Both the position numbers and the translations under genes were made by a program. The notes beneath the pieces were generated by a model. The model saw only the letters and a list, made by a program, of their open reading frames with translations. It did no database searches and was not told the DNA's origin. This document shows, in pieces, positions 1-39,720 of a stretch of DNA of 39,720 nucleotides (its first letter is position 1; each line of letters starts with the position of its first letter). Source of the DNA: an uncultured Blautia sp. (GTDB lineage Bacteria; Bacillota; Clostridia; Lachnospirales; Lachnospiraceae); NCBI GenBank assembly GCA_944380235.1, contig CALWHD010000163.1, forward strand, positions 1-39,720, given 5' to 3'.

Positions 1-44
1 CCGGAAAAGCGGAAAAAATAAACTCTGATAAAGAAAAAATCGGG

Positions 45-61
45 TTGGCACGGTAATTGCT
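45..61 (+). promoter_or_regulatory. sigma-54 (RpoN) -24/-12 promoter of the BCCT/lyase operon
   Basis: The sequence TTGGCACGGTAATTGCT matches the sigma-54 consensus TGGCAC-N5-TTGCW at every defined position. The GG (47-48) and GC (59-60) dinucleotides are exactly 10 nt apart. The inferred transcription start is near position 72, about 50 nt upstream of the BCCT gene. Sigma-54 promoters need an ATP-driven enhancer-binding activator. None is encoded in the window, so it would have to lie left of position 1 or elsewhere. I see no sigma-70-type promoter for this operon. Confidence 0.8.
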
Positions 62-96
62 CTTATATTTTAGTAGATAAAAAAGAAAGGAGAGAG

Positions 97-111
97 CCGG
101 TTTTATACCGG
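97..111 (+). promoter_or_regulatory. Small hairpin between Shine-Dalgarno-like sequence and BCCT start
   Basis: CCGGT (97-101) and ACCGG (107-111) form a 5-bp stem with a TTTAT loop. The only strong SD-like sequence, AAAGGAGA at 86-93, is about 30 nt from the ATG at 123. Folding the hairpin would bring the two to about half that distance. A start at 123 or 132 is otherwise served only by A-rich sequence. The role is inferred. Confidence 0.35.
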
Positions 112-122
112 ACAAAGAAAAG

Positions 123-1703
123 ATGGAAGAAATGAAATCAAGCAAAAAGCCCATTCGATGGAACGTGTTCATCCCATGTTTCGTGGTGATCGGAGGAGCT
201 GCGATTCTGGGCATTGTGAACAACGAATGGCTGACAACGGTGACTAAGGCAGTGTTTACCTGGTCTCTGAGCAATTTTGGATGGCTGTATCAGATTGTTT
301 CCATAGTGACACTGGTACTGGTAGCCTTGCTTGCCTTTTCGAAGATCGGAAATATCCGTTTCGGCGGTGCTAAGGCAAAAGCAAAATATTCCTTTGGTTC
401 CTGGTTTGCCATGACACTTACCGGAGGAATTGCCACAGGTCTGATCACCTATGGTGTCAATGAGGTACTGGTGTACTTCGGAAATATTTATGGAGAGTTA
501 GATGGATACGGAATTGAGGCACTGAGCGAAGAAGCTTCCTATTTTGCTTTGGGACGCTGCTTCTACAACTGGACTTTTATCCCCTATGCAATGTACGCAC
601 TTTCCGGTGTAGTTATTGCATACATGTATTTCAACAGAAATAAAGAGCTGTCTGTATCAGCATCTCTGACACCGCTCTTCGGAGATAGGGTTACAAAGGG
701 ATTCTGGAAGGCGATCATTGATATTTTATCTGTTCTCGCCATTGCCCTGGGACTTGCGTCTTCTCTGGGAGCAGGACTTGCTCTGATTGGAACCGGGCTT
801 GCTTCCGCTTACGGGATTGCTCAGGGACCGGTTGTCTGGTTTATTCTGACTGCCATCATAACAGCTACCTTTACTGTGGCATCTGTTACAGGTATTGATA
901 AAGGAATCAAATGGCTGGCAGGACTGACATCAAAAATTTTCTATGTACTTTTGATCGCGCTGATCATTATCGGACCTACGGTTTACATATTAAATATGGC
1001 GAACGTAGGACTTGGCTACTGGCTGGACAGATTCTGGATGTGGGGCTTTGACCCGTATACCGTAGGAGGAGAAGCGCTGGTTACCTGGTGGACCATGTAC
1101 GACTGGGCAATCTGGATCGCTTATGCGCCTCTGATGGGAATCTTCTTTGCAATCATCGCATATGGAAGGACTATCCGTCAGTTCCTGATCATTAACTGGA
1201 TCCTTCCTGCTTCCTTTGGATTTGTATGGTTTGCCGTATGGGGAGGAACTGCTCTGGACTGGCAGATCCAGGGCAAAGCGGATATTATTGCTACGATTCA
1301 GGAGGAAGGTGCTGTTGCAGGAATCTGGGAATTCCTTCAGCATATTCCTCTGGGATTCATTATCATACCGGTTATCATTGTTGCTTTGATCGCTGCTTTT
1401 TCTACAACAGCGGATACTATGTCTACCACAATTTCTGCACTGTGTACTCAGGGAGCGCGTCATGATGAAGAACCTGCAGTCTGGCAGAAAATTGTCTGGG
1501 GCGTTTCCATTGGTCTGATTGCCTGCATTATGGTTGCGTTCGGAGGCGGCGAGCAGGGAGTCGACGGTGTAAAATATCTGGCAGCCTGCGGCGGTTTTGT
1601 GGTGCTGATCATTTTCATTCTTCAGGTGGCTGCTGCCATTAAAGTATTTTTCTTTGACAAAGAGACAAAGAAGGATATTGAGGAGGGGACCAATGAGAGA
1701 TAG
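123..1703 (+). CDS. BCCT-family betaine/quaternary-ammonium transporter
   Basis: This 526-residue integral membrane protein has about 12 hydrophobic segments. It belongs to the betaine/choline/carnitine transporter family, which moves compounds carrying a trimethylammonium group across the cytoplasmic membrane. The diagnostic region around residues 325-350 (WWTMYDWAIWIAYAPLMGIF) corresponds to the tryptophan-rich signature in the family's TM8, followed by the usual GRTIRQF loop. The length is normal for the family. It is the first gene behind the sigma-54 promoter at 45-61 and overlaps the next gene by 11 bp, so it is translationally coupled to a lyase-like enzyme. That points to uptake of a catabolic substrate rather than osmoprotection. 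The exact substrate cannot be read from sequence; an aromatic betaine such as ergothioneine or hercynine is my inference from the neighbours. ATG 123 is taken as start, with ATG 132 as an alternative. Confidence 0.88.
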   Translation: MEEMKSSKKPIRWNVFIPCFVVIGGAAILGIVNNEWLTTVTKAVFTWSLSNFGWLYQIVSIVTLVLVALLAFSKIGNIRFGGAKAKAKYSFGSWFAMTLTGGIATGLITYGVNEVLVYFGNIYGELDGYGIEALSEEASYFALGRCFYNWTFIPYAMYALSGVVIAYMYFNRNKELSVSASLTPLFGDRVTKGFWKAIIDILSVLAIALGLASSLGAGLALIGTGLASAYGIAQGPVVWFILTAIITATFTVASVTGIDKGIKWLAGLTSKIFYVLLIALIIIGPTVYILNMANVGLGYWLDRFWMWGFDPYTVGGEALVTWWTMYDWAIWIAYAPLMGIFFAIIAYGRTIRQFLIINWILPASFGFVWFAVWGGTALDWQIQGKADIIATIQEEGAVAGIWEFLQHIPLGFIIIPVIIVALIAAFSTTADTMSTTISALCTQGARHDEEPAVWQKIVWGVSIGLIACIMVAFGGGEQGVDGVKYLAACGGFVVLIIFILQVAAAIKVFFFDKETKKDIEEGTNER

Positions 1704-3234
1704 CAGGAAAATAGAGAAGGTGGTCCTGGGAGAATGGCTTTGCCTGGAAGAATTTGCTGCTGTGGCACGGTACGGGGCAAAGGTTGAATTTTCTCAGGAA
1801 TATTGCAGCAGAGTACAGAAAAACAGGACACTGGTAGAAAAATGGGTGGACGAAGGCCGTGTTATGTATGGAGTTACCACCGGTTTTGGCGCTCTGTGCA
1901 CAAAAGCCATTGATAAAGAAGAGACAGAAAAGCTTCAGGAAAATATTATCCTCACCCACTCAGTTTCCGTAGGAGAGCCTTTGAAACAGGAAGCGGTACG
2001 CGGAATTCTCCTGATGGTGCTCCAGAATCTGGGTCAGGGCAGAAGCGGCGTCCGTCTGGAAGTCCTGGAACAATATAAAGAATTTTTAAACCGGGGGATC
2101 ACACCCCTGGTCCCCTCAGAGGGAAGTGTGGGCTATCTGGCGCTGGAGGCCCATGCCGCGCTGGTACTCATGGGTATGGGAAAGGCATGGTATCAGGGAG
2201 AACTGATGGACGGCGGCGAAGCTTTGGAAAAAGCGGGATTGAAACCACTGAAACTGAGTTCTAAAGAAGGACTGGCATTGGTGTCCGGCACGACATCCCC
2301 AACCGCTTTGGGAGCACTGGCGCTGTATGATCTGTTAAAGGCAGCAAGGACGGCAGATGTTATTGGTGCTCTCACACTGGAAACTTTAAAGGGTGTAATG
2401 AATGCTTTTGACGACAGGGTTATGCAGGTGCGTCCTCACGGGGAGCAGAGAAGGGTTGCAGAAAATATACGGAACCTTTTGAAAGACTCTGAAATTATCA
2501 AGAAATATCAGGGAAGCAAGGTGCAGGATGCCCTTTCCTTAAGATGCATGCCGCAGCTTCACGGAGCAGCAAGGAAAACTCTGGAAGATGCGAGAAAGAC
2601 TATAGAGATTGAGATGAATTCCTGCTGTGACAATCCCATCATCTGGGGAGAAGAAGGAGAGGAAGATGTGATTTCTGCCTGCAACGCAGATTCTTCTTAT
2701 GTGGGGATGGAAATGGACAGTGCGTCTATTGCAGCATGCACACTGGGAAAAATGTCAGAGAGAAGGAACAACAGGATCATCGATGAAAGTCTTTCCGGCT
2801 ATCCCTGGTTCTGCATCGGCAAACCGGGATTAAATTCCGGGCTTATGATCCCTCAGTACACTCAGGCAGGTCTGCTCAATGAGATGCGTGTACTTGCATC
2901 TCCGGCTGTTATCGACAATACGCCTACCTGCGGAAACCAGGAGGATTATGTGGCAATGGGATATTTTGCCTGCAAAAAAGCAGGAATGATCGCAGAAAAG
3001 CTGGAATACATCCTTGCTATTGAACTGCTCTCTGATTATCAGGCGCAGCAGTTCCAGGATCAGGATATAAAGAGAAGTTCTGTGTCAGAGGCAATTTACA
3101 AAAAGCTGGGCGAAAAGATTCCGGTGATGGAAAATGATATGCTGATCTATCCTCATTTGGAGTATCTGAGAGAGGAAGTCCATGAGGGAAGAATTTTGGA
3201 CTCAGCAGAGGAAATTGCAGGGGAAATTTACTAA
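1693..3234 (+). CDS. MIO-less aromatic-amino-acid-lyase-fold enzyme, probable ergothionase-type betaine lyase (copy A)
   Basis: This 513-residue protein has the histidine/phenylalanine ammonia-lyase fold. It shows the YGVTTGFG loop (Tyr59), the HSVSVGEPL segment, QDALSLRCMPQLHG, an E-x-NS-x2-DNP motif, GLNSGLMIPQ and NQEDY. In canonical HAL and PAL the GSVG motif is followed by ASGDLAPLAH, whose Ala-Ser-Gly cyclises to the MIO cofactor. Here GSVG (144-147) is followed by YLALEAH, so exactly those three residues are missing. From memory, ergothionase of Treponema denticola, which removes trimethylamine from ergothioneine, is a member of this superfamily that works without MIO. The linked BCCT transporter fits such a substrate. 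Automated annotation will probably say 'histidine ammonia-lyase', which the missing MIO argues against. The start is ATG 1693 after GAGGAGGGG; a longer frame from 1654 lacks a ribosome site. Fold certain, substrate inferred. Confidence 0.72.
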   Translation: MRDSRKIEKVVLGEWLCLEEFAAVARYGAKVEFSQEYCSRVQKNRTLVEKWVDEGRVMYGVTTGFGALCTKAIDKEETEKLQENIILTHSVSVGEPLKQEAVRGILLMVLQNLGQGRSGVRLEVLEQYKEFLNRGITPLVPSEGSVGYLALEAHAALVLMGMGKAWYQGELMDGGEALEKAGLKPLKLSSKEGLALVSGTTSPTALGALALYDLLKAARTADVIGALTLETLKGVMNAFDDRVMQVRPHGEQRRVAENIRNLLKDSEIIKKYQGSKVQDALSLRCMPQLHGAARKTLEDARKTIEIEMNSCCDNPIIWGEEGEEDVISACNADSSYVGMEMDSASIAACTLGKMSERRNNRIIDESLSGYPWFCIGKPGLNSGLMIPQYTQAGLLNEMRVLASPAVIDNTPTCGNQEDYVAMGYFACKKAGMIAEKLEYILAIELLSDYQAQQFQDQDIKRSSVSEAIYKKLGEKIPVMENDMLIYPHLEYLREEVHEGRILDSAEEIAGEIY

Positions 3235-3296
3235 AAGGCATAGAGCAGAAATGGTGCGTAAAAATAAATTCAGCGGCAGAAAGGGGATGCTTTTAC

Positions 3297-4811
3297 ATGA
3301 AAAAAGTGATACTGGGACAACCTGTCAATCTGGAAGAATTTATTTCTGTGGCAGTCTTTCACAGTGAAGTGGAGTTTTCTGAAGAATATAAAGACAGAGT
3401 GGAAAAATCCAGGAAAATTCTTGAAGCGTGTGTCAGGAGAGAAGAGCCGGTATACGGTACAACTACAGGATTTGGGGCTTTGGTCACAGAATTTATTCAA
3501 AAGGAACAGGCAGAGCTTCTTCAGAAAAATATTATTCTCACTCACGCGGTATCTGTAGGAGAACCTATGGAAGAAGAGGAAGTGAGGGCAGTGATCCTGA
3601 TGGTACTTCAGAGTCTGGGACGCGGGGTCAGCGGAGTACGGCTGGAGCTTCTGGAGAGATACCGTCAGTTTCTGAATAAAAATCTCATTCCGTATGTTCC
3701 CAAAGAGGGCTCTGTGGGATATCTGTGTGCAGAGGCCCATATTGCCGGAGTTTTGATCGGAGAGGGAAAAGCCTGGTATCAGGGAGAACTCCTGCCGGCA
3801 GCAGAAGCTCTTGAAAAAGCAGGAATCCAGCCTATCACTCTCAGTTACAAAGAAGGTCTGGCGCTGATCAATGGAACTACGTCACCTACTGCTTTGAGTG
3901 CTCTGGCAGTTTACCGCATGGAACAGGCAGTGAAAGCGGCAGATATTGCGGCATCCATGTCGCTGGAAGGGCTTGGCGGGCTTCTGCGTGCTTATGATTC
4001 TCATGTGACCGGCTGCAGGCCTCAGAAAGAGCTGTGCCAGACAGCACAGTTCCTGTGTGATCTGCTGGAAGGTTCACAGATTATAGAAAAGGCAAAAGAT
4101 TCTCATCTTCAGGACGCACTTTCGCTGCGGTGTGTTCCTCAGCTTCACGGAGCGGCAAAAAGAGTGATCGCGGATGCCAGGGAAGTAGTGGAATGTGAGA
4201 TCAATTCCTGTGGGGATAACCCAGTGATTTTTGGAACAGAAGAGGAACCTGATGTATATTCCAATGGCAATCCGGATGCATCCTATGTGGGAATGCAGAT
4301 GGACGCTCTGTGCGTGGCTGCTGCAAATCTGGGGAAAATGTCAGAACGCAGAAACGCCAGATTTCTGGATAAAAATCTGTCCGGACTGCCTTGGTTTCTG
4401 GCAAAGGACTCTGGTCTGAACTCTGGTCTCATGATTCCTCAGTATGCTCAGGCGGGAATCCTGAACAGGATACGCATGCTGGCAGTTCCTGCAACTGCAG
4501 ATAGTGTATCTACCAGCGCAGGTCAGGAGGATTATGTATCTATGGGATACAATGCGGCGGTGAAAGCCAATGAAGCGGTCCGCTGCCTGGAGTATATTCT
4601 GGCAGTGGAAGTTTTCTCAGCTTACCAGGCACAGCAGTTTTTTGACAGCAGTCTGAAGAGGGGAAAAGGAACCGGGGCGGTCTATGCTGCTATGAACAAA
4701 GAAGTTCCGGTGATGGAGAAAGATATGTATCTCTATCCCTGGCTGGAATGGACCAGAAACTGGATCAGAGAAGGAAAGCTTCAAGACACAGCGGAGCAGG
4801 GGCTCCTTTGA
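3297..4811 (+). CDS. MIO-less aromatic-amino-acid-lyase-fold enzyme, probable betaine lyase (copy B)
   Basis: This 504-residue paralogue of the preceding gene is roughly half identical by eye and collinear over its whole length. It keeps YGTTTGFG (Tyr53), HAVSVGEPM, QDALSLRCVPQLHG, the E-INSCGDNP motif, GLNSGLMIPQ and QEDYVSMGY. It again shows GSVGYLCAEAH (138-148) in place of GSVG-ASG-DLAPLAH, so it also cannot form MIO by the usual route. It differs from copy A at likely active-site edges: STSAGQEDY against PTCGNQEDY, and INGTT against VSGTT. This suggests a second substrate or a heteromeric enzyme; the superfamily forms tetramers. It lies 62 nt after copy A, with an AAGGGG ribosome site 7 nt before the ATG, in the same transcript. 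Its product is unlikely to be urocanate. Neither urocanase nor a thiourocanate-handling gene follows in the window. Confidence 0.7.
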   Translation: MKKVILGQPVNLEEFISVAVFHSEVEFSEEYKDRVEKSRKILEACVRREEPVYGTTTGFGALVTEFIQKEQAELLQKNIILTHAVSVGEPMEEEEVRAVILMVLQSLGRGVSGVRLELLERYRQFLNKNLIPYVPKEGSVGYLCAEAHIAGVLIGEGKAWYQGELLPAAEALEKAGIQPITLSYKEGLALINGTTSPTALSALAVYRMEQAVKAADIAASMSLEGLGGLLRAYDSHVTGCRPQKELCQTAQFLCDLLEGSQIIEKAKDSHLQDALSLRCVPQLHGAAKRVIADAREVVECEINSCGDNPVIFGTEEEPDVYSNGNPDASYVGMQMDALCVAAANLGKMSERRNARFLDKNLSGLPWFLAKDSGLNSGLMIPQYAQAGILNRIRMLAVPATADSVSTSAGQEDYVSMGYNAAVKANEAVRCLEYILAVEVFSAYQAQQFFDSSLKRGKGTGAVYAAMNKEVPVMEKDMYLYPWLEWTRNWIREGKLQDTAEQGLL

Positions 4812-4819
4812 AATTCTTC

Positions 4820-4848
4820 TTGTTTTTTTCTTAAGTCAGTGTTATACT
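4820..4848 (+). promoter_or_regulatory. Sigma-A-type promoter downstream of the lyase operon
   Basis: TTGTTT (4820-4825), a 17-nt spacer and TATACT (4843-4848) form a good housekeeping-type promoter. It starts only 9 nt after the stop of the second lyase. Transcription would begin near 4855 and read into the structured region 4869-4986. No ORF starts directly behind it, so it may drive a small RNA or a long leader of the comEA operon. Confidence 0.5.
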
Positions 4849-4854
4849 GAACAT

Positions 4855-4986
4855 ACATTTCAAGACAAGCTGCCGGGTACGCAGATGCCCGGCAGCAGCC
4901 TTAAAAATCTGCCGGAGATTTCTTTCCGGAAAATTCCAGAATCTATTTTTAATAAGAGTTTGCGGGACAGCCGGAGGTTCTTTTTT
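4855..4986 (+). ncRNA. Candidate small RNA or structured leader with competing hairpins
   Basis: Behind the promoter at 4820-4848 lies a perfect 9-bp stem, GCTGCCGGG (4869-4877) with CCCGGCAGC (4888-4896). Two mutually exclusive stems follow. One is CCGGA (4912-4916) with TCCGG (4925-4929). The other is TTTCCGG (4923-4929) with CCGGAGG (4971-4977), which ends just before a run of six T (4981-4986) and could terminate transcription. This is an attenuator-like layout, but I recognise no known RNA family. Existence as a distinct transcript is inferred. Confidence 0.3.
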
Positions 4987-5009
4987 GGAAAATTCCTCGG
5001 GGATGCCTA

Positions 5010-5038
5010 TTGTAAAGAAGAGATAAATTCGTTACAAT
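5010..5038 (+). promoter_or_regulatory. Sigma-A-type promoter of the comEA operon
   Basis: TTGTAA (5010-5015), a 17-nt spacer and TACAAT (5033-5038) lie 60 nt upstream of the comEA-like start codon. The predicted start of transcription is near 5045. It probably drives comEA, the two-component genes, the GerMN gene, comEC and holA, which follow with gaps of 0-20 nt. Confidence 0.6.
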
Positions 5039-5097
5039 AGAGTCAGTTGTACACACAGAATCTCTGTACTGTATGCGCGGGGAAGGAGTGTGTATAA

Positions 5098-5748
5098 TTG
5101 AAAAAAAGAATATTTTTATGTGCGCTGAGTATAATGCTTCTGCTTTTTACAGTATCCTGCGGAAAGAACGGAGAAGATCTTGTGATTCAACAGGAGGATG
5201 TTTCCGGGGAAGAAGATACCGGGCAGGAGGATTCAGAAAGCCTTAAGGAAGATGCAGAAGTAAGCTCCGGCAGAGACTTACAGGAAAAAGAGGAAATCTG
5301 GGTAGATATCAGCGGAGCTGTGAACAGCCCCGGGGTTTACCGGCTTGCGGAGGGCGCCAGGGTGGTTGAGGCTGTCCAGGCAGCCGGAGGATTCTCAGAT
5401 GATGCTGATACTCAGTGGCTGAACCAGGCGGCAATGGTCAGCGACGGCGAGAAGATCCGGGTGTATACAAAAGAAGAGACCGAGAAAATGAAGGAACAGG
5501 GGATCAGTCAGGCGCAGGAAAGCGGAGAAAGTCCGGCAGGAGGAGAATCTGCAAAAAAGGTAAATCTGAATACCGCAGACGCAGAAGAACTGCAGACGAT
5601 TCCCGGAATCGGGGCGGCCAGAGCAGCAGCTATTATTTCCTACAGAGAAGAGGCAGGAGGCTTTGGCAGTATTGAAGATATTCAGAATGTTTCAGGAATT
5701 AAAGGGAAAACTTTTGAGAAAATAGAAGAATATATAACAGTGGAATAA
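5098..5748 (+). CDS. comEA: ComEA-like DNA-binding lipoprotein (SLBB + helix-hairpin-helix)
   Basis: ComEA captures incoming double-stranded DNA outside the membrane during natural transformation and passes it to ComEC. This 216-residue protein begins with a lipoprotein-like signal (TVSC, Cys21). After an acidic linker it has an SLBB domain at about 66-128 (ISGAVNSPGVYRL and following). The C-terminal helix-hairpin-helix pair at about 152-215 is rich in the typical NLNTADAEELQTIPGIG and ISGIKGKTFEKI-like elements (here VSGIKG). The start is TTG at 5098, preceded by GGAAGGAG; no in-frame ATG fits better. Length and domain order match Firmicute ComEA, except that the anchor looks like a lipidated cysteine rather than a plain transmembrane helix. 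It opens an operon that later contains comEC, with a two-component system between them. Confidence 0.88.
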   Translation: MKKRIFLCALSIMLLLFTVSCGKNGEDLVIQQEDVSGEEDTGQEDSESLKEDAEVSSGRDLQEKEEIWVDISGAVNSPGVYRLAEGARVVEAVQAAGGFSDDADTQWLNQAAMVSDGEKIRVYTKEETEKMKEQGISQAQESGESPAGGESAKKVNLNTADAEELQTIPGIGAARAAAIISYREEAGGFGSIEDIQNVSGIKGKTFEKIEEYITVE

Positions 5749-5759
5749 GGAGAAAAGAA

Positions 5760-6449
5760 ATGGGAAAAAGAGTACTGGTAGTAGACGATGAAAAGCTGAT
5801 TGTAAAAGGGATCCGCTTCAGCCTTGAGCAGGAAGGCATGGAAGTGGAGTGTGCCTACGACGGGGAGGAAGCGCTGGAGATGGCAAAGACAAGAGAATAT
5901 GACATTATCCTTCTCGACTTAATGCTTCCCAAGCTGAGCGGGCTGGAGGTATGCCAGCAGATCCGTGAGTTTTCCAAAGTGCCTATTATCATGCTCACCG
6001 CAAAGGGAGAAGATATGGATAAGATCATGGGCTTTGAGTATGGCGCAGATGATTACATCACAAAGCCTTTTAACATCATGGAGGTGAAGGCGCGTATCAA
6101 AGCGATCATGCGCAGGGCAAGGCAGGAGGAGAAAAAGGAGACACCTGAAAAGGTACTGGTCTGCGGAGATCTGAAGCTGGACTGCGAGGGAAGAAGAGTA
6201 TTTATTGCAGGAAAAGAAATTAATCTGACAGCAAAAGAGTTTGATGTGCTGGAACTTCTTGCCAAAAATCCGAACAAGGTCTACAGCAGGGAGAATCTTC
6301 TGAATCTTGTCTGGGGATATGAGTATCCCGGAGATGTCCGTACTGTGGATGTACATATCCGCCGTTTGAGGGAAAAAATCGAGACAGTCCCAAGCGACCC
6401 GAAATATGTACATACAAAATGGGGAATTGGATATTACTTCCAGGGATAA
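5760..6449 (+). CDS. OmpR/PhoB-family response regulator
   Basis: This 229-residue protein has an N-terminal receiver domain and a C-terminal winged-helix DNA-binding domain. The receiver shows the acidic pair Asp9-Asp10, the phospho-acceptor Asp53 (LLDLMLP), Thr80 and Lys102 (ITKPF). The output domain (about 130-228) ends with the typical VRTVDVHIRRLREKIE recognition-helix region and a GIGYYF turn. It resembles WalR/PhoP-type regulators. It lies 11 nt after comEA and 27 nt before its histidine kinase, so the pair is co-transcribed. Its target genes are unknown. Being inside a competence and spore-lipoprotein operon, it may respond to envelope state, but that is inference. Confidence 0.93.
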   Translation: MGKRVLVVDDEKLIVKGIRFSLEQEGMEVECAYDGEEALEMAKTREYDIILLDLMLPKLSGLEVCQQIREFSKVPIIMLTAKGEDMDKIMGFEYGADDYITKPFNIMEVKARIKAIMRRARQEEKKETPEKVLVCGDLKLDCEGRRVFIAGKEINLTAKEFDVLELLAKNPNKVYSRENLLNLVWGYEYPGDVRTVDVHIRRLREKIETVPSDPKYVHTKWGIGYYFQG

Positions 6450-6476
6450 GAGACAGGCGCAGAGGTGAGTGGAAAC

Positions 6477-7904
6477 ATGAGAGTAAAGCTTAGAAAATCG
6501 TTTTTCAAAAGTCTCAGATTCCGTATTATGATTATTCTGTTCATTATCGGGATTATTCCATGTCTGATTGTAAAAAATGTCATTGTGAGCAGTTATGAGA
6601 ACAGAGCCGTTTCCCTTCGGTATTACAATGTAAGGAATCAGTGTGATATCCTGGGAAATCAGCTTATGAAAGAAAATTATCTGGAAAATCAGGATTCGGA
6701 AGTGATCAATGGAGAAATGGCAATTCTGACTTCTGTTTACAACGGGCGGATTTTGATCATCAACAGAAACGGGAAAATCGTGAAGGACACATATGATATT
6801 GATGAAGGAAAATATGCGTTATCCAAGGAAGTTATTGAGTGCTTTGACGGGATTCCTGCAAATAATTATGACCGTAAAAATTCTTATATAGAACAGACCA
6901 TTGCCCTGACTGATAAAGAAACCGGGCAGGCAGATGGTGTGATGCTGGTAAGTACTTCTACAGGGGAGATCGCGGACAGTGTGGATATGCTGGAGACCCG
7001 GGGAAATCTGCTGATGGCTGCAGTCTGCATTCTGGTCATTGTGTTGGGTTATGTCATCTCCGGAATTCTGGTGAAACCATTTTCCAAGGTCAGCAAAGCC
7101 ATTGAAGAACTGACAGACGGTTATCTGAATGAAGAGATTTCCATATCAGATTATACGGAGACGGAACTTATCTGCAATGTATTCAATAAAATGCTCGGAC
7201 GGATGAAAACTCTGGACGATTCCCGACAGGAGTTCGTTTCCAATGTGTCCCATGAGCTGAAAACACCCATGACATCTATTAAAGTGCTGGCAGATTCTCT
7301 TAATGGACAGGAAAATGTGCCTGTGGAACTGTATAAGGAATTTATGGAAGATATTGTGGTAGAGATTGACAGGGAAAATAAGATCATCACAGATCTGCTT
7401 GCGCTTGTCAAGATGGATAAAAAAGCCTCAAACCTGAATATAGAGAAAGTCAGTATCAATGATCTGCTGGAAAGCATTTTGAAAAGGCTTAAGCCTATCG
7501 CAGATAAGAAAGGCGTGGAGCTGGTGCTGGAAAGTTACCGTCCGGTAGTAGCAGAGATAGATGAGGTGAAACTCAGTCTTGCTTTGTCTAATCTGGTTGA
7601 GAACGGCATCAAGTATAATGTGGAAGACGGGTGGGTCCATGTAACTCTGAATGCGGACCATAAATATTTCTATGTAACAGTGGCAGACTCCGGAATCGGC
7701 ATACCGGAAGAGTCTATTGACAGGATTTTTGAGAGATTCTACAGGGTAGATAAGTCTCATTCCAGAGAAATCGGGGGGACTGGCTTGGGACTGGCAATCA
7801 CCAGAAATGCCATTGTCATGCACAGAGGAGCGATCAAAGTCAGAAGTGAGGAGCATAAGGGAACTACGTTTTCTGTGCGGATCCCTTTGAATTATATTGC
7901 CTAG
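6477..7904 (+). CDS. Membrane sensor histidine kinase
   Basis: This is the partner kinase of the preceding regulator, 475 residues when counted from ATG 6477. That start has GAGGTGAG 7 nt upstream; a GTG at 6465 would add four residues but lies inside the SD sequence. Domains in order: TM helix at about 15-37, an extracytoplasmic sensor region of about 140 residues, TM helix at about 177-199, HAMP at about 200-248, HisKA with the phospho-accepting His259 in SNVSHELKTPM, and a HATPase_c domain with N box (NLVENGIKYN), G1 (DSGIGIPEE), F box (FERFYRVD) and G2 (GGTGLGLAI). All catalytic motifs are intact. The architecture resembles WalK/PhoR/MtrB kinases without a PAS domain. The ligand sensed is unknown. 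Confidence 0.92.
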   Translation: MRVKLRKSFFKSLRFRIMIILFIIGIIPCLIVKNVIVSSYENRAVSLRYYNVRNQCDILGNQLMKENYLENQDSEVINGEMAILTSVYNGRILIINRNGKIVKDTYDIDEGKYALSKEVIECFDGIPANNYDRKNSYIEQTIALTDKETGQADGVMLVSTSTGEIADSVDMLETRGNLLMAAVCILVIVLGYVISGILVKPFSKVSKAIEELTDGYLNEEISISDYTETELICNVFNKMLGRMKTLDDSRQEFVSNVSHELKTPMTSIKVLADSLNGQENVPVELYKEFMEDIVVEIDRENKIITDLLALVKMDKKASNLNIEKVSINDLLESILKRLKPIADKKGVELVLESYRPVVAEIDEVKLSLALSNLVENGIKYNVEDGWVHVTLNADHKYFYVTVADSGIGIPEESIDRIFERFYRVDKSHSREIGGTGLGLAITRNAIVMHRGAIKVRSEEHKGTTFSVRIPLNYIA

Positions 7905-7920
7905 ATAACAGGAGGTAGAA

Positions 7921-8889
7921 ATGAAAAGCGTAAGAAAACTTACAGTCTTTTTCTTTGCCCTCTGTCTCCTCTTTGCCTTATCAGGCTGCGGCACAGAGGA
8001 GACAGAGAATAAAACAGAATACAGCCTTTACTACCTTTCTCTCGCAGAGTCCTCCCTGGAAACAGAAGGATATGACCCTACAGAGAGGACCACGGAGGCA
8101 ATGGTGGAGGAGATCTGCCGTTTGACTCAGGAACAGGAAGACTCAGAGGTTCATTTAAGGCTCCTTCCCCAAGGAGTGGAGATCCTTGACTGTGAATATA
8201 ATGGGCAGACTGTCACACTGAATTTTAATGAAGAATATAAAAAAATGAAGAATACCAGAGAAATCCTGGTGCGGGCAGGGCTGGTGAAATCATTTACCCA
8301 GATTCCGGGAGTTACTTATGTGTCTTTTCTGGAGCAGGGGGAACCCATGACAGATTCTGACGGAAACCAGATCGGACTTATGGACAAAGATACTTTTGTG
8401 GAAAACGAAGGAAAAAATATCAATTCCTATACCTCCAGCAGCATCAATCTTTATTTTGCGAATAAGAAAGGTGACAGACTGGTAAAGGAAACAATTTCTA
8501 AGTATTACAGCAGTAATGTTCCCCTGGAGAGAGTTGTGCTTGAGGCGCTGATCAGGGGCCCGGAAGAAGAAGGAATGCAGGCCACAATCTCGCCGAATAC
8601 AAAAATTTTGGGGGTTTCTATTGTAGATGGAGTTTGCTATGTAAATCTTGATAAAACTTTTATGTCGGAGATTATGAGTGTGCAGGAGGAACTTCCAGTG
8701 TATTCTATTGTAAATTCACTGACTGATGCCTGCGGTGTACATGGGGTTCAGATTTCGGTGGAAGGAGAGACGAAGGTAACTTTCAGGGAAAGTATGGATC
8801 TGGATACAATGTATAAAGCAGATTACAGCCTTATGGAGAGCAGTGAGGAAGGCAGCAATGCCGGGAGTTCTCAGGAAGGAGACAAATGA
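7921..8889 (+). CDS. GerMN-domain lipoprotein
   Basis: This 322-residue lipoprotein has a clear lipobox (LSGC, Cys23). It carries two GerMN-type segments at about 60-155 and 170-280, recognised from the repeated pattern of a short hydrophobic strand, the 'LRLLPQG/ALIRGP' region and the 'VTLNF/YVNLDKTF' strand. GerMN proteins include GerM, which helps assemble the spore engulfment and germination apparatus of Bacillus, and LpqB, which is encoded directly after the MtrAB two-component system in actinobacteria. This gene likewise sits 16 nt after a response-regulator/kinase pair. Its stop overlaps the start of comEC (ATGA). A strong GGAGG ribosome site precedes ATG 7921. Family call good; whether it acts in sporulation or as an accessory sensor for the kinase is open. 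Confidence 0.8.
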   Translation: MKSVRKLTVFFFALCLLFALSGCGTEETENKTEYSLYYLSLAESSLETEGYDPTERTTEAMVEEICRLTQEQEDSEVHLRLLPQGVEILDCEYNGQTVTLNFNEEYKKMKNTREILVRAGLVKSFTQIPGVTYVSFLEQGEPMTDSDGNQIGLMDKDTFVENEGKNINSYTSSSINLYFANKKGDRLVKETISKYYSSNVPLERVVLEALIRGPEEEGMQATISPNTKILGVSIVDGVCYVNLDKTFMSEIMSVQEELPVYSIVNSLTDACGVHGVQISVEGETKVTFRESMDLDTMYKADYSLMESSEEGSNAGSSQEGDK

Positions 8890-11180
8890 CGAAACGTCCT
8901 TTATGCATTGCCGCTCTTGTGTGGGCGGCAGTGCTGTGGCTGCTGGGCACAGCGGGAATTCCTTTTCTGGGGTTTTCTCCGCCCCGGCTGCCTGAGAAAA
9001 CAGAGGGAAGCCAGGTGCTGGTTTCTGGAATTGTTTACAGAGCAGACAGTTATACACAGTCGAATTATCTTTATCTGAAAAAAACAAGTCTTATTTTAAA
9101 TTCTGAAAAATATCCCATAGACAATGTAAAAGTAAAAATAAGAACAGAAAACGGGAAGCTATTGGCAGAGCCGGGCAGTAAAGTCCTGATAAAAGGGGCA
9201 CTGGAAGAAATTCCGCTCCCTGCAAATCCCGGGCAGTTTCATGAAAGAAATTATAACTATGCTAGAAAAGTCAAATGGTACCTGGAAGGAAGCGAACTGC
9301 GGGTACAGGAAGAAAAGGCAGAGATATTTCTGTTTTGGCAGAACTGGCTGAAAAGAAAACTGGAGGAGGGGATTTCCAGAAGCATCCGGGAAGAGGTAAG
9401 AGGTATTTTTCTTGCTATGATCACCGGAGAAAAAGGGGAATTGAGTCAGGAACAAAAATCCCTCTTTGCCTCTATTGGAGGATCCCATGTTCTCGCTATT
9501 TCAGGCTTGCATTTATCGGTTTTAGGGTGGGGATTTTATAAAGTTCTGCGAAGATTACAGATCCCGGTAAAAGTGGCAGGACTTGCTTCTTCCGGCTGGA
9601 TTTTCTTTTATGGTATTATGACGGGAAGCAGTGCCTCTGCTATGCGGGCTGCTGTCATGTTTGGAGCAGCAATGGGGGCTGTGATTTTAGGCAGGACTTA
9701 TGATTTTCTGTCATCTGTGGCACTGGCATCCATCCTTCTTTTGGCAGAAAGTCCGCTCTATCTCTATGACAGCAGTTTTCTTCTGTCTTTTGGCGCCGTG
9801 GCAGGACTTGGAGTCATAGAACCGCTGCTTTTTTCAAAAACAAGGGAAAAGAAGGAGAGAAACGGAAAAGATAAGGTGATCAAAGCCCTGGGAAAAGGAA
9901 TTCGGTCAGGAATCTCTGTATGGCTTGCCACTTTGCCTGTGGTGATGTACTTTTTCTATGAAATATCTGTCTGGGGAATTTTGGTTAATCTTGCGGTCCT
10001 TCCCACTGTGAATGTAGTTCTGATTTCGGGGGTACTGGGATGTGTTCTGGGAATGCTGCCCGGGGGATGGATTCTTATAGGTAAAGCTGCGGCTATGCCC
10101 GGCACTCTTCTTGTTTTGGGATATTTAAAGGCCGGGGAACTGGTACGCAGGATTCCAGTATATATGTGGATAACCGGTCGGCCGGAGCTTTGGAAATGTG
10201 GAGTCTACTATTTGCTTCTGCTGGCTGCACTGCTGTTGAAACAGGGGCATGAGAAAACAGAAAGAAGAAAAATATGGAAACAGAGATTCAGAAAATGGAT
10301 AAGAGCCTGGATCTGCCCGCTGTTTTTGATACTGGGAGTTCTGGTGCTTTCTGTGCGAATACCTGGGTATGCCCTTCGGATAGTGTTTTTGGATGTGGGG
10401 CAGGGGGACTGTGCCTGCATTCTTACCAGGGAAGGCAGCTGTTATCTGATAGATGGAGGAAGCAGCAGCCTGTTTTCTGTAGGAAGATACAGGATTCTCC
10501 CTTTTCTGAAATCACAGGGCGTGAGAAAGGTGGATGGGATTTTTGTATCTCATATGGATGAGGACCATGTAAATGGAATCCGGGAATTTCTGGAAATGGT
10601 GCAAACAGGGGAAACGGCAGTCAAGATAGGGTATCTCTTCCTGTCAGAATGCAGGGAGACGCAGGATGAAATAAAGAATCTGGAACAACTTGCACAGAGA
10701 GTAGGATGCAGGACTGTATATATCAGAGCCGGAACAGAAATAAAAGAGAAGAATCTGATTTTTCACTGCTTTTCCCCAAAAAACAATAGTATGGGGAGTA
10801 ATGAGGGATCACAGGTGCTGGGAGTATCTATGGGAGATTTCGACGCGCTGTTTACCGGAGATGTGGAGGGAGAAGGAGAAAAGCATGTGCAGCAGGCTTT
10901 AGAAGTACAGAAAAAAAGCTGGGAAATTTTAAAAATAGCACATCACGGATCGCGAAATTCGACATCCAGGGACTTCCTGGAAATGTTATGTCCTGACATC
11001 GGAATCATATCCTGCGGCAAGGATAATCGGTACGGTCATCCCCACGGAGAACTTCTGGAACGATTGAAATATAAAAAAATCCCTACGGTGCAGACCTGGC
11101 AGACCGGGGCAGTGACAGCGGACTGGGACGGGAAAAGTACAAAGGTGTCTTTTCAGTATAAGCAAATCATGTTAGAATGA
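8886..11180 (+). CDS. comEC: ComEC/Rec2 DNA-uptake channel
   Basis: ComEC forms the membrane channel that imports single-stranded DNA during transformation and carries a nuclease-like domain. This 764-residue protein has an N-terminal hydrophobic pair with an OB-like extracellular domain (about 1-140), the multi-helix Competence domain (about 170-470, including GSHVLAISGLHLSVLGWG) and a C-terminal metallo-beta-lactamase domain (about 500-760). The MBL motif HMDEDHVNG is near residue 556. FLDVGQGDC, the entry to the domain, and HHGSRNS are both present, so the domain looks catalytically complete. Start and preceding stop overlap as ATGA. It ends against holA, the usual neighbour order in Firmicutes. 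With comEA and comFC in the window, a DNA-uptake apparatus is likely functional, though pilus genes are not seen here. Confidence 0.93.
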   Translation: MTKRPLCIAALVWAAVLWLLGTAGIPFLGFSPPRLPEKTEGSQVLVSGIVYRADSYTQSNYLYLKKTSLILNSEKYPIDNVKVKIRTENGKLLAEPGSKVLIKGALEEIPLPANPGQFHERNYNYARKVKWYLEGSELRVQEEKAEIFLFWQNWLKRKLEEGISRSIREEVRGIFLAMITGEKGELSQEQKSLFASIGGSHVLAISGLHLSVLGWGFYKVLRRLQIPVKVAGLASSGWIFFYGIMTGSSASAMRAAVMFGAAMGAVILGRTYDFLSSVALASILLLAESPLYLYDSSFLLSFGAVAGLGVIEPLLFSKTREKKERNGKDKVIKALGKGIRSGISVWLATLPVVMYFFYEISVWGILVNLAVLPTVNVVLISGVLGCVLGMLPGGWILIGKAAAMPGTLLVLGYLKAGELVRRIPVYMWITGRPELWKCGVYYLLLLAALLLKQGHEKTERRKIWKQRFRKWIRAWICPLFLILGVLVLSVRIPGYALRIVFLDVGQGDCACILTREGSCYLIDGGSSSLFSVGRYRILPFLKSQGVRKVDGIFVSHMDEDHVNGIREFLEMVQTGETAVKIGYLFLSECRETQDEIKNLEQLAQRVGCRTVYIRAGTEIKEKNLIFHCFSPKNNSMGSNEGSQVLGVSMGDFDALFTGDVEGEGEKHVQQALEVQKKSWEILKIAHHGSRNSTSRDFLEMLCPDIGIISCGKDNRYGHPHGELLERLKYKKIPTVQTWQTGAVTADWDGKSTKVSFQYKQIMLE

Positions 11181-11200
11181 AATCCATAAAGGAGAACGCT

Positions 11201-12178
11201 ATGAAAAGCTTACAGGAAGATATCAAAAATCAGAATTTTAAAAACGTCTATCTTTTTTTCGGGGAGGAAGACTATCTGAAACAGCAGTATAAAGGCAGAA
11301 TGAAGAAAGCTCTCATGCCGGAAAAAGATGATATGAATTATTCCTATTTCACGGGAAAAAAAACAGAACCCAAAGAAGTTATTGGACTGGCAGAGACGAT
11401 GCCGTTTTTTGCAGAACGGAGAGTGATCTTTCTGGAGGATACGGGATTTTTTAAAAATCAGTGCCAGGATCTGCCGGAATATCTGTCACAGCTGCCGGAA
11501 TATCTTTGCATGGTATTTGTGGAGAGTGAAGTGGACAAGCGCAGCCGTATGTACAAGGCAGTGAAAAAATACGGCAGAGTGATTGAATTTTCTTCCCAGG
11601 ATACAGAAACCATTATCCGCTGGGTGCTGGGAATCCTGAACAGAGAAGGGAAAAAGATTACACGCCGGGATATGGAACTGTTTCTGGAGAAAACAGGAAA
11701 TGATATGGGAAATATTGAGAAAGAACTGGAAAAGCTGGTCTGTTATACCATGGGAAGGGAAATTATTACTTCCGAGGATATTGAGGCTGTGTGTACTGTG
11801 CAGATTTCCAATCACATTTTTGACATGATACGGGCAGTGACAGAGAAAAAGCAAAAAAAAGCTCTGGATCTGTATTATGATCTTCTTTCTCTGAAGGAGC
11901 CTCCTATGAGGATCTTATTTCTTCTGGCAAGGCAGTTTAATCTGATCATGCAGGTAAAAGAATTGAGCAGGTCAGGATATGACCAGAGCAGAATCGCAAA
12001 ACAGACAGGTCTCCAGCCTTTTGTAGTACGCAATTATCTGTCTTATGCCAGGAAATATTCCACAGAAGATTTAAGAGAGGCAGTGGAAGAATGCGTCAGG
12101 ACAGAGGAAAAAGTAAAGACGGGATATATCACAGATACAATGAGTGTGGAGCTGCTTTTGGTAAAATTCAGCAGCTGA
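11201..12178 (+). CDS. holA: DNA polymerase III delta subunit
   Basis: HolA is the clamp-loader delta subunit that opens the beta sliding clamp. The 325-residue product starts MKSLQEDIKNQNFKNVYLFF and continues GEEDYL, typical of the family. It has the AAA+-like N-terminal fold without Walker motifs, the central region and the C-terminal collar domain (about 210-325). ATG 11201 is chosen because AAGGAG lies 7 nt upstream. The in-frame ATG at 11177 overlaps the comEC stop but has no ribosome site of its own and would add 8 unusual residues. It is the last gene of the comEA-comEC transcript and faces the rpsT terminator. The order comEC-holA-rpsT is conserved in Bacillus and Clostridia. Confidence 0.92.
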   Translation: MKSLQEDIKNQNFKNVYLFFGEEDYLKQQYKGRMKKALMPEKDDMNYSYFTGKKTEPKEVIGLAETMPFFAERRVIFLEDTGFFKNQCQDLPEYLSQLPEYLCMVFVESEVDKRSRMYKAVKKYGRVIEFSSQDTETIIRWVLGILNREGKKITRRDMELFLEKTGNDMGNIEKELEKLVCYTMGREIITSEDIEAVCTVQISNHIFDMIRAVTEKKQKKALDLYYDLLSLKEPPMRILFLLARQFNLIMQVKELSRSGYDQSRIAKQTGLQPFVVRNYLSYARKYSTEDLREAVEECVRTEEKVKTGYITDTMSVELLLVKFSS

Positions 12179-12282
12179 CAGTGAAGAACGGTATATGGAA
12201 CTGGGAATGCTCTGTCTTCAATAGAGGAGAAATGAGACAGCAGGCGGCATGCTTTGCGTACGGCCGCTTGTTGCCGTAAATG

Positions 12283-12316
12283 AAAAATCCCCGGCTGATG
12301 ACGGACAGCCGGGGAT
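12283..12316 (-). terminator. Rho-independent terminator of rpsT (possibly shared with holA)
   Basis: An 11-bp perfect stem, 12287-12297 paired with 12306-12316 (core CCCCGGCTG/CAGCCGGGG), has an 8-nt loop. Read on the - strand it is followed at once by TTTTTC, the classic terminator form, 37 nt after the rpsT stop. On the + strand the T-rich stretch is about 9 nt away, so it would be weaker as a holA terminator. Confidence 0.85.
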
Positions 12317-12352
12317 ATAAGATTCTTTTTATGTCAAATCTGTCAGCTTATC

Positions 12353-12616
12353 TTATGCCATTGTGTTAACAGCTTTAGATAAACGGGAAACTTTTCTTGC
12401 AGCTGTGTTTTTGTGGTAAACACCTTTAGAAGCTGCTTTATCAATAGTAGAAATAGCATTCAGTAATGCTGCAGAAGCTGCTTCTTTGTCTTTTGCTGCG
12501 ATTGCTGCTTCTACTTTTTTGATAGAAGTTTTCACTGCTGATTTAATAGATTTATTTCTTTCAGCTTTTGTTCTGTTTACTAAAACTCTTTTCTTTGCGG
12601 ATTTAATGTTAGCCAA
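12353..12616 (-). CDS. rpsT: 30S ribosomal protein S20
   Basis: S20 binds 16S rRNA near the base of the small subunit and assists early assembly. The product is 87 residues, small, Lys/Arg/Ala-rich and all-helical, beginning ANIKSAKKR after the initiator, as in other S20 proteins. The start codon is TTG at 12616-12614 with GGAGGTG 6 nt upstream. An upstream in-frame TTG at 12631 lies within the ribosome site and is not credible. It is the only - strand gene in the window and is divergent from gpr. The arrangement holA / rpsT (opposite strand) / gpr is found in many Firmicutes. Confidence 0.96.
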   Translation of the reverse strand: MANIKSAKKRVLVNRTKAERNKSIKSAVKTSIKKVEAAIAAKDKEAASAALLNAISTIDKAASKGVYHKNTAARKVSRLSKAVNTMA

Positions 12617-12667
12617 AGCGTACACCTCCAAAATATTTTTATAATCTCTAACTTAAGGTTCTATCTT

Positions 12668-12696
12668 TATCGGAGAAGACACGGAACACTCCGATA
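12668..12696 (-). promoter_or_regulatory. Hairpin in the rpsT 5' leader
   Basis: TATCGGAG (12668-12675) and CTCCGATA (12689-12696) form a perfect 8-bp stem with a 13-nt loop, inside the roughly 90-nt leader between the rpsT promoter and its TTG start. S20 is known to repress its own translation in Escherichia coli. A similar use of this hairpin, together with the weak TTG start, is possible but unproven. Confidence 0.4.
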
Positions 12697-12710
12697 TAAC
12701 ATGCTTTTTT

Positions 12711-12739
12711 ATTCTAGTTGATTCTAAAGGAAATGTCAA
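12711..12739 (-). promoter_or_regulatory. rpsT promoter, sigma-A type
   Basis: On the - strand TTGACA (12739-12734) is followed by a 17-nt spacer and TAGAAT (12716-12711). This is a consensus -35 and a near-consensus -10, the strongest housekeeping promoter in the window, as expected for a ribosomal protein gene. The predicted transcription start is near 12704. Confidence 0.8.
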
Positions 12740-12800
12740 TACATAAAATCCCTTAAAATGCAAAAAATATGGAAAACAGATAGGAAAATCAGGAAAGGAA

Positions 12801-13721
12801 ATGGGAAAGATGTCAATGGGAAGAATTCATACGGACCTGGCTCTGGAGACAAAAGAGAAATTTGAAGAGGACCAGGTGGAAATCCGCGGTGTGGTTGTGG
12901 AAGAGGATTATAATGAGGAAAAAGATATCAGGACCACCACCGTGAAAATCGAGACAGAAAACGGAGCGAAAGCTATGGGAAGACCTCAGGGGGTGTATAT
13001 TACTCTGGAAGCTCCCAATCTGTCTGTTCCGGATGAAGACTACCACAGAGAGATTTCCAGGGAGCTGGCAAAGCATATGAGGAAACTGATCCCTATAAAA
13101 GAAGAAATGAATGTGCTGGTAGTCGGGCTTGGGAACAGGGAGATCACTCCTGATGCGCTGGGACCTGAGGTGGTATCTAATCTGCATATTACCAGACATA
13201 TCATCCGGGAATACGGAGTGCAGGGGATAGGGGAAGAACATGCCCACAGCATCAGCGGACTGGCACCTGGAGTGATGGCACAGACGGGAATGGAGACAAT
13301 GGAGATCATCCGGGGCGTGGCAGAAGAAACCAGACCTGATGTTATCATTGCCATTGACGCACTGGCAGCCAGGAGCATTAAAAGACTGAATCGTACCATA
13401 CAGATCACAGATACCGGAATTCATCCCGGTTCCGGCGTGGGAAACCACAGGACCGGATTAAATGAGAATACTCTTGGGGTGAAGGTGATCGGCATTGGTG
13501 TTCCTACCGTGGTGGATGCGGCCACCATAGTCCACGATTCCATGGCGCACCTCCTGGATACTCTAGAGGAGGCAGAGAAAAAAGAATTCCTTGAGGAAAT
13601 GATAGCGCCTTCTTTGTACAGTATGTTTGTAACACCAAAAGATGTAGATGAAACTATGAAGCGGCTTTCCTATACCATATCAGAAGGGCTGAATCTGACG
13701 TTTGCCAAAGCAGAGGAATAA
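12801..13721 (+). CDS. gpr: Germination protease GPR
   Basis: GPR is the aspartate-type protease that degrades small acid-soluble spore proteins when spores germinate. It is made as a zymogen in the forespore. The 306-residue product begins with a short propeptide-like stretch and the IHTDLALE segment, matching the R-T-D-L-A region where family members are processed. It continues with VLVVGLGNREITPDALGP, PDVIIAIDALAARS and TDTGIHPGSGVGNHR, all typical of peptidase family A25. The gene order gpr-spoIIP is conserved. ATG 12801 follows AGGAAAGGAA; in-frame ATGs at 12810 and 12816 are alternatives. I could not identify a convincing sigma-G promoter in the 180-nt divergent region. Its presence marks the organism as a spore former. 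Confidence 0.96.
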   Translation: MGKMSMGRIHTDLALETKEKFEEDQVEIRGVVVEEDYNEEKDIRTTTVKIETENGAKAMGRPQGVYITLEAPNLSVPDEDYHREISRELAKHMRKLIPIKEEMNVLVVGLGNREITPDALGPEVVSNLHITRHIIREYGVQGIGEEHAHSISGLAPGVMAQTGMETMEIIRGVAEETRPDVIIAIDALAARSIKRLNRTIQITDTGIHPGSGVGNHRTGLNENTLGVKVIGIGVPTVVDAATIVHDSMAHLLDTLEEAEKKEFLEEMIAPSLYSMFVTPKDVDETMKRLSYTISEGLNLTFAKAEE

Positions 13722-13745
13722 ATCAAAAGGATTGTCTCATATATA
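13716..13745 (+). promoter_or_regulatory. Possible sigma-E-type promoter of spoIIP
   Basis: GAATAAAT (13716-13723) and CATATATA (13738-13745), with 17 nt between the ATA core and the CAT, resemble the mother-cell sigma-E pattern. spoIIP is a sigma-E gene in Bacillus. The weakness is that transcription would start about at the ribosome site (13751 onward), leaving almost no leader. Confidence 0.3.
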
Positions 13746-13761
13746 GATATGAGGTGATAGG

Positions 13762-14994
13762 GTGAAAAAAAGTGATGCCGGAAAGAGAGTCTCTATTGTC
13801 ATCTGGATTGCCATGATTATTTTGGCGGCATATATTGTAGTCAAAGGGCTTTCCCTGGATGAAAGCACAGTAGAAAAAATGTTCCTTGCAGCCCAGGAGA
13901 GGGCGGTGCGCACCTATCTGCCCGGCGTGCTGCTCCAGGCGGAAGACGGAGAAACTACGGCAGCCTCCTGGCTTATGGGAAAAATTGAGCAGCAGCTTCC
14001 TTTTTCGGCATCGGAAGAGGAGAATGCAGCAGCCATGGAGGATAGGGAGACCAGCAGTCAGATCATAGCCGAAAATTCAGAGTTTCTGCAGGAGAAACTT
14101 CTGGAAGAGAACCAGGGCACTGAGACTCATGAGGCCGGGCAGAAAGATGAGGTGGAGGCGGCTGAGCAGCTGGAACAAACCCAGTCTGCCTCAGCCAAAA
14201 GCCAGGAGCGGACGCCTGTGACGGATATTCCTCTGGAGAAGTTTCAGGATTTTAATTATGTTCTGAGTAATTTTTATACAGTTGATAAATCTACAACTAT
14301 AAACAGCGAACAGCTGAACGCGTCTGCTCTGATCCAGAAGGATCTGCGCATGCAGACAAAGAATGACCAGCCTCAGATTCTGATCTATCACAGTCATTCT
14401 CAGGAGGAGTTTATTGACTCTGTTCCGGGGGATCCATCCACTACCATTGTAGGAGTGGGAGAATATCTGACTCAGATTCTGAGAGATACATACGGATATA
14501 ATGTCATTCATGTGACCGATGTTTTTGATGTGATCGACGGAAAGCTGGACAGAAACCAGGCATATACTCTGGCAAGTGAGCGTGTCAGCCAGATCCTGGA
14601 GGAAAATCCCAGTGTGGAGGTTGTTATCGACCTGCACAGAGATGGTGTGGCGGATGATAAACGTCTGGTAACCACCATTGACGGAAAAGAAACCGCAAAA
14701 GTTATGTTTTTAAACGGTCTGAGCCGGACAGCCCAGAATGGGGAGATTTCCTATCTCCCTAATCCTTATATAGAAGATAATCTTGCCTTTTCTCTTCAGA
14801 TGATGCTGGAGGCAAAGAAATATTATCCTGATTTCGGAAGAACTATCTATCTGCGGGGATACCGGTATAATCTTCATCTTCGGCCAAAGACTCTGCTGGT
14901 GGAGTGCGGAGCCCAGACCAATACGCTTCAGGAGGAGAAAAATGCCATGGAACCTCTGGCGGATATTCTCAACCGCGTGCTGACCGGAACGTAA
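13762..14994 (+). CDS. spoIIP: Stage II sporulation protein P
   Basis: SpoIIP is a cell-wall amidase/endopeptidase of the SpoIIDMP complex that thins septal peptidoglycan and drives engulfment of the forespore. The 410-residue product has an N-terminal TM anchor (about 10-27) and a long acidic, low-complexity spacer (about 90-155). The catalytic domain includes ILIYHSHSQEEF, VVIDLHRDGV and LLVECGAQTNTLQEEKNAM, with the zinc-binding His and Glu residues expected for the family. The start is GTG 13762 preceded by GAGGTGATAGG. In many Firmicutes lepA follows directly; here a polysaccharide cluster of about 7 kb intervenes. Confidence 0.95.
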   Translation: MKKSDAGKRVSIVIWIAMIILAAYIVVKGLSLDESTVEKMFLAAQERAVRTYLPGVLLQAEDGETTAASWLMGKIEQQLPFSASEEENAAAMEDRETSSQIIAENSEFLQEKLLEENQGTETHEAGQKDEVEAAEQLEQTQSASAKSQERTPVTDIPLEKFQDFNYVLSNFYTVDKSTTINSEQLNASALIQKDLRMQTKNDQPQILIYHSHSQEEFIDSVPGDPSTTIVGVGEYLTQILRDTYGYNVIHVTDVFDVIDGKLDRNQAYTLASERVSQILEENPSVEVVIDLHRDGVADDKRLVTTIDGKETAKVMFLNGLSRTAQNGEISYLPNPYIEDNLAFSLQMMLEAKKYYPDFGRTIYLRGYRYNLHLRPKTLLVECGAQTNTLQEEKNAMEPLADILNRVLTGT

Positions 14995-15037
14995 AGAAAA
15001 GGAAAAATTTGTGTGAAAAAGCCGAGAAATAGATATA

Positions 15038-15066
15038 TAGACAGTGGCAGGATAGTGTGATAGAAT
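15038..15066 (+). promoter_or_regulatory. Sigma-A-type promoter of the polysaccharide cluster
   Basis: TAGACA (15038-15043), a 17-nt spacer and TAGAAT (15061-15066) lie 62 nt before the tagD start. The predicted start of transcription is near 15073. It would give the surface-polysaccharide genes expression independent of the spore genes upstream. Confidence 0.55.
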
Positions 15067-15127
15067 TGTTCTAAACAGTGTGCCCTGCGGGGATATAAAT
15101 TTTTATTAAGAGAAACGGAGAAATGAC

Positions 15128-15520
15128 ATGAAAAGAGTCATAACATACGGAACCTATGATCTGCTTCATTACGGGCATATTAATCTGCTGCAGAGAGCGA
15201 AACAGTATGGGGATTATCTGATTGTGGCACTTTCTACAGATGAGTTTAACTGGAAAGAAAAGCAGAAAAAATGTTATTTTACTTATGAAGAGAGAAAACG
15301 CCTTTTGGAGGCAATACGATATGTGGATCTGGTGATTCCGGAAGAAAGCTGGGAGCAGAAAAAGTCAGATGTTCAGGAATACCACATAGATACTTTTGTT
15401 ATGGGAGATGACTGGGAGGGGAAATTTGATTTCCTGAAAGAATACTGTGATGTAGTATATCTCCCCAGGACTCCGGAGATTTCCACTACACAGATCAAGA
15501 AGGACTTGAATAAAGGCTGA
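15128..15520 (+). CDS. tagD: Glycerol-3-phosphate cytidylyltransferase (TagD-like)
   Basis: The enzyme makes CDP-glycerol from CTP and glycerol 3-phosphate in the cytoplasm, the donor for wall-teichoic-type phosphoglycerol. The 130-residue product matches TagD/GCT in length. It shows the nucleotidylyltransferase signature HYGH (14-17) after TYGTYDLLH, and RTPEISTTQIK near the C terminus, which corresponds to the RTxGISTT motif. ATG 15128 follows CGGAGA. No TagB or TagF polymerase is found in the window. The next gene is a LicD-type transferase that could use the CDP-alditol. A different CDP- or nucleotide-activated alcohol cannot be excluded by sequence alone. Confidence 0.88.
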   Translation: MKRVITYGTYDLLHYGHINLLQRAKQYGDYLIVALSTDEFNWKEKQKKCYFTYEERKRLLEAIRYVDLVIPEESWEQKKSDVQEYHIDTFVMGDDWEGKFDFLKEYCDVVYLPRTPEISTTQIKKDLNKG

Positions 15521-15544
15521 GGAAGATAAGGAAAGAGAATTGAT

Positions 15545-16429
15545 ATGAAAAAAGAAGACGGAAGCTACAGGGAATACGACCCTCAGGTGCTGCGCAGGCT
15601 TCAGCTGGTGCAGCTGGACATCCTGAAAGATTTTATTGCGGTCTGTAAAAAATATGATCTGGATTATATCATGCTGGGCGGAACAGGGATCGGTGTCGTG
15701 CGGCATCAGGGATTTATCCCCTGGGATGATGATATTGATGTGGCAATGCCAAGAAAAGATTATGATCGTTTTATGGAAGTGTACGAAAAGGAAATCGGAG
15801 ATAAATACAAGGTGCTTACGCCTTTAAAGGATAAAAATTATGCCTGTAATGTGACACATTTCCAAAAGAAGGGGACAAAATTTGTTCCTTATATATCCAG
15901 GAGGCTGAAATGTGATCTGTGTATTGACATTGATATTTTTCCTATGGATAATATGCCGGAGGATAAGAGAAAGAGAAACAGCCAGCTGAGAAAGACCTGG
16001 TTTTTAAACAAGCTGATCTTCCTGTGCGGAACTCCTGACCCGATTATTCCGCTGAAGGGATTTCAGAAATTTGCTGCCACATATATCTGCAAGGCAACGC
16101 ATTATGCGCTGAAACTTTTCCATGTATCGCCCAGATTTCTGTATAAATGTCTGGTGAGGGAATGTACCAGATATAACAAAGAAGAGAGCAGATATATGAA
16201 TGCTTTTGAAGTTACTATGTCAGACAGAGCGTATCTTTCGAAGGAGGAGATGTATCCTCTGAGAGAGATGCCTTTTGAGGGGATTATGGTGAGCATGCCC
16301 AATCAGTATGATGTATATCTGAAAAGGCTTTTCGGAGATTATATGCAGATGCCGCCGGAAGATAAGAGAGTGAACCACTGTCCGTATATTCTGGACTTTG
16401 GCGACGGTATCAATGCAGTAAAGGAATGA
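15545..16429 (+). CDS. LicD-family phospho-transferase
   Basis: LicD proteins have a nucleotidyltransferase-like fold and attach phosphocholine or related phospho-alcohols to surface glycans. The eukaryotic relatives fukutin and FKRP transfer ribitol phosphate from CDP-ribitol. This 294-residue protein has the hallmark LGGTGIGVVRHQGFIPWDD segment (44-62) and DDDID at 61-65, the metal-binding acidic cluster. It also has a conserved CDLCIDIDIFPMD strand around 120-135. It lies 24 nt after tagD. No choline kinase or CDP-choline pathway gene (licA, licC) is nearby, so CDP-glycerol from TagD is the most economical donor. That donor choice is inference. Confidence 0.85.
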   Translation: MKKEDGSYREYDPQVLRRLQLVQLDILKDFIAVCKKYDLDYIMLGGTGIGVVRHQGFIPWDDDIDVAMPRKDYDRFMEVYEKEIGDKYKVLTPLKDKNYACNVTHFQKKGTKFVPYISRRLKCDLCIDIDIFPMDNMPEDKRKRNSQLRKTWFLNKLIFLCGTPDPIIPLKGFQKFAATYICKATHYALKLFHVSPRFLYKCLVRECTRYNKEESRYMNAFEVTMSDRAYLSKEEMYPLREMPFEGIMVSMPNQYDVYLKRLFGDYMQMPPEDKRVNHCPYILDFGDGINAVKE

Positions 16430-16464
16430 TTCAAGGGGAAGAAAAGAAGAGAAAAAGAACAGAA

Positions 16465-16510
16465 AAACATGTCGGACGATTCCTTTAAAAGGCTTCTGAC
16501 ATGTTTCTTT
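16465..16510 (+). terminator. Candidate terminator/attenuator inside the polysaccharide cluster
   Basis: AAACATGTC (16465-16473) pairs perfectly with GACATGTTT (16498-16506) and is followed by CTTTC. Inside the loop CCTTT and AAAGG can form a second small hairpin. It lies in the 131-nt gap between licD and the flippase gene, so it may reduce expression of the downstream genes relative to tagD-licD. Confidence 0.5.
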
Positions 16511-16560
16511 CACGTACAGCAGAGGGGCAAAAGAGAAAGGAATAAGGAGTTATAGAACCG

Positions 16561-17817
16561 ATGATAAAAAATTTTTTCATGCCCGGGGAGCAGACTGCGA
16601 AACAAACTTATATCTGGACTGTTCTTGCCGGATTGATTTATGCGGGAAGCTCTTTTTTAATGCAGATGGTAACGTCCAGCTATATCGGAGCAGCTCAGGC
16701 AGGGATTCTGGCGCTGGCGCTTACGGTGGGAAATCAGCTGGTGACTATTGGTTTCTATAATATCAGGACCTATCAGGCTTCTGATGTAAGGGAAAAATAT
16801 AAATTCAGCGATTATTTTGTACTCCGTCTGTTTACTGTTTCCTTAATGCTGGCAGCCGGGGTCATCTGGGTGTGGAGAGAGTCCTACAGCGGAATTAAGC
16901 TTGCGGCCGTGCTGCTGGTAGTGCTGTTCCGTGCGGAAGAAGCTCTGTCAGATGTGATGGAAGGGAGATATCAGCAAAAAGGCAGATACGATGTTTCCTG
17001 CAGAGACATGTTTGTTAAGGTCTCTTTGTATCTTACAGCGTTTCTTGGCGTACTTTTGCTGACAAAAAATCTGGCCTGGGCACTTCTGGCTCTGGCGGTG
17101 GTGTACGGAGGAGGGATTTTCTTTGTGGACAGGCGTCTCATAAAAGAATTCGGAGGTTTTTCCCTGAAAACGACCTGGAGACGCCAGCGTGCTTTGCTGT
17201 TTGAAGGTTTTCCTTTGTTTATCAATGCATTTTTAAATGCCTATATCATTAATGCGGCAAAATATGCCATCGATGATTTTTATGATTCTGAGACTATGGG
17301 GATTTTTGCGCCTCTGTACATGATGGCGTTCGTGGTAAATATGTTCGCATCCTTTGTGCTCAAACCTGCGATTTCCGTCATGGCAGAGTACTATGTGAAA
17401 GGTAATATCCGGGCTTTTATGCACCTGGTGCTCCGTCAGATCGCAGTAGTCAGTGCGGCTACGGGAATCTGCATTGCCGGTGCCTATGTGATGGGGATTC
17501 CTGTCCTGTCCCTTCTTTTCGGTGTGAATCTGGAAGGGTACAGAGGAGCGCTGTGCCTGATTCTCATCAGCGGAGGATTTACGGCTTTGTATCAGCTGTT
17601 TCAGTATGGAATCATTATTATGCGGCATCAGTACAGTACGTTTGTCTGCTGCGGACTCACGGCAGTCCTTACATATTTCATTACGCCGTATCTGACGAAA
17701 AAATATGCAGTTATGGGAGCAAGTGCCAGCTATGCGATTTCTATCGGATGCATGTCTGCACTGTTCCTTGCATTTTTCCTGTATCATCTGATAAAGGACA
17801 GAGAAAAAGAAAAATGA
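16561..17817 (+). CDS. Polysaccharide flippase-like membrane protein (Wzx/MOP superfamily)
   Basis: This 418-residue polytopic membrane protein has about 12 predicted helices and the layout of the polysaccharide-flippase branch of the MOP exporters. These move lipid-linked sugars or oligosaccharides across the cytoplasmic membrane. The N terminus (QTAKQTYIWTVLAGLIYAGS) and the spacing of paired helices fit the family, while individual motifs are weakly conserved, as usual. A slightly shorter length than many Wzx proteins (about 420-480) is not unusual. It lies between licD and two glycosyltransferases. By position it could flip an undecaprenyl-linked unit made by the downstream GT2 or GT4, comparable to GacK of Streptococcus pyogenes. 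Confidence 0.8.
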   Translation: MIKNFFMPGEQTAKQTYIWTVLAGLIYAGSSFLMQMVTSSYIGAAQAGILALALTVGNQLVTIGFYNIRTYQASDVREKYKFSDYFVLRLFTVSLMLAAGVIWVWRESYSGIKLAAVLLVVLFRAEEALSDVMEGRYQQKGRYDVSCRDMFVKVSLYLTAFLGVLLLTKNLAWALLALAVVYGGGIFFVDRRLIKEFGGFSLKTTWRRQRALLFEGFPLFINAFLNAYIINAAKYAIDDFYDSETMGIFAPLYMMAFVVNMFASFVLKPAISVMAEYYVKGNIRAFMHLVLRQIAVVSAATGICIAGAYVMGIPVLSLLFGVNLEGYRGALCLILISGGFTALYQLFQYGIIIMRHQYSTFVCCGLTAVLTYFITPYLTKKYAVMGASASYAISIGCMSALFLAFFLYHLIKDREKEK

Positions 17818-17827
17818 GAGGAACTAT

Positions 17828-18982
17828 ATGAGAAGAATATGTATTTTTGCTTCGCATTACCTGCCCTATCTGGGAGGTATTGAGAGATATACCAGCAACT
17901 TGGCGAAGGCGCTGATGGATATGGGAGATGAAGTGCTGATCGTCACCTGTAATGATATGAAGCTGAAGGAATATGAATTCGTGGATCATGTTCCAGTCCT
18001 TCGTCTTCCCTGCATAAATCTTATGGGCGGAAGATATCCTGTGACTAAATGGAACAGGGAATTTCGCAAATTGTATAAAAAGCTGAAAGAACGAGAATTT
18101 GACCTGGTGCTGATCAACGCCAGATTTTATCCCCACACTCTTTTGGGGGCCTGGTATGCCAGGAGAAAAGGTATCCGGTGTGTGATCCTGGATCATGGGA
18201 CCAGCCATATGACAGTGGGAAAAAAAATACCCGATATGGTGTTTGCGGCTGTGGAACATATCATTACTTTTGGGGACAAGCTGCTTTGTAAGGAATATTT
18301 TGGAGTGTCCAAGGCATGCTGTCACTGGCTGAAACATTTTGGAATCCGGGCAGAAGGGGTGCTCTATAATGCAGTGGACGCCGAAGTGATCCGGAGGATT
18401 GCCGAAAAGCCAGTGAGGGATTTCAGGGCAGAATATGGCATATCTCAGGATACAGCGGCAGTTGTATATACAGGAAGACTGATAAAGGAAAAAGGAATCT
18501 TCAAGCTGATCCAGGCAGTGGAAATGCTGGATCCTTCCTATAGAATCTGTCTTTTGATCGCGGGAGACGGAGAAGAGATGGATCAGGTAAAAGCCCGTGA
18601 AAGTGCTAGAGTAAAGGCGCTTGGAAGGCTGGATTTTCAGGAAGTTGCTTCCCTGCTGGGACAGGCAGAGATTTACTGTCTCCCCACAGAGTATCCGGAA
18701 GGGTTTCCAACGTCCGTGCTGGAAGCAGCAGCGGCAGGCTGTTATGTGATCACTACAGACCGGGGCGGATCCAGAGAGCTGATCTGTGATGAAAGTTATG
18801 GGAAAATACTTACAGAAGTGACACCGGATACAATCAGAAACGCAATAGAGAAAGCTCTTTTGGACCCGGCTGTGAGAGAGGCAGCTGCAAAGAAGGCAGA
18901 AGAGAGAGTGAACCAAGTCTATACATGGAAGAAAACGGCGGAAAGGGTGCATCACCTTGCCGGAAGAGGAATAGGAAAATGA
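17828..18982 (+). CDS. Glycosyltransferase family 4 (GT-B fold)
   Basis: This 384-residue cytoplasmic enzyme is of the retaining GT4 class. It has an N-terminal Rossmann domain starting ICIFASHYLPYLGGIERYT, with the glycine-rich acceptor loop. A C-terminal domain carries VVYTGRLIKEKGIFKLIQA (about 215-233), the CLPTEYPEGFPTSVLEAAAAG donor-binding region (E-x7-E motif, about 285-302) and a DRGGSRELI loop. The donor and acceptor sugars cannot be read from sequence. It is 10 nt behind the flippase and overlaps the next gene as ATGA, so it is one step of the same surface-glycan pathway. Confidence 0.9.
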   Translation: MRRICIFASHYLPYLGGIERYTSNLAKALMDMGDEVLIVTCNDMKLKEYEFVDHVPVLRLPCINLMGGRYPVTKWNREFRKLYKKLKEREFDLVLINARFYPHTLLGAWYARRKGIRCVILDHGTSHMTVGKKIPDMVFAAVEHIITFGDKLLCKEYFGVSKACCHWLKHFGIRAEGVLYNAVDAEVIRRIAEKPVRDFRAEYGISQDTAAVVYTGRLIKEKGIFKLIQAVEMLDPSYRICLLIAGDGEEMDQVKARESARVKALGRLDFQEVASLLGQAEIYCLPTEYPEGFPTSVLEAAAAGCYVITTDRGGSRELICDESYGKILTEVTPDTIRNAIEKALLDPAVREAAAKKAEERVNQVYTWKKTAERVHHLAGRGIGK

Positions 18983-19683
18983 AGAAAAAAAGATTAATCA
19001 TTATTCCCGCTTATAATGAAAGCGCCTGTATAGAAAGAACCGTAAGAGATATTATGGAGCATGCCGAGGGATTCGACTATGTGGTGATCAATGACTGCTC
19101 CACAGATGATACAAGAGAAATCTGTGAGAGAAATCATTTTAACCTGATCAATCTCCCTGTGAATCTGGGAATCGGAGGCGCAGTGCAGACCGGATATCTC
19201 TATGGATACAGAAACGGTTATGACATGGCAGTACAGGTAGATGGAGACGGACAGCATGATCCCTCTTTTTTATGTACCATGGCGGAATATCTGGAAAAGG
19301 AAAAACTGGATATGGTGATCGGCTCCAGATTTATTGAAAAGAAAGGGTTTCAGTCTTCCAGTCTCAGGAGGTTTGGAATCCGCTATTTCAGCATTCTGAT
19401 CCGTCTGCTGACAGGAACCAGGATCACGGATCCAACGTCAGGTCTTCGCATGGTGAACCGGAGGGTAATGAAAGAATTTGCACATAATTATCCCAAGGAC
19501 TATCCGGAGCCGGAAAGTGTAGTGGCGATCCTGTGCAGAAACTGTAAAGTCCGGGAAATCCCTGTGGTAATGCGGGAACGCATGGGAGGTGTATCCTCCA
19601 TTTCTATGAAAAAATCTGTTTATTATATGATAAAGGTCACATTGGCGATTTTGTTTGAGAAAATCAGAGGAGGAAAGAGATGA
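18979..19683 (+). CDS. Family 2 glycosyltransferase, polyprenyl-phosphate sugar synthase-like
   Basis: This 234-residue GT2 (GT-A fold) enzyme resembles dolichol/undecaprenyl-phosphate sugar synthases. It shows IIIPAYNESACIERTV, VINDCSTDDT, the VDGDG motif (Asp88, Asp90) for metal and nucleotide-sugar binding, GSRF and RITDPTSGLRM. It has no C-terminal TM helices. The next gene encodes a small membrane protein (DUF2304), an arrangement like GacI-GacJ in Streptococcus, where the small partner assists the GT2 at the membrane. ATG 18979 overlaps the previous stop. A longer frame from 18925 lacks a ribosome site and would overlap GT4 extensively. Confidence 0.88.
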   Translation: MKKKRLIIIPAYNESACIERTVRDIMEHAEGFDYVVINDCSTDDTREICERNHFNLINLPVNLGIGGAVQTGYLYGYRNGYDMAVQVDGDGQHDPSFLCTMAEYLEKEKLDMVIGSRFIEKKGFQSSSLRRFGIRYFSILIRLLTGTRITDPTSGLRMVNRRVMKEFAHNYPKDYPEPESVVAILCRNCKVREIPVVMRERMGGVSSISMKKSVYYMIKVTLAILFEKIRGGKR

Positions 19684-20060
19684 ATATACGGATTCAGATT
19701 TTAATTGTGATAGTAGCTTTTCTGATCATGCTGTATATCATCAATAAGGTAAGAAAAAAAGGGATAGAACTGCGCTACAGCCTTTTGTGGCTTCTGCTGG
19801 ATGCAGGAATTATTGTATTTGCATGTTTCCCCCAGATTACATCCGGGCTTTCCCATGTTCTGGGAATTAAACAGCCTACAAATATGCTGTTTTTTGCAGG
19901 ATTTTGTTTCCTGCTGCCTATCAGTTTTTCTCTTTCTGTGTCATTATCAAGGCTGTCGGATAAGGCAAAGCGCATGAGCCAGGAGATTGCGCTTCTGAAT
20001 AAAGAAATAGAGAGGATTTCAAATGAAAGAAAAGATGAAGATGTGCGGGAAGATTGTTAG
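19680..20060 (+). CDS. DUF2304 small membrane protein
   Basis: This 126-residue protein has three hydrophobic helices (about 4-22, 33-52 and 66-88) and a charged C-terminal helix likely to be coiled (about 92-120). The RKKGIELRYSLLWLLLDAG segment is typical of DUF2304. Such proteins lie directly behind GT2 genes; GacJ of group A Streptococcus is the characterised example I recall, where it binds and stimulates the GT2. Start and previous stop overlap as ATGA. Its tail overlaps the next gene by 38 bp, so the three genes are tightly coupled. Confidence 0.8.
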   Translation: MNIRIQILIVIVAFLIMLYIINKVRKKGIELRYSLLWLLLDAGIIVFACFPQITSGLSHVLGIKQPTNMLFFAGFCFLLPISFSLSVSLSRLSDKAKRMSQEIALLNKEIERISNERKDEDVREDC

Positions 20061-22002
20061 GCTGACAGTACCCTGCCTGCTCGCTGTGTTTTTTGTAGTG
20101 ATCACAGCTCTTTACTTTTATTATGATGATGTAGTGCGCATTACGGAAAAGGGAGAGGGCACTTACTTTACTGCTGAAGCGGATGAGGAGAGAAGCTATT
20201 CCCTGAAAGGCAGAACAATCGTACAGTCTTATACCACCACCAGAGAAGAAATTGAAAAAATTGGAATGTCTTTTGAAAAAAGAGGCGATGTATCCGGAAT
20301 TGACCTGTATGCAGAACTGCGGGACGCAGACACTGGAAAAGTCCTTCAAGAATGGATGGTATCTGCAGATCTTCTGGCAAAAGCCGGTACCTTTGATTAT
20401 TTTACGCTGGATGAACCTCAGGTGGGAAAAGACAGGAACCTGGAGATGAAACTTTATACAGTGGAAACAGGAGAAAATGTCGGAGAGCTGCTGGTGAGGT
20501 CCTCCAACAGTCCGAAAATCTACGGGGCACTTGCTGTCAACGGTTTCCTTTACAGGAACGCAAAGCTGGCGCTGGCTGTTATGGGAGACGTGGAATATGT
20601 GGGAGATCTCTTTAAGGCAGTGGTGGCAGGATTTTTACTGATGGTGATCCTGTTTTATATTCTGATGAAAAAGAAAAAAATTGTCCGGACAGAAAATCTA
20701 TTTCTTATTGCCGGAATTTTTATAGGGGCTGTCTACATGATGCTTTTTACTCCATATTCAGAACCAGATGGGGAAGTGCATGTCATTACAGCATTTTACT
20801 ATGCCGACATTTTAAATGGGGAGCAGCCTGCGGATGAATCAGGAAAAGTGCTTGCAAGAGAGGAAGATGTAAATCGTGAGGGTATTTCCAGAAATCTGGG
20901 GTTGGATACCTTAAATACTTCGGCAGAACATTTTCTGGAGATGGAAGAAGATACCCGGCAGGCTGCCTTTTTCAGGGGAAAACTGCAGGTTCCTTTTTCC
21001 GCGCATCTTCCCCAGACACTGGGAACTGCGCTGGGAATGGCGCTGGGGCTGGGAACGATACCTACCCTGTATTTGGGAAAGTGCTTTGCCTACATTTTCT
21101 ATCTGCTTTGCTGCTACTTTGCCATCCGTCTGATCCCGTTGGGGAAAATGGTGCTTTTCTGCACTGCGCTGCTGCCCTTTTCTCTGGAGACAGCTACTTC
21201 GTATTCCTATGACAGCACAGTATTATCGCTTGCCCTCCTTATGACGGGCTATGCACTGTACTTGAAATATGAGAAAAAAAGGATTACCATATGGAATGTA
21301 CTTTTTTGGTTCCTTCTTACAGCGTGGATCACTCCCTGCAAGATCGTGTACGGATTTCTGGGCCTGCTGGTGCTGCTGTTTCCGAAAAAGAAATTTAAGA
21401 GGAATATTTATTTCTATATTACCTGCGGCATGACCGGGGCTGTGGCAGGGCTGTCTTTGCTTTTGAGCCGGCTCACCACGATTACCAAGACGGTGACAGG
21501 AGAGATGGGAAATTATTTTACCATAGAGATGTTTTTTGAAGATATTCCCAATTCACTGATGATGATAGGAAGAACCATTGACCAGAGTGCAGATCTTTAT
21601 ATAAAACAATTATTTGGAGGTGTGTATTCCTGGTTTGATGTCAATCTTGCGTGGCTGTTTGTTATTGCTTATATTCTGCTGATGTGTCTGGCGGCTGCCA
21701 GCCTGCAGCAGGAAAAATATACTCTGAAAATATCAGATAAGGCTGTTATGGGTGTTGTTTTCCTTTTGGTTACCGCGGCCATAGCGGCAAGTATGCTGTT
21801 TACATGGACCCCGAAAACAGCAGACTCTATAGACGGGATCCAGGGAAGATATTTCCTGCCGGTACTGCCTTTGGCTGTCTTTTTGTTTAACAACAGGCTG
21901 ATCTTAGTACAGAAGAATATCAGCCGGCAGTTGGCGATGGGTATGATCCTGGTACAATTTATGACGGTCATGCAGCTTTTTACAACGATTATAACCAAGT
22001 AA
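20023..22002 (+). CDS. DUF2142-type multi-pass membrane protein, possible GT-C glycosyltransferase
   Basis: This 659-residue protein has an N-terminal TM helix, an extracytoplasmic beta-rich domain (about 45-190), then about 11 further TM helices. After the second helix comes TPYSEPDGEVHV (about 243-254), an acidic loop in the position where GT-C enzymes carry catalytic Asp/Glu residues. That and the domain layout fit DUF2142. GT-C enzymes transfer sugars from polyprenyl-phosphate donors on the outer face of the membrane, which fits the GT2 and DUF2304 genes immediately upstream. It overlaps DUF2304 by 38 bp, with GAGAGGA before ATG 20023. It is 25 nt before lepA. Catalytic function is inferred. 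Confidence 0.7.
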   Translation: MKEKMKMCGKIVRLTVPCLLAVFFVVITALYFYYDDVVRITEKGEGTYFTAEADEERSYSLKGRTIVQSYTTTREEIEKIGMSFEKRGDVSGIDLYAELRDADTGKVLQEWMVSADLLAKAGTFDYFTLDEPQVGKDRNLEMKLYTVETGENVGELLVRSSNSPKIYGALAVNGFLYRNAKLALAVMGDVEYVGDLFKAVVAGFLLMVILFYILMKKKKIVRTENLFLIAGIFIGAVYMMLFTPYSEPDGEVHVITAFYYADILNGEQPADESGKVLAREEDVNREGISRNLGLDTLNTSAEHFLEMEEDTRQAAFFRGKLQVPFSAHLPQTLGTALGMALGLGTIPTLYLGKCFAYIFYLLCCYFAIRLIPLGKMVLFCTALLPFSLETATSYSYDSTVLSLALLMTGYALYLKYEKKRITIWNVLFWFLLTAWITPCKIVYGFLGLLVLLFPKKKFKRNIYFYITCGMTGAVAGLSLLLSRLTTITKTVTGEMGNYFTIEMFFEDIPNSLMMIGRTIDQSADLYIKQLFGGVYSWFDVNLAWLFVIAYILLMCLAAASLQQEKYTLKISDKAVMGVVFLLVTAAIAASMLFTWTPKTADSIDGIQGRYFLPVLPLAVFLFNNRLILVQKNISRQLAMGMILVQFMTVMQLFTTIITK

Positions 22003-22027
22003 AGAAAATTACAGGAGGAGATAGGAA

Positions 22028-23842
22028 GTGTCAGGAATTGAACAGAGTAAAATTCGTAATTTTTGTATCATTGCACATATTGACCACGGAAAGTCCACCC
22101 TGGCAGACAGAATTATAGAGAAGACAGGATTGCTGACAGACCGGGAAATGCAGGCGCAGGTTCTGGACAATATGGATCTGGAGAGGGAGAGAGGCATTAC
22201 CATCAAATCTCAGGCAGTGCGTATTGTATACAAAGCAAAGGATGGAGAGGAGTATATTTTCAATCTCATCGATACTCCGGGACATGTGGACTTTAACTAT
22301 GAGGTGTCCAGAAGTCTGGCAGCCTGCGATGGTGCCATTCTGGTAGTGGACGCTGCTCAGGGAATTGAAGCGCAGACATTGGCAAATGTGTATCTGGCGC
22401 TGGACCACGATCTGGATGTGTTTCCGGTGATTAATAAGATCGATCTGCCAAGCGCAGATCCGGAGCGTGTCATTAATGAGATTGAGGATGTGATCGGGAT
22501 AGAAGCACAGGATGCACCTCAGATTTCAGCTAAAACAGGACTGAATATAGAAGAGGTGCTGGAGCAGATTGTCACAAAGATTCCGGCACCCGGCGGAAGT
22601 CGGGAGAATCCTCTTCAGGCATTGATCTTTGATTCTGTTTACGATCCCTATAAAGGTGTGATCGTTTTTTGCAGGATTAAGGAGGGAACCGTGAAGAAGG
22701 GAACAAAGATCCGTATGATGGCTACCGGCGCTGTAGAAGAAGTTGTGGAAGTAGGATACTTCGGGGCAGGACAGTTTATTCCCTGTGACGAGCTTTCTGC
22801 TGGTATGGTAGGTTATATTACTGCCAGCATCAAAAATGTGAAGGATACCCGAGTGGGAGACACGATCACAGATGATAACAGACCATGTGAAAAACCGCTT
22901 CCCGGATATAAGAAAGTAAACCCTATGGTTTTCTGCGGAGTGTATCCCGCAGACGGGGCAAAGTATCAGGATCTGAGAGATGCACTGGAGAAGCTGCAGC
23001 TAAATGATGCATCCCTGTTTTTTGAACCAGAGACATCCATTGCCCTGGGGTTTGGATTCCGCTGTGGTTTTCTGGGACTGCTGCATCTGGAGATTATTCA
23101 GGAACGTCTGGAGAGAGAATATAATCTTGATCTGGTGACCACTGCTCCAGGCGTTGTATATAAGGTGCACAAGACCAATGGGGAAGTGATAGAACTGACT
23201 AATCCTTCCAACCTGCCGGATCCTTCTGAGATTGAATATATGGAAGAACCAATGGTCAAGGCAGAGATCATGGTAACCACAGAATTTATAGGTCCTATCA
23301 TGGATCTGTGCCAGGAGAGGAGAGGGCAGTATCAGGGAATGGAATATATGGAAACAACGCGAGCCCTTCTGCATTATCATCTTCCGCTTAATGAGATTAT
23401 ATACGATTTTTTTGATGCTTTGAAGTCAAGGTCCAGAGGATATGCTTCCTTTGATTATGAGATGCTGGGATATGAACAGAGCAATCTTGTAAAACTGGAT
23501 ATTCTGGTAAATAAAGAAGAGGTGGATGCTCTGTCCTTTATTGTATTTGCGGATTCTGCCTACGAAAGAGGAAGAAAAATGTGTGAAAAGCTGAAAGAGG
23601 AAATTCCGAGACAGCTTTTCGAAATTCCGATCCAGGCAGCTATTGGAAGCAAGATCATTGCCAGAGAAACGGTTAAGGCAATGCGGAAAGATGTTCTCGC
23701 AAAATGTTACGGCGGCGATATTTCCCGAAAGAGAAAACTTCTGGAAAAGCAGAAAGAAGGAAAGAAGCGCATGCGCCAGATTGGAAATGTGGAGATTCCT
23801 CAGAAAGCATTTATGAGTGTACTGAAGCTGGATGATAAATAA
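22028..23842 (+). CDS. lepA: Elongation factor 4 (LepA)
   Basis: LepA is a ribosome-associated translational GTPase that back-translocates or remodels stalled ribosomes. The 604-residue product has the complete G domain: P-loop AHIDHGKST (16-24), DTPGH, and [10 protein letters not shown]. Domains II, III and V follow, and the unique C-terminal domain ends [20 protein letters not shown], the LepA-specific tail. The start is GTG 22028 behind AGGAGGAGA. It probably shares a transcript with the polysaccharide genes, since only 25 nt separate it from DUF2142, and continues towards hemW. Confidence 0.97.
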
Positions 23843-23845
23843 CCG

Positions 23846-23906
23846 GAATCATGGATGCAGCTGTCCGGAGTCATGGAAGGAAGGATTTGAGTTATGATAC
23901 AGCTGC
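23846..23906 (+). repeat. Imperfect direct and inverted repeats between lepA and hemW
   Basis: GCAGCTGT (23857-23864) is the exact inverse of ACAGCTGC (23899-23906). Two near-identical segments, CCGGAATCATGGA and CCGGAGTCATGGA, begin at about 23843 and 23865. They could form a long-loop hairpin in the lepA-hemW spacer. There is no T-run, so it is not a standard terminator. Confidence 0.4.
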
Positions 23907-23945
23907 CTCCTGAAAACAGGAAAAAGCAGACAGGAGAGAAAAAGC

Positions 23946-25088
23946 ATGAGAAAAGATCTGGGATTATATATTCATATTCCATTCTGCATACAAAAATGCG
24001 GATACTGTGATTTTTTATCCTGGAAAGGGACAGAAGAGGAACGTGAGGCATATGTGAGCGCTCTGATAAAAGAGATCAGAAGCTACCGGGAATTTGCAGA
24101 AGGATACAAAGTTTCCACGGTGTTTGTAGGAGGAGGGAGTCCTTCTGTATTAGATCCGGCACAGGCAGAGAGAATCTTTGATGAAGTACGTGGTACCTTT
24201 CAAATAGAAAAACAGCCGGAGATTACCATAGAGGCAAACCCGGGAACCATCACCCGGGAAAAGCTGGATGTCTGGAAACAATGCGGAGTCAATCGGTTAA
24301 GTATGGGGCTTCAGTCCACGGACAATGATAATTTGAAGATGCTGGGACGTATCCATACCTGGGAAGAGTTTCTTGAAGGACTTTCCATGGCAAGGGAGGC
24401 GTCTTTTGACAATATCAGCGCAGACCTGATCTCTTCCATACCGGGACAGACACGGGAAAAATGGGAAAAAGAACTGGAGACTCTGGCGGGACAGAAACTT
24501 GAACATATCTCTGTCTATCAGCTGATATTGGAGGAGGGAACCAGATTCTATGAAGAATATGCCGGACACCCGGAGCTGCTTCCGGATGAGGAAGAAAGCA
24601 GGGAAATCTATCTTTCCACGGGAAAAATTCTGAAAGAGTATGGATTTGAACAGTATGAGATATCCAACTATGCAAAACCGGGAAGAGAGTCCAGACATAA
24701 TCTGAAATACTGGGAGAGGGCAGATTATCTGGGACTGGGACTTGGAGCCTCTTCCATGGTACGAAATATCCGGATGAGCAATACAAGAGATATAAAAAAA
24801 TATCTTGAGCGCTGTGAGAATCCAAAGACTATGCGGGAGAATGTTGAGTTTCTGGAAGAAGCCAGACAAATGGAAGAGTTTATGTTTCTTGGCCTCAGAA
24901 AGACCAGGGGCGTTTCCAGAAAAGAATTCCGCAGGAACTTCGGACAGGATCTGGATCTGGTGTATGAAAAGGCACTTTATAAAGGTTTTGAAAATGGTTT
25001 GCTGAAAGAGAAAAAAGACAGAATTTTTCTTTCGGAGGAAGGGATTCTGGTGAGCAATGCGGTACTCTCAGAATTTCTGTTTGACTAA
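23946..25088 (+). CDS. hemW: HemW-like radical SAM protein (HemN family)
   Basis: HemW binds a [4Fe-4S] cluster, S-adenosylmethionine and heme and is thought to be a heme chaperone. It is often misnamed oxygen-independent coproporphyrinogen oxidase. The 380-residue product shows the radical-SAM cysteines C14-x3-C18-x2-C21 in FCIQKCGYCDF. It lacks the extra N-terminal portion and fourth cysteine of true HemN. GGGSPS, EANPGT, RLSMGLQS and the C-terminal HemN domain (about 290-375) are present. The conserved order lepA-hemW supports the call. It starts at ATG 23946 behind GGAGAG. Confidence 0.92.
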   Translation: MRKDLGLYIHIPFCIQKCGYCDFLSWKGTEEEREAYVSALIKEIRSYREFAEGYKVSTVFVGGGSPSVLDPAQAERIFDEVRGTFQIEKQPEITIEANPGTITREKLDVWKQCGVNRLSMGLQSTDNDNLKMLGRIHTWEEFLEGLSMAREASFDNISADLISSIPGQTREKWEKELETLAGQKLEHISVYQLILEEGTRFYEEYAGHPELLPDEEESREIYLSTGKILKEYGFEQYEISNYAKPGRESRHNLKYWERADYLGLGLGASSMVRNIRMSNTRDIKKYLERCENPKTMRENVEFLEEARQMEEFMFLGLRKTRGVSRKEFRRNFGQDLDLVYEKALYKGFENGLLKEKKDRIFLSEEGILVSNAVLSEFLFD

Positions 25089-25200
25089 TGATTTGATGGA
25101 ATTTTGTTCATAGAATTTTAATGATATTTTTACGGTTTGCTTCTGGATTTTATCCTCCGGGTGTGGCAAAATGAAACAAGAAGTAAACAGGGAGGGTACT

Positions 25201-25632
25201 ATGAATATTTTATTTTTTCTTACCCCCAAAAGTGATGTGGCGTATATTTATGATACATATACTCTGAGACAGGTTTTAGAAAAAATGGAATACCATAAAT
25301 ATTCCTGCATCCCCATTATCAATGAACGGGGGAAATATGTAGGTACAATTACGGAAGGCGATCTATTATGGGGGATTAAAGAACGGAGTAATCTGAACTT
25401 AAAGGATGCAGAGGATGTGCCCATACTTTCTTTTAAACGCCGTGCCGATTATGCTCCTGTGAGAGTAGATTCAGACATGGAAGATATGCTGGAGAAAGCA
25501 ATGCGTCAGAACTTTGTTCCGGTAGTCGATGATCAGAAAAATTTTATAGGGATTATAACAAGACGGGATATCATGCAGTATATCTGTTCCGCAGACAGAA
25601 AAGACGTACAGAAAAATATGGGGCAGGTATAA
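25201..25632 (+). CDS. Tandem CBS-domain protein
   Basis: This 143-residue cytoplasmic protein consists almost entirely of two CBS motifs (about 8-65 and 78-135), a pair that forms one Bateman module for adenine nucleotides. The second motif shows VRVDSDMEDMLEKAMRQNFV and the closing GIITRRDIMQYI; the first shows VGTITEGDLLWGI. No catalytic domain is fused to it. ATG 25201 is chosen because GGGAGGG lies 6 nt upstream; an in-frame ATG at 25171 has no ribosome site. It stands alone between hemW and uvrA, followed by a terminator. It may bind AMP, ATP or c-di-AMP and act on a partner protein, but ligand and partner are unknown. Confidence 0.85.
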   Translation: MNILFFLTPKSDVAYIYDTYTLRQVLEKMEYHKYSCIPIINERGKYVGTITEGDLLWGIKERSNLNLKDAEDVPILSFKRRADYAPVRVDSDMEDMLEKAMRQNFVPVVDDQKNFIGIITRRDIMQYICSADRKDVQKNMGQV

Positions 25633-25650
25633 GAAAACTTCCGGACTGTT

Positions 25651-25692
25651 AAAGAAAAAGCGCTGCAGGTTTGTGGTGCTTTTTCTTTCTTC
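25651..25692 (+). terminator. Rho-independent terminator after the CBS gene
   Basis: AAAGAAAAAGC (25651-25661) pairs perfectly with GCTTTTTCTTT (25678-25688) across a 16-nt loop, giving an 11-bp stem whose 3' arm is a T-rich tract continuing into CTT. It lies 19 nt after the CBS stop and insulates hemW/CBS from uvrA. Confidence 0.75.
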
Positions 25693-25765
25693 ACGGAAAT
25701 CAGAGACTGGAAGATTAGACAGAAATGACAGTTTTTTGAATCGGATTTTTGTGAATTATAAAAAC

Positions 25766-25779
25766 AGAACAAATGTTTG
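25766..25779 (+). promoter_or_regulatory. LexA (SOS) operator-like sequence upstream of uvrA
   Basis: AGAACAAATGTTTG matches the Gram-positive LexA consensus CGAACRNRYGTTYC at 12 of 14 positions, including both GAAC and GTT half sites. It overlaps the -35 box (25777-25782) of the first uvrA promoter, where a repressor would block RNA polymerase. uvrA is a known SOS gene in Bacillus. Confidence 0.6.
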
Positions 25780-25804
25780 AAAAATGGGCGGCGCGTGGTA
25801 TAAT
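25777..25804 (+). promoter_or_regulatory. uvrA promoter P1 (SOS-type)
   Basis: TTGAAA (25777-25782), a 16-nt spacer and a perfect TATAAT (25799-25804) preceded by TGG (extended -10). The LexA-like site overlaps its -35. Its transcript would begin inside the multi-hairpin element, about 180 nt before the uvrA start. Confidence 0.65.
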
Positions 25805-25909
25805 GATTGCAGAAGAAGTGCAATCCAGGGCGAAAAGTCGCCCTGCTTCGCTGCGCGAAGATTATACCGGAGCCATGGCTTGAAAAGTAAATGCCGCCGG
25901 AGGCGCCGC
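25788..25909. repeat. Multi-hairpin element with perfect four-way junction
   Basis: An 8-bp stem, GGTATAAT (25797-25804) with ATTATACC (25861-25868), encloses three perfect hairpins that abut with no unpaired base. They are 25805-25811/25819-25825 (7 bp), 25826-25833/25838-25845 (8 bp, AAAG loop) and 25846-25851/25855-25860 (6 bp, TGC loop). Outside it, GCGGCGC (25788-25794) pairs with GCGCCGC (25903-25909), and AGCCATGGCT (25871-25880) is a perfect palindrome. It is not a tRNA: it has no T-loop consensus or anticodon arm. I do not recognise the family. A palindromic interspersed element (REP/MITE-like) or a structured leader RNA are both possible. Confidence 0.6.
25791..25808 (+). repeat. 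Direct repeat copy 1 (18 bp, carries P1 -10)
   Basis: GCGCGTGGTATAATGATT matches copy 2 at 25922-25939 in 17 of 18 positions; the copies are 131 bp apart. They flank most of the multi-hairpin element, as a target-site duplication or promoter duplication would. Confidence 0.7.
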
Positions 25910-25921
25910 TTCCTTTCCTGC

Positions 25922-25939
25922 GCGCATGGTATAATGATT
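25922..25939 (+). repeat. Direct repeat copy 2 with possible promoter P2 for uvrA
   Basis: GCGCATGGTATAATGATT repeats copy 1 with one mismatch and again contains TGGTATAAT, an extended -10 box (TATAAT at 25930-25935). The -35 region is poor (TTCCTT-like), but extended -10 promoters tolerate that. Transcription would begin near 25942, about 50 nt before uvrA, and would escape the LexA-like site upstream. Confidence 0.55.
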
Positions 25940-25992
25940 TCACATAGAGTAATACTTATAGATAAGAGAAATAAATTGAGAGAGGTACAGAT

Positions 25993-28833
25993 ATGGCAGT
26001 GAAAATACAGCCCCGGCAATACATTAAGATCCGCGGGGCAAATGAAAATAACCTGAAGAATCTGGATGTAGATATTCCCAGAGACCAGTTGGTGGTCCTT
26101 ACAGGATTAAGCGGTTCAGGGAAGAGTTCTCTTGCTTTTGACACTATTTATGCGGAAGGACAGAGGAGATATATGGAGTCTCTTTCCTCCTATGCGCGGC
26201 AGTTTTTGGGGCAGATGGAGAAGCCGGATGTGGAAAGCATTGAGGGACTTTCTCCGGCAATCTCCATTGATCAGAAATCGACCAACAGGAATCCTCGTTC
26301 CACAGTAGGGACTGTGACAGAAATCTACGATTATTTCAGACTTTTGTACGCAAGGATCGGCATACCCCACTGTCCCAAGTGCGGACGCGAGATCAAAAAA
26401 CAGACCGTAGATCAGATGGTGGACAGCATTATGAGTCTTCCGGAGCGGACAAGGATACAGCTTCTGGCACCTGTAGTGAGGGGAAGGAAGGGAACCCATG
26501 CAAAACTCTTTGAACAGGCAAGGAAAAGCGGTTATGTAAGAGTCCAGGTGGACGGCAGTGTTTATGAATTGAGTGAGGAGATCAAGCTTGACAAGAATAT
26601 CAAACATAATATTGAGATCGTTGTAGACAGGCTGATTATAAAAGAAGGAATTGAAAAAAGGCTGACAGATTCCATTGAAACGGTGCTGAATCTGGCGGAA
26701 GGGCGTCTTGTGGTAGACACTATGGACGGGAACACTATTAATTTCAGTCAGAGTTTTTCCTGTCCGGACTGCGGCATCAGTATTGATGAGATTGAACCCA
26801 GAAGCTTTTCTTTTAATAATCCTTTCGGTGCCTGCCCGGTGTGTTTTGGACTGGGATATAAAATGGAATTTGATGTGGACCTGATGATCCCGGACAAAAG
26901 TCTGAGCATTTCACAGGGAGCCATTACAGTGCTGGGCTGGCAGTCCTGTACAGACAAGGGGAGTTTTACCAGGGCAATTCTGGATGCCCTGTCGGAGGAA
27001 TACGGATTTGATCTGGATACCCCTTTTGAGGAATATCCTAAAAAAATACAGGATGTTCTGATCTATGGAACCGGCGGGAAGGAAATCAAGGTACACTATA
27101 AAGGACAGCGGGGAGAGGGTGTTTATGATGTGGCATTTGAAGGTCTGATCAAAAATGTAGAGCGCAGATACCGGGAAACAGGTTCCGATTCCATGAAGCA
27201 GGAATATGAGACTTTTATGCGTATCACGCCCTGTCCCTCCTGCAAAGGTCAGAGGCTGAAACCGGAAGCTCTTGCTGTGACGGTGGGAGGAAAGAATATT
27301 CACGAGGTAACTTCTATGTCCGTGGAAAAGCTTCAGGGATTTATTGAAAATCTTCAGCTTACGCCTACACAGCTGATGATCGGAGAACAGGTCTTAAAGG
27401 AAATCCGGGCAAGAGTAGGATTCCTGGTCAACGTGGGACTGAATTATCTTACACTCTCCAGAGCCACCGGAACTCTTTCCGGAGGGGAGGCACAGAGGAT
27501 TCGGCTCGCCACTCAGATCGGATCCGGTCTTGTGGGAGTTGCCTATATTCTGGATGAACCCAGCATTGGTCTTCATCAGAGAGACAATGATAAACTGTTA
27601 AATACTTTAAAACATCTGAGAGATCTGGGCAATACCCTGATCGTGGTAGAGCATGATGAGGATACTATGCGGGAGGCAGACTGCGTTGTGGATATCGGTC
27701 CCGGTGCAGGAGAGCACGGAGGGCAGCTGGTAGCGGTCGGAACAGCAGAGGAGATTATGAAAAATCCTCATTCTATCACCGGAAAATACTTAAGCGGAGA
27801 ACTGAAGATTCCCGTTCCGGAAGAAAGGAAAAAGCCGGCCGGCTGGCTGACCATTAGAAAGGCAGCTGAGAATAACCTGAAAAACATAGATGTGAAGATC
27901 CCTCTGGGAGTGATGACATGCGTGACAGGTGTTTCCGGATCAGGAAAAAGTTCTCTGGTCAATGAGATTCTTTACAAGAGTCTTGCGAGAAAGCTGAACC
28001 ATGCCAGGACTATTCCGGGCAGACATAAGTGCATCGAAGGCGTGGAGCAGCTTGACAAAGTCATTGATATTGATCAGTCTCCCATCGGGAGAACTCCACG
28101 GTCCAACCCTGCAACATATACAGGAGTTTTTGATCAGATCAGGGATTTATTTGCGGCTACAGCAGATGCCAAGGCGCGAGGCTACAAGAAGGGAAGATTC
28201 AGTTTTAATGTGAAGGGAGGACGCTGTGAAGCCTGCAGCGGTGACGGTATCCTGAAGATAGAGATGCACTTTTTGCCGGATGTCTATGTACCCTGTGAAG
28301 TCTGCCATGGAAAAAGGTATAACAGGGAGACACTGGAGGTAAAATACAAAGGAAAAAGTATTTATGATGTGTTGAATATGACAGTGGAGGAGGCACTGGC
28401 GTTTTTCGACCATGTACCTTCTATTAAAAGAAAAATCCAGACGCTGTATGACGTAGGACTTTCTTATATCCGGCTGGGTCAGCCTTCCACTGAGCTTTCC
28501 GGAGGAGAAGCACAGAGAATCAAGCTTGCCACAGAACTGAGCAAACGAAGCACAGGAAAGACCATCTACATTCTGGATGAGCCTACCACAGGTCTGCATT
28601 TTGCCGATGTCCACAAGCTGATCGAGATTCTTCAGCGTCTGGCAGAAGGTGGAAATACTGTGGTAGTGATCGAGCATAATCTGGATGTGATAAAAACAGC
28701 AGATTATATCATCGATATCGGACCTGAAGGAGGCGATAAAGGGGGAACTGTGATCGCTCAGGGAACACCGGAGGAGGTTGCGGCGAACCCTGTCTCCTAT
28801 ACGGGTCAGTATGTGTCAAAATATTTGAGATGA
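25993..28833 (+). CDS. uvrA: UvrABC excinuclease subunit A
   Basis: UvrA is the damage-recognition ATPase of nucleotide excision repair and loads UvrB on lesions. The 946-residue product is full length. It has the first ATPase half with Walker [10 protein letters not shown] (38-46), the UvrB-binding and insertion domains, a CPKC/CPDC-type zinc site and [18 protein letters not shown]. The second half has GVSGSGKSS (about 645-653), the C-terminal zinc module CEAC...CEVC needed for DNA binding, [15 protein letters not shown] and [10 protein letters not shown]. uvrB is not adjacent on its left, unlike Bacillus uvrBA. It starts at ATG 25993 with AGAGAGG upstream. Regulation probably involves the LexA-like site at 25766. 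Confidence 0.97.
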
Positions 28834-28840
28834 TTGCCCC

Positions 28841-28869
28841 TTTTCAATACAGGGGAAGTTGGATATAAT
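28841..28869 (+). promoter_or_regulatory. Possible mreB promoter
   Basis: A perfect TATAAT (28864-28869) lies 41 nt before the mreB start, with TTTTCA (28841-28846) 17 nt upstream as a weak -35. CCCC and GGGG around the -35 can form a small hairpin. This would let mreB be expressed apart from uvrA. Confidence 0.4.
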
Positions 28870-28910
28870 AAGTGGGAATGGATAAAGGAATGAAAGAAAG
28901 GGGTAGTTGC

Positions 28911-29903
28911 ATGGCAGCATCAGATATTGGAATAGATCTGGGGACCTCCAGTATCCTTGTATATGTGAAGGGAAAGGGCATTGTTTTAAAGGAGCCTTCT
29001 GTAGTCGCATATGATAAAGACAATAATAAGATCCGGGCAGTGGGTGAAGAAGCACGCCAGATGATTGGGAGAACACCGGGAAATATTGTGGCGGTACGTC
29101 CGCTGAGACAGGGTGTTATCTCGGATTATGAAGTTACGGAGAAGATGTTGAAATACTTTGTTTCCAAGGCAATCGGGAAAAGGGCTTTCAGAAAACCGCG
29201 TATCAGTATCTGTGCGCCCAGCGGAATTACAGAAGTGGAAAAAAAAGCAGTGGAAGAAGCTACCTATCAGGCTGGAGCGCGGGAAGTGTCCATTATCGAA
29301 GAACCAATTGCGGCAGCTATCGGAGCAGGGATTGACATTACCAGACCTTTCGGCAATATGATCGTGGATATCGGCGGAGGAACTACGGATGTGGCGGTGA
29401 TTTCCCTGGGAGGCACTGTAGTATCCACCTCTATTAAAGTTGCAGGAGATAATTTTGATGAGGCGATTATGCGTTATGTACGGAAGAAACATAATCTGAT
29501 GATCGGAGAGAGGACAGCTGAAGATATCAAGATTCAGATTGGAACCGTCCATGCGTCGCCACAGCCCAGAACTATGGAAGTTAAAGGAAGGGATACAGTC
29601 ACAGGACTTCCAAAAAGTATCAGCCTGACGTCTGAAGAAATCCGGGAGGCGTTAAAGGACGCTACGGGTCAGATTATGGAAACGATACACAGCATTCTGG
29701 AAAAAACACCTCCGGAGCTGGCTGCGGATGTGGCAGAAAGAGGAATTGTACTCACAGGCGGCGGAGCTCTTCTAGCTGGTCTGGAGGAGCTTATCGAAGA
29801 AGAAACAGGAATCAATACAGTAGTAGCAGAAGAACCGGCACTGGCAGTTGCTGTGGGGACAGGCCAGTATATGGAGTTGATGAGCAAGATAAACGGAAAG
29901 TAG
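28911..29903 (+). CDS. mreB: Rod shape-determining actin homologue MreB
   Basis: MreB polymerises along the inner membrane and directs lateral wall synthesis. The 330-residue product has the actin-fold signatures: phosphate-1 GIDLGTSS (7-14), the connect-1 region, phosphate-2 IVDIGGGTTDVAVISLGG, and the adenosine motif GIVLTGGGALLAGL. Length is normal. ATG 28911 follows GAAAGGGG; an in-frame ATG at 28872 would add 13 residues without homology. It is not linked to mreC and mreD here, so it may be an Mbl/MreBH-like paralogue; a second MreB elsewhere in the genome is likely but not visible. Confidence 0.9.
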   Translation: MAASDIGIDLGTSSILVYVKGKGIVLKEPSVVAYDKDNNKIRAVGEEARQMIGRTPGNIVAVRPLRQGVISDYEVTEKMLKYFVSKAIGKRAFRKPRISICAPSGITEVEKKAVEEATYQAGAREVSIIEEPIAAAIGAGIDITRPFGNMIVDIGGGTTDVAVISLGGTVVSTSIKVAGDNFDEAIMRYVRKKHNLMIGERTAEDIKIQIGTVHASPQPRTMEVKGRDTVTGLPKSISLTSEEIREALKDATGQIMETIHSILEKTPPELAADVAERGIVLTGGGALLAGLEELIEEETGINTVVAEEPALAVAVGTGQYMELMSKINGK

Positions 29904-29944
29904 TTTTTTTGACTGCTTTCTGAAAGGAAGCAGAGGGAAAAAAG

Positions 29945-32176
29945 GTGGAAGAAACCATTGAAGGATTTGTGGAACATATTATATATCGGAACCAGGAAAA
30001 CGGCTATACGGTGGCAAACCTGGTGGCAGATGGTGAGGAAATCACCTGTGTGGGTATATTTCAGTATCTGAATGAAGGAGAAAATATCAGGGCAAAAGGA
30101 AGCTATAAGAAGCATCCTGCCTATGGACGACAGTTTTCAGTGGTTTCCTACGAAACAGTGATTCCTCAGGATTCCCAGGCGATGGAACGATATCTAGGCT
30201 CCGGAGCAATCCGGGGCGTGGGAGCAGCCCTTGCAGCCAGGATCGTGAGAAAATTTGGTGACGATACTCTGCGTATCATAGAAGAAGAGCCGGAACGGCT
30301 GGCTGAGGTAAAAGGGATCAGTGAGAGGAAGGCGCGTGAGATTGCGGAACAGGTAGAAGAAAAATCAGATATGCGCAAGGCGATGATGTTTCTTCAGCAG
30401 TATGGAATTTCTCAGACACTGGGAGCAAAGATCTACCAGCAGTACAGGCAGGATATGTACAGCATTCTGAAAGAAAACCCGTATAAAATGGCAGAGGACA
30501 TTGCCGGAGTGGGATTTAAGATCGCAGATGAGATTGCAGCCAGGATCGGTATTCATACAGATTCGGATTATCGCATTCGAAGTGGGCTTCTTTACATATT
30601 GCTGCAGGCAGCGGCAGAAGGGCATGTATACCTTCCTAAGCAGATTCTGCTGAATCGTGCAGAAAAACTTCTGGGTGTACAGGCGGATTATATGGAAAAA
30701 CATGTCATGGATCTTGCCATGGACCGAAAAGTAACGGTTAAGGAACTGGAGAAAACCGGCGGTGAGCGGGAGCAGATCATCTATGCCAGCCAGTATTATC
30801 AGGTGGAACTCCATGTGGCACAGATGCTTCATGAACTGAATCTGAAAGATTCTGTCAATGAAAGACAAGTATATGACAATCTGGAGAGAATTCAACGGGC
30901 GGAGAACATAGAACTGGATGAAAAGCAGAAAAATGCAGTACTGGAAGCTGCGAAAAACGGTCTTTTAGTGATTACCGGAGGACCGGGAACAGGGAAGACT
31001 ACTACCATCAACGCTATTATCCGTTACTTTGAACTGGAGGGGCTGGATATTTATCTGGCAGCGCCTACGGGGAGGGCGGCGAAGAGAATGACAGAGGCGA
31101 CGGGATACGAAGCAAAGACGATACACCGTCTGCTGGAGCTGAACGGGCTGCCTGAGGAATCTTCCGGCAGTATACATTTTGAGAGAAACGCCCAGAATCC
31201 TTTGGAGGCAGATGTGATTATCATTGATGAGATGTCCATGGTAGATATTTTTCTTATGCATGCTTTGCTGCTGGCAGTGGTCCCGGGAACCAGGCTGATT
31301 CTGGTAGGGGATGTAAATCAGCTTCCAAGTGTGGGACCGGGAAGTGTTCTGAAAGACATCATACGTTCAGAAAAATTTCCGGTGGTGGAACTGGTGAAGA
31401 TTTTCCGACAGGCTTCTCAGAGTGATATCGTAGTAAATGCCCATAAGATCAATCAGGGTGTTCCGGTGGCTCTGGACAATAAAAGTATGGATTTCTTTTT
31501 CCTCAGGCGCTATGATGCCAATGTGATCATCAGCGTAGTTCTCACTTTGATCCAAAAGAAGCTGCCTAAATTTGTGGATGCATCTGTTTATGATATTCAG
31601 GTGCTCACGCCTATGAGGAAAGGAATGCTGGGAGTGGAAAGGCTGAATAAGATCCTCCAGCAGTATTTGAATCCATCTTCCCCGGAAAAAAAAGAAAGAG
31701 AGCACGGTGACGGCCTTTTCAGGGAAGGCGATAAGGTGATGCAGATCAAGAATAACTATCAGATTGAATGGGAAGTGCGCGGAAAGTACGGAATTCCTGT
31801 TGAGAAGGGTGTTGGTGTTTTTAATGGCGATACCGGAATACTGAGAGAGATCAATACCTTTGCAGAGACTGTGACTGTGGAGTTTGATGAATGCAGATTT
31901 GCAGAATATTCCTTCAAACAGCTGGATGAGCTGGAACTTGCCTATGCCATCACCATACACAAAGCACAGGGAAGTGAATATCCGGCAGTGGTGATCCCTC
32001 TTTTGGGAGGTCCAAGAATGCTGATGAACAGAAATCTTCTTTATACAGCGGTAACCCGTGCCAGAAAATGTGTCACTCTTGTGGGTGACGAAAAAACTTT
32101 TTATGAAATGGAAAACAACAAAATGGAGCAGAGCCGTTATACGGCTCTGGATGTAAGAATAAGGGAGACGTATTGA
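29945..32176 (+). CDS. recD2: RecD2-type ATP-dependent DNA helicase
   Basis: RecD2 is a 5'-3' superfamily-1B helicase acting in DNA repair and replication-fork maintenance outside RecBCD. The 743-residue product has an N-terminal OB-like region (about 1-75), helix-hairpin-helix modules (about 80-190) and a helicase core. Motif I is GGPGTGKTTT (about 344-353), Q-GR is APTGRAAKRM, motif II is IIDEMSMVD, motif III is LVGDVNQLPSVGPG, motif V is TIHKAQGSEYPAV and motif VI is YTAVTRARKCV. The GTG start at 29945 has AGAGGG upstream. Its stop overlaps the comFC TTG start, so the two are co-translated. In Firmicutes lacking recB this gene is often called yrrC. Confidence 0.93.
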   Translation: MEETIEGFVEHIIYRNQENGYTVANLVADGEEITCVGIFQYLNEGENIRAKGSYKKHPAYGRQFSVVSYETVIPQDSQAMERYLGSGAIRGVGAALAARIVRKFGDDTLRIIEEEPERLAEVKGISERKAREIAEQVEEKSDMRKAMMFLQQYGISQTLGAKIYQQYRQDMYSILKENPYKMAEDIAGVGFKIADEIAARIGIHTDSDYRIRSGLLYILLQAAAEGHVYLPKQILLNRAEKLLGVQADYMEKHVMDLAMDRKVTVKELEKTGGEREQIIYASQYYQVELHVAQMLHELNLKDSVNERQVYDNLERIQRAENIELDEKQKNAVLEAAKNGLLVITGGPGTGKTTTINAIIRYFELEGLDIYLAAPTGRAAKRMTEATGYEAKTIHRLLELNGLPEESSGSIHFERNAQNPLEADVIIIDEMSMVDIFLMHALLLAVVPGTRLILVGDVNQLPSVGPGSVLKDIIRSEKFPVVELVKIFRQASQSDIVVNAHKINQGVPVALDNKSMDFFFLRRYDANVIISVVLTLIQKKLPKFVDASVYDIQVLTPMRKGMLGVERLNKILQQYLNPSSPEKKEREHGDGLFREGDKVMQIKNNYQIEWEVRGKYGIPVEKGVGVFNGDTGILREINTFAETVTVEFDECRFAEYSFKQLDELELAYAITIHKAQGSEYPAVVIPLLGGPRMLMNRNLLYTAVTRARKCVTLVGDEKTFYEMENNKMEQSRYTALDVRIRETY

Positions 32177-32913
32177 GAAAAAGAAGCAAGACAGGAGAGA
32201 CGCTCCTGAATATCCTATATCCCAGGCGCTGTCCCGTATGCCATGACATTGCAGCGCCGAGAGGACAGAGGATCTGTACAAAATGCAGAGAAAAGCTGGT
32301 CCCTGTTCAGGGACCCCGGTGCTGCATCTGTTCTAAACCGCTGGAAGACCCCCAGGAAGAATACTGCGGGGACTGTCGGCGTATCAGTCATCATTTCAAA
32401 AAGGGGATAGGAATTTTTCCTTATAATCCCATCATTCAAAATTCCCTTTATCAGCTGAAATATGGACAAAGACAAGAATACGGCGTTTTTTATGGAGAAT
32501 TTGCTGCGCTATACGCCCAAAAGGAAATAGCACAGTGGAAGATAGAAATGCTGATTCCGGTACCTCTGCACAGAAGAAGACAGGAAAAGAGGGGATACAA
32601 TCAGGCAGAAATTATTGCACGATCTATTGGGGATAAGCTGGATATTCCTGTTAACATCCGGAGTCTGTACAGGAGGAAAAATACAAAGCCGCAGAAAGAA
32701 TTGAACCCTTCAGAGAGAAAAAATAATATGAAGGATGCATTCTGCATCAGAAAAAGCGGTACAGAAAGTGTAAATGGGAAAAATATCCTTTTAACAGATG
32801 ACATTTATACTACAGGAGCAACTCTGGACGCCGCGGCACAGTGCCTGAGGAATGCCGGCGCGAAGGAGGTTTATTTTCTTACAATTGCTGTGGGCCGAGA
32901 CAGACCGGTATAG
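32173..32913 (+). CDS. comFC: ComFC-like phosphoribosyltransferase-fold competence protein
   Basis: ComFC is a cytoplasmic protein that assists processing of imported DNA in transformation. This 246-residue protein has an N-terminal zinc-ribbon-like region with four CxxC pairs (Cys20/23, CTKC, CCIC and CGDC). A PRTase domain follows, with PVPLHRRRQEKRGYNQAE and the PRPP-loop ILLTDDIYTTGATLD. Length and order match ComF. TTG 32173 overlaps the recD2 stop (TTGA), with AAGGGAG upstream. comFA is not adjacent. It ends the mreB-recD2-comFC run. Confidence 0.88.
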   Translation: MRKRSKTGETLLNILYPRRCPVCHDIAAPRGQRICTKCREKLVPVQGPRCCICSKPLEDPQEEYCGDCRRISHHFKKGIGIFPYNPIIQNSLYQLKYGQRQEYGVFYGEFAALYAQKEIAQWKIEMLIPVPLHRRRQEKRGYNQAEIIARSIGDKLDIPVNIRSLYRRKNTKPQKELNPSERKNNMKDAFCIRKSGTESVNGKNILLTDDIYTTGATLDAAAQCLRNAGAKEVYFLTIAVGRDRPV

Positions 32914-32950
32914 AACAGCAGGGGGACCACAAGGAATCTTTGTGTAAGTC

Positions 32951-32980
32951 TTGATTCATTTCCTGGGGATATGATATAAT
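32951..32980 (+). promoter_or_regulatory. Sigma-A-type promoter of the cdaA operon
   Basis: TTGATT (32951-32956), an 18-nt spacer and TATAAT (32975-32980) preceded by TGA (extended -10). It lies 73 nt before the first of two membrane genes that lead into cdaA and cdaR. Confidence 0.65.
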
Positions 32981-33052
32981 GCATTAAGTATGAGTATCAT
33001 TTTATATGTATAGGACTACTTGAAAAGTAAAATCAGGAAAAGAGGAACGAAT

Positions 33053-33484
33053 ATGCTGAATGAACAGAAAATCAAAAAGATGAATAAGCTTGCAGCATAT
33101 GAAGCAGGAGAAGGAAAAGAACATCTGGCTATCAGCAATTATTATAGAAGTGATTATATCGGACTGGCGCTGATCAAGAATTTTTTTCTGACTACTATTG
33201 CCTATGGACTGCTGCTTCTGGTCTATATTGGCTACAGACTGGATTATCTTATGGAAAATATTCATAAGATGAATCTGGTGCTGCTGGGAGTAAAGGCTGT
33301 GGGAGTTTATGTCGGCATGCTTGTAGTATACAGCCTGCTGACCTATATTTATTGTTCTGTAAAGTATTCCAGAGCGCAGAAAGGGATTCAGGGATATTAC
33401 AAGAACCTGAGCCAGCTGCAGAAAATTTACGAAAGAGAGGAACGCAGAACAGGAAAACTCATGGGTAGGAGGAAGCAGGCATGA
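33053..33484 (+). CDS. Uncharacterised two-helix membrane protein
   Basis: I do not recognise this 143-residue protein. It has a charged N-terminal stretch (about 1-35), two TM helices (about 43-64 and 79-103) and a basic, probably helical C-terminal tail (about 104-143) on the cytoplasmic side. ATG 33053 follows AGAGGAA; an in-frame ATG at 33020 has no ribosome site. Its last bases overlap the next membrane gene as ATGA, and both are behind the promoter at 32951, directly upstream of cdaA. The fixed pairing suggests a two-subunit membrane complex. No function is proposed beyond a possible link to c-di-AMP synthesis or envelope growth. Confidence 0.7.
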   Translation: MLNEQKIKKMNKLAAYEAGEGKEHLAISNYYRSDYIGLALIKNFFLTTIAYGLLLLVYIGYRLDYLMENIHKMNLVLLGVKAVGVYVGMLVVYSLLTYIYCSVKYSRAQKGIQGYYKNLSQLQKIYEREERRTGKLMGRRKQA

Positions 33485-34524
33485 CAGCGTTATTAGAATT
33501 AAAGCAGAAAATCAGAGATATTTATGGGGAATATGACACATGGATCGTACCGGCACTGAAATTTTTGCTGGCATTGGCTGTTTTCCTGGGGATTAATTCC
33601 AAACTGGGATTTCTGGAAAAACTGGACAATATTTTTGTGGTGCTGATTTTGTCAGTTATCTGTGCAATACTGCCTATAAACGCCATGACAGTGGTGGGCT
33701 GTGTTCTGATCATTGGACACTGCTATGCAGTAGGAGTGGAGGTGGCGGCATTTGCCCTGCTTCTTATGATACTGCTGATGATCTTATTTTTAAGATTTAC
33801 GTCAAAAGACAATCTTGCCATGATTTTGGCACCTACATCTTTTTCGTTACATATACCGGCGGCGGTTCCCATGGGCGGCGGCCTTCTGAGAGGACCGTCT
33901 TGTGCAGTTCCCGCATGCTGCGGAGTTATTCTCTACTTTTTTATGGATGTGGTAAAAGAAAAGAGCAGTGTTCTTCAGGCAAAGGAGACAGAGGCTGCAC
34001 AGAAACTTCAGCTTCTGCTGGATGGTCTGATGAAAAACCAGGAAATGTGGCTGTATGTGATCTCTTTCCTGGTAGTACTGATGCTGGTATATCTGATTTC
34101 CAGGTGCTCCTTTGACTATTCCTGGAGGGCTGCAAATGCCACGGGGGCTATTGCGTATATTGTAATTATGATCCTGGGCAGCATGTTTCTGGATGTACAT
34201 CTCAACATTGGAGAGATGATCGCCGGAGCATTGGGGGCTGTTGTCGTAGGGCTGGTAATCGAATTTTTTGTTCTTGGAATTGATTATTCCAGAAGTGAGA
34301 CTACACAGTTCGAAGATGATGAATATGTATATTATGTAAAGGCTGTTCCAAAATCTGTAGTGGCACAGAAGGAAAAGAGAATTAAGAAAATTTCTTCTGA
34401 GAAAGGTGCTGAGGGAGAAGCAGGCAATGATAAGACAGAGAGTGATGATGTATCAGAGGGAGCTGTGAAAGAACCGGAATTCGATTTTGAGAAGCAGCTG
34501 GAGGAGTCACTGAAAGATCTGTAG
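33481..34524 (+). CDS. Uncharacterised multi-pass membrane protein
   Basis: This 347-residue protein of no family I can name has about nine hydrophobic helices between residues 20 and 265. They include a Gly/Pro/Cys-rich re-entrant-like segment at about 119-142 (MGGGLLRGPSCAVPACCG) that could line a pore or site. The final 75 residues form a hydrophilic, strongly charged tail with an acidic end (FDFEKQLEESLKDL), predicted cytoplasmic. It starts within the stop of the upstream two-helix protein and ends 40 nt before cdaA. I infer that it works with that neighbour in the membrane; a transporter or assembly role is only a guess. Confidence 0.7.
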   Translation: MTALLELKQKIRDIYGEYDTWIVPALKFLLALAVFLGINSKLGFLEKLDNIFVVLILSVICAILPINAMTVVGCVLIIGHCYAVGVEVAAFALLLMILLMILFLRFTSKDNLAMILAPTSFSLHIPAAVPMGGGLLRGPSCAVPACCGVILYFFMDVVKEKSSVLQAKETEAAQKLQLLLDGLMKNQEMWLYVISFLVVLMLVYLISRCSFDYSWRAANATGAIAYIVIMILGSMFLDVHLNIGEMIAGALGAVVVGLVIEFFVLGIDYSRSETTQFEDDEYVYYVKAVPKSVVAQKEKRIKKISSEKGAEGEAGNDKTESDDVSEGAVKEPEFDFEKQLEESLKDL

Positions 34525-34564
34525 AAAGTATTCAGTGCTGGAGTAAATACAAGGGGGTGAAAGA

Positions 34565-35452
34565 ATGGATAGTTTATCTGGAATTATGGAGCGTTATATA
34601 GGAACTTTTTTCTTTCCCAGAATCCAGATTATTGATATTATAGAAATTCTTTTGATTGCATTTTTTGTCTATCAGTTTATGCTCTGGATCAGGAATACAA
34701 GGGCATATTCTCTGCTCAAGGGAATTTTGATTATCTTTGTATTCGTTTTGATCGCATTTATTCTGAAAATGAACACCATTCTGTGGCTGGTCACCAACAT
34801 AGGCGGATATGCCATTACGGCAATCCTGGTTATTTTTCAGCCGGAATTGAGAAAAGCCCTTGAGGAACTGGGACATAAAAAGGTGGTCAGTTCCCTGATA
34901 CCTTTTGACAGTGGAAAGAAAGAAACAGAAGGACGCTACAGTGACAGAACAATCAATGAGATTGTAAGAGCGTGCTTTGAGATGGGAGCAGTAAAGACTG
35001 GCGCACTGATCGTTATTGAAAAAGAGACAATTCTTACAGAATACATCAGAACAGGGATTAATCTGGACTCCATAATCAGCAGCCAGCTTCTGATCAATAT
35101 TTTTGAGCATAATACACCCCTGCATGACGGCGCTGTGATTATGAGAGGAGACAGGATTGTAGCAGCTACCTGCTATCTGCCCCTTTCCGATAATATGGAA
35201 CTGAGTAAAAATCTTGGCACAAGGCACAGAGCGGCTGTGGGAATCAGTGAGGTAAGCGATTCCCTTACTATTGTGGTTTCCGAAGAGACAGGAAGAGTAT
35301 CAGTGGCAGGCGGAGGAAAGCTGAGAGTCGGCGTAGATAAGGAGGAACTGAGAAAAATTCTGGAAGAAGAGCAGAATAAAAAGGTAATCGAAAAGACAAA
35401 GAAAAAACTATGGAGGGGGTTGGTAAAAAATGAAAAGAAATCTGATCAATAA
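34565..35452 (+). CDS. cdaA: Membrane diadenylate cyclase CdaA
   Basis: CdaA makes the second messenger c-di-AMP from two ATP and is the main such enzyme in Firmicutes. The 295-residue product has three N-terminal TM helices (about 20-95) and a DAC/DisA_N catalytic domain with DGA (188-190) and GTRHR (218-222), the two nucleotide-binding motifs. Both are intact. It is followed, with a 23-bp overlap, by its regulator cdaR. The frequent third partner glmM is not in this window, so the usual cdaA-cdaR-glmM operon is split. c-di-AMP controls potassium and osmolyte transport and wall homeostasis. ATG 34565 follows AAGGGGGTG. Confidence 0.95.
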   Translation: MDSLSGIMERYIGTFFFPRIQIIDIIEILLIAFFVYQFMLWIRNTRAYSLLKGILIIFVFVLIAFILKMNTILWLVTNIGGYAITAILVIFQPELRKALEELGHKKVVSSLIPFDSGKKETEGRYSDRTINEIVRACFEMGAVKTGALIVIEKETILTEYIRTGINLDSIISSQLLINIFEHNTPLHDGAVIMRGDRIVAATCYLPLSDNMELSKNLGTRHRAAVGISEVSDSLTIVVSEETGRVSVAGGGKLRVGVDKEELRKILEEEQNKKVIEKTKKKLWRGLVKNEKKSDQ

Positions 35453-36740
35453 AACAACCCTGAAAATCCTTTCCTTTGTGATTGCCGCTTTTACCTGGCT
35501 TATTGTCACGAATATGGAAGATCCTGTTACAGAAATAACGTTTTATAATATTCCCGTGACGATCACCAATGCTTCTTATCTGGAAAGTAATTCTCAGATT
35601 CCGTCGCTGACAGAGGGCAAGGATACGGTGAATGTGACCATTCAGGCGAAGAGTTCTGTGATTAAGGATCTGGATGAGGAGGATATCACTGCCCAGGCGG
35701 ATATGACCCAGATCATCTCCATGGATACTACTCCTGTGATGGTTCCTGTGACAGCCCAGTGCACAGATACCAGTGTAGAGGATATTACCGTGAATCCGGG
35801 AAATATACCCATAGATGTGGAAGAAAAAGTTACTACAGAACAGACTATTTATACAACCTACGGAGATACACTGCCGGATAAAAATTATGAGGTAGGGAGC
35901 GCAAAGGCAGAACCAGAGGTGGTGGATATCTCAGGTCCGGCTTCCCTTGTCAATAAGATTGACCGGGTAGTAGCCAGAATCGACGTGAGCAATATGACAG
36001 AGGACACTCTTGTGGAATCGGATCTCCAGATTTACGATAAAAATCAGGAAGAGCTTACTGACAAGCAGCTGGCAGCGCTGAATTTAAGCGGAATCGAAGA
36101 TAACAAAGTAAAAGTCCGCGTTGACCTGTGGAAAGTTCAGACTAATGTGAAGATAGAAGCAGAGTATTCAGGAGAACCGGAAAACGGTTATGAGGTAAAT
36201 TCTGTAGAGTCCACACCGTCTACCATCAGTATCGCAGGTACAGATGAAGCATTGGAAGCCTTTTCAGCAGATGGAAATGTGCTGACGATTCCCGGAGATT
36301 TGATCGATGTTTCCGGAGAGAGTGAAGATTTTACAACAAGTGTGGATTTAACTGAATTGCTTCCCACAGATATTAAGCTGGCAAGAAATATTAACAGTAC
36401 TGCCAGTGTTACAGCAAAGATTCTGCCTTATAACAGCAGGGAATTTGACATCCCGGTTACCATGATTACCACAGTTCCCGAAAAAATGGATGAATATGAT
36501 GCAGTATTTGAAAAGGAAAAAGTGGCTGTCAGGATAAAAGGAAAAGAAGCAGACCTTGATAAATTAACTGCAAAAGACATTAAATTGTCTGTGAATCTTC
36601 AGAATTATAAAGAGGGTGAATGGGATGTACCGGTTCAGGTGACGCTGCCTGACGGCTATGAACAGGTAGAGGATATTACTGTATCGGTAAGGCTGGTAAA
36701 AGCAGCAGAGACCAGTAAACAGACAGAAGATGGGAAGTGA
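35430..36740 (+). CDS. cdaR: CdaA regulator CdaR (YbbR repeats)
   Basis: CdaR is an extracytoplasmic membrane-anchored protein that modulates CdaA activity. The 436-residue product has one N-terminal TM helix (about 8-27) and then about four YbbR repeats. These are visible as recurring strands such as VTNMEDPVTEITFYNIPVTI, DTLPDKNYEVGSAKAEPEVV-like and GEPENGYEVNSVESTPSTIS segments; each repeat has a 'G...V.P..V.I.G' core. It starts inside cdaA (ATG 35430), with GGAGGGGG upstream. The coupling to cdaA is typical. Only 4 nt separate its stop from the HPr start, which places a phosphotransfer protein in the same transcript. Confidence 0.93.
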   Translation: MKRNLINKTTLKILSFVIAAFTWLIVTNMEDPVTEITFYNIPVTITNASYLESNSQIPSLTEGKDTVNVTIQAKSSVIKDLDEEDITAQADMTQIISMDTTPVMVPVTAQCTDTSVEDITVNPGNIPIDVEEKVTTEQTIYTTYGDTLPDKNYEVGSAKAEPEVVDISGPASLVNKIDRVVARIDVSNMTEDTLVESDLQIYDKNQEELTDKQLAALNLSGIEDNKVKVRVDLWKVQTNVKIEAEYSGEPENGYEVNSVESTPSTISIAGTDEALEAFSADGNVLTIPGDLIDVSGESEDFTTSVDLTELLPTDIKLARNINSTASVTAKILPYNSREFDIPVTMITTVPEKMDEYDAVFEKEKVAVRIKGKEADLDKLTAKDIKLSVNLQNYKEGEWDVPVQVTLPDGYEQVEDITVSVRLVKAAETSKQTEDGK

Positions 36741-36744
36741 TTTT

Positions 36745-37008
36745 ATGTGCAGAAAAAAAGTAATCATTAAAAATCCTACAGGTCTTCATTTGAGACCGGC
36801 AGGAATTCTCTGCAAGGAAGCAATGAAATTCAAATCTTTGATCACCTTTCACTTCGCAGGAGGCACTGCCAACGCAAAAAGTGTGCTGAGTGTACTTGGC
36901 GCCTGTGTAAAATGCGGTGATGAGATTGAGCTGGAGTGTGAAGGAGAAGATGAGGAACTGGCGCTGGAAACCTTAGTTAAGGCCATTGAAAGCGGACTGG
37001 GAGAATAA
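36745..37008 (+). CDS. HPr-family phosphocarrier protein
   Basis: HPr carries phosphate from enzyme I to sugar permeases of the PTS. In Firmicutes its serine-phosphorylated form is the co-repressor for CcpA. From ATG 36745 the product has 87 residues, the standard HPr length, with His15 in NPTGLHLRPAG and Ser46 in NAKSVLSVLGA exactly at the canonical positions. Both phosphorylation sites are therefore present. ATG 36730 is in frame but would shift His15 and has no ribosome site. It is not next to enzyme I (ptsI) here but 4 nt after cdaR, so it could be the main HPr or a paralogue. A terminator follows. Confidence 0.88.
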   Translation: MCRKKVIIKNPTGLHLRPAGILCKEAMKFKSLITFHFAGGTANAKSVLSVLGACVKCGDEIELECEGEDEELALETLVKAIESGLGE

Positions 37009-37014
37009 AAGGAC

Positions 37015-37065
37015 AAAACTGCTGCGGCATCTGTACCGGAAGGGTCAGTGCAGGCAGCAGTTTTT
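37015..37065 (+). terminator. Terminator after the HPr gene
   Basis: AAAACTGCTGC (37015-37025) pairs perfectly with GCAGCAGTTTT (37054-37064) over a 28-nt loop, ending in a T-run (37061-37065). It lies 6 nt after the HPr stop and separates the cdaA-cdaR-HPr transcript from azlCD, perhaps only partially given the long loop. Confidence 0.6.
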
Positions 37066-37102
37066 GTATGAATGGATATACAATGAGGAGAAAATAAAAG
37101 AT

Positions 37103-37807
37103 ATGGTACACGATCGTTTTGGAGAAGGGCTGAAAGATGGAATTCCTATTGCCCTGGGATATTTTTCCGTGAGTTTTACTTTTGGAATGCTGGCAGTAAA
37201 TAATGGAATCTCTCCCTTTCATGCAGTGCTGATTTCCCTTCTGAATCTTACATCAGCAGGACAGTTTGCAGGACTGACGGTTATCCTTTCAGGGGCTTCT
37301 CTCTTTGAGATGGCGCTGACACAACTGGTTATTAATATTCGCTATGGACTTATGTCCCTGGCATTGTCTCAGAAATTTGCCCCTTCGGTAAAGACACGTC
37401 ACAGACTTCTTATCGCTTATGGCAACACAGATGAAATTTTTGCAGTGGCCAGTTCTAAAAACGGGATGGTAGGGCAATTCTTTATGTATGGACTTATTCT
37501 GCTCCCTGTCTGCGGATGGGTAGGAGGAACCTTTACAGGGGCGGTAGCCAGTACACTTCTTCCCGCAGCAGTACGGAGTGCGCTGGGAGTGGCACTGTAC
37601 GGTATGTTTATTGCCATTGTCGTTCCTGTGGCAAAGGAAGTGAATGCAGTGAGGATTGTGGTCGTTTTGGCGCTGATATTCAGCACTGCTTTTTATTACC
37701 TTCCGGTACTGAGAGAACTTTCCTCTGGTTTTATGATCATTATCTGTACAGTCCTTGCCTCTGCCATAGGGGCAGTGCTGTTTCCCGTAAAGGAGGAGGA
37801 GTCATGA
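37103..37807 (+). CDS. azlC: AzlC-family amino-acid exporter, large subunit
   Basis: AzlC with AzlD exports branched-chain amino acids and analogues such as azaleucine. The 234-residue product has the family's GLKDGIPIALGYFSVSFTFG opening, the SAGQFAG segment and the NIRYGLMSLAL motif, with about six TM helices. ATG 37103 has GAGGAG upstream at a long spacing (about 12 nt). An in-frame ATG at 36986 would overlap the HPr gene and the terminator and is rejected. Start of azlD overlaps its stop (ATGA). Substrate is by family only. Confidence 0.88.
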   Translation: MVHDRFGEGLKDGIPIALGYFSVSFTFGMLAVNNGISPFHAVLISLLNLTSAGQFAGLTVILSGASLFEMALTQLVINIRYGLMSLALSQKFAPSVKTRHRLLIAYGNTDEIFAVASSKNGMVGQFFMYGLILLPVCGWVGGTFTGAVASTLLPAAVRSALGVALYGMFIAIVVPVAKEVNAVRIVVVLALIFSTAFYYLPVLRELSSGFMIIICTVLASAIGAVLFPVKEEES

Positions 37808-38109
37808 TATACGCCTATATTCTGGTCATGGCAGGTGTGACTTATCTGATCCGTATGCTGCCGCTGACGCTGTTTCAGAAGAAGATCAATAATATTTATA
37901 TTAAATCATTTCTATACTATATTCCTTATGCATGTCTGACTGCAATGACATTTCCGGCAATCCTTTATGCCACAGAGTCGCCTGTATCAGCATTGGCAGG
38001 ATTTACTGCTGCGGTCATTCTTGCAATGAGAAAGAAAAGTCTGGTGACAGTGGCTGTATTTGCCTGTGCAGCAGTCTTTATTGCGGAAAGAATCTTGAAT
38101 TTTCTGTAA
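37804..38109 (+). CDS. azlD: AzlD-family amino-acid exporter, small subunit
   Basis: This 101-residue membrane protein has about three to four TM helices, beginning MIYAYILVMAGVTYLIRMLP, the AzlD signature with its RMLPL motif. It overlaps azlC as ATGA with GGAGGAG before the start. Together they form the two-component exporter. A much longer frame reaching back to 37516 is an out-of-frame reading through azlC and is rejected. Confidence 0.87.
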   Translation: MIYAYILVMAGVTYLIRMLPLTLFQKKINNIYIKSFLYYIPYACLTAMTFPAILYATESPVSALAGFTAAVILAMRKKSLVTVAVFACAAVFIAERILNFL

Positions 38110-38148
38110 ATATATTACTAAAATGTTAAGAAATAAGGCTGCAGTTAG

Positions 38149-38177
38149 TTGATTTCTGGTAACAAATGGTGTAAACT
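38149..38177 (+). promoter_or_regulatory. Possible promoter of the ABC polysaccharide exporter
   Basis: TTGATT (38149-38154), a 17-nt spacer and TAAACT (38172-38177) lie 46 nt before the permease start in a 113-nt, A+T-rich gap. No terminator for azlD was seen in the same gap. Confidence 0.4.
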
Positions 38178-38222
38178 TATAAAATACTTGCGTATAAAGG
38201 AAAGAATAGCGGAGGTGCTGAT

Positions 38223-38999
38223 TTGTCAACATATATAGAAAATTTTAAAAGGTTTCGGCCGCTTCTCAATGAACTGGTGGCGAGAGACATTAAAATTAAA
38301 TACCGCAGGTCCATTATGGGCGTGCTCTGGACACTGCTGAATCCCCTGCTTATGATGATCGTGCTTTCAGTGGTGTTTTCAAATCTTTTCAAATTTAATA
38401 TAGAAAACTTTCCGCTGTATCTGTTAAGCGGGCAGCTTATCTTTAATTTCTATTCAGATGCGACAAACAATTCCATGGGAGCAATCATTATGAATGCGCC
38501 GCTGATCAAAAAGGTATATGTTCCTAAATATCTTTTCGTACTTTCCAGGGTAGTTTCCAGTGTGATCAACCTGATGGCATCCTTTACCGCCCTGCTGTTT
38601 GTTATGGCGGCAATGAGAGCAGAGCTGCACTGGACGGCCTTTTTGTCTGTGATTCCAATGTGTATGCTGATTATTTTTTCTCTGGGAATATCCCTTATTC
38701 TTTCTGCTGTCGTGGTAAAGTTCAGGGATATTATGCATCTGTACTCTGTGTTTATTACAGCGCTGATGTATCTGACACCGGTTATTTATCCTATGTCTAT
38801 CCTTCCGCAATGGATGGTTTATGTGGTGTGGGCAAACCCTATTACCAATTATCTGGATATGTTCCGGGATCTGATGCTGTATAATTCTCTTCCGCATCTG
38901 TGGCAGCTGGGGCTGGGGGCTGTTGAAGCAGTCATTGCTCTTGTGATCGGACTTATCATTTTTTATAAGAAGCAGGACGAATTTATTTTGAATTTATAG
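38223..38999 (+). CDS. ABC-2 type polysaccharide export permease
   Basis: This 258-residue permease of the Wzm/TagG/RgpC type exports lipid-linked polysaccharide together with an ATPase. It shows LVARDIKIKYRRSIMGVLWT and LLNPLLMM near the N terminus, the family hallmark, then six TM helices. VVVKFRDIMHLYSVFITALMY-like (about 161-181) and LTPVIYP follow in the second half. The start is TTG 38223 with GGAGGTG upstream. The ATPase gene follows after 11 nt. With teichoic-type or rhamnan-type polymers both possible, the cargo cannot be fixed from the window. Confidence 0.9.
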   Translation: MSTYIENFKRFRPLLNELVARDIKIKYRRSIMGVLWTLLNPLLMMIVLSVVFSNLFKFNIENFPLYLLSGQLIFNFYSDATNNSMGAIIMNAPLIKKVYVPKYLFVLSRVVSSVINLMASFTALLFVMAAMRAELHWTAFLSVIPMCMLIIFSLGISLILSAVVVKFRDIMHLYSVFITALMYLTPVIYPMSILPQWMVYVVWANPITNYLDMFRDLMLYNSLPHLWQLGLGAVEAVIALVIGLIIFYKKQDEFILNL

Positions 39000-39010
39000 G
39001 GAGTAATTCC

Positions 39011-39720
39011 ATGAATAAGGATACAATTATAGAAGTAAACCAGGTTTCGATGAAATTTAATATGGCGTCAGAGAAGTTTGACAGTTTTAAGGAATACTTT
39101 ATCAAGACACTGAAAAAACAGATTTCCTACAATGAATTCTGGGCTCTTCAGGACGTGTCGTTTTCTCTGGAAAGAGGAGAGTCTCTGGGGCTGATCGGCT
39201 TGAACGGAAGCGGCAAGAGTACGATGCTGAAAATTATCGCAGGAGTTTTAAAGCCTACCAAAGGTACAGTGACAGTAAGGGGAAGCGTTGCGCCTCTTAT
39301 TGAGCTGGGGGCAGGTTTTGATTATGACCTGACAGCGGGAGAAAATATTTTTCTGAATGGTGCCATCCTGGGATATGCCAGGGAGGAGATGGAACGGTAC
39401 TATGATGACATTGTAGATTTTTCAGAATTAAAAGATTTTATGAATGTTCCGGTGAAGAACTTCTCCTCCGGTATGGTTTCCAGACTTGCCTTTGCCATTG
39501 CCACTATCGGACAGCCGGATATCCTCATTGTAGATGAGGTATTGTCAGTAGGAGATTTTCAGTTTCAGCAGAAATGCGAGGAGCGTATCCGCAGAATGAA
39601 AGAACATGGCACAACGCTTTTGTTTGTATCCCATAGTATTGATCAGGTACAGAGCCTGTGCTCCAAGGTGGTCTGGCTGGAAAAGGGACATCTGAAAATG
39701 CAGGGTGATTCCATTCAAAT
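39011..39720 (+). CDS. ABC polysaccharide export ATPase (partial, runs off the right edge)
   Basis: This is the 5' part (236 codons) of a Wzt/TagH/RgpD-type ATPase; no stop is reached before the window ends. It has Walker A GLNGSGKST (63-71), signature FSSGMVSRLAFAIA (151-164), Walker B ILIVDE (171-176) and the switch His in FVSHSIDQV. The IELGAGFDYDLTAGENIFLNG segment is typical of polysaccharide exporters. A C-terminal extension that recognises the polymer may lie beyond the edge. ATG 39011 follows GGGAG. Confidence 0.9.
   Translation, partial: MNKDTIIEVNQVSMKFNMASEKFDSFKEYFIKTLKKQISYNEFWALQDVSFSLERGESLGLIGLNGSGKSTMLKIIAGVLKPTKGTVTVRGSVAPLIELGAGFDYDLTAGENIFLNGAILGYAREEMERYYDDIVDFSELKDFMNVPVKNFSSGMVSRLAFAIATIGQPDILIVDEVLSVGDFQFQQKCEERIRRMKEHGTTLLFVSHSIDQVQSLCSKVVWLEKGHLKMQGDSIQ

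Follow-up and report, generated by a model that had tools for sequence, protein, structure and literature searches.

A sigma-54 promoter box, a BCCT-family transporter gene and two genes for proteins of the histidine ammonia-lyase (HAL) fold, lyase A and lyase B, stand in this order on the plus strand of the DNA analysed here (the window, 39,720 nucleotides), and both lyases have lost the Ala-Ser-Gly (ASG) tripeptide for MIO (Table 1). Judged from sequence, the operon is probably (at roughly 60%) a sigma-54-controlled module for the breakdown of histidine-derived betaines, in which A would convert hercynine (N,N,N-trimethylhistidine), a relative of ergothioneine, the antioxidant of mushrooms, to urocanate and trimethylamine. 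Lyase B would act as a further lyase, on hercynine or on an imidazole betaine close to it. A and B belong to a distinct clade, designated GYL, which we are inclined to view as an undescribed family of hercynine trimethylamine-lyases that would form a MIO-free second entrance to histidine degradation, beside ergothionase, with B and the type C proteins as sister lyases.

Table 1. Features of the transporter–lyase operon, in window coordinates
Feature	Position	Strand	Remarks
Sigma-54 (-24/-12) box TGGCACGGTAATTGC	46-60	+	62 bases 5' of the BCCT start codon
BCCT-family transporter, 526 aa	123-1703	+	PF02028 1e-111
Lyase A, 513 aa, MIO-free HAL-fold	1693-3234	+	ATG at 1693; PF00221 4e-166
Shortened loop GSVGYLALEAH of lyase A, replacing GSVGASGDLAPLAH	2122-2154	+	alignment
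Lyase B, 504 aa, MIO-free paralogue of A	3297-4811	+	PF00221 6e-162
Shortened loop GSVGYLCAEAH of lyase B	3708-3740	+	alignment

The transporter and lyase A genes overlap by 11 bp (1693-1703) and the paralogue follows, as a preliminary description of this DNA had stated. Its proposal of a single promoter is supported by the sigma-54 box, which has one match in the window vs 0.10 expected per window from shuffling, and a consensus scan of the plus strand detected no sigma-70-like site in the 122 bases before the BCCT gene. A box of the same pattern precedes 9/9 BCCT-A operons of the genus for which upstream DNA was available (the window counted). Promoter counts among relatives covered 75 of 80 loci, with a less strict box pattern and 350 bases of preceding DNA; these loci are the best 80 of 582 confirmed in a contig search, so the sample favours close relatives, and some of them come from the same genomes as the genus loci, with L086/L093 and L113/L114 each representing one strain. 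The rpoN gene and an activator gene are located upstream of the operon on an overlapping contig. The transporter passes the cut-off of Pfam PF02028 (374.2 bits vs 27) and stays under that of the NCBIfam glycine-betaine transporter (310.6 vs 650). In the BCCT tree it falls in a 17-row clade (support 99), every member of which adjoins a GYL lyase, and we propose that it imports hercynine or a similar betaine.

Lyases A and B are 55% identical, and the closest named relative of A, among the matches listed, is from Ca. Blautia merdavium (93%), the basis for regarding the source as a Blautia-like gut bacterium. The predicted fold of A (pLDDT 84.9) matches both HAL and ergothionase. The HAL segment GSVG-ASGDLAPL is replaced by the loops given in Table 1, with Tyr at HAL position 142 and gaps at 143-145, which confirms the earlier statement that both enzymes are without the MIO tripeptide. 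Since the GYL group was defined by Y-- at HAL 142-144, the absence of ASG within it is not an independent result; an independent figure comes from the rows for which A or B gave the best score, 116 of 117 of which have Y-- and no ASG (the single exception is at 2556-4136 of L125). For the alignment, rows had to have 400 aa or more, of which 350 or more aligned, and thinning above 98% identity reduced them from 195 to 183, leaving 110 of 116 GYL rows, 49 of 55 MIO rows and 24 ergothionase-type rows. The loop is three residues shorter in all 110 distinct GYL rows than in 47/49 distinct MIO rows. Asp in place of H330, Tyr or Phe in place of P333, and M382, Q413, E414 and R283 are each found in 110/110 distinct GYL rows; H83 is present in 107, Y280 is replaced by Leu in 104, and H416 by Tyr in 90. 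A and B thus share with HutH the fold, the residues H83, M382 and E414, which we take to form the imidazole-binding side, and R283 on the carboxylate side. They differ from it by the loss of ASG/MIO, Y280 and H330, by Tyr at 142 and, in most rows, at 416, by Tyr/Phe at 333, and by the BCCT neighbour. The product proposed for A and B, urocanate, would be the same as in HutH, but the leaving group would be trimethylamine instead of ammonia.

In the proposed mechanism, hercynine would be imported by the BCCT protein and held by A through the retained HAL grip on imidazole and carboxylate, and the shortened MIO loop with its new Tyr/Asp residues would give space for the trimethylammonium group. 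The putative base Tyr59 (HAL Tyr53) would abstract the beta proton, trimethylamine would depart and urocanate would result; the MIO electrophile would not be needed, because trimethylamine is presumably a good enough leaving group. Urocanate could then be degraded by HutU, HutI and FtcD of the same genome.

Both lyases just exceed the cut-off of the NCBI histidine ammonia-lyase subfamily PRK09367 (525.2 and 524.7 vs 524), and they do not reach that of the hutH equivalog TIGR01225 (508.4 and 507.8 vs 539.15), so the warning that a hutH annotation would be wrong was apt. A reading of A and B as MIO-free histidine ammonia-lyases, or as dead paralogues with a regulatory role, would fit their closest solved sequences and folds, which are those of histidine ammonia-lyases, but it is highly improbable given that catalytic-type residues are invariant across a clade spanning several phyla and that a separate MIO HutH is encoded in the genome. 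Aromatic amino-acid betaines occur in food, and the sequences of B or type C would be compatible with trimethylamine lyases that convert such betaines (of tryptophan, tyrosine or phenylalanine) to aryl acrylates. This alternative appears quite unlikely, as the HutH residues H83, M382 and E414 are retained, while two PAL/TAL-like MIO rows carry K382 and Q414, and as HutU, HutI and HutG-like genes neighbour the loci of relatives.

A tree was built from four PDB rows and 119 of the 195 rows, which had been thinned according to identity and length. A and B fall in their own GYL clade (support 100), apart from the ergothionase type (98 and 100), a set delimited as neither ASG-like nor GYL that includes a few odd rows (L125, L056 and L196). 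The GYL clade extends over several phyla, from Blautia and C. symbiosum through to bacilli and Acinetobacter. The best tree unites GYL and ergothionase-type rows; this grouping has a support of 80, with one MIO row inside, and of 15 when the tree was repeated minus three long rows. The deletions differ in size (three residues in GYL vs one in the ergothionase type), which points, short of proof, to separate losses of MIO. By pairwise medians, A and B are 37-38% identical to MIO HutH vs 27-28% to the ergothionase type. Clustering with MIO-containing lyases, an outcome considered in the preliminary description, is therefore seen in pairwise identity but not on the tree, where A and B have a clade of their own.

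The T. denticola ergothionase 6s7j, like A and B, has the HAL fold and no MIO tripeptide; in all three, HAL position 280 is Leu and position 330 is acidic. The T. denticola enzyme is 27-28% identical to A and B in the fold search and matches them at 9.3e-51 (A) and 1.2e-54 (B), more weakly than the MIO enzyme 7tqr (4e-96 and 9e-100), whereas the genome contains two further genes whose matches to 6s7j reach 3.5e-154 and 2.2e-161. The ergothionase loop is only one residue short and keeps Asp145. At the positions conserved in the ergothionase-type rows of this alignment (W61 in 19/24, N62 in 23/24, D145 in 24/24, E330 in 21/24, G or S382 in 21/24 and I413 in 21/24), A and B have A61, L62, a deletion at 145, D330, M382 and Q413. 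Mo-hydroxylase (XDH-like) neighbours, found with the ergothionase type, are a further difference from GYL. A and B were therefore rejected as ergothionases proper, on the grounds of the separate clade, the differing residues and the presence of two ergothionase-type genes at other sites of the genome. Of the earlier proposal, the class of MIO-free trimethylamine lyases with a betaine-type transporter is well supported, and hercynine was among the substrates named for import and trimethylamine release, but membership of the ergothionases did not hold.

The gene neighbourhoods of relatives bear out the suspected BCCT linkage: a BCCT gene lies within 500 bp in 42/80 GYL loci (best 80 of 582), as compared with 0/20 chosen HutH control loci within 2.5 kb and 2/20 within 9 kb. 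In 15 of the 80, no BCCT, MFS or SSS transporter is present within 2.5 kb. HutU (urocanate hydratase) is encoded within 9 kb in 22/80 loci, five of which belong to A's own 25-row clade, and in 20 of the 57 loci flanked by 5 kb or more on either side; it was not found within 9 kb in 58/80, some on short contigs, and it is not adjacent to the operon in the window. In the genome of the window organism, genes for HutU, a HutI-like protein and FtcD are located side by side. Urocanase is present in 30/30 chosen genomes vs 48/392 in the window's order, and two of these 30 contain HutU and a GYL lyase with no HutH-type gene found (in a third, G062, the GYL gene is accompanied by fragments only, and this genome was left out of the count). 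HutU was typed in 19 of the 22 loci (L076, L078 and L108 were left out), and 19/19 exceed the urocanate-hydratase cut-off and 0/19 the thiourocanate-hydratase cut-off; three of these 19 and the window organism's own HutU belong to the long class (670-680 aa), on which the thiourocanate models are little informative. Paenibacillus sp. Root444D2 has both kinds: the HutU on the GYL side has scores of 1000.5 (hutU) and 703 (thiourocanate hydratase), and the one on the ergothionase side reaches 1017.4 with the thiourocanate-hydratase model (cut-off 930) and is also over the plain hutU cut-off (706.5 vs 375). As HutU lies within 3.5 kb in 1/22 ergothionase-type loci, the thiourocanate contrast rests on this one locus.

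These data also bear on a reading in which A and/or B are a second lineage of ergothioneine trimethylamine-lyases that yield thiourocanate and trimethylamine. The common MIO-free fold would agree with it, as would Leu at 280 and an acidic position 330, shared by most rows of either lineage, the BCCT genes beside both kinds (within 3.5 kb in 13/22 ergothionase-type loci) and the gene pairs of both kinds that are convergent neighbours in C. symbiosum (L121). Nevertheless we regard it as unlikely, because two genes of the ergothionase type are already present in the genome, the pocket positions 382 and 413 are HAL-like instead of G/S and I, and the typed HutU neighbours lie below the thiourocanate-hydratase cut-off.

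Cleavage of hercynine, the preferred reading, would add to the known sources of trimethylamine, which when released by gut bacteria is converted to TMAO in the liver. Trimethylamine, the proposed product of A and B, is also formed by the choline TMA-lyase CutC, a glycyl radical enzyme, and the gamma-butyrobetaine enzyme BbuA, which is acyl-CoA-dehydrogenase-like (PMC8364193); both families are unrelated to A and B. Among the matches listed from open-licence PMC literature, no title or abstract opening names a hercynine lyase. The substrate would be available, since dietary ergothioneine is reported to have hercynine as a main metabolite in humans (PMC7653990). Ergothioneine has been argued (PMC13405746) to add little to TMAO on the basis of supplementation and cohort data, and partly of a BLAST search that placed ergothionase in few genera; divergent homologues were possibly missed, as its authors grant. 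If our reading is correct, a second histidine-betaine route is hidden by standard annotation, because its genes pass the PRK09367 subfamily cut-off, and a main human metabolite of ergothioneine would feed an undescribed microbial source of trimethylamine, together with urocanate. The family would also be another case of a cofactor-less ammonia-lyase scaffold turned to a trimethylamine leaving group.

The genes for A and B stand side by side in seven genomes of the genus. HAL-type active sites are assembled from several subunits, and the tandem might accordingly be one enzyme, with A and B in a mixed tetramer that shares active sites. We consider this very doubtful, since A and B each keep the full residue set and since A occurs without B in three genomes (G008, G013 and G017) and B-type genes without A in five (G001, G005, G009, G010 and G012), G001 and G017 being incomplete drafts. 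An obligate A/B pair was rejected because A and B-type genes are each found alone. The two lyases differ at HAL position 195 (Ser/Asn) and therefore may not share a substrate. Part of the GYL clade is linked to genes for aconitase X, MttB-like methyltransferases and SSS transporters, an association that cleavage of hercynine leaves unexplained. On the family reading, B and type C would be sister lyases for further imidazole betaines, type C in combination with aconitase X and MttB-like enzymes.

The BCCT transporter gene near the start of the window shares 11 bp at its end with the start of a HAL-fold lyase gene (lyase A), which is followed by a paralogue (lyase B, 55% identical to A). This arrangement, put forward in the preliminary description, was confirmed by gene coordinates and Pfam. 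The accompanying claim that both enzymes are missing the Ala-Ser-Gly (ASG) tripeptide, from which the MIO cofactor is formed in histidine ammonia-lyase (HAL, or HutH), also holds, as their loops read GSVGYLALEAH (A) and GSVGYLCAEAH (B). The contig (C163) belongs to a draft assembly of 2.72 Mb with a completeness of 82.7%. In a scan of named genomes, in which the best 80 of 582 confirmed loci were kept, the closest named relative was Candidatus Blautia merdavium, with a lyase A that is 93% identical.

Features of the BCCT-A-B operon
Feature	Position	Basis
Sigma-54 type box TGGCACGGTAATTGC	46-60	Pattern match, 0.10 expected; 62 bases upstream of the BCCT start
BCCT transporter	123-1703	Pfam BCCT, far over cut-off
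Lyase A	1693-3234	Pfam aromatic amino acid lyase, far over cut-off
Lyase B	3297-4811	Pfam aromatic amino acid lyase, far over cut-off

The genome contains five PF00221 genes: A, B, a HutH gene on contig C82 that bears MIO (loop GSLGASGDLAPL), and one gene each on contigs C116 and C149. For the latter two, the matches to ergothionase 6s7j of T. denticola have E-values of 3.5e-154 and 2.2e-161. Those of A and B to the same protein (9.3e-51 and 1.2e-54) are weaker than their matches to the MIO enzyme 7tqr (4e-96 and 9e-100). When the loop columns were left out of the lyase tree, A and B grouped with 74 further rows in one clade (support 100), here termed GYL, and the ergothionase-type rows formed another (98). 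With three long rows removed, both clades had a support of 100 and their join 15, and the trees leave open how the two clades are related. The earlier suggestion that A and B belong with ergothionase was not borne out, given the separate clade, the weak 6s7j match and the two ergothionase-type genes elsewhere in the genome. We propose that the GYL lyase works like ergothionase, yet is not one, and its substrate is probably different. All four genes (A, B and the two of ergothionase type) match only histidine ammonia-lyase and related ammonia-lyase/aminomutase models in NCBIfam (June 2026). The C116 gene is accompanied by its own BCCT gene and Mo-hydroxylase (XDH-like) genes, and the latter lie within 3.5 kb of 16 of the 22 ergothionase-type loci. 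According to Pfam, both ergothionase-type genes of this genome (loci L034 and L035) are near such genes. A recent paper reports that ergothionase was detected in few genera by BLAST search (PMC13405746). In C. symbiosum ATCC 14940 (L121, 8301-16100), a BCCT-GYL lyase pair is convergent with an adjoining ergothionase-type lyase-BCCT pair, so that this strain offers a ready-made setting in which to compare both kinds of lyase directly.

Residues were numbered as in P. putida HAL, set on the 1gkm sequence, with which the HAL mutant titles Y280F, F329A and D145A agree. Y-- replaces ASG in 116 of the 117 rows that scored best against A or B, and this replacement defines the GYL group (110 distinct rows). 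The loop comprises 17 residues in all GYL rows, compared with 20 in 47 of 49 MIO rows. H330 is replaced by Asp and P333 by Tyr/Phe in 110/110 rows, Y280 by Leu in 104/110 and H416 by Tyr in 90/110; at the N195 position, 74 of the 110 rows carry Ser and 34 carry Asn. Retained residues are R283, M382, Q413 and E414 (110/110) and H83 (107/110). We take H83, M382 and E414 to be the imidazole-binding residues in HutH. PAL/TAL carry K/Q at the 382/414 positions, and K382 together with Q414 is present in two PAL/TAL-like MIO rows of the alignment, one of which (L198) is closest to tyrosine aminomutase. The ergothionase-type rows (n = 24) resemble GYL in mostly having Leu for Tyr280 (24/24) and an acid for His330 (E330 in 21/24), but they have a 19-residue loop (24/24), G or S at 382 (21/24), I413 (21/24) and W61 (19/24). 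Of the two MIO-free lines, only GYL retains the HutH-like side at 382/413. The residue pattern suggests a substrate that has an imidazole but no sulfur, and in GYL the Tyr/Phe/Asp residues may form a cage for a trimethylammonium group. The predicted structure of A (16-row alignment; pLDDT 84.9, pTM 0.90), in which residues 60-68 and 369-381 are modelled poorly, resembles both P. putida HAL (TM 0.89-0.90) and ergothionase (TM 0.84-0.86).

Hosts among the best 80 of 582 loci include Blautia, C. symbiosum, Acidaminococcus, clostridia, Sporomusa and many bacilli, as well as Acinetobacter, a deltaproteobacterium and a synergistete. At 42 of these 80 loci a BCCT gene lies within 500 bp (same strand in 41/42), 15 have an MFS transporter, and 65 have any BCCT, MFS or SSS transporter within 2.5 kb; for control HutH loci, BCCT was present within 2.5 kb in 0/20 and within 9 kb in 2/20. 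In a tree of 65 BCCT proteins, the window's transporter falls in a 17-row clade (support 99) whose members are all GYL-linked, and a wider 26-row clade includes six ergothionase-linked BCCTs as a side group. The GYL label changes 5 times on this tree (14.4 when shuffled, 1 for a perfect split), and transporter type and lyase type sort together to a large extent. Urocanate hydratase (HutU) is encoded within 9 kb at 22 of the 80 loci, and at 20 of the 57 that have at least 5 kb of flank on each side. It is often accompanied by HutI and a HutG-like gene; both HutI proteins tested were over the NCBIfam hutI cut-off, and the one HutG-like protein tested was under that of hutG. In Alkalihalobacillus BA299 (L102), the genes for HutH, HutU, HutI, HutG-like protein, BCCT and GYL lyase are consecutive on one strand.

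NCBIfam has distinct models for hutU (cut-off 375) and thiourocanate hydratase (cut-off 930). HutU was typed at 19 of the 22 GYL loci; all 19 passed the former cut-off and none the latter. Sixteen are of a short type (hutU score about 984-1020 bits) and three of a long type (431-455 bits), for which the models say little, as they do for the window organism's own long-type HutU (437 bits). In Paenibacillus sp. Root444D2, HutU beside the GYL lyase (L123) is canonical (hutU 1000.5, thiourocanate 703), versus a thiourocanate hydratase beside the ergothionase-type gene (L208; thiourocanate 1017.4, hutU 706.5). Of all the observations, this within-genome contrast, a single case, hints most strongly at urocanate as the GYL product. 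None of the other 21 of 22 ergothionase-type loci has HutU within 3.5 kb. HutU is also present in drafts of P. alginolyticus, in which the sole PF00221 gene found is the GYL one, and A. sichuanensis, in which only GYL and tyrosine-aminomutase-like PF00221 genes were found. Urocanase occurs in 30/30 chosen GYL genomes and in 48/392 genomes of the window's order; an A-like gene occurs in 6/392, all six with urocanase and from two genera only. HutU is encoded close to five members of the 25-row clade to which A belongs, and contig C185 of the window's genome carries HutU, HutI-like and FtcD genes together.

Hercynine is trimethylhistidine, an ergothioneine precursor and a main human metabolite of ergothioneine, according to one paper (PMC7653990). 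In the proposed scheme, which draws on family knowledge and on residue and neighbour patterns, BCCT would import hercynine, and lyase A would grip its carboxylate with Arg284 and its imidazole with His89/Glu417. Tyr59 would act as the base that removes the beta proton, and the departure of trimethylamine would require no MIO, since a quaternary amine leaves readily by itself. The resulting urocanate would then be passed to HutU, HutI and FtcD. A hercynine lyase was not found in the openly licensed literature among the matches listed.

The window included, nine BCCT-A operons of the genus come with sequence upstream of them, and all nine are preceded by the sigma-54 box pattern. In a survey of 75 of the 80 named loci, a relaxed box was present at 14 of 26 with a nearby sigma-54 activator, compared with 1 of 49 without one; the other 12 activator-bearing loci were without it. 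Another contig of the assembly, C188, shares its terminal 127 bp exactly with positions 1-127 of the window and bears rpoN and a divergent sigma-54 activator gene, the longest open frame of which begins 274 bp from the BCCT start. The identity of both genes was confirmed by Pfam in two relatives of like layout (L042 and L050). Given this box and the neighbouring regulator genes, BCCT-A-B looks like an induced catabolic operon.

Within the genus, A and B occur together in seven genomes, A alone in three, and B-type lyases without A in five, so B is a conserved but non-obligate partner of A. In the latter five, B-type and type-C lyases cluster variably with aconitase X, MttB-like, Ldh_2, RidA and SSS genes. 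At eight loci (L036, L038, L044, L045, L046, L047, L108 and L142), GYL lyases are grouped in varying combinations with the large and small subunits of aconitase X (in some cases two sets), MttB-like methyltransferases, Ldh_2, RidA and an SSS transporter. At four Peribacillus loci (L122, L127, L128 and L131), the GYL lyase is followed by an FAD oxidase of the sarcosine oxidase/N-methyl-L-tryptophan oxidase family, with MFS in place of BCCT. One such oxidase tested, from a related Bacillus locus, was over the N-methyl-L-tryptophan oxidase cut-off. The B-type, type-C and Peribacillus settings may handle other methylated histidines. Two PF00221 proteins of the deltaproteobacterium Smac51 (L193 and L194) have Cys-Ser-Gly for Ala-Ser-Gly, together with L280 and S329.
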